Of a stretch of DNA of 64,000 nt, positions 1-64,000 are shown in pieces. The notes beneath the pieces were generated by a model, which was not told the origin of the DNA, made no database searches, and saw only the letters and a list, made by a program, of their open reading frames with translations. Made by a program: the position numbers and the translations under genes. Position 1 is the stretch's first letter, and every line of letters starts with the position of its first letter. The stretch lies in NCBI RefSeq assembly GCF_021596945.1, contig NZ_CP063779.1, positions 3,508,001 through 3,572,000 on the forward strand, given 5' to 3'. Origin of the DNA: Mongoliitalea daihaiensis. Lineage in GTDB: Bacteria > Bacteroidota > Bacteroidia > Cytophagales > Cyclobacteriaceae.

Positions 1-2
1 AA

Positions 3-1307
3 GCAATCATCATAGTGGCAAATTTTGCGTCCAACCTTGAAAAAATCAGACAAGAACTGAATGCCAAACATGTAATTGTCACCGAATTGGGAGACTTATT
101 GGGAGGACTCAAAGGAACAATCGTCAATTTTGTAGTCAAGCATATTAAAAAGATGGTGCCTGCCTTCAACCTTCCTAGATCCATCCAATGGAAGAGGATG
201 ATGGATAAGGCTGACAGTTCTAAATTTAGACGTCAGGAACTAGCACTAACCGACACTGCTTTCTTGCAATACACTGGTGGGACCACAGGTGTATCCAAAG
301 GTGCGGAATTAACTCATGGGAATATCGTTGCCAATATGCAGCAGATTTCTGCATGGATGAAACCAAAGTTGGTGGAAAAAGAAGAGATTGTTATCACAGC
401 TTTACCTTTATACCACATCTTTGCATTGACCGTCAATTGCTTAGCCATGCTAAAAATAGGTGCTCATAACGTATTGATTACCAATCCAAGAGACATGCCT
501 GGCTTTATCAAAGAATTAAGTAAAAAGAAGTTTACTGTCATCACAGGTGTCAATACTTTATTCAATGGTTTATTGAATCAAGACGCATTCACCAAATTGG
601 ACTTTTCATCTTTGAAAATCGCTGTTGGTGGAGGTATGGCTGTTCAACAAGCCACTGCTGAAAAGTGGGAGAAAGTTACTGGTACTCCTTTGGCTGAAGG
701 CTACGGACTTACAGAAACTTCACCTGTAGCCACCTGTAATCCGATCGATGGAACAGAACGCATTGGTACTATTGGGATTCCTCTACCAAATACCGATATC
801 AAGGTCATCGATGACAATGGTATAGATTTACCGGTAGGAGAACGTGGGGAACTGTGTATCAAAGGTCCTCAGGTGATGAAAGGCTACTGGAATCGATCAG
901 AAGAAACAGCCAAGGTCATGGATGGAGAATGGTTTAAAACTGGAGATGTTGCTGTCATAGATAAAGATGGATTTGTGAAAATCGTTGATCGAAAGAAGGA
1001 AATGATTTTGGTTTCTGGTTTCAATGTGTATCCAAATGAGGTTGAAAATGCCATTGCTCTGCATCCAAAAGTTTTGGAAACCGGTGTAATTGGCATGCCT
1101 GATGATAAGTCTACTGAAAAAGTGGTAGCATATGTAGTGGCTAAGGATGCTTCTCTGACTTCTGAGGAATTAATTGCTCATTGCAGGGAAAATTTGACCA
1201 ATTACAAAGTCCCAAGGGAGGTTTATTTTGCCGAGGAACTTCCAAAAACCAATGTAGGCAAAATCCTTCGACGTAAGATCAAGGAAATGCACGAGAAAAA
1301 GGGCTAA
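3..1307 (+). CDS. fadD: Long-chain-fatty-acid-CoA ligase, 5' end cut off by the window
   Basis: Activates long-chain fatty acids to acyl-CoA with ATP, through an acyl-AMP intermediate, for beta-oxidation or lipid synthesis. The frame is open to the left edge; the GTG at 15 is internal, because AIIIVANFASNLE continues the FadD pattern upstream of it. About 435 residues remain of a family usually near 560. The AMP-binding P-loop TGGTTGVSKGA lies near residue 88, the YGLTETSP motif near 235, and the GDVAVIDKDGF/DRKKEMI hinge followed by the mobile C-terminal domain with KVPR and a GKILRR lysine at the end. The family is clear from the sequence; the chain-length preference is family knowledge. 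Heptamer repeats begin directly after its stop. Confidence 0.93.
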   Translation, partial: AIIIVANFASNLEKIRQELNAKHVIVTELGDLLGGLKGTIVNFVVKHIKKMVPAFNLPRSIQWKRMMDKADSSKFRRQELALTDTAFLQYTGGTTGVSKGAELTHGNIVANMQQISAWMKPKLVEKEEIVITALPLYHIFALTVNCLAMLKIGAHNVLITNPRDMPGFIKELSKKKFTVITGVNTLFNGLLNQDAFTKLDFSSLKIAVGGGMAVQQATAEKWEKVTGTPLAEGYGLTETSPVATCNPIDGTERIGTIGIPLPNTDIKVIDDNGIDLPVGERGELCIKGPQVMKGYWNRSEETAKVMDGEWFKTGDVAVIDKDGFVKIVDRKKEMILVSGFNVYPNEVENAIALHPKVLETGVIGMPDDKSTEKVVAYVVAKDASLTSEELIAHCRENLTNYKVPREVYFAEELPKTNVGKILRRKIKEMHEKKG

Positions 1308-1315
1308 CAGGTTAA

Positions 1316-1350
1316 ACAGTTAACAGTGAAAAGTGAATAACAGTTATCAG
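1316..1350. repeat. Degenerate heptamer repeat (CAGTGAA class)
   Basis: Directly downstream of fadD there is a run in seven-base register: ACAGTTA, ACAGTGA, AAAGTGA, then ATAACAG and TTATCAG. It is the reverse complement of the TTCACTG-type heptamers at 45494-45563 and 49131-49908. Confidence 0.7.
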
Positions 1351-1384
1351 TGAGGAAGTGTCAAGTTAATAATTATGGTTGAGT

Positions 1385-1426
1385 AGACCCGGCAGGTTTT
1401 GATAAACTGCCGGGTCTCTTTCTTTT
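1385..1426 (+). terminator. Rho-independent terminator after fadD
   Basis: A perfect 11 bp stem (1385-1395 pairing with 1407-1417, core CCCGGCAG) with an 11-base loop is followed by a T-rich tract CTTTCTTTT. It lies about 80 bases after the fadD stop and is placed to end that transcript. Confidence 0.9.
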
Positions 1427-1619
1427 AAGTGGGGGTAAATTGTAATAAAATTGACCGAACGAGTAGAGTATCTTCAATTTTTAAGAGAGATCAAGGATTT
1501 GTTACCTTAAGTGATCTTTGGGATTTTAAAGAACTCGGTCATTCTTTTTTTGTCAAAAAAAACTTGCACAAAACTCCTCTTTTTCCTAATTTTTAATTCT
1601 TATAAACCCAAAATTCCAA
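1427..1619. other. Intergenic leader before the GMC oxidoreductase gene
   Basis: This is the rest of a 312-base gap. It is AT-rich and shows no open frame, no tRNA and no clear TAnnTTTG promoter element. It presumably carries the promoter of the downstream oxidoreductase gene, but I could not place one. Confidence 0.3.
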
Positions 1620-3263
1620 ATGACATTTGATTATATCATCGTAGGTGCAGGTTCCGCTGGCTGTGTCTTGGCAAACAGGCTATCTGAGAATCCTAGAAAC
1701 CAAGTATTGCTTATTGAAGCGGGTGGGCCAGATACTCCAAAAGACATTCATATACCAGGTGCTTATAGTCAACTAAATCGAACTACTGTAGATTGGTCAT
1801 TTTGGACTGAACCCCAAGAATTTGTGGGGGGACGTCAAATTTATATTCCCAGAGGTAAAGTACTAGGAGGGAGCAGTAGTACCAATGCAATGGCCTATGT
1901 AAGAGGTAATCCAAAGGATTATGATGAATGGGAAGCTTTGGGAAATCAAGGTTGGAGCTACAAGGAAGTATTGCCTTATTTCATCAAGTCTGAATACAAT
2001 GAAAATTTTTTGGGAGAATTATATGGTAAAAATGGACCCCTTCATGTTTCTCTCAGCCCACAGCCACATTTATTGGGTAGCTATTTTATAAAAGCATGTG
2101 TAGAATCGGGAATTCCAAGCAATCCTGAATACAATGGCAGCAAGCAAGAAGGTGCTGCTATGTTGCAGTTCACCATCAAAAACAATGTACGGCATAGTGC
2201 TGCGGCAGCATTTTTAAAACCGGCCATGCAACGGAGTAACCTAACGGTCATGACACGCATGCAGGTTACCAAAATTATTCTAGAGGATAAAGTTGCTAAA
2301 GGAGTTCAAGCCATCAATGAAGATAGAAAGATACGGGAGTTTCGATGTTTAAAAGAAGTAATCCTGAGTGCAGGAGCATTTCAAAGCCCACAGCTTTTGA
2401 TGCTTTCAGGAATTGGAAATACAGACTATTTAAAATCTTTCGGCATTTCCTGTGCGCATGAATTACTTGGGGTAGGACAAAACTTGGTTGATCATGTCTG
2501 GTCTGGAGTTTCTGCTTGGTCAACAGTTGCCACCAACAATGATACTTTAAAGCCCCTTGTTAAATTCAAAGAAATCGTCAATTATCTACTTTTTAAAAAA
2601 GGAGTTTTAGGAAATAGTCCTTTAACGGCCAACGCTTTTATCAAAACTATAGATGGTTTGGACAGACCTGATATACAGTTTCATTTTGCACCCACAGCCG
2701 TGAAAGAGGATTATAGTACCGACCTGTATGATGTGTCCACCTTTCCACATACTGCGGGCTTCGCAATCATGTGTATTTTATTACGCCCTAAAAGTAAAGG
2801 TTCAGTTGGTTTACATTCAGCTAACCCCTTAGATCCTCCCAAAATTGAACCAAATTTTTTTTCACATCCAGATGACTTGGAAACGCTCAAACGTGGATTT
2901 CTGAAAGCAAAAGAAATTATGGAAACTGATACCTTGAAAGCTTTCCAAAAAAATGGTATTTACTTTCCCAAACAGTTTGATGATGATTTTTTGGACGAAC
3001 ACATCAAGCGGTCATTGGAAACCCTATATCATCCAGTAGGAACTTGTAAAATGGGAAAAGATCCTATGGCTGTAGTTGATGAGAAATTACGCGTACATGG
3101 CATTACTAAATTACGGATTGCCGATGCATCTATCATGCCAAGCATTATTACAGGCAATACCAATGCAGCCTGCATCATGATTGGAGAAAAGGCTGCGGAC
3201 TTGATACTTAAAAATAATGAAAAAGCTGCCGTGATTACTGAAGACTTTAAAAGAGATCTGTAA
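1620..3263 (+). CDS. GMC-family FAD-dependent oxidoreductase (choline/alcohol dehydrogenase-like)
   Basis: A glucose-methanol-choline family flavoenzyme of 547 residues, the usual length for choline or aliphatic-alcohol dehydrogenases (about 530-560). Seen: an N-terminal FAD-binding Rossmann motif IIVGAGSAGCVLANRL at residues 5-20, the GMC signature GKVLGGSSSTNAMAYVRG near residue 80, and the C-terminal HPVGTCKMG active-site histidine region followed by the FAD-contacting asparagine in TGNTNAACIMIGE. There is no signal peptide, so it should be cytoplasmic. A betB aldehyde dehydrogenase, the usual partner in a choline operon, is not adjacent. The substrate is therefore open: choline, polyethylene glycol or another primary alcohol. 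It appears monocistronic, ending at a bidirectional terminator. Confidence 0.85.
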   Translation: MTFDYIIVGAGSAGCVLANRLSENPRNQVLLIEAGGPDTPKDIHIPGAYSQLNRTTVDWSFWTEPQEFVGGRQIYIPRGKVLGGSSSTNAMAYVRGNPKDYDEWEALGNQGWSYKEVLPYFIKSEYNENFLGELYGKNGPLHVSLSPQPHLLGSYFIKACVESGIPSNPEYNGSKQEGAAMLQFTIKNNVRHSAAAAFLKPAMQRSNLTVMTRMQVTKIILEDKVAKGVQAINEDRKIREFRCLKEVILSAGAFQSPQLLMLSGIGNTDYLKSFGISCAHELLGVGQNLVDHVWSGVSAWSTVATNNDTLKPLVKFKEIVNYLLFKKGVLGNSPLTANAFIKTIDGLDRPDIQFHFAPTAVKEDYSTDLYDVSTFPHTAGFAIMCILLRPKSKGSVGLHSANPLDPPKIEPNFFSHPDDLETLKRGFLKAKEIMETDTLKAFQKNGIYFPKQFDDDFLDEHIKRSLETLYHPVGTCKMGKDPMAVVDEKLRVHGITKLRIADASIMPSIITGNTNAACIMIGEKAADLILKNNEKAAVITEDFKRDL

Positions 3264-3311
3264 ATAATCTCCTCATGTACAGGTTGTAATATCGAAGTTC
3301 TATTATTTAAT

Positions 3312-3352
3312 AAAAAAAAAGCCACAACTCCAATACAGGTCGTGGCTTTTTT
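3312..3352. terminator. Bidirectional terminator between convergent genes
   Basis: An A-run leads into GCCAC and, after a 16-base loop, GTGGC leads into a T-run (stem 3315-3325 with 3342-3352). It sits between two convergent stop codons and has a T-tract on either strand, so it can serve both genes. Confidence 0.85.
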
Positions 3353-3356
3353 GGGG

Positions 3357-5756
3357 CTACTCTCTTAGAATTGTGAGTGTAGATGTCGCTTTTTCCTTTA
3401 TTTCTTGTGCATTCATCAACATGGGTCGGTAATTCCCTGTGGCAAACATATGAGCTTGATCTTTGTAATACTTACTGAAAACATTCCCACTCTGACCTGT
3501 GGGTAACACAGAAATAGCGCCATCTACATCTGCAAAATCTACGATGATTCGCATGGCCGGTCCTGAATTTACTTTGTATATTCCATCGCCATTCAGTTTA
3601 AAAGGTAGCTTATTGACCGATTCTTCATTCGCAGTCACAGGAACTGTTTTTACATTAAAAATCTTATCCAAAGGCTTTTTGGCTCCCAAGGGATGCGGAT
3701 GTTCTAGCACTACCACCTTTTTCCACAACCATTCCGAATCCTTTTTTCCCAACTGATCGGCCAATTCCTGCAAGGTTTTTTCTAGGGCTGCTTCAACAAT
3801 GTCTTTTTTTGTTTCTACTGCATCAGTTTCAATATGATCCCACCACTTCGAATCCTCCGAGCGAATTAACGTTGGAACACTTCGGATGTATAGGAAGGTA
3901 GTCAAGAAGGTACTAAAATCTTCTTCTCCCAATTCATCGGCCATCATCCCATGTAGGGTGTGATACAGCCATTTATAATATACCGTAGGTGCAACCGCAT
4001 CCAAATCATGATTTCCTGACCAACGTTCAAGTGCCTTTAAAGCATCAGTATATGGTCCAAACGCTTCCTTTCCAACCGTAGCAATCATTGACTGGGCATT
4101 GAGAGGATGATTTTCATTAATAGCCTCTAATTGTAGATTTTTGATGCTTTCTGTAGTCCAATCATTTCTGGCACTCACTGTTTTGGCAATGCGGTTCCAT
4201 CGATCACCGGGATAATAATATCCAGGATAAAACGATCCATTACTTAAGGTGTCTGGTTGATTGTTGGCTGAAGCCACAAAACCGGATGGTGGATTGATGC
4301 TCATTGGGTTTTCATGAAAAGGAATCCAGCCTTGGGGTTCATCAGCTGGATTACTTCCATCCAAAAAGACTTTGGAATTGACATGGTTGGGACGAATTGG
4401 TAGTCTTGCCACAGCCCACCACGCAATGTTTCCAGCTTTATCTCCATACATGATATTCAGACCTGGCGCATGAATCAGTGGAGCAGCAGCTTCTACATCT
4501 TGGATAGTTTGGGCATGATTTAATTTCCATAAAGCTTCCATTGCTTTGGATGGCTCCAATACATACACCCACCAAGAAGCAACAGGATTAGCTGTCAAGC
4601 GTGCAATTTCAGGAACCACTTCATTCATAATGGGACCATGGATAGACTCCCGAATAGTGATGGCTACAGGATCTGTTCCTTTCACTGGAATTAATTCTTC
4701 CCGAACAGTCAAAGGTACAAAACCATCTCCATACCTCGTTTCAAGAGGGTTATCTGGGTTCAGTTGCTCTTCATAGAAATCCTGATCATCATTTTCAAAC
4801 ATGGTCAAACCAATGCTGTGATGTTTGCTGTGACCTACCAAGCCAAATGGGAGACCCGCTAAATGATTTCCATAAAAACTAAATCCAGGATATTCTAAAT
4901 GGGCTTCAAACCAAACAGAAGGCTGAGCAAATCCAATATGGGTGTCATTACAAAACAAAACTTCTCCTGAAGCCGTGCGCTCTGGCGCAATAACCCAAGC
5001 ATTGGAACCTTCCAGCATAGGCACCGGAAGCTTATCCAAAAAGCTGATAGTCTGTTCACTCCTGACGATTACATTTCCCGTCTCTTCTGCTCGCTCTGGA
5101 TAATGATTGGGAATAACAAAGTGTTCGGGAAGGGTATGAATAGAAAGTGAACGGGTGTAATCAGGGCCTAAATTTCTGACGATTTTGGTGATTAATGGGT
5201 CTGTTCTCACAGCCATTGCAAAAGAAAAAGCCATATAACCTGCTATCCCATGCACATCATTGATGGTAAACTCCCGAGGCTTACTTCCCAATAATCTATA
5301 CTCTAAGGGAAGATTCCCTTGCTGGATAAATTGATTCACACCTTTGATATAGGCTTCTGTAGCAGATTTCCATTCGGAAGGACCTTCCTGATTCCAAACT
5401 TCTGTACTCCAGGCCGCATGTTGAGGAATCCCTAGTGTTCTAAAAAATTTATCTATATCCAATACATCTTCTCCAAGTAACTCCGCAAGTGTTCCAGTAC
5501 CCACTCTTCTCATCATATCCATTTGGAAAATACGGTCTTGTGCGTGTAAAAATCCCATAGCCTGATAGGTATCTTCCGCATTCTCTCCATAGATATGGGG
5601 AACGCCGTGGGCATCAAAATACACTTCGACCTCCGATGTTAAGCCATCTAAGCGCAATTCTCCGGAATATTGTGGGCTATGCGCATTTTTGAGTAATAAA
5701 AAACCTACCAATCCAAGAATCAGTAGGCTGACAAAAATGTAAAGAAATTTTTTCAT
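3357..5756 (-). CDS. Penicillin-acylase-family Ntn hydrolase, exported
   Basis: An N-terminal-nucleophile amidohydrolase of the penicillin acylase/AHL acylase (PvdQ) family; it cleaves amide bonds and matures by self-cleavage. The protein has 799 residues, usual for the family. A signal peptide or anchor spans residues 3-22. An alpha-chain-like part (about 30-240) precedes a spacer and the self-cleavage junction at Gly250-Ser251 (EGSNAWVIAP). Ser251 would be the new N-terminal nucleophile, and NDTHIGF follows as in the family. It would act in the periplasm or at the outer face. The natural substrate (peptide-like amides, acyl-homoserine lactones or others) cannot be told. It is likely transcribed alone, with the terminator at 3312-3352 at its end. 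Confidence 0.88.
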   Translation of the reverse strand: MKKFLYIFVSLLILGLVGFLLLKNAHSPQYSGELRLDGLTSEVEVYFDAHGVPHIYGENAEDTYQAMGFLHAQDRIFQMDMMRRVGTGTLAELLGEDVLDIDKFFRTLGIPQHAAWSTEVWNQEGPSEWKSATEAYIKGVNQFIQQGNLPLEYRLLGSKPREFTINDVHGIAGYMAFSFAMAVRTDPLITKIVRNLGPDYTRSLSIHTLPEHFVIPNHYPERAEETGNVIVRSEQTISFLDKLPVPMLEGSNAWVIAPERTASGEVLFCNDTHIGFAQPSVWFEAHLEYPGFSFYGNHLAGLPFGLVGHSKHHSIGLTMFENDDQDFYEEQLNPDNPLETRYGDGFVPLTVREELIPVKGTDPVAITIRESIHGPIMNEVVPEIARLTANPVASWWVYVLEPSKAMEALWKLNHAQTIQDVEAAAPLIHAPGLNIMYGDKAGNIAWWAVARLPIRPNHVNSKVFLDGSNPADEPQGWIPFHENPMSINPPSGFVASANNQPDTLSNGSFYPGYYYPGDRWNRIAKTVSARNDWTTESIKNLQLEAINENHPLNAQSMIATVGKEAFGPYTDALKALERWSGNHDLDAVAPTVYYKWLYHTLHGMMADELGEEDFSTFLTTFLYIRSVPTLIRSEDSKWWDHIETDAVETKKDIVEAALEKTLQELADQLGKKDSEWLWKKVVVLEHPHPLGAKKPLDKIFNVKTVPVTANEESVNKLPFKLNGDGIYKVNSGPAMRIIVDFADVDGAISVLPTGQSGNVFSKYYKDQAHMFATGNYRPMLMNAQEIKEKATSTLTILRE

Positions 5757-5817
5757 AGATTAATTGGGTTCTTTAAGACTTGAAATTTAAGTTTTTCAAA
5801 CCGAATATAAAAACCCC

Positions 5818-6993
5818 TTATCCAATAGCCTCTAAAATTACAGCACAGGCTTCTTTAATTTCTTCTTCGGTAATAATCAACGGAGGAGCGATGCGCATGC
5901 TGTCATCACAAAACAAAAACCAATCAGTAATGACACCAAGTTCGATGGCTCGATCGATGATGGGTTTCAATACATCAAATGACTCAAACTCTACGGCCAT
6001 CATTAAGCCTTTATTACGAATGCCTTTGATTTTTGGGTGGACCAGTAAGCGCTTGATCAAATCTGCCTTGGCATCCACTTGAGCTAATAAATCCGATTCC
6101 TGAATAACCTGAAGGGTGGCTAAAGAGGCAGCGGATGATACAGGATGTCCACCAAAAGTGGTAATATGACCTAGTAAAGGATTATTCTTAAAAGAAGCCA
6201 TTACCTCTTGATTGGCAATAAAGGCACCAATTGGCATACCACCACCCATACCCTTGGCACAAACCAAGATATCCGGGACAATGTCAAAGTGTTCAAAAGC
6301 CCAAAATTTTCCAGTCCTTCCAAAACCCGCTTGGATTTCATCCAAAATCAACAGCGTTCCTGTATCATCGCATCGTTTTCGAAGCGCTTGAAAATAGTCT
6401 TTACATGCAACTCGGATCCCTGCTTCCCCTTGAATAGTCTCTATAATCACCGCAGCAGTAGCTTCCGTAATCTCATCCAATTGATAATAACTCCCATAGA
6501 TAACATTTCGAATTCCTGGTAGCAAGGGTCGATAAGCCCGTTTGAAAATCTCATTTCCACCGACAGAAAGTGATCCATGACTGGATCCATGGTAGGCATT
6601 TACGCAAGAAATGATTTCTCTACGATTCGTGTATCTTTTGGCTAGCTTTAATGCACCTTCCACTGCCTCTGAACCAGAATTGACCAAATAGACATTGTTG
6701 AGTTTGTTTGGAAGGGTCTGGCAGAGTGCTTCAGCCAACTTTACTTGGGGGCATTGGACATATTCTCCATAGACCATCAAGTGTAAATATTTATCCAATT
6801 GTGATTGAATAGCGTTCAATACATGCGGGTGTCTATGGCCCACATTGCTGACGCCAATACCTGAAATCAGATCCAAGTAGCGCTTGCCATCAGGGCCATA
6901 CATGTAAATACCTTCCGCTCGCTCAATTTCGATCATTAAAGGAAAATCGGTAGTTTGGGCAAGGTGACTTAAAAAGAGTTGTCTATTATTCAT
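5818..6993 (-). CDS. Class-III PLP-dependent aminotransferase (acetylornithine/4-aminobutyrate type)
   Basis: A fold-type I, class III aminotransferase of 391 residues, the typical length for ArgD/GabT-like enzymes. Seen: NSGSEAVEGALKLAKRY (phosphate-binding loop near 105), NAYHGSSHGS, the LILDEIQAGFGRTGKF signature with Asp218, and the Schiff-base Lys247 in CAKGMGGGMPIGA. It starts two bases after the stop of the upstream rRNA-methyltransferase gene, so the two are probably one transcript. No arginine or GABA genes are nearby, so substrate assignment is not possible from context. A Bacteroidota-type general aspartate aminotransferase family member is the safest name. Confidence 0.88.
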   Translation of the reverse strand: MNNRQLFLSHLAQTTDFPLMIEIERAEGIYMYGPDGKRYLDLISGIGVSNVGHRHPHVLNAIQSQLDKYLHLMVYGEYVQCPQVKLAEALCQTLPNKLNNVYLVNSGSEAVEGALKLAKRYTNRREIISCVNAYHGSSHGSLSVGGNEIFKRAYRPLLPGIRNVIYGSYYQLDEITEATAAVIIETIQGEAGIRVACKDYFQALRKRCDDTGTLLILDEIQAGFGRTGKFWAFEHFDIVPDILVCAKGMGGGMPIGAFIANQEVMASFKNNPLLGHITTFGGHPVSSAASLATLQVIQESDLLAQVDAKADLIKRLLVHPKIKGIRNKGLMMAVEFESFDVLKPIIDRAIELGVITDWFLFCDDSMRIAPPLIITEEEIKEACAVILEAIG

Positions 6994-6995
6994 AT

Positions 6996-7889
6996 TTAGC
7001 TTCGGAATCTAAAAAAGATACCCAAGGGTAATTTCTTTTCAAACTTATCAACCAAATAAAGCTCTCCATGTTCAGCATTTTCCACCTTTGAAAAATTTGA
7101 TCGGATCAAATTTGCTGCGATCATAGAGCTAAAACTCAGGGAATACATATTCAGAATGAGAAAATGGTGGGTAGGATCCAATATTTCCGCACAAACTTTT
7201 AGCATTTCATTGATTTGCTCTTCCAAAATCCATTTTTCCCCATCAGGACCTCTGCCATAAGCTGGAGGATCAAGGATAATGCCGTGATAGGTATTGCCGC
7301 GACGTTGTTCACGTTTGATAAATTTCATCGCATCATCTACAATCCATCGAATGCCTTCCAATTTGGAGCTTTCCATGTTGTGTTTAGACCAGGTGACTAC
7401 TTGCTTAACAGAATCCAAATGGGTGACGTCAGCTCCACAGGCACGGGCAGCCACGCTAGCTGCTCCGGTGTATGCGAACAAATTCAAAATTTTGGGCTTA
7501 GCTACAGGGAAATTTGCAAGGGTTTCGCTGATGTAGTCCCAATTGACTGCTTGTTCAGGAAATAGACCGATATGCTTGAACGAAGTCATAGCTAAATTCA
7601 GTCTCAAATCCAGTCCTGCTGTATTCTTATATTCAACCTGCCAATTGTGTGGAATACGTTTAAATTCCTGCCATTGTCCTTTTTCAGGATTGTTTTTTTC
7701 CTTGGCGAAGTGAGCATGTGCCATAGCTCTCCATTCAGATTCAGGCATACTTTTATCCCAGATGGCCTGTGGCTCAGGTCTGCTTAAAATAAATTTGCCA
7801 AATCGTTCTAATTTTTCAAAACCTCCCGTATCTATCAATTCATAATCAGTCCAGTGGGAGGGGCACAATGAGAGTATGCTTTCCTTCAT
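6996..7889 (-). CDS. Class I SAM-dependent rRNA methyltransferase (RlmI-like)
   Basis: Transfers a methyl group from S-adenosylmethionine, probably to a cytosine of 23S rRNA, as in RlmI/RlmK-type enzymes. The SAM motif ILNLFAYTGAASVAA and the catalytic ILDPPAYGRGP motif are both present. The open frame extends to 7961 only through a TTG codon. I prefer ATG 7889 (protein begins MKESILSLCP, 297 residues) because the conserved region starts shortly after (WTDYELIDTGGFEKLERFGK). ATG 7913 is the alternative. A TACTTTTG promoter-like element lies just before 7889, also favouring the shorter form. It is linked to the aminotransferase gene downstream. Confidence 0.83.
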   Translation of the reverse strand: MKESILSLCPSHWTDYELIDTGGFEKLERFGKFILSRPEPQAIWDKSMPESEWRAMAHAHFAKEKNNPEKGQWQEFKRIPHNWQVEYKNTAGLDLRLNLAMTSFKHIGLFPEQAVNWDYISETLANFPVAKPKILNLFAYTGAASVAARACGADVTHLDSVKQVVTWSKHNMESSKLEGIRWIVDDAMKFIKREQRRGNTYHGIILDPPAYGRGPDGEKWILEEQINEMLKVCAEILDPTHHFLILNMYSLSFSSMIAANLIRSNFSKVENAEHGELYLVDKFEKKLPLGIFFRFRS

Positions 7890-8056
7890 GCCACAAAAGT
7901 AATCAATCTTCATTTGAATGGCGCCATTTTTTAATTTGAGAAATACTTCCGATTTTAACAAAGTAAAAGCAAGGGATAAATGAAGGCCTGTCAGCTAGTT
8001 GGTTGTGCAGTTTAGAGTTCCATTTAGCAGTCAGAACAGCATAGGTTTAAAAAAGT

Positions 8057-8755
8057 ATGAAATTTAGCAGGTTGGAAATGAAGTGGAAAGTATTGTTAAT
8101 GGCATTTATCGGAGTTGTAGGAGTTCATTCAACGACTTTGGCTCAGACACCTGTGCAAGAATATACCTACGATGTGTCACGCAGCTTTCGACTCAATCCT
8201 ATTTCTGTAGGTATCAAAGGAACTCCTTTTTTGTTTGAACGTGCAGCATTGGGAACCATTGTCCTCAGTAAAGGGAAAGTATATGAGGACATTCCTTTCA
8301 ATATTAACCTAGACAAAGGGGAGTTATTCATTCAAACGGAAGGTGTTGATTCTGATCCTTTTTTAGTGCGAAATTGGGAAAGAGTTGAGACAGTGGATAG
8401 TTCTCCAAGAATTTTTACTAAAGAAAGGATAGGGCTCAAACAAGAAATTACGGAAGAACTTTGGAAAGATGAAGGGAGAAAAATTGTAGCTGTGCACCGA
8501 AAAACCTTTATTCAGCCTTACGTACAACGGGATGGGTACTCTGGACCCCAATATGATGAATTCCGATACGATATTAGCTACTTCCAATTGGAAGGAATGC
8601 AAAGCAAAGAAATCAAAACAACTAAATCAGGTCTTAAGACATTTGCTGGATCCAAGGATAAAGCGGTCCAAGACCTGATTAAGCAAGAGAGGTTGAAAGT
8701 GGAACAACCTGCTGATTTTAAAAGAATTGTAACCTTTATTTTGCAGGAGAATTGA
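8057..8755 (+). CDS. Secreted protein of unknown function
   Basis: A 232-residue protein with an N-terminal signal peptide (hydrophobic VLLMAFIGVVGV, then TTLAQ before the probable cleavage). ATG 8078 (MKWKVLLM) is an equally good start. The mature part has no recognised catalytic motif. The segment IKGTPFLFERAALGTIVL resembles the opening of many short secreted Bacteroidota proteins of unknown role. The last 20 bases overlap the 3' end of the convergent SDR gene, so the ends of both transcripts are shared. Expected location is the periplasm. I do not recognise the family. Confidence 0.7.
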   Translation: MKFSRLEMKWKVLLMAFIGVVGVHSTTLAQTPVQEYTYDVSRSFRLNPISVGIKGTPFLFERAALGTIVLSKGKVYEDIPFNINLDKGELFIQTEGVDSDPFLVRNWERVETVDSSPRIFTKERIGLKQEITEELWKDEGRKIVAVHRKTFIQPYVQRDGYSGPQYDEFRYDISYFQLEGMQSKEIKTTKSGLKTFAGSKDKAVQDLIKQERLKVEQPADFKRIVTFILQEN

Positions 8756-9584
8756 GAAGTTTCTGAATCAGTTGCTCACTTAAATCCCAAAGTTTGTCTC
8801 GTACTTCTTTTGATCGGGCAGTGGATGTAGGGGTATTGGGTTTGGAATTTTTAAAATAGTATCCATTGAATTTGGGTGAAATATCCTGAGAAGCCAAATA
8901 TATGGAGGTTGCTGCTCCTTTTGCAGCTGTTATCATAAACGGTTCTGCGAGTTTCCACATGAATTTGAAGATTCCACCGGCTTCGTTACCAAAGCGGGTT
9001 TTTACAACACCCGGATGAAGTGCGTATGCATGTAAGCCTTTGTCACCATACTTGTCCACCAATGATTTAGCAAATAAAATGTTGCAAAGTTTTGCATTGG
9101 CATAAGCTGTGAATGAACTGTAGCCATTTTGGCATTGTGCTAAATTTTCGAAATCAATTTTTGCAGCTCGATGAGCTTCAGAACTCAGGTTGATGACTTT
9201 AGGGTTTTTAGATTTGAGTAGGAGAGGAATCAAATTTTCAGTCAATAGAAAGTGTCCTAAGTGATTGGCGGCAAAAGATAATTCTAATCCATCCACTGTG
9301 ATTTCTTTCTTTTGAAAAATCCCTCCCGCATTATTGATTAATACGTCTAGCTGAGATGTGGACGCTAGTATAGCTTCTGATGCACGTTGAACACTTTTCA
9401 AATCAGATAAATCAATCTGCACAAAACGCATCTTTGGTTGAATAGATGTGGGAAAGCTTTTTATCATTTCGGTTGCTTTCCTTTCGTTTCTGGCCAATAT
9501 GAGAATTTCATCAAATGATTTTACCAGTGCCTTCAACGTTTCTTCACCGATACCCGATGTAGGGCCTGTTATTGCTAGTGTCAT
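8736..9584 (-). CDS. Short-chain dehydrogenase/reductase, retinol-dehydrogenase-like
   Basis: A classical SDR oxidoreductase of 282 residues. Cofactor motif TGPTSGIG lies at residues 6-13, ARNERKA near 31-37 (a basic pattern suggesting NADP(H)), NNAG at 84-87, catalytic serine near 134, and the Tyr161/Lys165 pair in YANAK. The overall pattern (ANHLGHFLLT, LHPGVVKTRFG) is that of the RDH11-13/WWOX-like branch, often annotated as retinol dehydrogenase. The real substrate is uncertain, since this branch is broad. Its place 2.3 kb from a retinal-producing cluster is suggestive, but it is not in that operon. It is convergent with the secreted-protein gene. Confidence 0.85.
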   Translation of the reverse strand: MTLAITGPTSGIGEETLKALVKSFDEILILARNERKATEMIKSFPTSIQPKMRFVQIDLSDLKSVQRASEAILASTSQLDVLINNAGGIFQKKEITVDGLELSFAANHLGHFLLTENLIPLLLKSKNPKVINLSSEAHRAAKIDFENLAQCQNGYSSFTAYANAKLCNILFAKSLVDKYGDKGLHAYALHPGVVKTRFGNEAGGIFKFMWKLAEPFMITAAKGAATSIYLASQDISPKFNGYYFKNSKPNTPTSTARSKEVRDKLWDLSEQLIQKLLNSPAK

Positions 9585-9747
9585 AGTTCTTTGTATTTGG
9601 TAGTTGAACTCAGAATAGTCAGGAATAGTTTTTCAATTCAAAAAAAGCCACTTTAAATTTAAAATTTTGTAATTTTAAGACTTCAATATTTCAGAAAAAC
9701 TTACAAAACCAAAAGAATTATGGAGCTAAATTTCCAAACTTCATATG

Positions 9748-9771
9748 GTTTTCAGCGGGTTAACTGAAAAC
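9748..9771 (+). promoter_or_regulatory. Hairpin in the leader of the glycine-lipid genes
   Basis: GTTTTCAG at 9748-9755 and CTGAAAAC at 9764-9771 form a perfect 8 bp inverted repeat with an 8-base loop. It ends 20 bases before the start codon at 9792. It could be a protein-binding site or an mRNA stem-loop; no U-tract follows, so it is not a terminator. Confidence 0.4.
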
Positions 9772-9791
9772 AGTATGCTTACACCTGACCC

Positions 9792-10622
9792 ATGAATGCA
9801 CCACAAAAAAAGCCGTTTATTGAAATCGATGCGGTTATTAAAAATAAGAATCCCAAGCTTTTTAAATGGCTTCCCGGCTTTGTTTTAGCATATATCAAGC
9901 GGATTGCTCATGAAAAGGACATCAACCGAACCATGGCCAATATTGGACATTTGAAAGGAATTGAGTTTGTAAATGCCTTGGTAGATGAGTTTGGAGTTCA
10001 GGTCGAACTCACGGGAGAGGAAAACATACCTATCAATGAATCTGTGATCTTTGCGGCTAATCACCCCTTGGGTGGTATGGATGGAATTGCATTTATGTAT
10101 GCGCTCGGTAAATACAGAACAGATATTCGATTTTTGGTAAACGATATCTTGACCAATATTAAAAATTTTGAACCTATGTTTATCCCTGTCAACAAGCATG
10201 GAAGCAATGGGAGGGAGGTTAGCCGACTGATTGAGGATACCTATGCAGGTGATCATGCAGTTTTGGTATTCCCTGCTGGATTGGTATCTAGAAAGCAAGC
10301 ACACGGAATTGAAGATCTGGAATGGAAAAAAAGTTTTATCAGCAAAGCAAAGCGTTACAAAAAGAATGTAGTTCCTGTCTACATAGAAGGGGGAAATTCC
10401 AATTTCTTTTACAATCTTGCAAGACTGCGTAAGCAATTGGGTATTCAGGCAAATATCGAAATGTTTTATTTGGCAGATGAAATGTTTTCCCAGCGAGGAA
10501 AAAAAGTTACCATTCATATAGGAAAACCCATTTCTTACAAGTACTTTGATAAGTCAAAATCAGAGACAGCGTGGGCAGAAGAAGTTAAAAGGACTGTTTA
10601 TCAATTGGCTCCAAAAGTTTAA
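9792..10622 (+). CDS. glsA: Lysophospholipid-type O-acyltransferase, glycine lipid synthesis
   Basis: A PlsC-fold acyltransferase of 276 residues. It carries the catalytic block AANHPLGGMDG (variant of HxxxxD: His then Asp) and the acceptor motif VFPAGLVSRK. In Bacteroides thetaiotaomicron a protein of this type (GlsA) adds the second, ester-linked acyl chain to N-acyl-glycine, and the neighbouring GNAT protein makes the N-acyl-glycine. The same two-gene arrangement is seen here with a 3-base gap. An alternative head-group amino acid (ornithine lipid, OlsA-like) cannot be excluded from sequence. It is expected at the inner face of the cytoplasmic membrane. First gene of a three-gene run. Confidence 0.8.
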   Translation: MNAPQKKPFIEIDAVIKNKNPKLFKWLPGFVLAYIKRIAHEKDINRTMANIGHLKGIEFVNALVDEFGVQVELTGEENIPINESVIFAANHPLGGMDGIAFMYALGKYRTDIRFLVNDILTNIKNFEPMFIPVNKHGSNGREVSRLIEDTYAGDHAVLVFPAGLVSRKQAHGIEDLEWKKSFISKAKRYKKNVVPVYIEGGNSNFFYNLARLRKQLGIQANIEMFYLADEMFSQRGKKVTIHIGKPISYKYFDKSKSETAWAEEVKRTVYQLAPKV

Positions 10623-10625
10623 TAT

Positions 10626-11582
10626 ATGCAAGCAATCATTCCCGCAGTTGATAGGAATTTGATTAAACAAGAATTATCAGAAGATCGCTTTCTGAGGTAT
10701 ACCAATAATGGTAATAATCATATTTACCTAGTGGATTATCACAATGCCCCACATACAGTTCAAGAAATTGGAAGACTTCGAGAGTTGACATTTCGGGCAG
10801 CAGGAGGAGGTACTGGTTTACCCATGGATTTAGACGAAAATGATAGTAATGAGACCTGCTATCAGCAACTGATTACTTGGAATCCAGAAGAGGAGGAAAT
10901 TGTTGCAGGCTATCGTTTGATCTACTGTAAGTATGCTGGCGTATTACAGGATGGTCAATTGGACTTATCAACGGCACATCTATTTTCTTTTTCAGAAAAA
11001 TTTATTGAGGACTATATCCCTCATACGATAGAATTGGGGCGCTCATTTGTTCAGCCTAAGTTCCAGCCGAGCTTAGATAATCGTAAGGGCTTGTTTTCAT
11101 TGGATAACTTATGGGATGGATTGGGTGCTGTAGTAATGTTGCATCCAGAGGTCAAATACCTTTTTGGTAAAGTAACGATGTATCCCCACTTCAATCGAGA
11201 AGCTCGGGATTTGCTACTCTATTTCATGAATCACTATTTTCCGGATACAGAGGTTTTAGTTAGACCACATTCAGATCTATTGCTTGGGTATGAAACAGAT
11301 TCGAAGCTCTTTGAAGGAATTTTTGATGGATTGGATTACAAAGAGGGATATAAAGTTCTCAACTCTAAAGTACGAGGACTTGGTGAAAATATTCCACCTC
11401 TAATCAATACCTACATGAACCTTTCTCCTTCTATGAAAACCTTTGGAACGGCTTTAAATGATGAATTTGGAGCAGTGGAAGAAACAGGAATATTGATAAC
11501 CATTGATGATATCTACGAAAGTAAAAAACAACGCCATATGGAAACATTTGAGCGTGATAGAAACTTGGGAAGTAGAGATTAA
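10626..11582 (+). CDS. glsB: GNAT-fold N-acyltransferase, glycine lipid synthesis
   Basis: An OlsB/GlsB-type N-acyltransferase of 318 residues, which transfers a 3-hydroxyacyl chain to the amino group of glycine (or ornithine). Seen: RLRELTFRAAGGGTG, EEEIVAGYRLIYC, and the ELGRSFVQPKFQ segment typical of the hemolysin-like GNAT acyltransferases that act on acyl-ACP. It follows glsA after 3 bases and is itself followed after 3 bases by a CoA-binding protein gene, so a common transcript is likely. The product would be commendamide-like lipid, completed by the upstream O-acyltransferase. Gene symbol by analogy with Bacteroides. Confidence 0.8.
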   Translation: MQAIIPAVDRNLIKQELSEDRFLRYTNNGNNHIYLVDYHNAPHTVQEIGRLRELTFRAAGGGTGLPMDLDENDSNETCYQQLITWNPEEEEIVAGYRLIYCKYAGVLQDGQLDLSTAHLFSFSEKFIEDYIPHTIELGRSFVQPKFQPSLDNRKGLFSLDNLWDGLGAVVMLHPEVKYLFGKVTMYPHFNREARDLLLYFMNHYFPDTEVLVRPHSDLLLGYETDSKLFEGIFDGLDYKEGYKVLNSKVRGLGENIPPLINTYMNLSPSMKTFGTALNDEFGAVEETGILITIDDIYESKKQRHMETFERDRNLGSRD

Positions 11583-11585
11583 CTT

Positions 11586-11951
11586 ATGAAAAAGACTGTC
11601 ATCATTGGTGCAACACCCAATCCATCCAGATATGCTTACTTGGTTGCCGAAATGCTCCATGAGCGTTCCATTCCTTTCGTTCCAGTTGGAATTAAATCTG
11701 GAACAGTTTTCGGGGAAGAAATTCTTAACTTACGTGAAAAGCCTAGCATTACTGATGTGCACACGGTAACAATGTATGTGGGACCTGAAAATCAAAAAGA
11801 GTGGTATGCCTATATCTTGTCTTTAAAACCAGAAAGGATTGTGTTCAACCCAGGAACTGAAAATCCAGAACTGATGAATTTGGCAAAAGATGCGGGCATC
11901 GCTGTCTGGCCTGCATGTAACCTGGTTCTCCTCAGTACAGGTCAATTTTGA
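11586..11951 (+). CDS. Small CoA-binding-domain protein
   Basis: A 121-residue single-domain protein of the CoA_binding_2 type (YccU-like). TVIIGATPNPSRYAYLVAEML is the nucleotide-binding start, and PERIVFNPGTENPEL the typical central motif. These proteins have the Rossmann-like fold of the succinyl-CoA synthetase alpha subunit but no catalytic domain; their role is unknown. It is the third gene of the run with the two acyltransferases, which hints at an acyl-CoA-related job, though homologues occur in many contexts. Its last 10 bases overlap the 3' end of the convergent blh gene. Confidence 0.8.
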   Translation: MKKTVIIGATPNPSRYAYLVAEMLHERSIPFVPVGIKSGTVFGEEILNLREKPSITDVHTVTMYVGPENQKEWYAYILSLKPERIVFNPGTENPELMNLAKDAGIAVWPACNLVLLSTGQF

Positions 11952-12817
11952 TTTCTTGCCATCAAAAATTTATCCATGTACCAAATATGAGGAGCTGATA
12001 CAAGCGAAATCAATACAAAGAAAACGAAAATTAAACTTTCAGATTCTACTCGATTAAGCATCAAAAGAAGTAATATCCCAATTCCTATAATACTGATACT
12101 GGTAAAGGGCATGAGTTGATAAATAAAATTCTTCAACTTGTGTTCTCCTAGGGTATCCTTCAATGCTTCATATTCGACCAAAATACTTGGCAAAGAATGC
12201 CAAAAGCCGAAATATATGGCAAATCCAAGTAGCAAAGGAAGTTGAGACAATAGCAAGGCTATCATAACTATCTCTATTAAACTTCTGTTGAAAGCCTTAC
12301 CAAAATTCATCCATCCACTGATTAGCATGGCAATGCCAGTAAGGAAAATCATGACTAGCAATTGACTTTTATATGGTTCAATATTTACAACAGTTCCTAC
12401 AATTGCACTGGTTTCCGAATAATCAGCCCACAAAATCAGCAATAAGAAAAAAAGCCCCGTAGTAAAGTAAACGATTTGAGGAAATTTACCTTGAGCTAGA
12501 TTCAAAAAGTGGGATTGCCCGAAATGGTAAGCTGACATCAGGATAAAAGCAATCAATCCAAGTAATGGAAATACCAACCATACTGCTAAATAGACTGTCA
12601 TAATACCCAAATATTTAGCTATGAAAATTCCCAGTGCCTTTCCTCGAATAGAAGGATTTAAGAGTAAATGATCGATCGCTCCATGCGAGATGCCTACAGT
12701 GAGCATTACCCCGACAAATAGCGTGTACATCAGCCAATCGCTCTCCTGAAAAAACAAGAGGTATAACAGACCTATAAAGAAGGCAATAACTTTGGCAGCG
12801 AGCTCAATTTTTCTCAT
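11942..12817 (-). CDS. blh: Beta-carotene 15,15'-dioxygenase, Brp/Blh family
   Basis: An integral-membrane oxygenase that cleaves beta-carotene into two retinal molecules, the rhodopsin chromophore. 291 residues with about eight hydrophobic segments. Candidate iron-binding histidines are His45 and His50 (ISHGAIDH), His98/His103 (AYHFGQSHF), His207 (FGFWHSLPS) and His277 (SAPHIWYMDKF), matching the family layout. The start codon overlaps the end of crtY by 14 bases, indicating coupled translation. With crtY and the rhodopsin it forms a co-directed three-gene set that makes retinal and uses it. It is convergent, with a 10-base overlap, with the CoA-binding gene. Confidence 0.92.
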   Translation of the reverse strand: MRKIELAAKVIAFFIGLLYLLFFQESDWLMYTLFVGVMLTVGISHGAIDHLLLNPSIRGKALGIFIAKYLGIMTVYLAVWLVFPLLGLIAFILMSAYHFGQSHFLNLAQGKFPQIVYFTTGLFFLLLILWADYSETSAIVGTVVNIEPYKSQLLVMIFLTGIAMLISGWMNFGKAFNRSLIEIVMIALLLSQLPLLLGFAIYFGFWHSLPSILVEYEALKDTLGEHKLKNFIYQLMPFTSISIIGIGILLLLMLNRVESESLIFVFFVLISLVSAPHIWYMDKFLMARNQN

Positions 12818-13946
12818 AATTGAGCAGTGATTTTATAAAAATTCCGTATTTAAATTTAGCTAAGATTTGAAGGTCTTCCCAGAGGGAAGTCTCCTCATGC
12901 AAGAATCGCAAAACTTGTGCTCCTTGATTTTTGGCAAACATTTGGGCGAAGATCGAAGGAAGTTTTTCAGGCCATTTTTTTGCAATATTCAATAGGATAT
13001 TGTCATAAAACTGAAAACGTGTTTTTCGTATCCAACCTTTGTAAACAGTATCTTCTTGTAATAACTGCGTAACCAATTCTTCGCTGTGTTTTTGAATATC
13101 ATAAAATGTATACCCAGTAGAAGGCTTAATACACCCTGCGATTGAACCTATTTCAATAATATTACTTGAAGTGGACTTTCCTTGAATTTTAGTGGTCATC
13201 GGAATGGCACCATGTTCTTCAAAAATGATCTTATAAGTACATGGAAGTATGTCTCTTAAATATTCCTCTAACTTTCCTTTTAATGCTTCCATATCTAAAG
13301 CCTGAGTAGTATACAAGGTATATTCTACCAAGGCTGTAGTTTCGTTGAAGGGCAGGATGTAGAAAAATTCATTTTCTGTGAAACTTCCATCAGGGAAGTG
13401 CATAAGTGTAGGTACAGAGGGATCAAAGAATGAAGCATCTGTCTGAATTTTCCAACCTAAAAAGACCTGTTTTAAAGTGTTTGGCTCTAACTGTTGCCCT
13501 AAAGGGATACTATTGAATGTTTTAGATGCAGAAAGAGTGTCTCCATTGGCAAGCGTTACAGCTGTACTCTTATCTGCTAAAGTATTAATGAATTCTACCT
13601 TTGATTGTATAAAAGTTACATTGGGATGCTGCTCTACGAGGGTTAAAATTTCCTTGTAAAAATCGGACGACTTGATGTGATAATAATGTAATCCGTCTAA
13701 GGCTTTCACTATTTTTTTTTCACCAACCTGAACCTGAACTGAATTCCAGGATACTAATTCAGTGTTTTTTGGGTGAGCAGCAACTGGTTCTTTTGCCCAA
13801 TAACACCAAGTACGATCGTTATCTTGTTTATTGGATTCATCTACGAGCGCAATACGAGCATTTTTGAGAGGACTCTGAAGGAGTTGATATACTAAACTCA
13901 TGCCTGCACAGCCAAAACCGCAAATGATATAATCGTATCTAGTCAT
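12804..13946 (-). CDS. crtY: Lycopene beta-cyclase, CrtY type
   Basis: Cyclises both ends of lycopene to beta-carotene, the substrate of the adjacent Blh enzyme. A 380-residue flavoprotein-fold cyclase: Rossmann motif YDYIICGFGCAGMSLV at 4-19, DNDRTWCYW near 42 (the D-R-T-W pattern of CrtY/CrtL), and IGSIAGCIKPSTGYTFYDI near 267, the conserved glycine/threonine substrate segment. Phytoene synthase and desaturase genes are not in this window, so lycopene must come from elsewhere in the genome. A 114-base spacer with a stem-loop separates it from the rhodopsin stop. It overlaps blh by 14 bases. Confidence 0.93.
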   Translation of the reverse strand: MTRYDYIICGFGCAGMSLVYQLLQSPLKNARIALVDESNKQDNDRTWCYWAKEPVAAHPKNTELVSWNSVQVQVGEKKIVKALDGLHYYHIKSSDFYKEILTLVEQHPNVTFIQSKVEFINTLADKSTAVTLANGDTLSASKTFNSIPLGQQLEPNTLKQVFLGWKIQTDASFFDPSVPTLMHFPDGSFTENEFFYILPFNETTALVEYTLYTTQALDMEALKGKLEEYLRDILPCTYKIIFEEHGAIPMTTKIQGKSTSSNIIEIGSIAGCIKPSTGYTFYDIQKHSEELVTQLLQEDTVYKGWIRKTRFQFYDNILLNIAKKWPEKLPSIFAQMFAKNQGAQVLRFLHEETSLWEDLQILAKFKYGIFIKSLLNYEKN

Positions 13947-13968
13947 AGTTGGGTGATGTTAATGTATA

Positions 13969-14052
13969 AAGGCTGGCAAAACCTTTTTTGAGAGCTGGAC
14001 TAAGCTTACCTTATGTCCAACTGATTACTCATACTTAGATTCTGCCAGCCTT
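13969..14052 (-). promoter_or_regulatory. Nested stem-loop between rhodopsin and crtY
   Basis: AAGGCTGGCA at 13969-13978 pairs perfectly with TGCCAGCCTT at 14043-14052. Inside lies a second stem, 13993-14000 with 14015-14022 (one G-U pair in RNA), and a TAAGCTTA palindrome. It starts 8 bases after the rhodopsin stop and has no run of U at the end. It looks more like an mRNA processing or 3'-stabilising element that would set different levels of rhodopsin and the enzymes than a full terminator. Confidence 0.55.
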
Positions 14053-14060
14053 GGCAATAA

Positions 14061-14810
14061 TTAAGCTACTGCTTTTCTGTTTTTAGCTGTTTCAGCTACT
14101 GCTACAGAGTAGATTACTAAACCAAAACCAATTTTGTTGATAGCATCTGCTAAGTTGTAGAACAAGTCAATGCTGCTCACTTCAAATACACCTGACAATA
14201 GGTTACCTGGCAATACCATGTATCCAATTGGATAGATTGACCAACCTAGTGTGATGAAGATTTTCAATAAGAACATTGCTTGACCTAGTGCAGGGCTATT
14301 AGAAGCTTTCGTAAGCTTAGCTACATCACCAGCGAATACTTCATATACAATGTATAAGTAGAACACTGTAGAGAATACTCCCCAGAAGATATTGCTATCG
14401 ATACCTGAAGTCTCACCAATGTAACCAGTTACCAACATACCGATTGATGCAATGATCAATTTGGTCAATGTGCTACCTTTAGCTCCAAATGGCTTAGTCA
14501 ATAAGTAAAACTCCACACACATCAAAGGAACTGTCAACGTCCAGTCTACATATCTAAATGCTGTTGGACTAGTACCAGTTTCTAGGTAAAAGTCTCTCAT
14601 GTAGTAGTAGTGAACTGCTGCAATACCGGTGATTAGTCCGGATACTAATAAAGAAAGTTTCCACTTTCCATCCACCGAGTTTCTTTCTGCGAAGAAAAAT
14701 ACTGCGGAAGCAAACATAGCCATGTACCCTATAAAAAAGGTAATGGCAACTGGATCTGAATTGATGATCTTGTCAAGACCAACCAAATCTGCGGTCAAAA
14801 TGCTGTTCAT
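14061..14810 (-). CDS. Proteorhodopsin, light-driven outward proton pump
   Basis: A seven-helix microbial rhodopsin of 249 residues. Using proteorhodopsin numbering in brackets: Arg86 (94), Asp89 (97, proton acceptor), Thr93 (101), Glu100 (108, proton donor), His67 (75, partner of the acceptor), Asp222 (227), and the retinal Schiff-base Lys226 (231) in DAINKIGFG. The DTE triad marks a proton pump, not a sodium (NDQ) or chloride pump. Met97 stands at the tuning position 105, which in Bacteroidota goes with green absorption. It is the first gene of a set with crtY and blh. Codon use appears tuned for high expression. It lies in the inner membrane and builds proton motive force in light. Confidence 0.96.
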   Translation of the reverse strand: MNSILTADLVGLDKIINSDPVAITFFIGYMAMFASAVFFFAERNSVDGKWKLSLLVSGLITGIAAVHYYYMRDFYLETGTSPTAFRYVDWTLTVPLMCVEFYLLTKPFGAKGSTLTKLIIASIGMLVTGYIGETSGIDSNIFWGVFSTVFYLYIVYEVFAGDVAKLTKASNSPALGQAMFLLKIFITLGWSIYPIGYMVLPGNLLSGVFEVSSIDLFYNLADAINKIGFGLVIYSVAVAETAKNRKAVA

Positions 14811-14920
14811 AGTTAATTGTGTTTTTTGAATGGTTAATTGTTAAGATTTTATTTGGTGATTCAATGCGAGTAAAAGCATTCAGAATTTATTTTGTTTAAT
14901 ACAAATTGAAAAAAATTAAA

Positions 14921-14955
14921 CAAAAGTAAATAAGGTGCTTAAAAACAGGTACAAA
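14921..14955 (-). promoter_or_regulatory. Candidate rhodopsin promoter (Bacteroidota -33/-7 type)
   Basis: On the minus strand, TACTTTTG (14921-14928) matches the -7 element TAnnTTTG exactly. TTTG at 14952-14955 stands 23 bases upstream, at the long end of the accepted 17-23 range. It would give a leader of about 100 bases. Confidence 0.5.
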
Positions 14956-17149
<2,194 letters not shown>

Positions 17150-17158
17150 GAATTGTAC

Positions 17159-17185
17159 AAAAGGGGCTTCGGCCCTTTTTTTTTT
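17159..17185 (+). terminator. gyrB terminator with a UUCG tetraloop
   Basis: GGGC (17164-17167), loop TTCG, GCCC (17172-17175), flanked by AAAA and a run of ten T. The C(UUCG)G closing is the extra-stable tetraloop. It begins 9 bases after the gyrB stop. Confidence 0.92.
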
Positions 17186-17248
17186 ATCTTTTTAATTGCT
17201 TAAACTTAAAGAAAATTTCCTCGTGATAAGGATTGTATAGAAAACGTC

Positions 17249-19381
17249 ATGGAAACTAAAATCATAAACCCAAGAGATAAATTTAATACCATTATCCAAA
17301 ACTCGGATTTGGTTAGTAGAGACCTGAGTTGGTTGACATTCAATGAGCGCGTATTGGATCAATCTAAAAAGGAGTCTCGTTCAATCTTTGAAAAACTTAA
17401 ATTCTTAGCAATCACAGCGTCCAACTTAGATGAATTTTTTATGATTCGGGTAGGATCCTTGTATAATTACCTAGACTATGATAAGGAAAGGGTAGATTAC
17501 TCTGGTTTGCGGGAAGAACCGTTCAAAATGAAGTTGATGCTGGAATGTCAAAAATTCCATAAAATGCAGCAAGAACATTTTTTGAAAAATCTTCTTCCAA
17601 GCATGCCAGAGTTTGGCTTTATGCTATCTAATGTCCGTAATCTTCAGCCAGCAGAACAGGAAGTAATCCGAAATTATTTTATGAAAGCTGTGTACCCCAT
17701 GTTGACCCCAATGGTTTTTGATGGGTATAGAACTTTTCCTATTCTGATGAATAAGCTCTTGGTCTTTGGGGTAGTAACCCTGGCTCCAGGGGATAAAAAA
17801 GAAAACCGGAAACTATCCTTTGTACAGATTCCAGCAAATATCCCCCGATTCTTTGAAGTAGAGCGGGAAGATATGATGATTTATGTACCCATTGAAGAAG
17901 TTATCCGTGAGAATATTGTATCACTTTTCAGAAATGTCAATATTGAGGCTGTTAATCTATTCCGAATTACGAGGAATGGGGATTTTACCTTGGAAGAATC
18001 AGAAGACATGGATGCTAACTTTCTGGAGGAGGTTAAAAGAAAATTGAATGAGCGGAAGTCGGGTAGGGTAGTTCGTATTGAAATAGAGGAAGGCTATTCT
18101 CGGTGGATGATCAATCTTTTAAAGGAGCGTTGGAACATTTTAGATGATAGTATTTTCAAGGTAGAGCGTGCCAGTATGCTGGATTTCACAGGTTTATGGC
18201 AAATGATTGGTAATAGGCGGTTCAAGGATAAGCTCCCTCAAATGCCAGCTCCGGTTCCACCTGTATCCTATCCAGAAGATGGGACAGACGATATCTTTCA
18301 TGTATTAAAAGGTCGAGATATCTTATTGCATCATCCATACAATAACATCGATCCGATACTGGAATTAATTGAAAAAGCAGCGGATGATCCTCATGTCATG
18401 GCGATCAAAATGACCATCTATCGTTTGGCCAAAGACTCCCGAATTACAAAGGCCTTGTTAAGAGCTGCAGAAAATGGCAAACACGTCTCTGTCTTGTTTG
18501 AGGTAAAAGCACGATTTGATGAAGAGAACAATATCCGGGAAGCAAAAAAATTACAAAAAGCAGGCTGTTTTGTTATTTATGGCATTTCGAATGTTAAAAC
18601 GCACACCAAACTCTTACTGATTGTCAAAAAGGATGAGAATTATGTTACCCGCTACGTTCATTTAGGCTCAGGAAATTATAATGAAGATACCGCGCGATTA
18701 TATACCGATATTGGGTTATTGACAACAAATGAAACACTTGCCAATGATGTTTCGGAGTTTTTCAATGTAATCACGGGACATTCCATGCCCACCACCTATC
18801 AAAATTTGATCACGGCGCCTCGAGATATGCGCAACCAATTGATCGAATATATTGAAACGGAAGCAGCAAATGCCCGAAATGGCTTACCTTCCGGTGTTTT
18901 TATCAAAGTTAACTCTCTGGAAGATTCTGAAATTATCTATGCATTGTACAGAGCTTCGCAGTCAGGAGTTCCAGTCAAGTTGATTATCAGGGGTATATGT
19001 TGTTTACGTCCGGGAAGAAAGGGACTAAGCGAAAATATTGAGGTACTTTCAATTGTAGGGGATTTTTTGGAACATTCCCGAATCTATCACTTCCACAACA
19101 ACGGCGATACCCGTACTTACGCTGGTAGCGCCGATATGATGGTAAGAAGCTTTGATAAACGGCTGGAATCCTTATTCCGCATACAGGATCCTTTGCTGGA
19201 AAAGCAATTGATGAATATTCTTGCTTACAACCTTCGAGATAATGTCAATGCGTATATTATGCAGGAGGATGCTACTTATATTGCAAAACAGCCTAAAGAA
19301 GGGGAGGAAGTTTTCAATATCCATCATGAATTTTTCAACCTCAAACTAACCGATGTTAAAAATGTAAAATTAGTTGAATAA
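17249..19381 (+). CDS. ppk1: Polyphosphate kinase 1
   Basis: Builds inorganic polyphosphate from ATP reversibly. 710 residues, as expected. The N-terminal domain carries RDLSWLTFNERVL, the usual PPK1 opening. The first PLD-like catalytic domain holds the autophosphorylated histidine, His452, in NVKTHTKLLLI (HxK), followed by HLGSGNYNEDTARLYTDIGL. The second conserved histidine is in FLEHSRIYHFHN, followed by GSADMMVRSFDKRLE. An exopolyphosphatase gene lies head-on downstream, so maker and degrader of polyphosphate are neighbours and share one terminator. The start ATG 17249 precedes the conserved domain by about 20 residues. Confidence 0.97.
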   Translation: METKIINPRDKFNTIIQNSDLVSRDLSWLTFNERVLDQSKKESRSIFEKLKFLAITASNLDEFFMIRVGSLYNYLDYDKERVDYSGLREEPFKMKLMLECQKFHKMQQEHFLKNLLPSMPEFGFMLSNVRNLQPAEQEVIRNYFMKAVYPMLTPMVFDGYRTFPILMNKLLVFGVVTLAPGDKKENRKLSFVQIPANIPRFFEVEREDMMIYVPIEEVIRENIVSLFRNVNIEAVNLFRITRNGDFTLEESEDMDANFLEEVKRKLNERKSGRVVRIEIEEGYSRWMINLLKERWNILDDSIFKVERASMLDFTGLWQMIGNRRFKDKLPQMPAPVPPVSYPEDGTDDIFHVLKGRDILLHHPYNNIDPILELIEKAADDPHVMAIKMTIYRLAKDSRITKALLRAAENGKHVSVLFEVKARFDEENNIREAKKLQKAGCFVIYGISNVKTHTKLLLIVKKDENYVTRYVHLGSGNYNEDTARLYTDIGLLTTNETLANDVSEFFNVITGHSMPTTYQNLITAPRDMRNQLIEYIETEAANARNGLPSGVFIKVNSLEDSEIIYALYRASQSGVPVKLIIRGICCLRPGRKGLSENIEVLSIVGDFLEHSRIYHFHNNGDTRTYAGSADMMVRSFDKRLESLFRIQDPLLEKQLMNILAYNLRDNVNAYIMQEDATYIAKQPKEGEEVFNIHHEFFNLKLTDVKNVKLVE

Positions 19382-19419
19382 AAAAGAAAAAGCACTGGTT
19401 TTCAGTGCTTTTTCTTTTT
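19381..19419. terminator. Bidirectional terminator shared by ppk1 and ppx
   Basis: A perfect 17 bp inverted repeat (19381-19397 with 19403-19419) has only a 5-base loop. It starts at the last base of the ppk1 stop codon, and its right arm is part of the ppx coding sequence, where it encodes the lysine-rich C-terminus. Confidence 0.93.
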
Positions 19420-20286
19420 GTTCTTTTCGTATAATACTTGCATCAGGCCATCTTTTAAGCCCACATCTGGTACCAACATTTTACTGGAAGCAGCAGCTTT
19501 CATAGCACTGAGATAGATGGTGGATGCAGGAATAATCACATCCGCACGGTCATGATTCAGGTTTAACTTGTTGACACGTTCATCATATGTAAAGGAAGAA
19601 AGATAAGCCTGAATTTCTTCAATCCTTTTGATAGTCAGAAACTCTTTATTTTTCCTGGGATTGGATAACTCAAAGATCTTAGCAATATTTCCACCCGTAC
19701 CTATGGATACTACTTTATCTTTGGGTTGAATATGTTCATGGATAAAATCCTTCATGTGTTTCCAAGTAGAAGGATGAACAATATCTTCCATGGCTCTAAC
19801 TGAACCGATTTTAAAGGATTTGGCAGCGATTTTTTCCTTTTGCCTGTAAATATTGAGTTCCGTACTACCCCCACCTACATCAATATGGAGATAAGCCTGA
19901 TCATCTAAGTAACTTTTCAGCGCCAAATTGATTATTTCAGCCTCTTGATTCCCATCAATGATCTGGATTTTTAGTCCTATATCTTCTCTAACTTCATGCG
20001 CAATATCCCTTCCGTTTTCAGATTCCCGCATGGCCGAAGTAGCGCAAACCATATAATCATCTACTTCATATAAATCAATCAGCAGTTTAAAAGCTTTCAT
20101 AAGCTTTACAAATTTCCTCCGATTTAGATCGCTGATTTTCTTCGTATGAAATACATCGATTCCCAAGCGGAGAGGGAAGCGAAGGTATTCTAATTTTTTA
20201 AAATTGACCTGACCTTCGTAAAGTGTAACGTTGGTAATTTGTAAGCGAATGGCGTTGGAACCAATATCTATGGCTGCTAATCTCAC
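19402..20286 (-). CDS. ppx: Ppx/GppA-family exopolyphosphatase
   Basis: An ASKHA-fold phosphatase of 294 residues that removes phosphate from polyphosphate ends or from pppGpp. Seen: AAIDIGSNAIRLQI at the start (phosphate 1 loop), ATSAMRESENG, the DVGGGSTELN motif (phosphate 2 loop), and GTGGNIAKIFEL. It is the short form without the C-terminal HD domain found in E. coli Ppx. The convergent ppk1 gene supports polyphosphate as substrate. The final KNKKKKH tail is encoded by the arm of the terminator palindrome, so its composition may reflect RNA structure rather than protein function. Confidence 0.93.
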   Translation of the reverse strand: MRLAAIDIGSNAIRLQITNVTLYEGQVNFKKLEYLRFPLRLGIDVFHTKKISDLNRRKFVKLMKAFKLLIDLYEVDDYMVCATSAMRESENGRDIAHEVREDIGLKIQIIDGNQEAEIINLALKSYLDDQAYLHIDVGGGSTELNIYRQKEKIAAKSFKIGSVRAMEDIVHPSTWKHMKDFIHEHIQPKDKVVSIGTGGNIAKIFELSNPRKNKEFLTIKRIEEIQAYLSSFTYDERVNKLNLNHDRADVIIPASTIYLSAMKAAASSKMLVPDVGLKDGLMQVLYEKNKKKKH

Positions 20287-20373
20287 GAATAAAGAGGGTT
20301 GTTGATGGATGAAAATTTAAGCTACGAATTTCTCCTTAAAATTGAAACTTATAGTGGTTAATTTAATCTCATG

Positions 20374-21351
20374 TTATGCCTGCTCGGATTGATATTTTCG
20401 AAGTGAAAATAGAATACTGATCGCTAACACTCCACCAACGACCGATAAAGAAATAGGTGAGGGCAAGTGATAGATCGAAGAAAGAATCATTTTGATCCCA
20501 ATAAAACCTAAGATAAAGGACAAGCCATGCTTGAGATAATGAAACATATCAAAGCTATTGGCCAATAAGAAATACAATGCACGGAGGCCAAGGATAGCAA
20601 ATATATTGGATGTATACAAAATGATGGGGTCATCTGATATTGCGAAAATTGCAGGAATAGAATCTACTGCAAACAATAAATCTGTAAACTCTACTACAGC
20701 CACCACCACTAAAAGTTGGGTTGCCATGCGCTTTCCATTGATCTTCACAAAAAATTTACCGCCATGATAGTTGGGGTCTACACGAAAGACTTTGTGAATT
20801 AAACGTGTTCCAAAAGATTTGGAAAAATCTTGTGACTCATCATCATCTTCTTGCCGAAAGGATTTGATGCCAGCGATCAATAAGAAAAACCCAAATAAGG
20901 TCATGACAACATTTACATTGACCTCAAGCGTTCCCAAGAAAAAAGTAGGTAAATAGGTAAGGCTGATAATTTTTACCCCTGCAAAGATAAAAATGGCCCG
21001 CATGACAATGGCTCCTAAAATTCCATAAAACAAAACTTTATGATGGTATTTATCCGGTACTTTGAAGTATCTGAATATGAGGATAAATACGAAAAGATTA
21101 TCAACTGAAAGCGCCTTTTCTATTAAAAAGGCGGAATAGTATTGGGTAGCTTTTTCTAAACCTAAGTCCAAATAAACATATAAGCCAAAAAGCAAACCAA
21201 TGCTGATCCAGACAATTGACCAGTTGAGTGCTTCCCTTGTCGAAACCTTATGGTCCTCTTTATTGAACACATATAAATCCAATCCTAATAAGGCAATGAT
21301 AACCACACCAAAACCTATCAGTACAAAGCCTTCTTCTTGCAAGTAGTTCAA
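20374..21351 (-). CDS. TerC-family integral membrane protein
   Basis: A 325-residue protein of the TerC/Alx family with about nine membrane helices. Seen: an N-terminal aspartate helix (ALLGLDLYVFNKE), the EKALSVDNLFVFILIF family signature, and a second matching signature VEFTDLLFAVDSIPAIFAIS, with acidic residues that may bind a metal ion. Family members are linked to tellurite resistance, alkaline-pH response and manganese export; which applies here is open. No tellurite genes are near, so a resistance role should not be assumed. The DUF202 gene upstream in the same direction (66 bases away) might share the transcript. Confidence 0.9.
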   Translation of the reverse strand: MNYLQEEGFVLIGFGVVIIALLGLDLYVFNKEDHKVSTREALNWSIVWISIGLLFGLYVYLDLGLEKATQYYSAFLIEKALSVDNLFVFILIFRYFKVPDKYHHKVLFYGILGAIVMRAIFIFAGVKIISLTYLPTFFLGTLEVNVNVVMTLFGFFLLIAGIKSFRQEDDDESQDFSKSFGTRLIHKVFRVDPNYHGGKFFVKINGKRMATQLLVVVAVVEFTDLLFAVDSIPAIFAISDDPIILYTSNIFAILGLRALYFLLANSFDMFHYLKHGLSFILGFIGIKMILSSIYHLPSPISLSVVGGVLAISILFSLRKYQSEQA

Positions 21352-21417
21352 TTCTCCATCGTATTAAGGGTGAAAACTCCTGCAAAAATGGGCCATTTTC
21401 TTGAGATTTTTCAGCTT

Positions 21418-21699
21418 TTACATTTTTTGATAGTAATGATTTTTAAGTTTACGTTTCACACGGTAATAGGTGAAAATACCAAAAATAAACATCGCAATGC
21501 TGAGCCCAAAAGCGAGGTAGCCCAATTCTCTCACATGCTCCAAAGATTGAACTTCAAAAAGAGCCGTACCTGAAACCAAAAAATACAAAGCTGTTCGGAT
21601 GTAAGAAAGCAAGGTTCTATCATTTGCTAAATAGGTGCGTTGTCTTGCTAAATAATCCCTAACAATCAATTCTTCATCAGTAAAGTTTTCTTTTGACAT
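21418..21699 (-). CDS. DUF202-family small membrane protein
   Basis: A 93-residue protein of the DUF202 (YidH-like) family. The conserved opening RDYLARQRTYLANDRTLLSYIRTALYFL is clear (ANxRTxLaxxRTaL pattern). Two membrane helices follow, at about 40-50 and 60-80, then a basic tail VKRKLKNHYY. Function is unknown; related domains occur fused to polyphosphate-polymerase (VTC) modules in eukaryotes. It precedes the terC-like gene on the same strand. Confidence 0.85.
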   Translation of the reverse strand: MSKENFTDEELIVRDYLARQRTYLANDRTLLSYIRTALYFLVSGTALFEVQSLEHVRELGYLAFGLSIAMFIFGIFTYYRVKRKLKNHYYQKM

Positions 21700-21801
21700 A
21701 TAGCTAGTTGTTTTCTTGCAAACTTACGTATTTTTGACTGCTTAATGGGTGATGAAGGTTACCTAAGATCTCAAGTTGAATGATTTTGAAAGCACAAACG
21801 A

Positions 21802-22284
21802 ATGGAAAGACCTCACTTTGATGACATTTTTATGGAACTGGCAGTTAACCTTGCCAAGCGATCTCATTGTATCAAAAAGCATGTAGGTGCGGTATTGACA
21901 AAGGAAACACGGATTATCTCCATTGGCTACAATGGTCCACCGGCAGGTACACATAACTGCGATGTGGAATTTCCTGAAACAGGCTGTGCACGTGATAGTA
22001 AAGGCAGTTGCACGCTTGCTATTCATGCCGAACAAAATGCAATCTTGTATGCCGTAAAAAATAATGCTTCCGTAGATGGATCCACGTTATATGTTACCCT
22101 TGCACCTTGTTTGGCCTGTGCTCGGATTATTTACAGCATGGGAATCACAAAGGTTGTGTATTTGTATTCATATGCAGAATACAAGGGACTACCTACAGAT
22201 GAGGGCATTGAATTTCTAAGTAAATTTGGAGTGGAAGTAGTGAAGTATGCCAAAGAAATTGCCTTTGAGGATCCCTTGATTTAG
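21802..22284 (+). CDS. Deoxycytidylate (dCMP) deaminase, ComEB-like
   Basis: A zinc-dependent deaminase of 160 residues that converts dCMP to dUMP for thymidylate synthesis. Zinc ligands and catalytic glutamate are in AIHAEQNAILYAV (HAE), and the two cysteines in LAPCLACARIIY (PCxxC). The N-terminal KHVGAVLTKETRIISIGYNGPPAG and the central cysteine-rich segment (CDVEFPETGCARD) follow the dCMP-deaminase pattern rather than tRNA adenosine deaminase. It ends 8 bases from the convergent murB gene, with no hairpin between. Confidence 0.92.
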   Translation: MERPHFDDIFMELAVNLAKRSHCIKKHVGAVLTKETRIISIGYNGPPAGTHNCDVEFPETGCARDSKGSCTLAIHAEQNAILYAVKNNASVDGSTLYVTLAPCLACARIIYSMGITKVVYLYSYAEYKGLPTDEGIEFLSKFGVEVVKYAKEIAFEDPLI

Positions 22285-22292
22285 CTCTATTT

Positions 22293-23309
22293 TTAGATAA
22301 AATTCACTTCAGGATGTAGTGCAATTCCGAATCGATTGAAGACAGATTCTTGAATTTGCTGGCTTAACTTCACAAGATCTTCACCTTCTCCAGCTCCATA
22401 GTTGACAAGTACTAATGGTTGGTCTTTATGGACCCCGATGTTGCCGATTACTTTACCTTTCCACCCGCACTGTTGAATCAACCAAGCGGCAGGTACTTTC
22501 ATGCCTTGATCGGTAGGATAGGAGGGAATGCCTGGGTTTTCTGCTTGTAACAATTCAAAATGTGTCAGAGAAATGGTCGGATTTTTAAAAAAACTACCTG
22601 CATTTCCAATGACTTTTGGGTCGGGAAGTTTGGATGAGCGGATTTGGATTACGGCTTTGCTAACATCCTGAATGCTTGGATTGTCGATACCCCAATTATG
22701 AAGGATTTCTTGAATTGCTCCATAGGAGGTATGCAGGATATGATTAGTTTTACTGAGTTTAAATTGTACCTTGGTGATGATGTATTGATCCTTATAAGTG
22801 TTTTTGAAAATACTTTCCCTGTACCCAAATTGACAACGCCCTGCATCAAATAGTTCTACATCCAAACGATCTTTGTGCAGTGCTTCGAGTGACACAAATG
22901 TATCTTTGATTTCAACACCATAAGCCCCAATATTCTGCATAGGAGAGGCCCCGACAGTCCCAGGAATTAGAGATAAGTTTTCGATTCCACCCCAATTTTT
23001 ATCCAAACAGTACATCACGAATGCGTGCCAATTTTCTCCAGCACCTACCTCAACCCACACGGAAGTATCATCCTCTCTGACGACTTCAATCCCTTCTAGA
23101 CAGTTGCGCATAACAAGTCCATGAAAATCGCCTCTTAACAGAATGTTGCTACCTCCCCCAAGGATAAGTAAAGGCAATTCACGTTCATGGGCAAATTCAA
23201 TTCCTGCTTTGAGATCTTCTGTCATATGAGCCTCTAAAAAAAACCGGGCTTTTTTATCAATTCCAAAAGTATTATAAGGCTTAAGAGAAATGTTTTCTTG
23301 TATCTTCAT
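22293..23309 (-). CDS. murB: UDP-N-acetylenolpyruvoylglucosamine reductase
   Basis: Reduces UDP-GlcNAc-enolpyruvate to UDP-MurNAc with NADPH in peptidoglycan synthesis (cytoplasm). A 338-residue type I MurB. Seen: NTFGIDKKARFF at the start, the FAD-binding LPLLILGGGSNILL, SLIPGTVGASPMQNIGAYG, the substrate-covering tyrosine in FGYRESIFK (type I mark), the catalytic serine in GNAGSFFKNP, and the catalytic glutamate in LHPEVNFI at the very end. It stands alone rather than in a mur cluster. A divergent M14-type gene lies upstream. Confidence 0.96.
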   Translation of the reverse strand: MKIQENISLKPYNTFGIDKKARFFLEAHMTEDLKAGIEFAHERELPLLILGGGSNILLRGDFHGLVMRNCLEGIEVVREDDTSVWVEVGAGENWHAFVMYCLDKNWGGIENLSLIPGTVGASPMQNIGAYGVEIKDTFVSLEALHKDRLDVELFDAGRCQFGYRESIFKNTYKDQYIITKVQFKLSKTNHILHTSYGAIQEILHNWGIDNPSIQDVSKAVIQIRSSKLPDPKVIGNAGSFFKNPTISLTHFELLQAENPGIPSYPTDQGMKVPAAWLIQQCGWKGKVIGNIGVHKDQPLVLVNYGAGEGEDLVKLSQQIQESVFNRFGIALHPEVNFI

Positions 23310-23469
23310 GGTGGCAAATTTACTGATGCGAATTTAAGCAAGAATTTGACCAAAATCCGAAAACCTTACGATACCTTTATGAAATCGAGTTCATCGCAGA
23401 TGAGTAAATTTGGATTTTACCTGAGCTCAAGCAGGATGGTTAGCATTGGTAGAGAATAATTAACACGCT

Positions 23470-24411
23470 ATGAAAGAAATTGTAATCAATGGAGTCAAAA
23501 TACGGCCTGGTCAAAGTATTCAAATTGATATCGCCATTGCGCGTTTGCCAACGCATACCTTAATTGATTTGCCTATTTTTATTATCCGTGCCAAAGAAGA
23601 TGGCCCGACAGTCTTGATTTCAGGAGGTGTTCATGGAGACGAAATCAATGGTATCGTAGCAGTAAAGAAGTTTTTGGAGGAACCTGACTTGGAGCTGATC
23701 AAAGGAACTGTAATTTTCATTCCTTTGGTCAATGTTTATGGTTTTTTAAGTAGTTCCCGAACGTTCCCTGATGGTCGAGATCTCAATCGGAGCTTTCCAG
23801 GTAGTAAAAAGGGAAGTTTGGCTTCTCAAATTGCATTCATTCTGACAAATGAAATCATTCCTTTGATCGATTATGGTATTGACATCCATACTGGAGGACG
23901 GATGCTTTCGAATTACCCGCAGATTCGGGTGGATTACAAAGACAAGGTAGGATTAGAGTTATCTAAAGCTTTTGGGACTCATTTTGTCCTGAATTCGGCA
24001 CACATTGATAAATCGTTCCGAAAAGAAGCATATAAACGTAGGAAATCAATAATGGTGTATGAAGGGGGTGAATCCATGCGACTGGATCCCTATGCGGTGG
24101 AAGAAGCTGTCAGCGGAAGTAAACGACTATTATTTCATTTAGGAATGATTGCAGATCCTGGAATCGCAAGCAAACCAACAATTATACTGTCTGATAGCTC
24201 ATGGACACGAGCCAAAGTATCAGGAATCTTCACTTCTTCTGTAGAACTAGGAAATGAAGTAAAAAAGGGTCAGATACTTGCAAAAATATCTGACCCTTTT
24301 GGGAGAGTTCGCGTACCGATCAAAGCTTCCTTTAATGGGTATGTGATAGGACTAAACAACAATCCGGTGGTAAATGCCGGAGATGCTTTGGTCCATATTG
24401 GAAGATGCTAA
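23470..24411 (+). CDS. Succinylglutamate desuccinylase/aspartoacylase-family zinc hydrolase (M14-like)
   Basis: A 313-residue zinc-dependent deacylase/carboxypeptidase-fold protein. Zinc ligands are His55 and Glu58 (SGGVHGDEING) and His140 (GIDIHTGG); the candidate catalytic base is Glu198 (VYEGGE). The C-terminal 70 residues form a lipoyl-like beta-barrel (VKKGQILAKISDPFGRVRV). Relatives act on N-acyl amino acids or on peptides; in Bacteroidota they are often beside rimK, which is absent here. The substrate is unknown. An inverted repeat inside the coding region (24261-24300) looks like the terminator of the convergent lipoprotein gene. The gap to that gene is only 9 bases. Confidence 0.87.
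   Translation: MKEIVINGVKIRPGQSIQIDIAIARLPTHTLIDLPIFIIRAKEDGPTVLISGGVHGDEINGIVAVKKFLEEPDLELIKGTVIFIPLVNVYGFLSSSRTFPDGRDLNRSFPGSKKGSLASQIAFILTNEIIPLIDYGIDIHTGGRMLSNYPQIRVDYKDKVGLELSKAFGTHFVLNSAHIDKSFRKEAYKRRKSIMVYEGGESMRLDPYAVEEAVSGSKRLLFHLGMIADPGIASKPTIILSDSSWTRAKVSGIFTSSVELGNEVKKGQILAKISDPFGRVRVPIKASFNGYVIGLNNNPVVNAGDALVHIGRC
24261..24300 (-). terminator. Minus-strand terminator inside the M14-like coding sequence
   Basis: AAAAGGGTCAGATA (24263-24276) and TATCTGACCCTTTT (24287-24300) form a perfect 14 bp stem with a 10-base loop. On the minus strand the stem is followed by six T, as in an intrinsic terminator. On the plus strand the four T are followed by GGG. It lies about 120 bases beyond the stop of the convergent lipoprotein gene, so it would end that transcript. 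Confidence 0.8.
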
Positions 24412-24420
24412 ACAATATGC

Positions 24421-25020
24421 TTACATATTCTCTACAAAATTAGGCAAGAAAAACCGGCCATCTGTGATTTGTATTGTTCTTCGCTGATCTAATGGGCGTT
24501 GATCCTCCAAGTCGACCAGAATCCCCTCGAATACCCCAGAAGTGCCTTCTGAAGAAAAATCAGTGATTCGAATGGTGGCATCATCTTGAGCCCCTGGATT
24601 GTTGGCCTCTAACAAAATAGCACCCCAAGATTTGCCTGCTTCATCTAGGTAAACAAATGCGATGGATGGTGAAACAACATTCTGAACCACTATAGGAACC
24701 TGCATTTGGTAGGTGAGTCCCAATTCCAAGCGTTCAATTGTTCTTAAAACGATGACCAAAGCATTCTTTTCCGTGTTATTGCCAGTGACCATCGTCCAGG
24801 TAGCAATTCGTAAATTACGTTGCGAGTCATCAATAAATACGATATTGGCATCCTTATTTGCACGAAACGATTTCTCTACACCATCCACACGGAAACTATA
24901 GAAATAATCAGGCCTTTCATCTTCCTTATCACAGGAAATCATGAATATTGAAAAAATTGCAAGAAATAGTACGCGTAAATAATTTTTAACCAGTTGATGC
25001 TTCATAGTCTTATACTTCAT
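24421..25020 (-). CDS. Putative lipoprotein of unknown function
   Basis: About 199 residues. The N-terminus is a lipoprotein signal: basic MKYKTMKHQLVKNYLR, hydrophobic VLFLAIFSIF, then lipobox MISC followed by acidic DKEDE, the usual Bacteroidota surface/outer-membrane lipoprotein pattern. I chose ATG 25020, with its A-rich leader; ATG 25005 is also possible, and the longer form to 25065 would overlap the likely promoter. The mature part is beta-rich with alternating hydrophobics and no motif I recognise. It is convergent with the M14-like gene, inside which its terminator appears to lie. Confidence 0.72.
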   Translation of the reverse strand: MKYKTMKHQLVKNYLRVLFLAIFSIFMISCDKEDERPDYFYSFRVDGVEKSFRANKDANIVFIDDSQRNLRIATWTMVTGNNTEKNALVIVLRTIERLELGLTYQMQVPIVVQNVVSPSIAFVYLDEAGKSWGAILLEANNPGAQDDATIRITDFSSEGTSGVFEGILVDLEDQRPLDQRRTIQITDGRFFLPNFVENM

Positions 25021-25039
25021 TTGTTTTTTTAAGCTTTTG

Positions 25040-25047
25040 CAAAAATA
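25040..25047 (-). promoter_or_regulatory. Candidate -7 promoter element of the lipoprotein gene
   Basis: TATTTTTG on the minus strand matches TAnnTTTG. A TTG lies only 15 bases upstream, which is short for a -33 element. It would give a leader of roughly 13 bases to ATG 25020. Confidence 0.35.
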
Positions 25048-25100
25048 TTCCATTTTTGAAAACAATCCTGCATGATGCGTAACAAAATTAAATAAAGCAA

Positions 25101-25159
25101 AAAAGAGGTTTTCTTAAAAGTCAACACCGATGGTAGGTACTTTCAAGAAAACCTCTTTT
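25101..25159 (-). terminator. Terminator after the phosphohexomutase gene
   Basis: A 15 bp perfect inverted repeat (25101-25115 with 25145-25159; core GAGGTTTTCTT) has a 29-base loop that can itself form a short AAAGT/ACTTT stem. Six T follow on the minus strand. It is located just after the stop at 25191. Confidence 0.8.
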
Positions 25160-25190
25160 AAGAAGGCTTTAAGCTATTTCCCGGTAGGGA

Positions 25191-26924
25191 TTAACTAAAA
25201 TAAGATTTCAAGTTGCTCAGGCGAGTTTCTAAAGCTGCCTCTACTGCTTCATAAGTAGCGCGATCTTGAAGCGGCGCACTGACAGAGAAGTAATATTTGA
25301 TTTTTGGTTCGGTACCTGATGGTCTTGCTGAGATCTTGCTGCCATCCTCTAAATAAAACTGAATAACGTTTGATTTATCCATATCAAGTGCCGTTTCAGT
25401 GCCATTTTTCAAATCAAAAACTTTACTTTCTTTCACATCCACAACTTTCACTACGGGTATTCCTGCCATTGCTGTAGGCCGATTGGTACGGAAATCAGCC
25501 ATCAAAGCCTGAATTTGCTCAGCACCATCTTTTCCTTTTTTGGTCACAGAAATCAATGCTTCCTTGTAAAAACCAAATTTCATGTAAATTTCCGCTAAGA
25601 CATCCCGGATGCTCATTCCTTTGGATTTGTAATAGGCTACAATTTCAGCGACCATGGCGCAGGCCGAAACTCCATCTTTGTCACGTACAAAATCCCCCAC
25701 CAAATAGCCATAGCTTTCTTCACCACCTCCGATATAGGTAGCTTTTCCTTCCAATTTCAGAATAACTTCTGCAATATTTTTAAACCCTGTCAATACAGAG
25801 TAGCAGGTCACGCCAAAGCCTTTACAGATCGTGTCTATCAATTCTGTAGTCACAATGGTATTTACCATGAATTGATTTCCATCTAGCTTACCTTGTTCTT
25901 TCCACTTGCTTAAAAGGTAATACGTCAGTAAGGCGCCTGTTTGGTTTCCGTTCAACAATTCAAAATCACCTTTACCATCTGGTATACAAGCTGCATACCG
26001 ATCTCCATCTGGGTCACAGGCCAAAACCAGTTCAGCATGTACCTCTTTTCCTAAAGCCAAAGCCATAGTTAAAGCCTCTGCTTCTTCAGGGTTAGGGTAA
26101 ATGACTGTCGGGAAGGTACCATCGGGTTCTGCTTGCTCTTTTACTACGTGTACCTTATCAAAGCCAAAGGCCTTCAAGGCTAAAGGAACCATTTTCCCAG
26201 ATGCTCCATGAATAGGAGAGAAGACAATTGGCATATCCTTATTGGACTGAATAGCTTCCGGAGATAAACTTAAGCCTTTTACCAAGTCCATATAAATCGC
26301 ATCAAAATCAGACTCGATATATTCAATCAAAGCATCGTTTTTATTCCAATTTACATCATCAACTGACTTGATTTTTTTTACTTCAGCAATGATATTTTTA
26401 TCATGAGGAGCGACTACTTGACCACCGTCGTTCCAGTATGCTTTATAACCGTTATATTCTTTTGGATTGTGTGAAGCTGTAACCATTACACCACTCTTGC
26501 AACCGAAATGACGGATGGCAAATGAAAGCATGGGAGTAGGGCGCATTTCACGGAAATATTTAACACGGATTCCATTTGCCGTAAAAATATTGGCGGTAGT
26601 TTCTGCAAAAAGAGTATTGTTGATACGACAGTCATGCGTGATTGCTACAGAAATATCTTCCCCTGGAAAGCTTTGCAAAAGATAATTCGCTAAACCTTGA
26701 GTGGCCATTCCAACGGTGTATACATTCATACGGTTGGAACCAACACCCATGATTCCACGCAGACCACCTGTACCAAATTCCAGTTCGGTATAAAAGGAAT
26801 CAATCAATTCAGTGGGGTCTGATGATTCTAGCAAAGCCTTGATTTGTGTCTTGCTTATGTCATCAATGTTGCTACTCAGCCATGATTCTGCCTTTGCTAT
26901 AATCTTTGGATCTACTGTTATCAT
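25191..26924 (-). CDS. Phospho-sugar mutase (phosphoglucomutase/phosphomannomutase)
   Basis: An alpha-D-phosphohexomutase of 577 residues that interconverts hexose 1- and 6-phosphates, feeding sugar-nucleotide and storage-sugar routes. Seen: FGTGGLRGIMG near 50-60, the phosphoserine loop TASHNPKEYNGYK with Ser151, the metal loop DPDGDR at 304-309, the sugar-binding GGGEESYG, and the phosphate-binding RPSGTEPKIKYYF at the C-terminus. The length fits the PgcA-like long form common in Bacteroidota. It could supply precursors for the exopolysaccharide locus at the right of the window, but it is not linked to it. Confidence 0.93.
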   Translation of the reverse strand: MITVDPKIIAKAESWLSSNIDDISKTQIKALLESSDPTELIDSFYTELEFGTGGLRGIMGVGSNRMNVYTVGMATQGLANYLLQSFPGEDISVAITHDCRINNTLFAETTANIFTANGIRVKYFREMRPTPMLSFAIRHFGCKSGVMVTASHNPKEYNGYKAYWNDGGQVVAPHDKNIIAEVKKIKSVDDVNWNKNDALIEYIESDFDAIYMDLVKGLSLSPEAIQSNKDMPIVFSPIHGASGKMVPLALKAFGFDKVHVVKEQAEPDGTFPTVIYPNPEEAEALTMALALGKEVHAELVLACDPDGDRYAACIPDGKGDFELLNGNQTGALLTYYLLSKWKEQGKLDGNQFMVNTIVTTELIDTICKGFGVTCYSVLTGFKNIAEVILKLEGKATYIGGGEESYGYLVGDFVRDKDGVSACAMVAEIVAYYKSKGMSIRDVLAEIYMKFGFYKEALISVTKKGKDGAEQIQALMADFRTNRPTAMAGIPVVKVVDVKESKVFDLKNGTETALDMDKSNVIQFYLEDGSKISARPSGTEPKIKYYFSVSAPLQDRATYEAVEAALETRLSNLKSYFS

Positions 26925-27030
26925 TGTTTAGAAAAAGTTTTGGTTCAAGTGTCTAAATTATACATTTTGATCAAAATAGCCATCAAATCAAAGGAATTGA
27001 TTTGTTACTTTTTAATTTTACTCTTGAAAA

Positions 27031-29442
27031 TCAGAAAGGATATCCGATTCCTATATTGAAAACAGCATTGCTTCGGCCAAGACGGGATGTGAAAAATTCA
27101 TCCAATACAAACCGTTGTCCAGGTTCCCTCGCGGGATCCACTGCCTTGATGCCCAAGTCCAAACGCAACACAAGAAAATCAAAATCCATTCGTAGGCCTA
27201 GTCCGGTGCCCACCGCTAATTCCCGATAGAAGCGATTGAATTCAAAATTTGCACCGGGTCTAGTAGGATCTTCTTGAAATGTCCAGCTGTTTCCGATATC
27301 TATGAAAAAAGCTCCATCAAAATACCCGTAAATTTTTGACCGTAATTCAAACATACCTTCAAATAAAATATCTCCCGGCTGCTCAAACCGGTAATCAAAA
27401 AGTCCATTTTCCAAGAGGGGTGGGGAAAATGAACCCGGTCCCAATCGTCTTGGTTGCCATGCACGGATGCCTGTACTACCACCGGCAAAGAAATACTTCT
27501 CATAGGGCAAAATTCCATTGCTGACTCCGTAAGGCCTAGCCATCCCCAAATTGAGGCGATAAGCAAAAGTCTGCTCACGGGTGATGGGAATATAGCGCCG
27601 AAAATCCGCCTGAAATTTCAGAAATTGGAAATAGGCAAGATTACGCTCTTCCACAAAACTGTTATTTACAAAGTTTAAGGTAGTCCCACCAGACTCTGCA
27701 AATAATCTAAGTAAAGAAGCTTTATTTCGCTGAAATGCTCCATACTGATTGAAGTTGATTATCACCTGCCCAGAGATACTACTCACATAGGAAGGGAGAA
27801 AGGAATTGATCAGGTTATTTCCTTGATTTTGCAAATCCTCCAATATTTCACGGAAATCGTTGCTCAAATTAGAGCGGATGAAGTTGGCATCCAACACATT
27901 GAACGTGTATTGTTGCCGAAGATTTCGGGTGTTCCAGTTATAGCTGAGGACACCATTCACGCTTTCCCGGATATATTCTGGACGATCTACATAATTGTAA
28001 CCAATTAAGGTCCTTGTACGAGGATTGTAGCGGCCAAAGGTTTCCAAAGAAGAACGAGTAAACGGTAATAAAAACTGAGGGAAAATGATCGAAGCAGAAG
28101 TATTGAGTTCGCGGCTTCGGAAAACCCCACCTTCTCCAGTAGCGGAAACCACACCTTCAAGACCTGCTCGAAAGAAAAATTCGAAAATTTCCGCACCTCT
28201 GAAAAGATTTCTGTTTCTCAAAGAGTGAGAAAAAAATGGACCTGGAACTTGCTCCGTGATGCTGGCTCCCAATTGATTGGTGATTTGATATTTCTGGTTG
28301 GGTTGGGTATAAATCCGCGGGCGCAATACATCTCCTAAAGTATCAAAGGCAATGTTGACAAAACGGAACAAATCCAAATTTGCCAACTGTCGTTGCGTTT
28401 CTATCACATTGGTTTTATTGTATAGATCTCCTTTATTAAGAAATATCCTAGAGGAGATGATTTTTTCGGAATACTTATCGTCGTATAAATCAAATTTAAT
28501 GTCCCGATAGGTAGTCTGTTGACTTTGTTTGATTTCTATCGATTCTGGAGCATCCAAGGAAAAATAAATAGAATCTAACACAAAAATTTGATGATTATCC
28601 GAGTAGATCGGCTTTCGAATGACTTGTTCAATATTGACTATATGAGTGACTGTATCTTTGAATACATTGTACTCAATATAGGAACGGGTAAATGTGTAAA
28701 AGCCATTATCTTTCAACAAGTCTTCGACTCGTTGTCTTTCTTTAGTAAGGTCGCTTTGGATGTAGGGATTACCTGATTTTACAAAAGAGTTGGCTTGTCT
28801 TGCCAATAAAAGTTTATAAATGTCATCATTATCCGAACGGGTATAAAAAGAATCAATTTTATAAACCGCATTCTCAGAGATTAAATAGTCAACAGTGGCT
28901 TTTTTCCCATTGGTCCGTAAAAAGAAATCCGTTTGAGCGTCAAAAAAGCCATTGTTTTGTAGATAATAAAGCATTTGCCGACTAGATTCAACCGTAGCAA
29001 GTGAATCATACACTACCCGTGGATTGCCTGTTCTCATAAAAAAATTACCATAGGTCAGTTTTTTATCCAAAGAAGTCAGGTTATTGGATAGTTTCTGGAA
29101 TCTCCGTTGCTCTTTTTTACTCCAAGCGGCTGTGTCCCTTTTGCTGAGGAGGCTTTTGCGTTCTTGGGAAAAGCTTTCTTTCCGGTTTAAAAGAGTAGCA
29201 CTATCAAACATGCTGAGCCCAAAATTGTAGACGGATACACCTACCGATGTTCCCAAGAGTGGCAAAGTAGTATTAGGCTGTTGCTTGATCAGACCATTGA
29301 GTGTATTTCTATCAGATTCTTGGATGCCTTTGATAGTGGTAGAAGTCAATAAGTATTCTCCTTCTTTGAGCCCCTTGGTAAGGGAACAAGAAGAAAATAC
29401 AAGTACAAACAAGAGAAAGTTTATATATTTGGCTCTAATCAC
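27031..29442 (-). CDS. tamL: TamL: lipoprotein-type TamA/BamA-family outer membrane protein
   Basis: An outer-membrane protein of about 803 residues with a C-terminal 16-strand BamA-type barrel ending in Phe (GIGYPF) and an N-terminal periplasmic part with POTRA-like repeats. The longest frame begins with TTG at 29517. I prefer GTG 29442, because it gives a clean lipoprotein signal (MIRAKYINFLLFVLVFSSC, Cys19). That is the mark of TamL, the Bacteroidota counterpart of TamA that helps insert outer membrane proteins. TamB, its usual partner, is not adjacent. Its start is only 16 bases from the divergent TrmH start, so each promoter must lie in the other gene. Confidence 0.87.
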   Translation of the reverse strand: MIRAKYINFLLFVLVFSSCSLTKGLKEGEYLLTSTTIKGIQESDRNTLNGLIKQQPNTTLPLLGTSVGVSVYNFGLSMFDSATLLNRKESFSQERKSLLSKRDTAAWSKKEQRRFQKLSNNLTSLDKKLTYGNFFMRTGNPRVVYDSLATVESSRQMLYYLQNNGFFDAQTDFFLRTNGKKATVDYLISENAVYKIDSFYTRSDNDDIYKLLLARQANSFVKSGNPYIQSDLTKERQRVEDLLKDNGFYTFTRSYIEYNVFKDTVTHIVNIEQVIRKPIYSDNHQIFVLDSIYFSLDAPESIEIKQSQQTTYRDIKFDLYDDKYSEKIISSRIFLNKGDLYNKTNVIETQRQLANLDLFRFVNIAFDTLGDVLRPRIYTQPNQKYQITNQLGASITEQVPGPFFSHSLRNRNLFRGAEIFEFFFRAGLEGVVSATGEGGVFRSRELNTSASIIFPQFLLPFTRSSLETFGRYNPRTRTLIGYNYVDRPEYIRESVNGVLSYNWNTRNLRQQYTFNVLDANFIRSNLSNDFREILEDLQNQGNNLINSFLPSYVSSISGQVIINFNQYGAFQRNKASLLRLFAESGGTTLNFVNNSFVEERNLAYFQFLKFQADFRRYIPITREQTFAYRLNLGMARPYGVSNGILPYEKYFFAGGSTGIRAWQPRRLGPGSFSPPLLENGLFDYRFEQPGDILFEGMFELRSKIYGYFDGAFFIDIGNSWTFQEDPTRPGANFEFNRFYRELAVGTGLGLRMDFDFLVLRLDLGIKAVDPAREPGQRFVLDEFFTSRLGRSNAVFNIGIGYPF

Positions 29443-29474
29443 AACGAGGCAATTCCGAATGTTAAGCAAAAATA
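29424..29474. promoter_or_regulatory. Overlapping divergent promoters of tamL and the TrmH gene
   Basis: Plus strand: TATATTTG at 29424-29431 (exact TAnnTTTG), 27 bases before the TrmH ATG, inside the tamL coding region. Minus strand: TATTTTTG at 29467-29474, 24 bases before the tamL GTG, inside the TrmH coding region; a TTTG on that strand at 29501-29504 is 26 bases further up. No good -33 element was found for the plus strand. Confidence 0.45.
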
Positions 29475-30217
29475 CGCTTAAGTTTATTAAATCCTTACAC
29501 CAAAAAAAATTCCGCAAACAAGAGCAGTCTTTTTTTGTGGAAGGTAGTAAAAATGTACTAGAGCTCTTGTGTTCAGACTATGAAATTTCACATCTGTTGA
29601 TAACAGAAAAGTTTGAACAGGAGCATAGTCGCCTTTTGCAAAAATATGCAAGGCAGTCTATTCAGGTTAAGGAACAAGATCTGATCGCAGCAGGTACTTT
29701 TCAAAGCAATGATGCTGCCTTGGCTGTGGCCAAGATAAAAGCCAACGAAGCATTTGATTTAGGTGTTGATGAATGGGCTTTGGCCTTGGACGATGTTCGG
29801 GATCCGGGTAATTTGGGAACAATCATCCGCATAGCCGATTGGTATGGAATTCAAAAAATTATCCTTTCCGAGGAGTCCGCAGATTTTTACAACCCCAAGG
29901 TGCTGAATGCAAGTATGGGATCTTTTAGTAGAGTGAAAATTCACTACTGTGATTTGCAAGCCTACTTGAAAAATGTGCAGCAGCCGATTTATGGAGCCTT
30001 TTTAGATGGACAAAATATATATGCCGAATCATTTCCAAGAACAGGAATTTTAGTGATGGGCAATGAATCTCAAGGAATTTCGAGGGAAGTGGAAAAATTC
30101 GTGAATCGTCGCATTTCTATCCCTGCCTTTGGAAAAGCGGAATCCTTAAACGTTGCCATCGCTACTGCTGTGTGTTGTGATAACATACGCCGGCAGCAAA
30201 CACCTGTTGTACCATAA
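29459..30217 (+). CDS. TrmH-family (SpoU) RNA 2'-O-methyltransferase
   Basis: Methylates a ribose 2'-OH in tRNA or rRNA with SAM. The longest frame starts at 29285, but that part is antisense to tamL; ATG 29459 gives MLSKNTLKFIKSLHQKKFRKQEQ..., the standard opening of the N-terminal RNA-binding domain, and 252 residues. SPOUT motifs are all there: motif 1 LDDVRDPGNLGTIIRIADWYG, motif 2 VMGNESQGIS, motif 3 IPAFGKAESLNVAIATAV (deep trefoil knot). The exact target nucleotide is unknown. A bile-acid-symporter-type gene follows after 12 bases. Confidence 0.93.
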   Translation: MLSKNTLKFIKSLHQKKFRKQEQSFFVEGSKNVLELLCSDYEISHLLITEKFEQEHSRLLQKYARQSIQVKEQDLIAAGTFQSNDAALAVAKIKANEAFDLGVDEWALALDDVRDPGNLGTIIRIADWYGIQKIILSEESADFYNPKVLNASMGSFSRVKIHYCDLQAYLKNVQQPIYGAFLDGQNIYAESFPRTGILVMGNESQGISREVEKFVNRRISIPAFGKAESLNVAIATAVCCDNIRRQQTPVVP

Positions 30218-30229
30218 GCTACGATTGGC

Positions 30230-31234
30230 ATGTCACAAATCAGAAATACACTCAAAAAAGTAGGTATCAATACCTTTTTCTTTCTTCTGATTGGAATGAT
30301 TGTACTAGCCAAGTTTTTCCCAAGCTTAGGCACAAGCAATGGCCCCTTACCGCTAAAAGAAATAACAGCAGTGGGTATTTCTGTGATTTTCTTTTTTTAT
30401 GGTGTAAAATTAAGCCCTCAAAAACTCAAAGAGGGATTACGAAACTGGAAGTTACATGTCTTGATTCAGACAACCACTTTCTTGATATTTCCAATTGTTA
30501 TTCTTTTACTTTATCAGGTATTCGGAAATGATGAAAATTACTTTTGGCTAGGTACATTTTACTTAGCGGCTTTGCCTTCTACTGTATCTTCATCCGTCGT
30601 GATGGTTTCAATCGCAAAGGGAAATCTTCCAGCCGCTATTTTTAACGCAAGCATTTCAAGCATGGTAGGGATCTTTATTACACCGATTTGGATGGATGTG
30701 ATGTTGCCGGATACAGCTGTTTCTTTTGATTTGACAGAGACTTTTATCAAGCTCAGTTTGCAAGTATTATTTCCCGTTATCATAGGCCTTTTTTTACATT
30801 CAAGACTGATTTCTTTTGTCAATACGCATGCAAAAACCTTAAAAAACTTTGATCAAGGAATTATTCTATTGATCATCTTTACTGCTTTTGCAGAATCCTT
30901 TGCTGAAAAAATGTTTGAAGGCCACAGCGCAACTTCTATTGTGGGTTTAGGCGCTTTGATGTTGCTGTTATTTATCCTTATGGCTTTGGCCATGTGGGGA
31001 TTATCAAGGGTATTGAAATTCTCGAGGGAAGATACCATTACTGTTATTTTCTGCGGTAGCAAAAAATCGTTGGTACAGGGAGCAGTTATGGGGAGGGTCA
31101 TGTTTCCTGATCCAGTAATCTTTGGTTTGATCCTATTGCCTCTTATGATCTATCACGCGCTTCAGTTGATGGCTGGATCAGCGCTCGCACAGCGATTGGC
31201 TATAGGAGAGGAGAAACAAGGAGTTGAGGTCTAA
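30230..31234 (+). CDS. Bile acid:sodium symporter family transporter (SBF-like, YfeH type)
   Basis: A 334-residue membrane protein with about ten helices, of the SBF_like group often called YfeH. Seen: LKEITAVGISVIFFFYGVKLSP, the AALPSTVSSSVVMVSIAKGN helix-break motif, and the FCGSKKSLVQGAVMGRVMF segment, corresponding to the crossing region that binds sodium and substrate in ASBT relatives. The natural substrate is unknown; bile acids are unlikely in a free-living bacterium. It follows the TrmH gene by 12 bases and is probably co-transcribed, although no functional link is evident. Confidence 0.88.
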   Translation: MSQIRNTLKKVGINTFFFLLIGMIVLAKFFPSLGTSNGPLPLKEITAVGISVIFFFYGVKLSPQKLKEGLRNWKLHVLIQTTTFLIFPIVILLLYQVFGNDENYFWLGTFYLAALPSTVSSSVVMVSIAKGNLPAAIFNASISSMVGIFITPIWMDVMLPDTAVSFDLTETFIKLSLQVLFPVIIGLFLHSRLISFVNTHAKTLKNFDQGIILLIIFTAFAESFAEKMFEGHSATSIVGLGALMLLLFILMALAMWGLSRVLKFSREDTITVIFCGSKKSLVQGAVMGRVMFPDPVIFGLILLPLMIYHALQLMAGSALAQRLAIGEEKQGVEV

Positions 31235-31311
31235 GAAAAAGGTTAAAGATATATTTACTGAAGCATTTAAAAACATAGTATATTTCGTTGAATTAAAATC
31301 TCGCAGAAATC

Positions 31312-32103
31312 TTGAAAATTTATCAAATCGACGCATTTACAGATCAAGTTTTTGGAGGTAATCCGGCGGCAGTTGTGCCACTTCAGGCTTGGCTACCCGA
31401 TGAAATCCTTCAATCTATAGCCTTAGAAAATAATTTATCAGAAACAGCTTTCTATGTACCAAAAGGGAATGCCTTTGAACTTCGATGGTTTACCCCCACG
31501 ACAGAGGTTGCTTTATGCGGTCATGCGACCTTAGCTGCTGCTCATGTCCTATTCGAAGAGGAGGGCTATCGCCAAGAAAGTATTGAATTTGAGTCAAGAT
31601 CTTCGGGTATGCTGCGAGTCACGCGGACAGAAAAAGGAATTACCCTTGATTTTCCGGTGGATGAACTAACTGAAATTGATCTTCAACCAAATTTGCTTCA
31701 ACCTTTTCACACGAAACCTATTCAAGCCTTTCAAGGGAAAACAGATATTATTTTGGTATTTGAATCAGCCGATCACATTAAAAAATTAGGAGTAGATATG
31801 TCCGCGATTGCTGCGATTGAGGCGAGAGGAGTGATTGTCACAGCACCGGGAGATGATGTGGACTTTGTTTCCCGTTTTTTCGGTCCAAGGGTAGGTGTTC
31901 CTGAAGATCCTGTTACTGGATCGGCACATACAAGCCTAACCCCACTATGGAACTTAAAAACCCAAAAAACTAGTTTTCAAGCATTACAACTGTCACCCAG
32001 AGGAGGGAAGCTGCACTGCCAATTGAAAGGGGATAGGGTTTTAATTACGGGAAATGCGGTGACGTACATGAAGGGGATAGTGATGGTGAACAGTGAACAG
32101 TAA
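31312..32103 (+). CDS. PhzF-family isomerase/epimerase, TTG start
   Basis: A two-domain diaminopimelate-epimerase-fold protein of 263 residues. Seen: KIYQIDAFTDQVFGGNPAAVVPL at the start, the NNLSETAFYV motif with the family's catalytic glutamate, the WFTPTTEVALCGHATLA loop, and EDPVTGSAHTSLTPLW. The start must be TTG 31312: a stop at 31294 closes the frame upstream and no ATG precedes the conserved KIYQIDAF. The role of non-phenazine PhzF proteins is mostly unknown; no phenazine genes are present. The last four residues (NSEQ) and the stop come from a heptamer repeat. Confidence 0.9.
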   Translation: MKIYQIDAFTDQVFGGNPAAVVPLQAWLPDEILQSIALENNLSETAFYVPKGNAFELRWFTPTTEVALCGHATLAAAHVLFEEEGYRQESIEFESRSSGMLRVTRTEKGITLDFPVDELTEIDLQPNLLQPFHTKPIQAFQGKTDIILVFESADHIKKLGVDMSAIAAIEARGVIVTAPGDDVDFVSRFFGPRVGVPEDPVTGSAHTSLTPLWNLKTQKTSFQALQLSPRGGKLHCQLKGDRVLITGNAVTYMKGIVMVNSEQ

Positions 32104-32104
32104 T
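32085..32104. repeat. Heptamer repeat at the 3' end of the PhzF gene
   Basis: GGTGAA, CAGTGAA and CAGTAAT stand in seven-base register. The repeat encodes the last residues of the PhzF protein and its TAA stop. Confidence 0.6.
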
Positions 32105-32207
32105 TTCAGCACAAGATATTGATTAGTAAGGAGGGACTGCTCGTTCAGAATTAAAACTTATTTCTAGTCACTTACATCTCGTCTCTAAAAATACCTGTTG
32201 GTCTTGT

Positions 32208-33680
32208 TTAGAAAGGATACTGAAATAAATCCAAGCCCCAAATGAAGGGTAGGGCGTAGCGGGTAATCAGGGTGATGACTATAATTGAAAAAATATTCAA
32301 CCAAAATCCTGCCCGAATCATATCCTTGATTTCAAGGTAGCCTGAACCAAAAACAACTGCATTGGGAGGAGTAGCCACCGGTAGCATGAAGGCACAACTG
32401 GCAGCCATCGTAGCCCCAAACATCAATCCAAAGGGATGAACACCCATAGAAGCCGAGACTGCAGCCAAAATCGGTAAGAGCATAGAAGCCGTCGCCACAT
32501 TGGAGGTAATCTCTGTTAAAAAGTTGACTGCCGCGACAATGATCAATAAAAATAACCCAAAAGCTATAAAATCAAGATAAATAAACTGACTACCAATCCA
32601 TTCTGCTAATCCTGTCACTTTAAATCCTTCGGCTAAAGACAAGCCACCACCAAAGAGAATTAAGATGCCCCAAGGGATTTTTTCAGCGGTTTTCCAATCT
32701 AATAAGGCCTCCGACCGCTTGGAAGAAGGAATTATAAATAAAAGCAAAACACCGATCAAGGCAATAATTGTATCATCTAAGAAGGGTAAATTTTGTTTGA
32801 CCACAGGTAAGCTTCTGCTTATCCAGGCCAAGCTGACCATGACAAAAACCAAGGAAACGCGTTTTTCCTCCAAAGAAAGTGAGCCTAAATCTTTGATTTG
32901 TTTTGCGATTTCGGCTTTTCCTGAGCTGAAATCAGCTTGTTCGTCACTAGGTAAAGCGATGCTCGTTAAGTACCACCAGCAGATGATTAAAAGAAATAAA
33001 GCCACTGGTAAACCGTAACTCATCCATTGACTGAAGCTAATCTCAAACCCATACAATTCCCGAACGACACTGGCTAAAATAATATTCGTAGGAGTACCAA
33101 TCAACGTTGCAATTCCGCCAATCGAAGCTGCATAGGCAATACCCAACATCAATGATTTCCCTAAAGGGCTGCCTTTCATAAATTTACCATCTGTTCCGTC
33201 CAATTGGGATACAACTGCAATGCCTATGGGCAACATCATTAGAGAAGTCGCCGTATTTGATATCCACATGGATAAAAAAGCAGTGGCTACCATAAAGCCT
33301 AAAACTATTTTCTTAGAATTTGTACCAATCCAATGAATAATAATCAGGGCAATTCTTTTATGTAAATTCCATTTTTCAATAGTAACTGCAATCATAAACC
33401 CACCCATGTACAGTAATACCATAGGATTGGCATATGATTTGGAAACCTCTGCGATGCTCATCGTTTGTAGCAAAGGCAATAAAATCAACGGTAAGAGTGA
33501 AGTAGCTGGAATAGGGATAGCTTCTGTTATCCACCAGGTAGCAATCCAACAGGTCACTGCTAACATGACTTGAGCATCAGCAGGCATCCCGAATAAATCT
33601 GGCCAAACCCATATGAGTAGGAATAACAAGGGACCCATGAATAGTCCGATTGATAAAGAAGGTTTTGATGATTGTTTCAA
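32208..33680 (-). CDS. SLC13-type sodium:dicarboxylate symporter
   Basis: A DASS-family (divalent anion:Na+ symporter) protein of 490 residues with about 11-13 helices. Both signature Ser-Asn-Thr type motifs are present, the substrate/sodium-binding hairpins: SNTATSLMMLPIG in the first half and SNVATASMLLPIL in the second. WITEAIPIPATSLLPL is the usual N-terminal motif, and ATPPNAVVFGSG lies near the end. It probably takes up C4-dicarboxylates or related anions, though sulfate and phosphate relatives exist. It is a lone gene on this strand. The roughly 200-base gap on its 5' side holds no feature I can name. Confidence 0.92.
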   Translation of the reverse strand: MKQSSKPSLSIGLFMGPLLFLLIWVWPDLFGMPADAQVMLAVTCWIATWWITEAIPIPATSLLPLILLPLLQTMSIAEVSKSYANPMVLLYMGGFMIAVTIEKWNLHKRIALIIIHWIGTNSKKIVLGFMVATAFLSMWISNTATSLMMLPIGIAVVSQLDGTDGKFMKGSPLGKSLMLGIAYAASIGGIATLIGTPTNIILASVVRELYGFEISFSQWMSYGLPVALFLLIICWWYLTSIALPSDEQADFSSGKAEIAKQIKDLGSLSLEEKRVSLVFVMVSLAWISRSLPVVKQNLPFLDDTIIALIGVLLLFIIPSSKRSEALLDWKTAEKIPWGILILFGGGLSLAEGFKVTGLAEWIGSQFIYLDFIAFGLFLLIIVAAVNFLTEITSNVATASMLLPILAAVSASMGVHPFGLMFGATMAASCAFMLPVATPPNAVVFGSGYLEIKDMIRAGFWLNIFSIIVITLITRYALPFIWGLDLFQYPF

Positions 33681-33879
33681 AATGTCAAGGAAAAGGAAGG
33701 GGTTGATATTTTGGGTTTATGGTTGATGAATGTATTCTATTTAACATAATGTAAATTATATAACAAATAGGCTTGTTTCAATCAATTGGCTCAGTTCATG
33801 CAATCAGCCATCTTTCCCATATATTCCAACCAATTGTCCGTGAATGCACTTACAAGGTACTACCAACAGCTCTCTAGCA

Positions 33880-34362
33880 TCAATTGTGCGCTGTCAATTC
33901 TCCTAACTGTAACTGATAATCATATTGCAGATCCTCGTGCAACTTGCTGATAAGATTTTCTACTTTACGTAACTGTACACCATACAAATTATCAATTACC
34001 GGATGTCTATGATCTAAATATCCAAATTCTTTGGTTTGCTGACAGAAATATAAAATCAATTCCAATTGCTGATCTTTTCGCTTCGTAAATTTTAAAAGTT
34101 TGTTTAAAGTACTTCTTAACTTCTGCAAAGATTTTTTCCCTGTCCAGTAATTGGAATTGTTGCCTTTGTAAAATTCTTGTAACAAAAACTCTTTGCTCTC
34201 TACCAAAAAGAAATTCTCATCCTGCTGCTCATGCAATTTAAAATAAGCATAACGCTTATTATCTGTTGTAAAGCCAATGATATCAAGCAACAGGGTTTTG
34301 AGTTCTTTTTCATCCATATACCCGATGGCTTTTTTTATTTCAGCTATTTTTGGATTAATCAT
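33880..34362 (-). CDS. Hypothetical protein, helix-rich
   Basis: A 160-residue protein that I do not recognise. It has no signal peptide and is rich in Lys, Leu, Glu and Gln. The sequence suggests helices throughout (for example KKSLQKLRSTLNKLLKFTKRKDQQLELILYF), with an aromatic, polar middle part. Prediction would be a small cytoplasmic alpha-helical protein, maybe a binding or regulatory factor. It is divergent from the XdhC-type gene (88-base gap with short TTAAATC repeats). The length, unbroken frame and codon pattern make it likely to be real. Confidence 0.65.
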   Translation of the reverse strand: MINPKIAEIKKAIGYMDEKELKTLLLDIIGFTTDNKRYAYFKLHEQQDENFFLVESKEFLLQEFYKGNNSNYWTGKKSLQKLRSTLNKLLKFTKRKDQQLELILYFCQQTKEFGYLDHRHPVIDNLYGVQLRKVENLISKLHEDLQYDYQLQLGELTAHN

Positions 34363-34450
34363 GTGTTAAATCAACTTTTAAATCTTAAATCTAGCGCAAA
34401 ATTTGAAATTAACATTTAACTAACTTTTAAATAGGGTTATTTTTGATTCG

Positions 34451-35569
34451 ATGAAAGAACTCCAGGAAATCATACAGCAATACTACACCTATCTAGCAAA
34501 TAACGAAGCCTGTGCCTTAGCTACTGTCGTAAAAGTCGATGGATCAGCTTATCGACGTCCGGGCGCACGCATGTTGGTATCCGAGAATGGCCAATTAACA
34601 GGTGCTATATCTGGCGGATGCCTCGAAGGTGATGCCTTGAGAAAAGCTCAAGCAGTTATTTTTAAGCAAAAATCCAGTATAGTTACCTATGATACAACGG
34701 ATGAAGACGATCAGAAATTCGGTATTGGGCTTGGTTGTAATGGTATTATTCACGTGCTTATCGAGCCTATCCAATTTGAAGAAGTATTGAACCCTATTAA
34801 ACTGCTTGAAATTGCACTTGGCAAAAGGGAAACAGCTGTTTTGTTAACATTGGTAGATCTCGATCCGACAGCTACCGATCAGCCGGGAACCTTGGCTTGC
34901 ATTCAAGCCGAGGAAAGCCATTTGTCTAGTCGAGCCCAAAAACTTTCCCATCTCAATCAATTTATAGATGATACAGCATATTTAACTAGTTTACAATCAT
35001 CTATCATTCAAAAAATAGCGTCTGAAGAAACACTTTACTGTTTGGTCGAGCCCATTCATCCACCGGTTCATATTTGGCTGTTTGGTGCAGGCAATGATAC
35101 CATTCCTGTAACCAAATTCGCACAACTATTGGGCTGGGAAGTAACGTTGATTGATGGAAGAAAAACCCATGCCAATGAAGTGCGTTTCCCTGGTGTCAAT
35201 CGAATCTTTGTTCGCTCTGCTGAAGACGCCTTGGAAGGATTATCCGCAGATGCACACACTGTAGCGTTGCTGATGACACATAATTTTGAGTATGAAGCCA
35301 CCCTTTTGGAAGGTCTTCTTCCCCTACCCTTGCCTTATATTGGAATTTTAGGTCCAAAAAAGAAATCATTGAAGTTATTTGAACGCTTGGAAAACAAAGG
35401 GTTTGCCATCCCTCATGAGCGAATCTATGGTCCAATGGGTTTGCATATCGGTGCAGAAGGCAGTGAAGCAATTGCTTTATCGGTTTTAAGTGAGATCATG
35501 GCTGTACTTCATCATAAACCTGCGGGATTTTTAAGGGAGTTGGATGGACCTATCCATGCATCCTTATGA
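34451..35569 (+). CDS. XdhC/CoxI-family molybdenum-enzyme maturation protein
   Basis: A 372-residue protein with the N-terminal XdhC_CoxI domain (CALATVVKVDGSAYRRPGARML, AISGGCLEGDALRKA, with the conserved cysteine) and a C-terminal Rossmann XdhC_C domain (IWLFGAGNDTIPVTKFAQLLGW, LMTHNFEYEATLLEGLL, YIGILGPKKK). XdhC proteins bind molybdenum cofactor, help its sulfuration and hand it to xanthine-dehydrogenase-family enzymes. Its stop overlaps the start of a MocA-like gene by 4 bases (ATGA), a strong functional link. The target molybdoenzyme is not in this window. Confidence 0.92.
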   Translation: MKELQEIIQQYYTYLANNEACALATVVKVDGSAYRRPGARMLVSENGQLTGAISGGCLEGDALRKAQAVIFKQKSSIVTYDTTDEDDQKFGIGLGCNGIIHVLIEPIQFEEVLNPIKLLEIALGKRETAVLLTLVDLDPTATDQPGTLACIQAEESHLSSRAQKLSHLNQFIDDTAYLTSLQSSIIQKIASEETLYCLVEPIHPPVHIWLFGAGNDTIPVTKFAQLLGWEVTLIDGRKTHANEVRFPGVNRIFVRSAEDALEGLSADAHTVALLMTHNFEYEATLLEGLLPLPLPYIGILGPKKKSLKLFERLENKGFAIPHERIYGPMGLHIGAEGSEAIALSVLSEIMAVLHHKPAGFLRELDGPIHASL

Positions 35570-36153
35570 ACAGTTATGGCGCCATTATCTTAGCTGCTGG
35601 ACAGTCTAGTCGCTTAGGCAAACCCAAGCAATTGCTCGAATACAAGGGTAAAAAATTATTACAACACGCCATCGATGCTGTTACCCCAATTGTTCATGAA
35701 AATTTTCGAGTCGTATTGGGAGCCTATACCAGCGAAATTTTAACCTCCTTTGAACCGGTCAGTTTTCCCTATGTTCACAACGAGGAATGGCCACTTGGAA
35801 TGGCTACTTCTTTGAAAACTGGTTTAACCTCATTGCTCAACCAAACGAGTGTCGAGGGTATATTTTTATTAGTTTCAGATCAACCTTTTGTTGATAGTGA
35901 AATAGTTAAATCACTATTAGATAAGCATATAAAAGAGAATAAAAAATTGGTTGCCTCTGCCTATGGGCATACTTTGGGAGTACCTGCTTTCATTCATGCC
36001 ACGTACTTTGATGAATTATTGGGGTTGAAACAAGATGCTGGTGCGAAGAAACTTTTTTATCGCTACTCTAGCGATCTTGCCCAGTTGGATTTTCCGAAAG
36101 GAAGCTTCGATGTCGATACCCAAGAGGATTTTTTAAAACTTATCCAACCCTAG
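35566..36153 (+). CDS. MocA-like molybdenum cofactor cytidylyltransferase
   Basis: A nucleotidyltransferase of 195 residues in the MobA/MocA family: IILAAGQSSRLGKPKQLLEYKGKKLL carries the LAAGxSxRxGxxK nucleotide-binding motif, LLVSDQPFVD is the metal-binding aspartate motif, and YGHTLGVPAFIH follows the MocA pattern. It would attach CMP (or GMP) to molybdopterin to make the dinucleotide cofactor for xanthine-dehydrogenase-type enzymes. It is coupled to the XdhC gene by a 4-base overlap. The stop is 68 bases before tyrS, which seems to have its own promoter. Confidence 0.88.
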   Translation: MNSYGAIILAAGQSSRLGKPKQLLEYKGKKLLQHAIDAVTPIVHENFRVVLGAYTSEILTSFEPVSFPYVHNEEWPLGMATSLKTGLTSLLNQTSVEGIFLLVSDQPFVDSEIVKSLLDKHIKENKKLVASAYGHTLGVPAFIHATYFDELLGLKQDAGAKKLFYRYSSDLAQLDFPKGSFDVDTQEDFLKLIQP

Positions 36154-36188
36154 TTGGGCATTCTTTTTAAAGTCTTCATCTCAAACCC

Positions 36189-36196
36189 TATATTTG
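36189..36196 (+). promoter_or_regulatory. Candidate -7 promoter element of tyrS
   Basis: TATATTTG matches TAnnTTTG exactly and stands 25 bases before the tyrS start. No TTG is found at the expected -33 distance, so this rests on the -7 motif alone. Confidence 0.4.
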
Positions 36197-36221
36197 CGCA
36201 ACAAAAAGTAAAACAAGCAAC

Positions 36222-37520
36222 ATGAACAATTTTATTGAGGAATTACGCTGGAGAGGGATGCTTCAGGACATGACCCCTGAAATCGAGGAACATTTATCCA
36301 AAGGGATGGCTTCAGCTTACCTCGGTTTTGATCCAACGGCGGATTCTTTGCATATTGGACATCTAGTCGGTGTCATGACTTTGTTGCATTTCCAACGGGC
36401 CGGACACAAACCGTTTGCATTGGTAGGTGGGGCAACAGGTATGATTGGCGACCCAAGTTTTAAATCAGCTGAACGAAATTTATTGGATAAATCCTCCCTA
36501 GATCACAATGTAGCTTGCCTGCAAGATCAATTAGGTAAATTTTTGAATTTTTCGGAAGGTGCGGCGAACAAGGCTGAACTTGTTAATAATTATGACTGGA
36601 TGTCTCAGTTTAGCTTCCTGGATTTTATCCGAGATGTAGGAAAATACATTACAGTGAATTACATGATGGCGAAAGATTCGGTTAAAAGAAGGTTGGAAGA
36701 CGGAAACGGTCTTTCTTTTACTGAATTTTCCTATCAATTGATACAAGGGTATGATTTTTATCATTTATGGAAAAATCAAAACGTTAGCATTCAGCTAGGT
36801 GGTTCCGATCAATGGGGAAATATCGTAACAGGTACAGAATTAATCCGCAAAATGGAAGGAGGTTCTGCATTTGCCCTGACGGTTCCTTTGATCACCAAAG
36901 CAGATGGCACCAAGTTTGGAAAAACAGAGTCAGGTTCGGTTTGGTTGGATCCAGAAAAAACCTCCCCGTACAAGTTTTATCAGTTTTGGCTGAATGTATC
37001 GGATGAAGATGCGAGGAAATACATTCGGATTTTCACAGTTTTGGATCAGCAAACTATTGAAAGTTTAGAAAGTGAACATGCAGCAGCTCCTCACTTGAGA
37101 GTTTTGCAGCGGGAAATTGCCAAGCAGGTTACGCTTATGGTTCATGGGGAAGCAGATTATGAGATGGCAGTCAAAGCTTCTGAAATTCTCTTTGGAAAAT
37201 CTTCTACCGAAGATCTGGCATCTTTAGATGAGCGTACGTTTCTTCAGGTATTCGAAGGTGTTCCGCAGGCAGAACTTACCCAAGAAGAATATCATGCTTG
37301 CCCTAGCCTAGTGGATTTATTATCAGAGAAGACTAGCAGTGTAATATTCCCATCCAAAGGAGAAGCACGAAAAATGATCCAAGGTGGTGGTGTTGCGATC
37401 AATAAAGAAAAAGTATCAGATCCACAACTGAAACCTGCTTTTGCGCTCTTACAAGGGAAGTATTTACTAGTTCAGAAGGGAAAGAAAAACTATTTCATCG
37501 TCAGCATCACAGAAAACTAA
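36222..37520 (+). CDS. tyrS: Tyrosyl-tRNA synthetase
   Basis: A class I aminoacyl-tRNA synthetase of 432 residues that charges tRNA-Tyr. Seen: [18 protein letters not shown] (HIGH motif), the tyrosine-binding [11 protein letters not shown] and [14 protein letters not shown] segments, the KMSKS-like loop TKFGKTESG, and a C-terminal S4 RNA-binding domain ([19 protein letters not shown]). The length and KFGKS-type loop fit the bacterial TyrRS1 form. It stands alone with a short A-rich leader and no ribosome binding site, as is usual in this phylum. Confidence 0.97.
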
Positions 37521-37578
37521 TCAAAAACGCAACATTCTGCTTTATTTTCAGTATTTTAGGATGTTAAAAAATGAATTT

Positions 37579-38214
37579 ATGAACAGAATATTTCAACAGT
37601 CTATCTTCGCATTGATTCTGATGTTAGCTATAAGTTCATGCAGATCAGGTTTTGAAGGTGATAGAGATGGTCTACGGGAGGATTTGGAGTCTATCACAGA
37701 GGTACTACACGTCAGCTTCTTTGAGTTTGATGTAGTGGGTGGTACTGAAACCGAAGAATTTAGAGTCGATAATGATGGCCTGCATGGAATTTATGGAATT
37801 TCTCGGATGGATGCAGAGCGCATGGAAGGAAATAGCTTGGCATTGTTCAGATGTATTCGGGTGACGGAACCCAGTGTACCCCAGTTAACGCGTATCAGAG
37901 CTGCCACTAGTAATTTTAGTGATTGTCGCACGAGCAAAAGCCTTGACTATCGAAGATCTGTCAATGAAATTTTGAGAGGTTTGTCTCAGAATAGAAGAGA
38001 ATTGATCCAAGCGATGCAAACAGGTGTGATGTCCCCTTTAGAAGTCAGAAATGAATTTAATCAACTCAGGCAGCAAGCACGCCGGGCGATTATGGATGAA
38101 AAAATAAAGCATTCCGAAACATTGAAAGAATGTTTGGGAAATTATGTAGGAGATTTAAACAGCGTTTTAACTCCGCTTCAGTGGGAACAGTTCAGATCCT
38201 GCATCCGGGATTAA
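37579..38214 (+). CDS. Putative lipoprotein with an LTXXQ-like motif
   Basis: A roughly 211-residue exported protein. ATG 37579 gives MNRIFQQSIFALILMLAISSC, a typical lipoprotein signal with Cys21; the longer ATG 37561 adds six residues. The C-terminal third is helical with many charged residues and ends with LTPLQWEQF, like the LTxxQ motif of Spy/CpxP-type periplasmic proteins, and holds several cysteines (DCRTSK, KECLGN, RSCIRD). A stress-sensing or chaperone role is possible but only inferred. It is followed by a good terminator, so it is a single-gene unit. Confidence 0.7.
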   Translation: MNRIFQQSIFALILMLAISSCRSGFEGDRDGLREDLESITEVLHVSFFEFDVVGGTETEEFRVDNDGLHGIYGISRMDAERMEGNSLALFRCIRVTEPSVPQLTRIRAATSNFSDCRTSKSLDYRRSVNEILRGLSQNRRELIQAMQTGVMSPLEVRNEFNQLRQQARRAIMDEKIKHSETLKECLGNYVGDLNSVLTPLQWEQFRSCIRD

Positions 38215-38243
38215 AATTACTGATCTCACTATGAACACTTTAG

Positions 38244-38274
38244 AATAGACTGCACTTAGCAGTCTATTTTTTTT
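38244..38274 (+). terminator. Rho-independent terminator after the LTXXQ lipoprotein gene
   Basis: AATAGACTGC (38244-38253), loop ACTTA, and GCAGTCTATT (38259-38268) form a perfect 10 bp stem followed by T-rich sequence to 38274. Confidence 0.9.
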
Positions 38275-38305
38275 GAATGAAGTTTAATATTTTTGAACTT
38301 CATTC
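38275..38305 (+). promoter_or_regulatory. Palindromic operator overlapping the TetR-gene promoter
   Basis: GAATGAAGTT (38275-38284) and AACTTCATTC (38296-38305) are a perfect 10 bp inverted repeat with an 11-base centre. The -7 element TATTTTTG (38288-38295) lies in that centre, and the ATG follows 8 bases after the palindrome. Such a site would let the TetR protein block its own promoter. Confidence 0.65.
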
Positions 38306-38313
38306 GAAAAACT

Positions 38314-39015
38314 ATGGCAGCTAAGGATCGCGAGAAAAAAGAAAAATTGATTTTAGACGGAGCAATCAAACTCTTCAACACCAAAGGTTATACGGCGACA
38401 AAAATGGAGGATGTCGCCAAACAAGCCAAAATCAGCAAAGGGCTCACCTATTTTTATTTTAAGAACAAGGAGGATTTGTATATGGCTGTAACCAAAAAAG
38501 CCTTTGATGAGCTTCGGGCGGTATTCCGAGAAGTGTACAAAGTTAAGGGTCGTACAGGCATGGAAATGCTGACCGAATTGACTGGAAAGTACATCGACTT
38601 TGTCTTAGAAAATAGAATGCTGAATGAGGCTATTTTAAATTTTATGAATCTAGTTCAAATGTATAATAAAGAGGAGTTGAGAAGCGCTATCCATCCCTTG
38701 ATTTTAGAAAGCGAGCATTTTCAGAAACTTCTAGAAATACAGCATGATTGTGGGAAGTTGGGTATTCAGATGGTTTCATTAGGAATAAAGGATGGCAGTA
38801 TTCGTCCCGAATTGCAGGCCGAAATCACATTTTATACCATATGGAGCATGTTGATTGGTTTCGAGCGCCTTTCAGGGCCTGTGGATTACGAAGGTAAAGA
38901 TTTGAAAATTCACCTTGAAAATTGGAAGCCTGGCTTTATTAAATTGATGCAGGAAATGCTTAAAGGAACCATTCAGGCCTCCAAACCTAAGGTTGTTCAA
39001 GCCTCTTTATTTTAA
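38314..39015 (+). CDS. TetR/AcrR-family transcriptional regulator
   Basis: A 233-residue regulator. The open frame begins at a TTG (38293), but that lies in the operator/promoter; ATG 38314 gives MAAKDREKKEKLILDGAIKLF, the usual TetR start. The HTH is at about 25-60: GYTATKMEDVAKQAKISKGLTYFYFKNKEDLY. The C-terminal ligand/dimer domain is helical and has no recognised ligand pattern. A perfect palindrome over its promoter suggests self-repression. No co-directed target gene follows, so its regulon is elsewhere or is only itself. Confidence 0.9.
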   Translation: MAAKDREKKEKLILDGAIKLFNTKGYTATKMEDVAKQAKISKGLTYFYFKNKEDLYMAVTKKAFDELRAVFREVYKVKGRTGMEMLTELTGKYIDFVLENRMLNEAILNFMNLVQMYNKEELRSAIHPLILESEHFQKLLEIQHDCGKLGIQMVSLGIKDGSIRPELQAEITFYTIWSMLIGFERLSGPVDYEGKDLKIHLENWKPGFIKLMQEMLKGTIQASKPKVVQASLF

Positions 39016-39061
39016 AAGCAACAAGTGCTGATTGAGATTTGAAATTTTGAAGCTTGACAAA

Positions 39062-39079
39062 GAGGAGTTGCAATCCTCC
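39062..39079. repeat. Small palindrome with TGC centre (REP-like)
   Basis: GAGGAGTTGCAATCCTCC has near-complementary arms around TGC. It is of the same kind as the four hairpins at 45316-45487. It stands in a roughly 210-base intergenic stretch that also contains heptamers (TTTCTAG, CTTCTAA, TTTCTCG at about 39188-39208). Confidence 0.5.
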
Positions 39080-39224
39080 TACCCGGATTAATTGTCATTC
39101 TAAAAAATCTTGTTCCAAGTTACATCCGGACTTACGGAGACACCTGTTTAGAGCTAGCTATAAGTATTTTGAAGCTTGGAATACTCGTTTCTAGCTTCTA
39201 ATTTCTCGTCTCCTTCTTTATTGT

Positions 39225-40133
39225 TCACTCTATTTCCCTCAGTTCCACCTTGACTGCTTCGTTTTTTGGGATGATGCTTCCTCCTACATTTTCAGCTATG
39301 TAATAGGTGATTTGGGCTCCAAAAAGAAAAATCACTACTGAATAATAAACCCATATGAGTAGAATTACCAAAGAACCTGCAGCTCCGTAGGTACTTCCAA
39401 GGTTGGAATTGCCTAAATAGATCCCAATCAAATACTTGCCTACCCCAAATAATACCATGGTGACGATGGCGCCCATCCAAGTATCTTTCCAGCGTACCCG
39501 TGCATCTGGTAGTATTTTATACATCAGAGCAAAGATAACCACAAACAAGGCTTGAGCTAAAGCAAAATGTGCTACTGCGGCAAAATTGAAGGGTAAATCC
39601 ACGATCAAATAATCCGCCAAGTAATTATTGATGATTACAAAAATGGCATCCAAAATCAAGGAAATCAAAAGAATAAAGCCAATGGAAGCTACCAATGAGA
39701 AACTTAAGAGCCGATTAACAGCAAATTTTATCAAGCCTTTCTGAGGTTTGGCTTTGATATGCCAAATGTGATTGATGGCATTCTGTAAACTCACAAAAAC
39801 GGTGGTCGCGCTAAATGCAAGCAAGAGAAATGCTACAAAATTGGAAATCATATTGGAGCTGCTACCCTCAAAATTATCTAAAATTTCCTCCAAGGTTTCT
39901 CGACTCTCAGGTCCTGCGAGCTCTTCTATCTGATGAAGGATTTCAAATTTAATTTCACTTTCCGTGTACAGGGTAGCCCCAATATTTAAAATGATGATTA
40001 ACAAGGCTGGCAAACTGAAAATTGTGTAAAAAGCTGTTCCAGCTGCTAGTCCCATTGATTCTCCAGAAAAGAAATCCTTCACCGTATCCCTCAAAATTTG
40101 GTATACCGTTAGTTTTCTTATTTTTTCGATCAT
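39225..40133 (-). CDS. YihY/BrkB-family inner membrane protein
   Basis: A 302-residue membrane protein with six helices. Seen: the LAAGTAFYTIFSLPALLIIIL first helix motif, NAINHIWHIKAKPQKGLIKFAVNR in the middle, and GAAGSLVILLIWVYYSVVIFLFGAQI near the end, all standard for the family (formerly, and wrongly, called RNase BN). Its function is unresolved, perhaps envelope-related. ATG 40133 is preferred over 40151: it leaves a 2-base gap to the upstream reductase stop rather than an overlap. Its TGA stop lies in a heptamer-like GAGTGAAC. Confidence 0.9.
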   Translation of the reverse strand: MIEKIRKLTVYQILRDTVKDFFSGESMGLAAGTAFYTIFSLPALLIIILNIGATLYTESEIKFEILHQIEELAGPESRETLEEILDNFEGSSSNMISNFVAFLLLAFSATTVFVSLQNAINHIWHIKAKPQKGLIKFAVNRLLSFSLVASIGFILLISLILDAIFVIINNYLADYLIVDLPFNFAAVAHFALAQALFVVIFALMYKILPDARVRWKDTWMGAIVTMVLFGVGKYLIGIYLGNSNLGSTYGAAGSLVILLIWVYYSVVIFLFGAQITYYIAENVGGSIIPKNEAVKVELREIE

Positions 40134-40135
40134 AG

Positions 40136-41092
40136 TTATTCTTTTTCCCATAGGTCTTCCAAGGAATATGGGCTCCTGGGACCTGTGTAAAAAGTACCGT
40201 CGATAAATCGATACTTGGTGTCAATGTTCTTTAATGTTTCCATATCGTTTGCTTCAATTACAATAGCCCCTGCTGCCAAATTTTCATGGATTCGTTCCTG
40301 ATTGATGGATTTTGGAATTACGGCAATTCCCCTTGCTACATGATAAGCAATCAATAACTGTGCCGCAGAGCATGCATATTTAGAAGCCAACTCTTGAATG
40401 AGCGCATGCTGGAGTAAACTGGGTTCATCTGCTTTTTTGATGGAAGAAGAGCGATCGCCCGAGCCTAGTGGAGAGTAAGCCGTCATCAGCATACCATGCT
40501 CCTTGCAGAACTTTACCAGCGTATCTTGGGGTAAAAAAGGATGCATTTCTACCTGATTCATTTCTGGCGCTACTTTACATGTTTTCAGGATTTCGTTCAA
40601 CTTACTGCTGTTAAAATTAGAAACTCCAATATGCTTGGTGAGTCCATTTGCGAAACAAGCTTCCATCCCTTCCCAAGTTTGTTCTAAGGGAACATCCTGA
40701 TAGGTATAGTACTCCTCCCTGTTTTGGGCAAACTCCACCCCTTTCTTAAAGCTTACAGGCCAATGAATCAAATATAAATCCAAATAATCCAAGCGAAGAT
40801 CGCGGAGAGTTTCTTTCAAACCTACTTCCACGTCTTCCAAGCGATGATTGGAGTTCCATAGCTTGGACGTAACAAACAATTCCTCTCGCCTGACAATGCC
40901 ATCCGAAAATGCTTTGGTGAAGGCCTGCCCTACTTCTGATTGATTATTGTAAATCGCCGCACAATCAATGTGTCTATAGCCTGCTTCTAAGGCCCATAAA
41001 ACTGCCTGATATACTTGTCCCGGTTTAGATTTCCATGTTCCTAAACCGATTATGGGTAGTTGGTCTCCGTTATTAAACGCTAGTGTTTTCAT
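40136..41092 (-). CDS. Aldo/keto reductase
   Basis: An NADPH-dependent (beta/alpha)8-barrel reductase of 318 residues. The catalytic tetrad is visible: Asp in GYRHIDCAAIY, Tyr in the same segment (AAIYNNQSEVG), Lys in TSKLWNSNHR, and His in YLIHWPVSF. The cofactor motif IPKSINQERIHENL is near the C-terminus. It resembles the AKR1/AKR4-type alcohol dehydrogenase/aldose reductase branch. The substrate is probably a range of aldehydes and sugars. The BrkB gene follows 2 bases after its stop, so they are likely co-transcribed, with no obvious functional tie. Confidence 0.92.
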   Translation of the reverse strand: MKTLAFNNGDQLPIIGLGTWKSKPGQVYQAVLWALEAGYRHIDCAAIYNNQSEVGQAFTKAFSDGIVRREELFVTSKLWNSNHRLEDVEVGLKETLRDLRLDYLDLYLIHWPVSFKKGVEFAQNREEYYTYQDVPLEQTWEGMEACFANGLTKHIGVSNFNSSKLNEILKTCKVAPEMNQVEMHPFLPQDTLVKFCKEHGMLMTAYSPLGSGDRSSSIKKADEPSLLQHALIQELASKYACSAAQLLIAYHVARGIAVIPKSINQERIHENLAAGAIVIEANDMETLKNIDTKYRFIDGTFYTGPRSPYSLEDLWEKE

Positions 41093-41206
41093 AGGTTAAG
41101 TAGTAGGTAGTAAAGTTAGCATTTTAAGTCGTAATATGTTTGAAAGTTTACATGACTTGATGTAGACATCTGTGAGCGTAAACTTCAAGTGAGCCAATTA
41201 TTCACC

Positions 41207-42589
41207 CTAAAATTTAAATTTCTCCAGATACTTTTTGAAGCGGTTCATCACCCAAAGATGGATTCTTGCCTGCGTATTCACATAAATAAACCAAGGCAAT
41301 CGAGGAACAAATTCATGAATGGCGGAAATCATATATTTCCCTCCCATGACTTCCCTAAATTCCAACCATCCGTAATCATACCGCTTGACCAGCCATCCTC
41401 CAGTAATATAAAAAAGCTGTCGTTTCATATCGCTGCGATCAGGAATGAGCGTCAGTTGGAGCATAGGTTTGGGGAAGTTCAATAGATGAAAGCCAATATC
41501 CCCTCTGCTATTTTCCTTGGCATTGATTAGAAAACTAAAAAAGGTCGGTAACCAAACTTTGTATCGATTGGCAACCCACAAAGCACTTTGATGCCGCGTA
41601 TTGGGGAGGCGTTGGATACTTCGAACAGTATTTTTATCGCCTGCAAAGGATTTAAAAGGAGGTAATGCCGGTAATTTCGCATCCGGATCCAATGCCTTTT
41701 TTGCAGCAGTATTATAGTCTAAGTAGTCAATATCTTTTTCCCGAAAAGCCAAGTGATCTGAAACCGTGAGGGTGTGTTTCAGACTTTCCACCAGAGGGGA
41801 TACCAAAGACATAGGGGTTTTACCAAAATAGGAAACCCAAAGCTTGGAAAAACCTACGGAAAATACCGGAACGGATACAATCCAGCGTTTTTTGCCCATT
41901 GCCTTCGCCGTCATTTCCAACATGCCTTTGTAGGTTAGGATTTCGGGCGAACCGATTTCAAATGCGCGTCCATAGACATTAGGATTACCCAAACAACTAT
42001 CCATGATAGTCAGCGCATCTTCCAAAGAGATGGCTTGCGTTTCGGATTGGGTCCATTGGGGACACACTAGAACAGGAAGCTTTTGTACCAAATGATACAT
42101 CATATCAAAAGAGGAACCTCCTGGACCAACAATTATACCCGCTCTGAGGGCAGTTACTGGAACTCCCTTCGATGCGAGGGTTTCTTCTACTTCCAGTCGA
42201 CTGCGCAAATGGATGGAGATGGCCTCCAACTCTAAATCTTTGGGTAAAATACCTCCTAAATATAAAATTTGCTCAATTTTATTGGCTGCAGCAGCTCTCG
42301 CAAAATTATCTGCCAATAATAAATCCGTATCCTGAAAGCTACCCTGATTGAGGCGGGTAGATGCAGACATGGAATGAATCAAATAAATAGCATAGTCAAT
42401 ACCCTCAAGAGCTTCAATTGTTGAAGTGATGGAAAATAGCTCCACCTGCTTCCAAGTGACCCCATCTACCACCGGCTGTACAGCCTCTCTTCTGCTGAGA
42501 GCCACGATGTCATAGCGGTCTTTAAATCGATCGATAAACCATCTTCCGATGTAACCTCCTGCACCTGCTATGGCTATTTTCTTTTTCAT
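41207..42589 (-). CDS. NAD(P)-binding SDR protein with a C-terminal DUF2867 domain
   Basis: A 460-residue protein. The N-terminal atypical SDR domain begins IAIAGAGGYIGRWFIDRF (GxxGxxG), with YLIHSMSASTRLNQGSF and LRAGIIVGPGGSSFDMMYHLV, typical of the complex-I-NDUFA9/YbjT-like group. The last 150 residues match the DUF2867 pattern (FHLLNFPKPMLQLTLIPD, GGWLVKRYDYGWLEFREVMGGKY). Relatives with both domains are commonly annotated NAD(P)H-binding oxidoreductase; the reaction is unknown. The gene begins immediately after the stop of the FAD oxidoreductase gene (no gap), so the two should act together. Confidence 0.87.
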   Translation of the reverse strand: MKKKIAIAGAGGYIGRWFIDRFKDRYDIVALSRREAVQPVVDGVTWKQVELFSITSTIEALEGIDYAIYLIHSMSASTRLNQGSFQDTDLLLADNFARAAAANKIEQILYLGGILPKDLELEAISIHLRSRLEVEETLASKGVPVTALRAGIIVGPGGSSFDMMYHLVQKLPVLVCPQWTQSETQAISLEDALTIMDSCLGNPNVYGRAFEIGSPEILTYKGMLEMTAKAMGKKRWIVSVPVFSVGFSKLWVSYFGKTPMSLVSPLVESLKHTLTVSDHLAFREKDIDYLDYNTAAKKALDPDAKLPALPPFKSFAGDKNTVRSIQRLPNTRHQSALWVANRYKVWLPTFFSFLINAKENSRGDIGFHLLNFPKPMLQLTLIPDRSDMKRQLFYITGGWLVKRYDYGWLEFREVMGGKYMISAIHEFVPRLPWFIYVNTQARIHLWVMNRFKKYLEKFKF

Positions 42590-43843
42590 CTACAATGGAG
42601 GCTGTTCAGATAAAATCAAAGCTTCTGCAGCCCTTCTGCCAGAGGTCATTGCGGCATTAATAGAGGCATTCAGCATATAGTCCCCTGCTAAAAAGACTCC
42701 ATCCATCAATTTGGCTTGGGTTGGTGTAATATCACCCTTCATATCCTGTACATCGGGTAAAGCTTCAGTTAGTTCGTACGTTGTGACATGCTCAAAATAA
42801 GAAGCCGAGATACCTGTCAACGCTTCCAACTCTATTCCAATCATAGAGATCAGTTGCTCATTATTTTTTACAGGTTGAACCACAGAAACAGAAAGCAGTG
42901 CTTTGCCTTTTGGTGCATAGGCTTTGCTTACATCTGTCATGAATACCAGGTTATTTATGATAAACTGAGGATCAGTAACCAATGAAATCATTGGACTTGC
43001 AGTAAAGGAATGATCTAGTGCAAAATATACGTTGATTACTTTTCTGTAAGGATTCACTTGCCCACTCATTTGGGGTATAAGCTTATCCGGTCTACATGCA
43101 ACAATGACTTTTTTCGCCTCAATCACTTCTCCATTTTGAAGTGCAATGGTAGTTCCTTGAATACTTTCTACTGGCGTATTCAACCGGATTTCCGTTGTTC
43201 TCAGCTTGCTTTTTAACTGTTCCGAAATCTGCCCCATACCTTTTTCTGGTACTGCGGCATGTCCCAAAGCAAACATCTTAAAGACAAATTTAAACATCCT
43301 GGAAGAAGTGCTCAGGTCATTTTCCAAGAAAATACCTTTGAAAAAGGGTTTAAAAAAATTGTTGATGATGATATCTGAAAAACCATATTCTTTCAGAAAT
43401 TGAAGCGTCGGTTGAGATTCTTCTGCAAATATTTCCTCATCTGAAAGACCTTTCAACTTATTGGTAAGGGTAAATATTTTGACCTTATCGGTCAAACTGC
43501 CTACTTCCGAGAAAGCCATTCCAAAGAGTTTCATAGGATCCCGTAAAGGATCATGAATGGCGAAACTACTGCCCGGTTTTAACACAATTGCTCCTGGAGC
43601 AAATTTTTTCAATTGAAGGGAATCGTAATCCAAATAACGCTGAGCCTCCGGATAGGCCGTATTCAATACTTGGAATCCTCTGTCGCAAAGAAATCCTTTG
43701 ACAGCATCTGTGCGCACACGTCCCCCTACTCCATCGGATGCTTCTAAAATCAGTGGTGTATATCCAGCCTTTTCTAACTCAAACGCTGCTATCAGTCCTG
43801 ATAGTCCAGCGCCTATGATACAAACGGGTTTTTGTTCGTGCAT
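42590..43843 (-). CDS. FAD-dependent amine-oxidase/desaturase-like oxidoreductase
   Basis: A 417-residue flavoprotein of the NAD(P)/FAD-dependent amine oxidase family (relatives: protoporphyrinogen oxidase, carotenoid desaturases). Seen: CIIGAGLSGLIAAFELEKAGY (GxGxxG), EASDGVGGRVRTD (GG doublet), and the C-terminal FAD-contact motif GVFLAGDYMLNASINAAMTSGRRAAEAL. The length is near the 420-residue plant/cyanobacterial oxidoreductase type. The substrate is unknown. It abuts the SDR/DUF2867 gene, suggesting a two-step conversion of a hydrophobic compound, possibly an isoprenoid. It is the upstream gene of the pair. Confidence 0.88.
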   Translation of the reverse strand: MHEQKPVCIIGAGLSGLIAAFELEKAGYTPLILEASDGVGGRVRTDAVKGFLCDRGFQVLNTAYPEAQRYLDYDSLQLKKFAPGAIVLKPGSSFAIHDPLRDPMKLFGMAFSEVGSLTDKVKIFTLTNKLKGLSDEEIFAEESQPTLQFLKEYGFSDIIINNFFKPFFKGIFLENDLSTSSRMFKFVFKMFALGHAAVPEKGMGQISEQLKSKLRTTEIRLNTPVESIQGTTIALQNGEVIEAKKVIVACRPDKLIPQMSGQVNPYRKVINVYFALDHSFTASPMISLVTDPQFIINNLVFMTDVSKAYAPKGKALLSVSVVQPVKNNEQLISMIGIELEALTGISASYFEHVTTYELTEALPDVQDMKGDITPTQAKLMDGVFLAGDYMLNASINAAMTSGRRAAEALILSEQPPL

Positions 43844-44002
43844 GTGTTTAAATATATGAAGATATGACCAAAATTAATGCATTTTGTTTGATATCATACG
43901 GGAACTTGCTACCAACCGATTAAATAATCATTCATTTAATCCTGTAATTTTCTCAAAAAACGGGGGATATTTTGGTACTTTCGATCATTCATCAACAGAT
44001 CC

Positions 44003-45226
44003 ATGATACGAAAAATCTTTCTTTACATTTGTTTGCTCGGCATAAGTTTGCAAAGCAGCATATACGCACAAATCTATTTTCCTCCAGCAGGTCAATGGGC
44101 AGAAAAAAATCCTCAAGAGCTGAATGTATCTGCTGCTAAACTTGCCGATGCCATTCGCTTTGCGCAGGCAATCGAAAGCACCCAAGATCCCAATCTCAAA
44201 TTGGCGCATTACCAGTCTGCTTTTGGTCGGGAACCTTTTGGTTATCCTGTTGGTCCTATGAAAGATAGAGGAGCGTCCACAGGTTTGATTATTTACAAGG
44301 GCTATATCATCGGAAAATGGGGAGACCCAGATCGAGTAGACTTGACTTTTTCAGTAGCTAAAAGCATCCTATCCACCACAGCGGGCTTAGCAGTAGATGC
44401 TGGATTGATCCGTTCAGAAAAAGATTTGGTGTATCCTTACATGGCACCTATCATCCCCTACAACCCTGCTCAAACCCTGCAGAATAAAGCCGATCATATG
44501 TTTCAAGAAGATGTTTTTGATTTGTTTGCGGGAGAACATAATCGAAAAATTACCTGGGAACATTTGCTGAGACAAACATCCGATTGGGAGGGTTCCCTTT
44601 GGGGAAAACCTGATTGGGCAGATAGGCCTACGGGTAGTTCCATGGACTGGCTAACGCGAGAAAGACATGAACCTGGAACAGTCTATAAGTACAATGATAC
44701 TCGCGTAAATGTCCTGGCATTGGCTTTGTTGAATGTTTGGAGACGTCCGTTGCCTGTGGTCTTAAAAGAGCGGGTGATGGATAAAATCGGTGCGAGTCCT
44801 ACTTGGAGATGGACAGGATATGAGAATTCATTTGTAATTATGGACGGGCAAATTGTACAATCTGTCAGTGGTGGTTCGCATTGGGGAGGTGGCTTGTTTA
44901 TTTCTGCTTACGATCAAGCAAGATTTGGATACCTTACCTTGCGTAACGGGAAGTGGAATGGTGAACAAATTGTCTCTGAAGCTTGGATAAACAAATCCAA
45001 AACTCCAACCTCTGTTCAGACCAATTATGGTTTTATGAATTATTTCCTAAATACAGATAAAAAAGAAATCCCTAGTGCACCCGAATCAGCCTTTTATCAC
45101 CTTGGTGCAGGTACCAATATGGTGTATGTAGATCCTGAAAATGAACTAGTAATCGTAGCTCGGTGGATCAACAACAATGAAAAAGCTGCATTGGTGGAGA
45201 AGGTATTGGAGGCGATCGAGAAGTGA
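44003..45226 (+). CDS. Serine hydrolase, class C beta-lactamase fold, exported
   Basis: A 407-residue penicillin-binding-protein/beta-lactamase-fold hydrolase. The signal peptide is MIRKIFLYICLLGISLQSSIYAQ. The nucleophile motif SxxK is SVAK (in TFSVAKSILSTTAG), the YxN motif is in YKYNDTR, and the third motif is probably HLGAGTN rather than KTG. Most such Bacteroidota proteins are esterases or D-amino-peptidases, and resistance should not be inferred. Expected in the periplasm or outer membrane. It is likely monocistronic, followed by a 310-base repeat-rich gap. Confidence 0.88.
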   Translation: MIRKIFLYICLLGISLQSSIYAQIYFPPAGQWAEKNPQELNVSAAKLADAIRFAQAIESTQDPNLKLAHYQSAFGREPFGYPVGPMKDRGASTGLIIYKGYIIGKWGDPDRVDLTFSVAKSILSTTAGLAVDAGLIRSEKDLVYPYMAPIIPYNPAQTLQNKADHMFQEDVFDLFAGEHNRKITWEHLLRQTSDWEGSLWGKPDWADRPTGSSMDWLTRERHEPGTVYKYNDTRVNVLALALLNVWRRPLPVVLKERVMDKIGASPTWRWTGYENSFVIMDGQIVQSVSGGSHWGGGLFISAYDQARFGYLTLRNGKWNGEQIVSEAWINKSKTPTSVQTNYGFMNYFLNTDKKEIPSAPESAFYHLGAGTNMVYVDPENELVIVARWINNNEKAALVEKVLEAIEK

Positions 45227-45315
45227 AGCTAAAATAAGGTAGAAATAAGAATTAAAATAATTTGAGATGAGATACGAATCAAAAGACAAGATTTAAAGGA
45301 GCTGTCCAGGCTGTT

Positions 45316-45487
45316 CGAGATTTGCAATCTAGAACTTGGGATAAGGGGGATTTGCAATCCCCTTTGGTTTATTGGTTTGTTACCTCAAATTGTTTCCGAC
45401 TTAATTTTACTTTTTCTTAATCTATGACGTCAACTGTAGTGGGATTGCAAATCCCACATTATCTGTTTCCCGAAATTGCAAATTTCG
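45316..45487. repeat. Four small hairpins with TGC or GCA loops (REP-like cluster)
   Basis: Four palindromes have the common form ...ATT-(TGC or GCA)-AAT...: 45318-45330 (AGATT/AATCT), 45346-45362 (GGGGATT/AATCCCC), 45439-45457 (GTGGGATT/AATCCCAC) and 45471-45487 (CGAAATT/AATTTCG). Arms differ but the core is constant. No transposase is nearby. The remaining bases of this 310-base gap show no gene. Confidence 0.7.
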
Positions 45488-45493
45488 AGAAGC

Positions 45494-45563
45494 TTCACTG
45501 TTTACTATTCACTGCTCACTGTTCACTATCCACTGTTCACTGTCCACTGCTCACTCTCAACTT
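45494..45563. repeat. Tandem degenerate heptamers (TTCACTG class)
   Basis: Ten consecutive seven-base units: TTCACTG, TTTACTA, TTCACTG, CTCACTG, TTCACTA, TCCACTG, TTCACTG, TCCACTG, CTCACTC, TCAACTT. The array runs across the stop codon of the cysteine desulfurase gene. Confidence 0.88.
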
Positions 45564-46691
45564 CTCAACACATTCCCTGACAGCCTGAATAGCTATTTCA
45601 ATGTCTTCTTTGGTGGTGGACCAGCCTAGGGAGAAGCGAATGGATGCTTTGCCTTGCTCATCGCTTAGGCCCATGGCTTTGAGAACGTGTGAGGCTTTGG
45701 GAGTAATTGAAGAACAGGCAGAACCTGAACTGCAGGCGATGGTTTTATTGAGTTGAAAAAGCAAATCTTCCCCTTGTACCCCTTCAAATGCTAAGTTGCT
45801 GACATGTGGTAAACGATGGCTGACGCTGCCATTGATCGAGATACCGGGCAATTGACAGATCGCATTTTCAAGGGAATTACGTAGTTCCTCCATTTGGGTA
45901 GAATTACTACCTATGGACTTTCGGGCAATTTCAGCGGCTTTACCCATGCCTACAATGCCCGGAACATTCAATGTACCGCTCCGGAATCCTTTTTCATGGT
46001 TTCCTCCATCTAGGATCTGTTTAGGTTTGGCAAAAGTATCGTTGTGCCGTATGAATAAAGCTCCCACGCCTTTGGGGCCATAAAATTTATGGGCTGAAAG
46101 CGCCATCAAATGGCAATGGGAAGTTGTCACAGGGATTTTTCCTACACCTTGGACAGCATCGGTAAAAAGGATTACTCCATGCCTCTCAGCAATGGCAAAT
46201 ATTTCATCCATCGGGTGAATCAAGCCTGTTTCGTTATTTGCCCACATCAAGGCAATCATTTTGGTGTGAGGCCGCAGAGATGCTTGCAAAATTGACAAAT
46301 CGATCTCCCCTTTGCCATTCACTGGTAAATAGGTAACCTCTGCTCCCCAACTTTCCAAGGTTTGGAAGGTGTCTAAAACTGCCTTATGTTCGGTTAAACA
46401 GGTGATGTAATGTTGGCGTTCTCCCTCGAAATTGAAATAAGTTCCCTTGATGGCTTGGTTGATAGCCTCGGTCGCACCTGAAGTAAAAATGATTTCTTTG
46501 GGTTTGGCTCCGATGGCTTGAGCTACTCTTGCACGGGCCAACTCCACTGCCTCTTCTGCTATCCACCCATATGGGTGATGCTTGCTTGCCGCATTCCCGA
46601 AATGTTTGGTAAAAAAGGGAAGCATCTCCTCCAAAACTTCGGGATGACAGGGTGTAGTAGCATTGTAATCCAAGTAGATAGGTGCCTTCAT
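45537..46691 (-). CDS. Cysteine desulfurase, NifS/IscS-type
   Basis: A PLP enzyme of 384 residues that removes sulfur from cysteine as a protein persulfide for Fe-S clusters or thio-modification. Seen: YLDYNATTPCHPEVLEEM, TSGATEAINQAIKG, the Schiff-base lysine in LMALSAHKFYGPKGVGALF, and the mobile catalytic-cysteine loop in ACSSGSACSS. ATG 46691 is chosen over GTG 46703; it leaves one base to the arfB stop. iscU/sufE-type partners are not adjacent. The last residues (EKLRVSSGQ) and TGA lie in a heptamer array, so the native C-terminus seems to have been replaced or extended. Confidence 0.92.
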   Translation of the reverse strand: MKAPIYLDYNATTPCHPEVLEEMLPFFTKHFGNAASKHHPYGWIAEEAVELARARVAQAIGAKPKEIIFTSGATEAINQAIKGTYFNFEGERQHYITCLTEHKAVLDTFQTLESWGAEVTYLPVNGKGEIDLSILQASLRPHTKMIALMWANNETGLIHPMDEIFAIAERHGVILFTDAVQGVGKIPVTTSHCHLMALSAHKFYGPKGVGALFIRHNDTFAKPKQILDGGNHEKGFRSGTLNVPGIVGMGKAAEIARKSIGSNSTQMEELRNSLENAICQLPGISINGSVSHRLPHVSNLAFEGVQGEDLLFQLNKTIACSSGSACSSITPKASHVLKAMGLSDEQGKASIRFSLGWSTTKEDIEIAIQAVRECVEKLRVSSGQ

Positions 46692-46692
46692 C

Positions 46693-47106
46693 TCAATAAT
46701 CACTTCTCCATTTTTTCTTTTCAGATCGGGCCTTTTTTGCTTTCAACCGTTCCTCAACTGCTGCTTTGGAAGGCTTAGTTGCAATCCTCTTTTTTTTCTT
46801 TTCAAAAGCCTTGGTCAGCAGTTCATAAAACTTCCGAATGACCAGATCCTTATTTTGCAGTTGGGAGCGCTTTTCCTGACTTTGTAGGATGATGCCACCT
46901 GAAATATCAAGTTTAGAGCTCCATTTTTTCTGCAGTACTTCTTTTTCCTCTAGGTCCAAAACCTGCGATGCCAAAACGTTGAATTTCAGCTGTACTTTGG
47001 AATTGACTTTATTCACGTTTTGACCTCCGGGCCCAGAGGATCGGCTCATGATAAATTCAAATTCAGGATCAAATAAGCGTTGTTTTATTTTTTGTTGAAT
47101 ATGCAT
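46693..47106 (-). CDS. arfB: Alternative ribosome-rescue peptidyl-tRNA hydrolase ArfB (YaeJ/ICT1)
   Basis: A 137-residue single-domain release-factor homologue that hydrolyses peptidyl-tRNA on stalled ribosomes without a stop codon. The catalytic GGQ motif is in MSRSSGPGGQNVNKVNSKVQL. A lysine/arginine-rich C-terminal tail (KKKRIATKPSKAAVEERLKAKKARSEKKKW) follows, as needed to enter the empty mRNA channel. The length is right for ArfB, and there is no domain for codon recognition. It probably shares a transcript with the downstream cysteine desulfurase (1-base gap). Confidence 0.93.
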   Translation of the reverse strand: MHIQQKIKQRLFDPEFEFIMSRSSGPGGQNVNKVNSKVQLKFNVLASQVLDLEEKEVLQKKWSSKLDISGGIILQSQEKRSQLQNKDLVIRKFYELLTKAFEKKKKRIATKPSKAAVEERLKAKKARSEKKKWRSDY

Positions 47107-47168
47107 ACTGACAGGAAATAAGGATCATCCTTGAGTAGTAACTATCCTCAGTGGGAATAGTTCCAGTG

Positions 47169-48422
47169 TCACATGCCATGTGCCAGCTGCATCAGCAATC
47201 CACAGATGTAGGCTCCATAGGTGCCAACAGCATATCCTAAAACAGCCATCAAGACCCCTACCGGTGCTAAGGAAGGGTTGAAAGCTGATGCTACGATGGG
47301 TGCTGAAGCTGCTCCTCCGACATTTGCTTGAGAACCCACAGCCACGTAAAAGAACGGTGCTTTGATTAAAAATGCTACCAAAAGCATGATCATGATATGG
47401 AATAGCATCCAGGTAATCCCGATAAGAAAGAAAACAGGATTATCAAAGATAGCTCCTAAATCCATTTGCATCCCGATGGTAGCCACCAATACATAAAGCA
47501 ACAAGGAACCCATGCGCGAAGCCCCTACTCCTTCGAGTTTTCTGGTTTTCGTGAAGGACAACACTAAACCACCCGTTGTAGAAACTACCACAATCCAGAA
47601 GAATGTAGAATCCAAGGAATAAGCACTTAAGGCTGGGTAATTCTCACCGATAAAGGGTGCCACATAATCGGCAATCAAGTGAGACAACCCAGTAATCGCA
47701 AAGCCAATTCCAACTATTTTCATGCTATCTGCCAAGGTGGGAAGCTTCATGATACTCGCACGATACTTTTCAACCTTTTCCTGCAACTCCGTAATTGCCG
47801 AAGCATCTGCCTTAAAGATTTTATCAATTTTTCCTGGTTTGGCTGCCCAATATAGCAAAACAGCCATCCACACATTGGCTACCAAAACATCCACTGCAAT
47901 CATTTGGGAAAACAAGGTTGGACTTGCTCCAAATACTTCTAGCATGGCTGTTTGGTTGGCACCTCCTCCAATCCAGCTGCCGGCGATCGTTGCTAAGCCT
48001 CTCCAGATTTCGTCGGGACCAACTCCACCTAAGATTTCGGGATAAATGGCCGAAATAGTCAGTAATGCCAAGGGGCCACCCACTATAATCCCCAAGGAAC
48101 CCGCCAAAAACATGATCAAGGCTTTTGGTCCCAATTTTAAGATACCTTTGAAATCAATTCCTAAGGTTAACAAAACCAAGGAGGTTGGGAGTAAGTAGCG
48201 GGAAGCAACTTTGTACAAACCTGAGCTTTCACCAGATATAATTCCCAAGGAGTTGAAAACAGCTGGGATAAAATAGCAAAGAAGAACGGATGGGATATAT
48301 CGATAAAATTTCTGCCAAAAAGGGGCTTTACTAGCCGATGTACTGAATACAAATGCTAAGGTCAACATCAACAAACCTAGGACGGTTGCGTCGTTTGTCA
48401 ATAATGGCGTTTGTTCTGTCAT
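47169..48422 (-). CDS. DUF819-family integral membrane protein
   Basis: A 417-residue protein with about 12 hydrophobic helices of the DUF819 (YjcL-like) family. Seen: CYFIPAVFNSLGIIS, the SWIGGGANQTAMLEVFGAS motif, and the C-terminal VGSQANVGGAASAPIVASAFNPSLAPVGVLMAVLGYAVGTYGA segment. This looks like a secondary transporter with two inverted glycine-rich motifs; its substrate is not known. The start is ATG 48422; the longer frame begins with TTG 48461. Nothing in the surroundings suggests a substrate. Downstream on the same strand come arfB and the desulfurase, 62 bases away. Confidence 0.87.
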   Translation of the reverse strand: MTEQTPLLTNDATVLGLLMLTLAFVFSTSASKAPFWQKFYRYIPSVLLCYFIPAVFNSLGIISGESSGLYKVASRYLLPTSLVLLTLGIDFKGILKLGPKALIMFLAGSLGIIVGGPLALLTISAIYPEILGGVGPDEIWRGLATIAGSWIGGGANQTAMLEVFGASPTLFSQMIAVDVLVANVWMAVLLYWAAKPGKIDKIFKADASAITELQEKVEKYRASIMKLPTLADSMKIVGIGFAITGLSHLIADYVAPFIGENYPALSAYSLDSTFFWIVVVSTTGGLVLSFTKTRKLEGVGASRMGSLLLYVLVATIGMQMDLGAIFDNPVFFLIGITWMLFHIMIMLLVAFLIKAPFFYVAVGSQANVGGAASAPIVASAFNPSLAPVGVLMAVLGYAVGTYGAYICGLLMQLAHGM

Positions 48423-49130
48423 TGTAAATAGGTTAGATTTTGTAATGAATAGTAGCTGCAAGATATGGAATCACGGTTGAAGATTTAATATTTTAGAATT
48501 TAGATTTTAGATTTCAGTTCACGAATTATGACTGATTCATTGACTATTTTGTGGATTGAAACTCGAGCCTAGCAGTAGCTCTTGGGTTTGTTGCTCTTTT
48601 ATAGAAAAAATTCATCTTGAAATAATCATATGGTTTCTTATTTTTAAGCGAAATGTAGGCGAATGGTCGGGAGACACACGGGACACGGTCGGAACGTAGT
48701 CGGGACATGTACCCTAGAAAAAGCGGTATTTTAATGGGGAAATATGAATATTTCCGATGCTTTATAATTTTTTTAAGATCTGAAATAGTTGATTTTTTAC
48801 CATTAAGGGATTAAGGGAATGAAGGTTTGGTATAATATGAAGGCTAATTTTCAAAGTAGCGTATCAGGTATTTTACCAAAAAGGGGCGTTAGCCCTGCGA
48901 TCTCAAACTGACGGGGAACGAAAAACCTGGCAGGTTTGCGATAGCATGGGGAAATAAAAAGCTTCAACGGATATCTAAAACCTGCCAGGTTTTACCTAGA
49001 ATCGATAGTCCTGATGGGACTTTGTTTTTTACGAATTCACATTTACCTTGGGTTGAAACCCAAGGCTAGCATGTCTGCTGTGCCTATGGCATTAAGTTTA
49101 ACCCATATGTTAACACTTAACAATTCCAAT
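48423..49130. repeat. Intergenic region with REP-like palindromes and one heptamer run
   Basis: No gene was seen here. Heptamers (TTTTAGA, ATTTAGA, TTTTAGA, TTTCAGT) lie at 48484-48518. Two mutually complementary hairpins AAACCT-GGC-AGGTTT (48923-48937) and AAAACCT-GCC-AGGTTTT (48977-48993) stand about 40 bases apart. CCTTGGGTT-GA-AACCCAAGG is at 49046-49065, and a related GAAACTCGAGCCTAGCA string at about 48560. These look like Bacteroidota intergenic repeat families with no transposase here. Confidence 0.65.
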
Positions 49131-49908
49131 CACCCTCGCTGGTCTTTAGAACCCTCCTAACTGTCCCCCCTACCAACTGCTCACTGATCACTCCCCACGC
49201 CGGTCTCTAGAATCCCCTCATTCATTCCAAATTCTTCATTCCACATTCTACATTCCCAACTGCACACTGTTCACTTCCATCGTCGGTCTTTAGAATCCCC
49301 TCATTCATTCTAAATTCTTCATTCCTAATTTCACATTCCACCCCCACTGTTAACTGTCAACTGCTAACTGTTCACTGTTCACTCTCATCGTCGGTCTCTA
49401 GAATCCCCTCATTCATTCCAAATTCTTCATTCCTAATTTCACATTCCACCCCCACTGTTAACTGTCAACTGTTCACTGTTCACTTCCATCGCCGGTCTCT
49501 AGAATCCCCTCATTCATTCCAAATTCTACATTCCACATTCTTCATTCCCAACTCCCCAACTCCTGGCGTCGACTTCGTTCAGCACACGTGGTGTCACTCG
49601 CAACTGTTCACTACTCACTGCACCACCCTCGCTGGTCTTTAGAAGCCCCCAATTCATTCCAAATTCTTCATTCCACATTCTAATTCACTAACTGCTCACT
49701 TCCCACTGCTAACTGTCCACTGCTAACTGTTCACTCCCATCGCCGGTCTTTAGAATCCCCTCATTCATTCTAAATTCTCCATTCCTAATTTCACATTCCA
49801 CCCCCACTGTTAACTGTTAACTGTCAACTGCTAACTGTCCACTGTTCACTCCCATCGCCGGTCTTTAGAATCCCCTCATTCATTCCACATTCTACATTCC
49901 TAATTACC
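49131..49908. repeat. Composite heptamer array, eight irregular copies
   Basis: An approximately 780-base array carries eight GGTCT(C/T)TAGAA marks at about 49141, 49202, 49285, 49393, 49494, 49634, 49745 and 49860. Between them are heptamer runs of two types: ATTCTAA, ATTCTTC, ATTCCTA, ATTTCAC, ATTCCAC (49307-49341) and ACTGTTA, ACTGTCA, ACTGCTA, ACTGTTC, ACTGTTC (49346-49380). The plus strand is almost free of G apart from the marks. No open frame. Copy lengths vary from 60 to 140 bases. Confidence 0.9.
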
Positions 49909-52380
49909 TCACTCCCCATTCAATCCTTTTCTGAATTTTTCCCAGAAAGTTTGGAGGAAGCTTTTACTACGTTTTTTGAAGTGCTTTTTCTTTTCTTCCA
50001 ACTCTTCTCCGTAGTAGTTGTACATGTACTTGTTGTTTTGGGAATAGAGATAGGTGTTTCCGTAACCGTAGTTGTAGCCCTCGTAGTAATAGCCTGAATC
50101 GACGATGCCATTAAATACCCCATAGACATTGTTCACTTGCTTATTGTTAAACAAGTCATTGATCATAACCAGATGGTCTTTCATGGTGTAGTTTTGTCTG
50201 ACTACATAAAGATTAATATCAAACAAGCGCATCAAATCGATGGTCTCAGAAACCAAACCTAGAGGTGGTGTATCGAATATAATCATATCAAAACGCTCTT
50301 CTAAGTATGCAATAAATACTTTTAGTCGATCGGATTGTAACAATTCAGCAGGATTTGGAGGAATGATACCAGAGGGCACAAAAAATAGGTGTTCGTTATC
50401 TGTCTTTATAATAATTTCTTCTTCAATAGCTTTGCCAATTAAGTAAGATGATAAGCCTATTTTTTCTTTATGATTAAAGTAGGAACCTAACTTGGGTCTC
50501 CTTAAATCTGCTCCGACTACAACTGTCTTTTTTCCACCAAGAGCCATGGCTGATGCCAGGTTGAGGGAAACAAAGGTTTTTCCTTCTCCCGAAACAGAAG
50601 AGGTAACCAATATCTTTTTCCGTTTTTTATCTGCAGCTAAGTAATTAATAGCAGATCTTAGCGATCGGAAGGATTCTGAGACAGCTGATTTTGGGTGTTC
50701 AAGTACAACCATATTGGTATCTTTTTTACTTTTACCAATGATGGACAATTGAGGAATCATAAAGTGTTTTTTCAATCCTCTTTGATCCTTGATACGGTCA
50801 TCAAAAATATCCTTCAACACTAAAAACCCGAAAGGCAACAAAAAGCCTATGGCTATTGCCATGATATAGTTCTGCTGCTTTTTAGGAAAAACTAAATTTC
50901 CTCGTTTGGCATAATCCAATATCGCATTATCAGAGACATTGGAAGCTCTTGCAATCCCAGCTTCTGCTCTTTTTTCTAACAAATACGTATATAGATTTTC
51001 TCGCAACTGATACTCTCTAAATATCGCAGAATATTTAGATTCTGCTTCTGGAAGCATCTTGAATTGATCGTCGTAGACCTGAATATCCTGAGCTAATAGA
51101 TTCCTTTTTTCGCGAGTATTGGCTATTAAATTAGTGATATTTTCTACCAAAGCATCTTGCACCTTATCCATCTGAACGTCAATTTTGATGACATCGGGAT
51201 GGTTTTCATTGACAGAGGCAAGCAATTTACGTCTGTCCTGAGAAAGAGTAACCAAGGTTTGAATCAATCCATTTAACAAAGGATCCGGAATTCCCACAAC
51301 GGAAGGTGCAATTACTTGGGTGTAATCCTTTGTCTTGCTCTCCATGTAGCGCTTGATGGAATTGTAATAGGACATTTGGAAATCCATCTCTTGCGCCTGT
51401 TCATCTAGGCGATTCATTCGGTTCAAAATATCATTGAATTCAGAAGAAACATTGATCATCCGATTTTCAACTTTAAAATTCTGAAGCTCACGTTCTTTCT
51501 TTCTCAAGGAATCTTCAAGGTATCCCAATTGTTCCTCGATAAAACTTAAGGTATTTTCTGCATTTCGGTTTTTTTCTCGCAATTCGTAATCCAAATAAGA
51601 CTCCATCAAAGCATTGATGTAATCCCTGCCTTTTTCCACTACCGTAGTGGTGGTACGAATTTCTAAAACAGATGCCATGACATTGACCAAAGTAATGGCA
51701 ATGGATTTGGACATTCGTTCTTCTAAGGAAACAGGATTTCTAAGGATATACACGATGGTTTCACCTACCCTTCCTGGATTAAACAAATACACTTTTAATT
51801 TGGAACGTGTGGTTTGAATGTCCTCTCCAAAATTGAAAGTACGGTTAAACAATTCCTCATCTCCGCCTGCTTTTGCTGGATTGATATCAAAAAAACCTCC
51901 ATCATCGGGTAGGATTCGAAAAGTTTTCTCAGTCAAAATCTCCAATTGCATGGGAATATCTGCTATTTGCAAATGATTCCAGTCTACCTCGATTTTGATA
52001 GGACTTCGATCATACAACTCAATTTGTTTAATATTGGTTTTGGCATAATACTCCACATCAAAATGAAGCTTGGCTAAGGTTTCTCTCGCCAACTGTTTGG
52101 ACGACAACATCAAAACATCATTTTCCAAATTGTTTTGGCCCGAAAAGATCCGAGATCTATCCAAAATTCTTGCTTCCGGTGTATTGTTAGCTTTGATGAC
52201 TATGGTCCCTGCGACCGAATATTGATCTACAGTATACCTGTGAAAAACGTAGGTGCCACTGATAAACAACAAGATAAAAAATAGATAAAGTGGCCAAAAG
52301 CGGATATACTTCGCAATGATATAGCGAATTTCCAATGCTTTTTCTTCATTATCTAATTGACTTAAATCAAGTTTATCCAT
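49909..52380 (-). CDS. Polysaccharide co-polymerase/tyrosine autokinase, Wzc type
   Basis: An inner-membrane protein of 823 residues that controls chain length and export of an exopolysaccharide. First membrane helix at about 31-48, then a periplasmic Wzz/GNVR part with long coiled coils (about 270-470), a second helix near 525, and a C-terminal BY-kinase: Walker A SGEGKT (597-602), Walker A' GADLRRP (about 623) and Walker B IIFDTPP (about 700). A tail with 12 tyrosines between about 764 and 790 (YYYEGYNYGYGNTY...) is the autophosphorylation cluster. The stop lies at the edge of the heptamer array. It follows the Wza-like gene after a 111-base gap. Confidence 0.93.
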   Translation of the reverse strand: MDKLDLSQLDNEEKALEIRYIIAKYIRFWPLYLFFILLFISGTYVFHRYTVDQYSVAGTIVIKANNTPEARILDRSRIFSGQNNLENDVLMLSSKQLARETLAKLHFDVEYYAKTNIKQIELYDRSPIKIEVDWNHLQIADIPMQLEILTEKTFRILPDDGGFFDINPAKAGGDEELFNRTFNFGEDIQTTRSKLKVYLFNPGRVGETIVYILRNPVSLEERMSKSIAITLVNVMASVLEIRTTTTVVEKGRDYINALMESYLDYELREKNRNAENTLSFIEEQLGYLEDSLRKKERELQNFKVENRMINVSSEFNDILNRMNRLDEQAQEMDFQMSYYNSIKRYMESKTKDYTQVIAPSVVGIPDPLLNGLIQTLVTLSQDRRKLLASVNENHPDVIKIDVQMDKVQDALVENITNLIANTREKRNLLAQDIQVYDDQFKMLPEAESKYSAIFREYQLRENLYTYLLEKRAEAGIARASNVSDNAILDYAKRGNLVFPKKQQNYIMAIAIGFLLPFGFLVLKDIFDDRIKDQRGLKKHFMIPQLSIIGKSKKDTNMVVLEHPKSAVSESFRSLRSAINYLAADKKRKKILVTSSVSGEGKTFVSLNLASAMALGGKKTVVVGADLRRPKLGSYFNHKEKIGLSSYLIGKAIEEEIIIKTDNEHLFFVPSGIIPPNPAELLQSDRLKVFIAYLEERFDMIIFDTPPLGLVSETIDLMRLFDINLYVVRQNYTMKDHLVMINDLFNNKQVNNVYGVFNGIVDSGYYYEGYNYGYGNTYLYSQNNKYMYNYYGEELEEKKKHFKKRSKSFLQTFWEKFRKGLNGE

Positions 52381-52491
52381 GAAAAGGAAAATTGGTTATT
52401 TGGTTGATCAATGATTAGTTGAGTAGATAAATTGGGGTGACACTTTTTCTTTTTTCAATCTTAGATATATACTCCAAATTTCTCCTTCCAC

Positions 52492-53310
52492 CTACTGATT
52501 TCCACTGATGATACTGTAAATAAGTAGCCCGGTGAAGAAAGCTGTTAAACCCAGTTGTACTGCACCAAGGAGGTTATCAGCAGTTCCAAATTGTCGGATC
52601 TTTCGGGGTTCTAGATACAAGATATCATTATTTTGGATAAAGAAATACGGAGAGGCAAGCAAAGCCCGATCATTTAAATTAATTTGATGGATTTTAGTAC
52701 CTCCATCGTATTGCCTAATCAAGAATAGTTTCTCTCGTTTGGCTAGTAAATTGGTTTCTCCAGAGGTTGCAAGTGCATCGAATATGGTGGCTCTATTTCG
52801 GAAGATCACCTTCGTCCCTACTGAACCAAACTCCCCTAAGGTAGTATACCTGATACCTGCGGTGCGTAGGCGAACAAATACTTCTTCTTTAAAATATAAA
52901 TTGATTGCTTCTTGAACTTGATCTCTTGCCTGCTCTTCAGACATGCCTCCTACTTTTATTTTCCCCAAGCGAGGCAATTCTACAAATCCATCTTTATCAA
53001 TACCGTATCCTGTAAAATAAAAAATATCGGATCCGCCGCCACCGCCCATCATGCCACCCCCCATCATGCTTCGCGCACCCTGAAAGGTGAAGGCCTCAAC
53101 CAACTCTTCGTCAGAGGTGGCAAAGTCAACATCTATGATGTCAAAAGGCTGCAAAATATAAACATAGTCAACCTCTGCGTAGGGAATAAACTCATTTAAA
53201 TCAATAGGTTCATTTCCGGCAAGATTTTGCAAATACGTGATACGTTTGTTGCTGATACAGGAACCAAATATGAAGATGATTAGAATAAATAGAGAATGAC
53301 TTTTTATCAT
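52492..53310 (-). CDS. Polysaccharide export lipoprotein, Wza type
   Basis: A 272-residue outer-membrane export protein. The lipoprotein signal is MIKSHSLFILIIFIFGSC with Cys18. The Poly_export (PES) domain includes YVLQP-like YVYILQPFDIIDVDF and GIDKDGFVELPRLGKIKVGGMSEEQARDQVQ; a SLBB domain follows, and a C-terminal hydrophobic segment (LLGAVQLGLTAFFTGLLIYSII) would span the outer membrane. An odd glycine/methionine-rich loop (SMMGGGMMGGGGGSDIF) interrupts the PES domain. It acts with the Wzc-type kinase downstream. It is shorter than E. coli Wza (about 380), as usual in Bacteroidota. Confidence 0.9.
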   Translation of the reverse strand: MIKSHSLFILIIFIFGSCISNKRITYLQNLAGNEPIDLNEFIPYAEVDYVYILQPFDIIDVDFATSDEELVEAFTFQGARSMMGGGMMGGGGGSDIFYFTGYGIDKDGFVELPRLGKIKVGGMSEEQARDQVQEAINLYFKEEVFVRLRTAGIRYTTLGEFGSVGTKVIFRNRATIFDALATSGETNLLAKREKLFLIRQYDGGTKIHQINLNDRALLASPYFFIQNNDILYLEPRKIRQFGTADNLLGAVQLGLTAFFTGLLIYSIISGNQ

Positions 53311-53330
53311 TTTGATAGTTCAAATGGATT

Positions 53331-53338
53331 CAAATATA
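53331..53338 (-). promoter_or_regulatory. Candidate -7 promoter element for the Wza/Wzc genes
   Basis: TATATTTG on the minus strand, 20 bases before the Wza-like start. The nearest TTG upstream is about 29 bases away, beyond the usual spacing. It suggests that export genes can be expressed apart from the upstream membrane-protein genes. Confidence 0.4.
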
Positions 53339-53400
53339 GGAAAGTATCCGAATTGAAAATAATTCTTCAACTTTTAACTTTTATGGCGATTCCTATTAAA

Positions 53401-54552
53401 TCAGAAATAGTTTCCTTTTATAAATAATTTAGCCAATACTCTTAAACCTGATAAAACATGCAATAAAATTCCTAAAAATATTAGAATATTAATGATTGAA
53501 TTGAACTTGATCGTGAATATTTTTTTAAATATGGTCACGATAAAAATGTAAAGAACGAATGAAATTTGCCATATAAAATTAAAATGGTAAACTCTTTCCC
53601 CCTCTTCCACAAATAATGCAAAAATCATGAAGCTCCCAAGTAGCATCAATAAGACAAATTGCAATTCAAGGTCAACTTTTTTCTTATATGTGATAATAAT
53701 TAACAAGCTGATTAGAAAAGCAAAACTTTTAATAAAATCTTTTACTGGATTCAAAGAATAAGATTGCCAACTTTTGAATACTCCAATACTCACGTTGTTT
53801 TCACCAGTTTGATAAAAGTAGTGTGAGAATTGAGAGCTATAAATAAAAAAATAAGAAAGCCCTATAAGAACCAAGGTCCCCACCAAATAATAAATTACCA
53901 TTTTTTGTTCTTTGGGAGAGTTTATTTTGTAAATAAATGAAAGAACACATAAAGCCAATGGAAAAACAAATAAAAAACTAGGTTTGATTAGGAATATACA
54001 AAAAGAAAAACTCCAAATTTTGAACCAAGAATATTGTTTTTTAAGAAGGTAATTTTTTCCCTCTGAATATAAAAACAAACAAAAAGGAAATGCCAAAAGA
54101 CCTGTAGAATTATGAAAGATTTGATGTGAGAAATTTCCAAGCATCCATTCAGCATCCCAACTGTGATGTAGGATAAATGGAAAATAAAAAAAAGAAGCTA
54201 AAGCTAAAATAAAAGATTTATTCTTTTCAAATACCGATAAAAATTCATTTTCTGCCCATATAAATTTAATACTGACCCCAACCACTGAAAGTACAACTGC
54301 TCCCCACAAATATGAATCCTTTGAAGGGGAAAAAATGTCTGCAAAATATAAACTAAGATAATAAAGCGGCGGAAAAATGATTTTACTATCTGCAAGTGCT
54401 TGTTGGAGTAAATTATAATGCTCTTTGAAGTCTGCATTCGAAAATTCAAATAAGTAGTTTCTGTAAAAAACAAACATCAAAAGACTAAAAATAACGGTAA
54501 GAATATTAGTACTAATCAAGTTTTTCAATTTTCCATAATTCAAATTTCCCAT
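53401..54552 (-). CDS. Multipass membrane protein of the exopolysaccharide locus, unknown
   Basis: A 383-residue protein with about nine hydrophobic helices and very high Phe, Ile and Leu content. After the first helix comes an acidic loop (FSNADFKEHYNLLQQALAD), a position where GT-C glycosyltransferases carry their catalytic aspartate, but no family can be named safely. The first 41 bases overlap the end of the upstream membrane-protein gene, so expression is coupled. The gene is clearly more AT-rich than the housekeeping part of the window, like its three upstream neighbours. Alternatives: polymerase or flippase component. Confidence 0.65.
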   Translation of the reverse strand: MGNLNYGKLKNLISTNILTVIFSLLMFVFYRNYLFEFSNADFKEHYNLLQQALADSKIIFPPLYYLSLYFADIFSPSKDSYLWGAVVLSVVGVSIKFIWAENEFLSVFEKNKSFILALASFFYFPFILHHSWDAEWMLGNFSHQIFHNSTGLLAFPFCLFLYSEGKNYLLKKQYSWFKIWSFSFCIFLIKPSFLFVFPLALCVLSFIYKINSPKEQKMVIYYLVGTLVLIGLSYFFIYSSQFSHYFYQTGENNVSIGVFKSWQSYSLNPVKDFIKSFAFLISLLIIITYKKKVDLELQFVLLMLLGSFMIFALFVEEGERVYHFNFIWQISFVLYIFIVTIFKKIFTIKFNSIINILIFLGILLHVLSGLRVLAKLFIKGNYF

Positions 54553-56086
54553 AAGTATTTATTCGTGAACTTGTATACGTTCCATAATAATAATTAAGGT
54601 ATTCAGGTAAAAGGCTTGGATCATCTACTCTACTTTGAATTAAATAAATTGTTTTCGCATCATCAAGTCCTTTAAGGCCCAATCTATTGTAATGCCTAGC
54701 TTGCATTGGGCTTCTCGAAATCCAACCCATCATACTAAATGGTATAGGGTTATGAATGTCATAAGAGACCTGATGAAGTTCTGCATTTAAGCCATGAATA
54801 AAAACAAGGTTATTGATAGGGACATCATTTAAACAAGCATAAACTTCTTTATTCCATTTAGCCCATTTCGTTTTCGAAACCCATACATTTATTGAGTGAA
54901 ACATTAGTAGAGTTGCAAAGCTGTAGCTAATTAAGAAAAAAACTATTGCAGGAAATTTAAACCTGAATTTTAGGTGAGTTAGGAATAAGGCCCCAATCAT
55001 TATCAAGCTGAACATGGTTTGCACCCTCCCAGCAAGTAGAAAGAAATAATTGAAAAATATGTAACAAATAATCCAACTAAAAATAAATAAATAAAATCTT
55101 GGCCTTATAAATCCGATAATTAAACAAAAGCAAGTCATAAAAATCAAAAAGAATGATTTATAATATTCATATTTGAATGTCTCAAAAATTCTGTCTAGAA
55201 ATCCATTTGCATACTGTTTTGACCAGAACCCTTTATTAAGCTCTTCTTTTTTAATTTTTAATTGACTAACAGTTGGGGAATCTGACTTTTCAAATAACCA
55301 CTCTTTAAAATAATACCAAACTGGATCTGAATTATTTGATAATTCATGGTCTGTAAATTGATAATAAGGATGATCAATTACTCCTGACCGAGCACGATTA
55401 AATTCTTCAAAAGAAACATATTTCAGGGAATACCTAAAACCACTTTGTACGGTAAGTAGTAAAACTAAAATAGCTATTAGTTTCTTGTTTAAAATTAACC
55501 CCGCTAAAATCTTTTTACCTTCCCCTATTGTAAGTAAGTAAACAGCCCAACCAAATAGGATAAACAAGAGTGATTCCATTCGGATCAGCATCGATGAAAT
55601 CACTAAAAAGTAAAAAACATTTAATGATAAATTTTTAGAATTGGCTTCTATTGTTCTTAGAACTAAACCGAGAATTCCAATAAAACCTGCTATTCCGGCA
55701 ACGGCTGTAAACTGTAAAAAATATACATGATGAATATGATAAGCTAAATAAATTGAGGACCAAAATAATCTTTGTGGAACTTCTTTAAAATAAGTAAAGA
55801 CGATAATTAACCAGCCATAGCATGAAACTGATAAGACTAAAAACCAAATAATAATATACCATGGAATTGTGGCAGCAAGACTATATAAGCTCGCCAAAAA
55901 ACCAGATAGTATCGGGTGGATAAAAACTGCATAAAACTCAAATTCTCCGGTGTATGCGCCATTGACAAGCCACATCATTAATACATCATCATTTACTTGA
56001 AAGCGAAATGGAGTAAAATAAAGAACTAAATGAAGCCCTAAAGAAAAAATAAGCAACTGTTGATTGATTGTTAATTTCTTATTCAT
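54512..56086 (-). CDS. Multipass membrane protein, GT-C-like, exopolysaccharide locus
   Basis: About 524 residues and at least ten hydrophobic helices; the C-terminal 110 residues form a soluble domain (VWVSKTKWAKWNKEVYACLNDVPINN...). I prefer ATG 56086, which overlaps the upstream stop by four bases, to the longer 56113. The first external loop has FQVNDDVLMMWLVNGAYTGE, an acidic pair resembling the D/E position of GT-C transferases. Family not recognised; substrate unknown. AT-rich codon use compared with genes outside the locus. Second-last of four overlapping membrane genes. Confidence 0.65.
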   Translation of the reverse strand: MNKKLTINQQLLIFSLGLHLVLYFTPFRFQVNDDVLMMWLVNGAYTGEFEFYAVFIHPILSGFLASLYSLAATIPWYIIIWFLVLSVSCYGWLIIVFTYFKEVPQRLFWSSIYLAYHIHHVYFLQFTAVAGIAGFIGILGLVLRTIEANSKNLSLNVFYFLVISSMLIRMESLLFILFGWAVYLLTIGEGKKILAGLILNKKLIAILVLLLTVQSGFRYSLKYVSFEEFNRARSGVIDHPYYQFTDHELSNNSDPVWYYFKEWLFEKSDSPTVSQLKIKKEELNKGFWSKQYANGFLDRIFETFKYEYYKSFFLIFMTCFCLIIGFIRPRFYLFIFSWIICYIFFNYFFLLAGRVQTMFSLIMIGALFLTHLKFRFKFPAIVFFLISYSFATLLMFHSINVWVSKTKWAKWNKEVYACLNDVPINNLVFIHGLNAELHQVSYDIHNPIPFSMMGWISRSPMQARHYNRLGLKGLDDAKTIYLIQSRVDDPSLLPEYLNYYYGTYTSSRINTYGKFELWKIEKLD

Positions 56087-57786
56087 CGAATTGAATACAG
56101 GTAAATCTTCCAAGCCGAGTATGGATGTTCAAAACTATTTAAAAAAAGTAATTCTGAAACCTCTAATGGTACTGATGCAAGTATAAAATCTGCATTTAAA
56201 TTAAGCTTGAGAAATGTAAAATCCCAAGAAAGTGAAGAAATTGGTTCTGAATCAACCCAATGATAACGCATGAAATCATCCGGATAGGTCTTGTTTTGAA
56301 AATAGCACTTATTTCCCCACCTCCAAAACTGCCACTCCAAAAAGGTATTTCCTGCAATCTCATTTGAAATAACCTTGCCGACCAGGTGTTTATAATCTAG
56401 CGAATAATTCTGTAAATATCCATCCAAAGTCAAAAAACCATTATACACGCTAACAGCAGGAGGTAAATTCACATGTGCAATCCGCTTTTTTTTCCAATCT
56501 GGTCCAATGAATTCCTTGATGGCTTCATATTGTTCTTCTGCATAGTATTCTTTAAACGAAGGAGTTATAAAAGGACTTAAAAGAGTTGAATAGGAAAAGC
56601 TATGCCGCCATTCATAATGATAAACAAAAATATTCATACCAATCAAAATGAGTAAAAGCATCTTCTTTGCCCAAAACTTGATTTCCAATAACCATAAACC
56701 AACTATTGAAAAAATTAAAAACGGAATCCAATGATTAAATCGAAGAAGATTAAGAGAAGGAAGCAGGTCCATAGATGGTAGGTGTATATCCCATGAAAAA
56801 TACTTTGAAATAGTCCAACAAAAAGCCATTAATAGCAATATAGGCACTAGCAACCAACAATGAATTTTCTGAAATGATTTTGTTACTATCCAATAAATTA
56901 CTGCCCCAATAGCAATTAGGGGATAAATGAAACTATAAACTATACCACTGTAGTCTCCTTGCAATACGATAGTCCAAACATTCCAGTCCTTCCACAAAAA
57001 TTCATAATAACTAAATTCTGATCGATGGGAAACAAACTCATAGGGTATGAAAACTTGATAAATGTAATGATACTCTTGGATAAGGTAAATTAGCAACCAA
57101 ATTCCCTGTAAGAGCCAAAGATTTCGATGAAATTTTTTTTCTTGATATGCTTTGATGAATAGATAACATAAAAACCCCGCCCACACATACATTCCACTCA
57201 AAAGTGGCATTGAAAAAAAACCATAAATTAATAAAAGAATAAATGCCCGAAAATCTAATGACCTTGATTTATAATACCCATAAAGCCAGCCCAATAACGG
57301 GATGGAGGCAAGGCTAATCCCCCTATGTGGATAAAAAACTAAGCTTGCCCAAATACAAGCGATCAAAATTCGTTCTAGTTGACTTCCATTTTTTGAAAAA
57401 AATTCTAGCCACACATACATAGAAAAAAAAGCAATACATACAATAACAGCTTTTTGAATTGCATAGGCAACCAAAGTATTTGGCAAATAATATAGAAGTG
57501 CAAAACCGTTGAGTCCAGAAGGAAATGAAAAACGAGGAGTCTCAATTAAAAACCCTTCAATTGTAGTATTAGGGAGACTCCATAATTTTCCCTGAGAAAC
57601 CAAGGTTTTTAACCATACAATATTAGAATCCAAATTATCGGATATAATGATATGAACCCCATCACCTAATAAAATGTATGGAAGTAAAATTATGAAGCAC
57701 ATCAGGATTACCGAGAACAATTGAATCCCTATATTTTTTTTACTTGAATGAATCATTCGCTCGAATCCAAAGTTCATAGGTTTCAT
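56083..57786 (-). CDS. Large multipass membrane protein (DUF6044-like), exopolysaccharide locus
   Basis: 567 residues. After the first helix, HIIISDNLDSNIVWLKTLVSQGKLW resembles the opening of DUF6044/YkoS-type membrane proteins, which share a GT-C-like or YfhO-like plan; I offer this from memory of the pattern, not a search. About eleven helices precede a soluble C-terminal region (about 430-567). It overlaps the upstream gene by 47 bases (ATG 57786, or 38 with ATG 57777) and the downstream gene by four, so the series is one translational unit. A role in transfer of sugar or other groups on lipid-linked glycans is inferred. Confidence 0.65.
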   Translation of the reverse strand: MKPMNFGFERMIHSSKKNIGIQLFSVILMCFIILLPYILLGDGVHIIISDNLDSNIVWLKTLVSQGKLWSLPNTTIEGFLIETPRFSFPSGLNGFALLYYLPNTLVAYAIQKAVIVCIAFFSMYVWLEFFSKNGSQLERILIACIWASLVFYPHRGISLASIPLLGWLYGYYKSRSLDFRAFILLLIYGFFSMPLLSGMYVWAGFLCYLFIKAYQEKKFHRNLWLLQGIWLLIYLIQEYHYIYQVFIPYEFVSHRSEFSYYEFLWKDWNVWTIVLQGDYSGIVYSFIYPLIAIGAVIYWIVTKSFQKIHCWLLVPILLLMAFCWTISKYFSWDIHLPSMDLLPSLNLLRFNHWIPFLIFSIVGLWLLEIKFWAKKMLLLILIGMNIFVYHYEWRHSFSYSTLLSPFITPSFKEYYAEEQYEAIKEFIGPDWKKKRIAHVNLPPAVSVYNGFLTLDGYLQNYSLDYKHLVGKVISNEIAGNTFLEWQFWRWGNKCYFQNKTYPDDFMRYHWVDSEPISSLSWDFTFLKLNLNADFILASVPLEVSELLFLNSFEHPYSAWKIYLYSIR

Positions 57787-59305
57787 TTGCTACAGTATAA
57801 GTAGCCATTTTTTCAAAACTACCTTTTATTGATACAATGGGGTGATTTTGTGCTGCATATATTATCAAATTGTATTCATCCCAATCAATCGGTAAAAGTT
57901 GCAATTGCTTCTCATCCCAGATACCTGGAACCATTGGATGCGTTAATCCCAATGCATACATTATACCTGGGTTTTCAAAAAATGCTAATACTTGACCATT
58001 TTGAATATCGTATTTATTCATATGCTCTTTAACAGTAGTTAAAAAATCAACTTTTGGCTCATCTAGAAAAACTCTATTATTATCGGATATGTAATATGGT
58101 ACCTTTTGATTGAATAAAGACTCCTGCCGAAACGGAAATAACCATAAACACCAAACTAATAAAACCAGGCTTACCATAGGAAAAACAACTTTAAAAAAGG
58201 GTTTCAATTGGGGAGTTGTGTCTGACCATAGTAATACCAATAGCATCCAAAATGGCAAATAATGTATAGCTAATCGCAAAAAATATACATTACTTCCTGT
58301 ATGTAACATCCATGGGAATAGTAATAATATAAAATAACTTACATAAGTTTTAGTAGGCATCCAATAGCGGTCAGGACTTAGGTAACCTAATAGAGCAATA
58401 AAAAATACCATAAATACAATGGTAATTTCATTTACTACTAGGGTAATAAAAGCAATCAAACTAATAAAAATCAAAGCTAGAACAACATTTAACAATGTTA
58501 AATTAAAAATCAAAAATTTCCCAGCCAAAAATCTACCACTTATAAATGACAAGCCAAACCATAATCCACCGATCAATAGAGTTTTGGTTAAATGAACCAT
58601 AGAATAATGTGTTAATCTATCACCTAATCCTAAACTTTTGAAAAGTTCCCAAAAACGACTTTCACCTAAATACACAAACAAATAGAACTCAAAAAGTATA
58701 AAGGGGATTAATAAAGCAGGAATGTACAGATACAAATTTGGCTTAATCCTGTAAATGAGTAAACTGGAAAGAATTCCCAAAGCTAAGGCAGCTGGAGCCT
58801 TCACATAAAGTAATAGCGCAAGCAATATGCCTACCAGTAAAATTTGAACAAAAGAGATTGATTGATAATGAATCCATCTAATAAAAAATAACAGTAAGGA
58901 AACTCCCAGCATCACAGTTAAGTGATTATAGGATAAGGATTGTGGTAGAAAAGTATACGATATTAAAACACTAAGACCGAGGACGGGAGTTTGCCAACTT
59001 TGATGTAGTTTATGGAGTATTTTTAGAATTTTCGCAAAGGTTGCCCAAGTAATTAAACAAACAATCAACCGAATAACCCGTAACTCCTGCATGGAAAACT
59101 CTCTATCCGTCAACTTATGCCAAACCTTGAAAAAAAGATCATAATTCAATAGTCTCTGAATATTTTCTTGACTAGGAACTGTCATTAACAGATATAAGCC
59201 CTCGTCAGAAAAATCTAACCCACGAGGAATCGCAAGGATTATAATTATAAGGGCAGCAATAAGACTTGTCCAACTGTAAACAATGTAACTTGAAGTAATT
59301 TTCAC
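57740..59305 (-). CDS. GT-C-fold glycosyltransferase-like membrane protein
   Basis: 521 residues with about eleven helices. The first periplasmic loop starts PRGLDFSDEGLYLLM, and the neighbouring Asp/Glu residues sit where ArnT/PMT-type GT-C enzymes have their catalytic acidic motif. A short soluble C-terminal domain follows (YDIQNGQVLAFFENPGIMYALGL). It probably uses a polyprenyl-phosphate sugar, but the donor and acceptor are unknown. It is the first of four overlapping minus-strand genes; the divergent deacetylase gene starts 83 bases away. The AT-rich composition differs from the rest of the window. Confidence 0.7.
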   Translation of the reverse strand: MKITSSYIVYSWTSLIAALIIIILAIPRGLDFSDEGLYLLMTVPSQENIQRLLNYDLFFKVWHKLTDREFSMQELRVIRLIVCLITWATFAKILKILHKLHQSWQTPVLGLSVLISYTFLPQSLSYNHLTVMLGVSLLLFFIRWIHYQSISFVQILLVGILLALLLYVKAPAALALGILSSLLIYRIKPNLYLYIPALLIPFILFEFYLFVYLGESRFWELFKSLGLGDRLTHYSMVHLTKTLLIGGLWFGLSFISGRFLAGKFLIFNLTLLNVVLALIFISLIAFITLVVNEITIVFMVFFIALLGYLSPDRYWMPTKTYVSYFILLLFPWMLHTGSNVYFLRLAIHYLPFWMLLVLLWSDTTPQLKPFFKVVFPMVSLVLLVWCLWLFPFRQESLFNQKVPYYISDNNRVFLDEPKVDFLTTVKEHMNKYDIQNGQVLAFFENPGIMYALGLTHPMVPGIWDEKQLQLLPIDWDEYNLIIYAAQNHPIVSIKGSFEKMATYTVANETYELWIRANDSFK

Positions 59306-59388
59306 AAACTAACTTTTACAATATTTCTTTTCACATGAATCCATCACAAATAGACCTAAAGATGTGTATATTTTTTTAACTTTCCCCC

Positions 59389-60387
59389 ATGAATCAGAAA
59401 AGCGCTTTTGTGATCAGTTTGGACTTTGAATTGCTCTGGGGAGTGTTCGATAAAGTGGGTCCGCAAATCAATCGCGATTATTTTCTAAATACTCGAGCAG
59501 CTATCCCTAATATCCTGGAACTCTTTGAAGCATTCGGCATACAAGCAACATGGGCAACAGTGGGTATGCTATTTGCAGCTAATGAAGAGGAATGGAAGCA
59601 GTACCAACCTGCCTTCAAACCATCCTACCGAAATTCAGGCTTTTCTGCCTACGAGTGGGCCGCCAAACATGGCTTGGATAAGGACCTTCACTTTGCACCT
59701 GAATTGATACAGCAGATCCTGAAAACTCCTGGACAGGAATTGGGCAGTCATACTTTTGCCCATTATTATACGCTCATGCGTGGGCAAACTCCCGCTCAAT
59801 TCAGAAAAGACCTGCAAGCAGCACAGCTAATAGCCCAAGATAAATTTGGTATTCGCATGCGCTCCTTGGTATTTCCTCGTAACCATATTCACGAACAGTA
59901 CTTTAGCATTTGTAAGGAGGAAGGTTTTGACTTTGTGCGAGGCAATCCTAGTCAATGGTACTGGCAGGAAACCCAGCATGAATCCTTTTTAAAAAAAGTA
60001 TCCCGAACCATCGATTGTTTTGCACCCATAAGTTATGGTTCATTGGTGCCATCAACACAGGTGTACCAAAAAGAAGGAGAACCTTGGGTAATTCCGGCCT
60101 CTCGTTTGTGGAGGCCCTATTCACCAAACAACAGCCTGATCAATAAGCTTCGATTACAAAGAATTAAACAGGAAATGACTCATGCAGCCAAAACAGGTCA
60201 AATGTATCATTTATGGTGGCACCCCCATAATTTCGGGGACTATCCTCAAGCCTGTTTACATGATTTAAAACTGATTTTAATACATTTTCAAAAATTGCAG
60301 GAATCCTACGGTATGGAGTCTCATTCCATGGAAAGCTTGATAGAATCACATAATTTTGTTCAAACACACTCAATTAAAACTCCTTAA
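59389..60387 (+). CDS. Polysaccharide deacetylase family protein (NodB-like)
   Basis: A carbohydrate esterase 4-like hydrolase of 332 residues. FVISLDFELLWGVFDKVG carries the catalytic/metal aspartate pair position, and LGSHTFAHYY gives the two metal-binding histidines (SHTxxH). Internal CE4 motif 3 seems to be SLVFPRNH. A C-terminal TGQMYHLWWHPHNF provides the last histidine motif. There is no signal peptide, so it would act on cytoplasmic or lipid-linked glycan precursors. This type is common in Bacteroidota exopolysaccharide loci. Its stop overlaps the convergent GNAT stop by four bases (TTAA). Confidence 0.87.
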   Translation: MNQKSAFVISLDFELLWGVFDKVGPQINRDYFLNTRAAIPNILELFEAFGIQATWATVGMLFAANEEEWKQYQPAFKPSYRNSGFSAYEWAAKHGLDKDLHFAPELIQQILKTPGQELGSHTFAHYYTLMRGQTPAQFRKDLQAAQLIAQDKFGIRMRSLVFPRNHIHEQYFSICKEEGFDFVRGNPSQWYWQETQHESFLKKVSRTIDCFAPISYGSLVPSTQVYQKEGEPWVIPASRLWRPYSPNNSLINKLRLQRIKQEMTHAAKTGQMYHLWWHPHNFGDYPQACLHDLKLILIHFQKLQESYGMESHSMESLIESHNFVQTHSIKTP

Positions 60388-61310
60388 AAAACTTCCAATG
60401 CTCCTAGACACTGGGACCATGATTGAATCTGATTCAATTGTTTTGGGAGTGTAGAGGAAAGCTTCCTGACCGTCAATTGAGGACCTTTGATTTGGAAAAA
60501 GCTCCCCCATCCAATAGCTTGTAAAGTTTTCCCATGCATTTGAGATGCGGTCAAGAGTTGTGCTCCTTCTATGCTTATGGCCTGTTTCAATTGATTTTTC
60601 AACTCCTCAGCAGCTCCGGAAGAAGCAGGAATACCCAATTCTACAATACGAAATTCCCGCAAACCAGCCTGTTTTTTCATGCGATAAATGCACCAATACT
60701 GTTTGCCATCGCTGATACACTCATACTGTGCGATGGGACAATGTTCATAACGCCAAGAAAAATAGTTAGCCTTACTAGGGGTAGTCCAATAGGAAGTATC
60801 AGGGAGTTCAGAAAAATCCATGGAATGAAGCAATTTCCAATCGGATGCTATTGAACCATCTTTTTTCCGAACATTTAGTTGTAGCTGCAGCGACACAGGA
60901 ATTCGTCCTACGTGTTCCCATCCCAACTTTAAATAACCGGGCATGGATTGTTTATTTGGGGTATTGAAAATAAAATCAACCTTCGAATCGGTACATTCCT
61001 GTACCAACTGAGCTGTCAATCGACTAAAAATCCCTTTTCCTTGATAGGCAGGCAGTACAGCCGTATCCACAGCCCGAACAGCCTGATACGTTTGTTGCTC
61101 CAAGCGCCATTGCCAGGGCATAAAAGCACGGACACCCACGATTCTTTCCGATTCGCATGCCAAGAGTACCGGAGATGGCCCGAAAGGATTTGCTAGGTGT
61201 TTCCATGTCCATAATTCCTCGGATTTAGGCATCAGACCTTCTCCCAAGGATTGGCGTAAGACTTCAACAATAGCAGGGATATCAGTTTCTATTGCTCTTC
61301 GAAATTCCAT
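60384..61310 (-). CDS. GNAT-family N-acyltransferase, exopolysaccharide locus
   Basis: A 308-residue acyltransferase. The N-terminal GNAT domain (about 1-150) has the acyl-CoA-binding motif AVDTAVLPAYQGKGIFSRLTAQLV (Q/RxxGxG/A as YQGKGI). The C-terminal half is of unknown fold. Such proteins in polysaccharide loci usually acetylate amino sugars or attach amino-acid-like groups. It starts two bases after the stop of the GT4 glycosyltransferase and so is co-transcribed with it. It ends head-on with the deacetylase gene; these two would have opposite effects on N-acetylation if they share a substrate. Confidence 0.83.
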   Translation of the reverse strand: MEFRRAIETDIPAIVEVLRQSLGEGLMPKSEELWTWKHLANPFGPSPVLLACESERIVGVRAFMPWQWRLEQQTYQAVRAVDTAVLPAYQGKGIFSRLTAQLVQECTDSKVDFIFNTPNKQSMPGYLKLGWEHVGRIPVSLQLQLNVRKKDGSIASDWKLLHSMDFSELPDTSYWTTPSKANYFSWRYEHCPIAQYECISDGKQYWCIYRMKKQAGLREFRIVELGIPASSGAAEELKNQLKQAISIEGAQLLTASQMHGKTLQAIGWGSFFQIKGPQLTVRKLSSTLPKQLNQIQSWSQCLGALEVF

Positions 61311-61312
61311 GT

Positions 61313-62455
61313 TTAGGCATATTTTTGAAGAACTTGATCATAAATTCGCTCCAGCTGTTGTACCATGCGCTCCATGGAAAACTCCTCTTCCACTCTTCGC
61401 CGGGCAGCGGAAGCCATTTGTGCATGAAGCTCTGCATCTTGGATCAATCGTAAGGCAAGGGAAGTTAATGCCTGCCAGTTTTCAACTGCACACAAATACC
61501 CTTCTACCCCATCTTGCACTACCTCAGCAATTCCTCCTGCATTGGTGGCTACTACCGGTAAACCGCAGGACATGCCTTCTAACATGGCTACTGGTAAACC
61601 TTCAAACTCAGATGAGCTCATGTACAAGTCCATGCATGAAAGGTACGGCACCACTTGCTTTTGTACTCCTACCATATGAAAATGAGAGGATTTACCAGAA
61701 TTTTCGATCAGGTCAACAATCCGGTCTCGCCAATCCCCATCCCCTACCAATAAAAAATGGGTTTGGGGTGCTTGCTGAATAATTTCCAAGGCTACAGCAA
61801 TCCAAAGCCATAGGCGTTTTTGATCCCGGAAAACGGCAACCTTCCCAATTACGAAAGCATCCAAAGGAATATCAGCTGCCTTTCTGATGCTTATTCCAGC
61901 TTCTTTGTTTCGTTGAAATAGATGGATATTCACTCCATTGGGGATGGTTTTGATCTGCAACCGGGCATTTGGTTTAACTGGATCAAAGAGGAGATTTAGC
62001 TCCATAGACAATGCCACCTCGTTGGACACGGCAATGGCTACATCCTGTTTTTTAAAGGTCAATCTATTACCCCAATAGGAAAATTTATTGTAGCGATCCC
62101 AGGTATTATGCTCGGTATAAACAATAGGGATTTCCAGCTTGCTGCCTACTAATCGACCTAAAATACCCGCCCAAGGCAGATGGGAATGTATAATATTGAT
62201 CCCGTAGTCTAGTATATACTGACGAATTTTTTTGACTTGAAAAAACAGGCTCAGATTCCCGGAAGGGATCAAATGCACCCGTATTCCAGCATCCTCCAAC
62301 TCGTCTATAATGTAATCTGGTTGATGAAAAAAGTAGATACAGTGAAATTCAAATCTATATTGGTCATGCAGTTTAGCTGTTTCAGGAATCAGCTTCTCAG
62401 CCCCACCCCGGCCCAAGGATTTGATCAAATGTAAAACTTTTATTTTTTTAGACAC
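61313..62455 (-). CDS. Glycosyltransferase family 4 (GT-B fold), GTG start
   Basis: A 380-residue glycosyltransferase that moves a sugar from a nucleotide donor to a growing lipid-linked glycan at the cytoplasmic face. Seen: KVLHLIKSLGRGGAEKLIPE at the N-terminus (GGAE motif of GT4), HSHLPWAGILGRLVG, and the donor-binding C-terminal YMSSSEFEGLPVAMLEGMSCGLPVVATNAGG (ExFGxxxxE-like). The start codon is GTG 62455; no in-frame ATG precedes the conserved part. The linkage formed is unknown. It is the first gene of a pair with the GNAT. Upstream comes the 143-base tandem repeat region. Confidence 0.92.
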   Translation of the reverse strand: MSKKIKVLHLIKSLGRGGAEKLIPETAKLHDQYRFEFHCIYFFHQPDYIIDELEDAGIRVHLIPSGNLSLFFQVKKIRQYILDYGINIIHSHLPWAGILGRLVGSKLEIPIVYTEHNTWDRYNKFSYWGNRLTFKKQDVAIAVSNEVALSMELNLLFDPVKPNARLQIKTIPNGVNIHLFQRNKEAGISIRKAADIPLDAFVIGKVAVFRDQKRLWLWIAVALEIIQQAPQTHFLLVGDGDWRDRIVDLIENSGKSSHFHMVGVQKQVVPYLSCMDLYMSSSEFEGLPVAMLEGMSCGLPVVATNAGGIAEVVQDGVEGYLCAVENWQALTSLALRLIQDAELHAQMASAARRRVEEEFSMERMVQQLERIYDQVLQKYA

Positions 62456-62494
62456 TGTTGTGATGCAGGTAGAAATGTAAGACGAAGGTATAGA

Positions 62495-62592
62495 ATCAAG
62501 ACGCTAGAATCAAGAAACAAGACAAATTTAGGTGTAGATTTGAGAAGCGGGAAATTGGTGATTTGTACCAAGAACGAAGTACAAAGTACCAA
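62495..62592. repeat. Two short heptamer runs before the GT4 gene
   Basis: 62495-62522: ATCAAGA, CGCTAGA, ATCAAGA, AACAAGA. 62565-62592: GTACCAA, GAACGAA, GTACAAA, GTACCAA. Both keep exact seven-base register although their sequences differ from the TTCACTG class. Confidence 0.75.
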
Positions 62593-62648
62593 GTAGGGAT
62601 TCGAGGAATAGACATTGATGATGGGTTGAAAATACGACCTCTTTTTCA

Positions 62649-63220
62649 CCCCTCCTAGCCTCCCCTCGAGGGGAGGAATGAGTATCACTGGCGATTTTGG
62701 TAAAAATGAGATATGTAAGTTCAACTTTTATTGAAGACTAAGTGAAAGTTGAAAAAGGAATATGTTTCCCTATAGGGGTTGGGGAGAAGTACCCCTCCTG
62801 GCCTCCCCTCTAGGGGAGGGAAAGGTATCACCGGCGATTTGGGTAAAAATGAGATATGTAAGTTCAACTTTTATTGAAGACTAAATGAAAGTTGAAATTG
62901 CAATAGGCTCCCCTTTAGGGGTTGGGGGGAAGTACCCCTCCTGGCCTCCCCTCGAGGGGAGGAACGAGTAACAAATACGATTTGAGTAAAAATGAAATTC
63001 ATAGGTTCAAATTTTATTGAAGACTAAGTGAAAGTTGAAAACGGAATATGCTTCCCTATAGGGGTTGGGGGTAAGTACCCCTCCTAGCCTCCCCTCGAGG
63101 GGAGGAATGAGTATCACTGGCGATTTGGGTAAAAAAGGGATGTGTAAGTTCAATTTTTATTGAAGACTGCATGAAAGTTGAAAACGAAATATGCTCCCCT
63201 TTAGGGGCTGGGGGTAATAT
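62649..63220. repeat. Tandem repeat, four copies of exactly 143 bases
   Basis: Units begin at 62649, 62792, 62935 and 63078, each with CCCCTCCT(A/G)GCCTCCCCT. Each unit includes the palindrome CCTCCCCTCGAGGGGAGG (TA for GA in copy 2), an inverted repeat TTCAACTTT...AAAGTTGAA about 20-30 bases apart, and a CCCTATAGGGG or CCCTTTAGGGG palindrome near the end. Copies differ by scattered substitutions but not in length. No open frame. Confidence 0.93.
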
Positions 63221-63264
63221 CCCGACATCCAAGACAACTTGCTTAACAACTATTCACTAATTTT

Positions 63265-63299
63265 TCCAATTCCTCATTCCTAATTCCTAATTTCTAATT
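63265..63299. repeat. Heptamer run before the right-edge gene
   Basis: TCCAATT, CCTCATT, CCTAATT, CCTAATT, TCTAATT in exact seven-base register, ending about 11 bases before the next start codon. Confidence 0.75.
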
Positions 63300-63310
63300 A
63301 CCTTTCCTTT

Positions 63311-64000
63311 ATGTTTGGTGCCATATTTTTAATTCTTGTGCTCTTTGGGATTTCGCAGCCGATTATGAATGGCCTGCAGAAAAGACATCCTTATCTCAAG
63401 GCAGGGCTCCTGAATCAGATGTTCTGGTACCATATGTTTTTTGGCTTGGTGTATTACACGTATACGCTATTCAATCGATCAGATTCCGTTTTATATTTTT
63501 TGAATGCAAAAAGTGGGTACCAAAATTGGTTCGATGCTTTTCATGCAGGAACTGAATTTGTAGAGTGGCTGGCTTACCCCTTAGTCAACTATCTTCAATT
63601 CAATTATGAAATGGTCATGTTTTTTAGTACTTGGATAGGTTTTATAGGATTTATCTATTTTTACTGTTTTTTTAAAGAGAATCTTCGATTTAATCCCAAA
63701 TTTGAAGGTTGGGATGCGATAACCATTTTTATGTTTTTGCCCAATATGCATTTTTGGACCGCCTCGTTGGGTAAAGGAGCGATTATTTTTGGAGGATTGG
63801 GCCTGATGACGTATGGATTATCTTTACCAGGTAAGCGTATTCCTCAATTAGTTATTGGTGGATTTTTGGTTTATATGATACGTCCACATATCTTTTTTGC
63901 TTTGTTGATTGGAATGGCAGTGGGGTATGTATTAGGGCGAGAAAAAGTACCCTTGTATCAAAAGTATTTGACCGCTCTTGCAGGGATTGTATTATCGGTG
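63311..64000 (+). CDS. Polymerase-like multipass membrane protein, 3' end beyond the window
   Basis: An open frame of 230 codons from ATG 63311 runs to the right edge without a stop. The protein starts MFGAIFLILVLFGISQPIM and has at least six hydrophobic helices. The segment LPNMHFWTASLGKGAIIFGG, followed by VYMIRPHIFFALLIG, resembles the helix-loop pattern of Wzy/EpsG-type polysaccharide polymerases in Bacteroidota loci, where an arginine-histidine loop faces the periplasm. This is inferred from the pattern and the location next to glycosyltransferase genes. It is on the plus strand, and heptamer repeats lie directly upstream, probably with its promoter. Confidence 0.7.
   Translation, partial: MFGAIFLILVLFGISQPIMNGLQKRHPYLKAGLLNQMFWYHMFFGLVYYTYTLFNRSDSVLYFLNAKSGYQNWFDAFHAGTEFVEWLAYPLVNYLQFNYEMVMFFSTWIGFIGFIYFYCFFKENLRFNPKFEGWDAITIFMFLPNMHFWTASLGKGAIIFGGLGLMTYGLSLPGKRIPQLVIGGFLVYMIRPHIFFALLIGMAVGYVLGREKVPLYQKYLTALAGIVLSV

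Follow-up and report, generated by a model that had tools for sequence, protein, structure and literature searches.

A composite array of degenerate heptamers behind a Wzc-like gene, and the strand-dependent placement of heptamer arrays beside genes

A composite heptamer array was found in the window, i.e., the whole stretch of 64,000 nucleotides that was analysed. The array, at 49131-49908, is beyond doubt a composite built from degenerate heptamers of two classes: blocks of ATTC-type and ACTG-type heptamers alternate along its plus strand, and the linker GGTCTYTAGAATCCCC occurs eight times. Arrays of the types ACTGNNN, TCTYGNN, and ATTCNNN recur in the genome of the window (G000) and in its relatives. 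In most of the arrays sampled, the nearer open reading frame (ORF) lies on the side of the 5' end of the purine-rich strand. The best account of the arrays, and one that we hold to be somewhat probable, is mutational growth through slippage and the duplication of blocks, with selection acting as a filter on where the arrays lie and on their strand. STRR heptamers are tandem, degenerate repeats between genes of heterocystous cyanobacteria. The array is similar to them in being intergenic, tandem, degenerate, and heptameric, but the host phylum is different, the host here belonging to Cyclobacteriaceae. The initial annotation, which had read this stretch as a composite of ATTC-type and ACTG-type heptamers akin to the cyanobacterial ones, was borne out. 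The features of the window are collected in Table 1.

Table 1. Features of the window, with positions counted from its first nucleotide.
Feature	Position	Strand	Remark
Composite degenerate heptamer array	49131..49908		plus pyrimidine-rich, minus purine-rich; lag-7 z = 10.9; TRF periods 7, 14, 83, 108
Leading flank of composite (TTAACACTTAACAATTCCAATCACCCTCGCT)	49110..49140	+	version precedes related composite (L224) at other gene in congener
Linker copy 1 (GGTCTTTAGAA)	49141..49151	+	two mismatches to linker pattern
Linker copy 2 (GGTCTCTAGAA)	49202..49212	+	linker pattern match
Linker copy 3	49285..49295	+	linker pattern match
Linker copy 4	49393..49403	+	linker pattern match
Linker copy 5	49494..49504	+	linker pattern match
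Linker copy 6	49634..49644	+	linker pattern match
Linker copy 7	49745..49755	+	linker pattern match
Linker copy 8	49860..49870	+	linker pattern match
ATTC-type heptamers, first block	49221..49255	+	sequence
ATTC-type heptamers, further blocks	49304-49338, 49412-49446, 49513-49547, 49653-49680, 49764-49798, 49879-49899	+	sequence
ACTG-type heptamers, clean block	49343..49377	+	sequence
ACTG-type heptamers, further blocks	49173-49186, 49256-49269, 49451-49478, 49702-49729, 49803-49844	+	sequence
Non-heptamer insert (TGGCGTCGACTTCGTTCAGCACACGTGGTGTCACTCG)	49564..49600	+	sequence
Wzc-like gene, 823 aa	49909..52380	-	stop codon 49909-49911 abuts array
Second ACTG heptamer array	45472..45573		overlaps 3' end of minus-strand ORF 45537-46703

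The period of seven was measured by autocorrelation. Identity at lag 7 was 0.473, against 0.295 (sd 0.016) in 500 dinucleotide shuffles, and lags 14, 21, and 28 were raised as well (z = 10.5, 7.6, and 5.2); the excess over shuffled sequence that had been proposed as a check is present. In the array, lags 35 and 42 were not raised (z 1.3 and -0.5), and among lags 2 to 44 no lag other than the multiples of 7 exceeded z = 2.2. ATTC occurs 37 times, with an interval of 7 in 19 of 36 cases, and ACTG 27 times, with an interval of 7 in 17 of 26. When the array was cut at GGTCT, lags 7 and 14 still gave z = 10.7 and 11.6. Therefore, the repeat of approximately 100 bp is not the cause of the period-7 signal. 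The eight GGTCT marks, at the first positions of the linker copies, are spaced by 61, 83, 108, 101, 140, 111, and 115, i.e., with remainders of 5, 6, 3, 3, 0, 6, and 3 on division by 7. It had been claimed that the copies keep the seven-base register, which is true of the spacings 108, 101, and 115 (remainder 3) and not of the other four. The copies between linkers are higher-order repeats, seen as TRF periods of 83 and 108.

The plus strand, described earlier as nearly free of G, contains 71 G in 778 nucleotides (9%). Unusual pairing of this strand had also been suggested, but folded as RNA it behaved like its shuffles (z -0.39); the minus strand gave -2.0, with 0 of 20 shuffles equalling it. 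In an Rfam scan of 45000-50500 up to E = 1, the single match was below its gathering score and lay beside the array rather than over it, i.e., Acido-Lenti-1 RNA just before the array at 49046-49093 (27.4 bits, gathering 37, E 0.003). With no match at gathering score and these fold values, the array as a structured RNA was rejected. The array as a coding repeat was rejected as well; the plus strand has a stop-free frame of 143 codons but no listed ORF.

The gene beside the array was taken, from its sequence, to encode a Wzc-like tyrosine kinase. The purine-rich strand of the array is the sense strand of this gene, and the array lies directly 3' of the stop codon. The ortholog in a congener (G001) is 87% identical and has the same GLNGE end; the gene that the array follows is thus intact. 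At the wzc locus of G001, a hairpin and then a T-run follow the stop codon, no array is present, and the neighbour gene differs. At the second array of the window, the last residues of ORF 45537-46703 on the minus strand, presumably cysteine-desulfurase-like, are encoded by heptamers. Further downstream, a 143-bp unit in four tandem copies (TRF) was observed at 62648-63214, followed by TTCCTAA heptamers at 63264-63299. Both array-bearing gaps in the 40-60 kb part of the window are broken relative to G001. However, six further breaks were seen in the 1-40 kb part. One of them lies at a contig end of G001, and none coincides with either of the weak period-7 runs, two in number, of that part. Breaks are thus common between these two genomes, and the idea that arrays are synteny breakpoints was dropped.

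The frequency of such arrays was measured in an unselected 444 kb of G000, comprised of 19 random 20-kb stretches and the window. The intergenic DNA, with the array at 49131-49908 excluded, held 8 period-7 runs against 0.1 expected, as well as four runs of period 14 and two of period 21; each of the other periods from 4 to 21 gave at most one run there, not above chance. This local-run test replaced pooled intergenic autocorrelation, which was unspecific (z 8.0 at lag 9, higher than 6.7 at lag 21 and 5.1 at lag 7). Tandem seven-base units above chance, which mark the general class of bacterial heptameric repeats (STRR-like), are therefore present in both the array and the genome sample, and they are dispersed and intergenic by the ORFs of a simple caller.

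Matches in G000 numbered 63 for ACTGNNN in four units and 138 for TCTYGNN, with 0 for the reversed control of each. All 63 ACTG matches have YYM triplets, and 17/22 do so in the congener G001. Other genera share the ACTG core but differ in the triplets, i.e., AAA, AAT, CCC, CCT, TTT, and others. The initial annotation had called for a search in relatives, and four-unit ACTG arrays were found in 34/148 genomes of the family (26/84 genera) and 148/395 genomes of the phylum (70/171 genera). The reversed control GTCANNN was itself abundant in G433 (86 and 116 matches), G257, G265, and G246; other cores thus exist in some Bacteroidota, and the control is no clean null. A six-unit ACTG scan of named genomes gave at least 119 stretches, of which 80 were examined. 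Among the matches listed, these came from Cyanobacteria, Bacteroidota, a Parabeggiatoa, Acidobacteria, Planctomycetes, Chloroflexi, and others, and many were perfect repeats of one unit.

The placement of arrays was examined in 179 arrays of three families (80 ACTG, 80 TCTYG, and 19 ATTC), 82 of them from G000. They were taken from among the first-listed places of the match lists of the genomes, together with the random sample; arrays whose locus lacked an ORF on one or both sides were left out, as were repeated G000 places. Distances to the next ORF were compared between the purine-5' and the purine-3' side. Some ORF starts fall within pyrimidine-sense arrays, which inflates the start side; the count was repeated with ATG starts outside the array. 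The purine-5' side was nearer to an ORF in 153/179 arrays (p 4e-23, arrays taken as independent). The median distance was 38 bp on this side vs 339 bp on the other, and an ORF lay within 60 bp at 116 arrays on the purine-5' side vs 11 on the purine-3' side. By gap, in the set with ORF starts not corrected to ATG, all arrays obeyed the rule in 105/128 gaps, none in 13, and some in 10. In the unselected sample, 10/11 arrays obeyed it; the 11 include two that belong to the array at 49131-49908.

The rule was strongest at stop codons. With the purine-5' edge named first, it held in 47/53 arrays between stop and stop, 70/74 between stop and start, 27/40 between start and stop, and 9/12 between start and start. 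Where the purine-5' side faced a start codon the rule was weaker (36/52 arrays), holding for TCTYG (24/29) but not for ACTG (9/19). Convergent gaps held 53 of the 179 arrays, tandem gaps 114, and divergent gaps 12, against 17, 56, and 28 gaps of at least 150 bp in the sample; arrays are thus commoner in convergent and rarer in divergent gaps. In tandem gaps, the purine strand was sense in 74 arrays and antisense to both neighbours in 40/114. Within 30 bp of a gene 3' end, ACTG arrays were sense in 39 and antisense in 3 of 68, and within 60 bp TCTYG arrays were sense in 36 and antisense in 4 of 68, overlaps included in both counts. A further 14 TCTYG arrays lay within 60 bp of a start edge, and in each of these the purine strand was antisense to the gene starting there. 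Array-free stops (153) had a purine fraction of 0.52 in the next 60 nt, without marked purine excess.

The ends of ORFs could create such a rule by artefact. Read in purine sense, 72/80 ACTG arrays but only 22/80 TCTYG arrays contain a stop codon in some frame. ORFs reading into ACTG arrays therefore end there, which inflates the ACTG count at stops. As the cause of the rule, however, this artefact was rejected, because the stop-poorer TCTYG arrays give the same rule and the Wzc-like protein ends at its native residue. Across phyla, the purine-5' side was nearer in 56/79 ACTG arrays among the 80 loci of the matches listed, i.e., by our own grouping, Cyanobacteria 22/30, Bacteroidota 10/13, and others 24/36. 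In this test, 22 arrays were dropped (no ORF on one side), 6 lay inside ORFs, starts were not ATG-corrected, and many arrays were perfect repeats. The direction is the same as in the sample, and weaker.

Similar placement has been described for G-rich heptamers, GGGAATC and GGGGA(C/T)T, of Xanthomonas and Nostoc (Rehm 2015, PMC4692102). That paper reports the same rule in two Xanthomonas strains and one Nostoc strain, discusses G-quadruplexes, and leaves the function open. There, xanthomonad heptamers are nearer to an ORF on the 5' side (average 28 vs 160 nt), divergent gaps are avoided, and in one strain most repeat sequences are seen in RNA-seq data. Repeat regions are also more conserved there than control gaps, and quadruplex folding occurs in vitro (PMC4692102). 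The arrays of this study share the period of 7, the mostly intergenic and dispersed position, the nearer ORF on one side, and the avoidance of divergent gaps. Having the purine- or G-rich strand on the coding strand within 50 bp of a stop is likewise common to both, judged here with cut-offs of 30 and 60 bp. By contrast, the lean of tandem gaps to sense (74 vs 40) was counted as a difference, and one G-rich motif type per species is described there, whereas three motif types follow the rule here.

ACTG-containing repeats in Bacteroidota were also in print, contrary to the earlier statement that no counterpart in this phylum was described. TAACTGA direct repeats were reported in Beggiatoaceae, Cyanobacteria, and five Bacteroidetes, and most indels that separate two Cyanothece strains were in steps of 7 nt (MacGregor 2015, PMC4679880). 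They resemble the present arrays as intergenic ACTG-containing heptamers, with long arrays that include other heptamers in some Bacteroidetes. In the BOGUAY genome, the repeats are described there as mostly just upstream of start codons (PMC4679880), whereas the arrays sampled here are mostly beside stops and that at 49131-49908 follows a stop codon. TAACTGA occurs 0 times in this array on both strands and forms 0 tandem pairs in the 64-kb window, which sets the array apart from that class. In the phylum survey, perfect ACTGATA (= TAACTGA) arrays were found, among the matches listed, in three Bacteroidota genomes (G176, G233, and G453). Degenerate heptamers TDNGATT and NNTGAGT with seven-nucleotide gain and loss are known from the P6b loop of the Nostoc tRNA-Leu intron (PMC4476775). 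These also have two degenerate classes with free positions, but they form a stem within a group I intron with one class per intron, whereas both classes lie here on one strand of one intergenic gap. Open-licence literature was searched, by titles and the starts of abstracts, for heptamer repeats in Bacteroidetes and in bacteria generally and for tandem repeats in Cyclobacteriaceae, the last without any paper. Within this scope, degenerate heptamers that combine a kept core with a free triplet were not found described for Cyclobacteriaceae.

The core of the ACTG unit is better kept than its triplet. Units one to three places past a four-unit seed were taken unfiltered and compared with the edge unit of the seed. 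In six genomes with freer triplets (G064, G120, G002, G129, G082, and G085; 246 comparisons), identity at A, C, T, and G was 0.56, 0.66, 0.63, and 0.54, and at the triplet 0.36, 0.34, and 0.32. In G000 and G001 (234 comparisons), the values were 0.61, 0.59, 0.66, and 0.36, and 0.42, 0.50, and 0.44 at the triplet; the fourth core base is not kept in these two genomes. Non-seed units of G000 kept A, C, and T in 351/363 cells and G in 84/121, a count biased towards well-kept cores, both by the rule for extension and by the four-unit matches, which require the core by construction; the unfiltered comparison with the seed edge avoids this filter. A core kept better than the triplet is not expected from slippage alone and points to a constraint on the core beyond neutral growth.

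The order of units was also non-random. Compared with shuffled order, identity between adjacent ACTG triplets was reduced (z -2.9 in G000 and G001, -2.1 in the six genomes), and triplets two apart were alike more often (z 1.9 and 3.9), as were, in G000 and G001, those three apart (z 2.8, against 0.9 in the six). The likeness of units two or three apart indicates that blocks of 14-21 bp are copied too, and growth by single units is not the whole story. Plain slippage should blur all seven positions equally and make neighbours alike, but the opposite was seen. Together, the avoidance of identical neighbours and the better-kept core argue that more than neutral growth acts on the units.

Length changes were studied in 8 homologous pairs of stretches between congeners, i.e., congeneric species rather than strains of one species, at other arrays of the genus, the locus of 49131-49908 being without an array in G001. 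Among gaps of at least 4 bp, multiples of 7 made up 23/94 of those touching arrays vs 18/127 elsewhere (chance 1 in 7), a moderate excess within repeats whose alignment is ambiguous. Clean differences of a single unit were found for TCTTGAT (L226 vs L044) and ACTGCTC (L229 vs L308), and differences that are not multiples of 7 occur too, e.g., 109 bp in L044. The length change in 7-bp steps known from heptameric repeats is therefore seen at other arrays of this genus. Of the earlier proposal that arrays grow by seven-base steps, the steps themselves are supported by the unit differences and the 7n gaps, but blocks of 14-21 bp and of approximately 110 bp are copied as well. In L226 vs L044, identity was 78.6% before the array and 97.2% after it, as if a recombination tract ended there; the gene before this array is presumably serpin-like.

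The reading that we prefer, growth filtered by selection, starts from what was observed directly, i.e., the periodicity, the heptamer classes, the length differences of 7n, the block-wise order in which units follow each other, the placement rule among the sampled arrays, and the better-kept core. Slipped-strand mispairing would create heptamer tracts in non-coding DNA and then lengthen or shorten them by 7, 14, and 21 bp at a time. At 49131-49908, a block of approximately 110 bp (linker, ATTC heptamers, and ACTG heptamers) may have been multiplied by unequal recombination to give the eight linkers. Selection rather than growth would set which arrays survive, i.e., those outside ORFs, away from divergent promoters, and beside a gene, above all at its stop. 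The purine-rich strand would be the sense strand of the gene ending there, possibly because this orientation is the least harmful one next to a stop codon. As for the array at 49131-49908, the Wzc-like mRNA would carry it in its 3' untranslated region. If the filter acted only on mRNA sense, however, it would not predict the rule where the purine-5' side faces a start, nor the tandem arrays that are antisense to both neighbours.

Two alternatives lead beside filtered growth. In the first, which is rather doubtful, a putative protein would read a fixed core (ACTG/CAGT and others) at every seventh nucleotide of the 3' untranslated RNA or the DNA, with the triplet as a free spacer, and core and spacing would be maintained by selection on binding. 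The core kept better than the triplet, the ACTG core common across genera whose triplets differ, and the strong bias of place and strand agree with such a reader. But the dissimilar cores ACTG, ATTC, and TCTYG share the period and the placement, which one reader protein does not explain, and part of the core evidence is weakened by the seed requirement described above, which the unfiltered test avoids.

The second is a boundary of transcription, which we consider unlikely. Purine-rich RNA stalls polymerase, and Rho prefers C-rich RNA. Hybrids of G-skewed sense RNA with DNA may stall the polymerase behind the stop, or C-rich antisense RNA may recruit Rho, which would end antisense transcripts that come in from downstream. 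C exceeds G on the ACTG/TCTYG/ATTC strand in each motif family tested (C/G 1.3 to 82), and the enrichment of arrays in convergent gaps is in line with a boundary. Intrinsic terminator-like sites were found between stop and array in 0/62 cases and in the 150 nt after the array in 5/62, compared with 24/121 at array-free stops. These counts are suggestive but weak; the scan itself is a weak one, giving 16/121 on the antisense strand of the control and 3/62 after arrays, and the stretch from stop to array is short. ACTG arrays outside the genus have 0.44 YC dimers per 7 nt, a poor Rho site, which weakens the idea of a ladder of Rho sites.

A dispersed cassette was also considered, in which the composite would have spread by transposition or gene conversion with the heptamers as its end parts; this is quite unlikely. 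The same block order, linker - ATTC heptamers - ACTG heptamers, is present in G001 at L224 and twice in L222, and the linker with ATTC-type heptamers at L341, all of them places other than the wzc locus. L224 also carries a version of the leading flank, and window positions 49100-49139, at this flank, match G001:C3:234747-234786 at 88%. A REP-like hairpin, GGCTTCGACTCCGCTCAGCC or a near variant, lies close to heptamers in L224, L341, and L342, and also in L034 and L248. The non-heptamer insert in Table 1 resembles a degenerate copy of this hairpin (cf. L224 and L341), a likeness by eye and unscored. However, the G000 heptamer arrays inspected at other places have no linker. In G000, the linker pattern (up to 2 mismatches) occurs 8 times at the array and 4 times elsewhere, and at none of these four places do heptamers follow. 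Related composite blocks thus stand at several places of the genus, with the block amplified at 49131-49908.

G-quadruplex elements, as discussed for the Xanthomonas and Nostoc heptamers, share period and placement rule with the present arrays (PMC4692102), but they are very improbable here. On the purine strand, a motif of four G-runs, each of at least 3 and separated by loops of 1-7, was present in 1/80 ACTG, 0/80 TCTYG, and 0/19 ATTC arrays (2/179 with loops up to 12); quadruplexes therefore cannot be the general cause of the rule. Unlike the Xanthomonas and Nostoc heptamers, which have G-runs, the sampled arrays thus lie outside the class of G-rich quadruplex heptamers (at least 3 G per unit and a quadruplex motif).

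The placement rule known from quadruplex-forming heptamers therefore holds for three dissimilar heptamer types almost without quadruplex motifs, and the rule needs no quadruplexes. We tentatively raise, with low confidence, the idea that degenerate heptamer arrays are a general bacterial gene-boundary element set by period and strand rather than by any single sequence, in Bacteroidota, Cyanobacteria, and Xanthomonas. Such an element would have a fixed core and a free triplet, be read at every seventh nucleotide, and point outward from the edge of an ORF where it starts. If so, it would act on the 3' untranslated RNA or on transcription as it leaves or enters a gene, and quadruplexes, invoked for the known cases, would explain only a special case of it. 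The question of why seven, and why beside stops on that strand, is now testable, with many natural replicates per genome.

Several minor observations were made on the chromosomal scale. Of the clusters of four-unit ACTG matches in G000, grouped by us, 13/17 lie in G000:C1 at 3.55-4.62 Mb, approximately a fifth of the chromosome. In G085:C1 and G000:C1, long arcs of the chromosome carry TCTYG heptamers predominantly on a single strand, among the matches listed, and the arcs in G000 follow the sign of GC skew in the sampled stretches. With origin and terminus of G000 guessed from this skew, the presumed leading strand carries the purine-rich sequence in 27/40 sampled G000 arrays, and several of the exceptions follow the neighbouring gene. 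Replication polarity as the main rule was rejected and is treated as secondary. Another composite, with CAGT heptamers, a TGTAGTAACAAAAATCGATT-like spacer, and TCTTG heptamers, was seen several times at 3.92-3.98 Mb (L037, L038, and L039).
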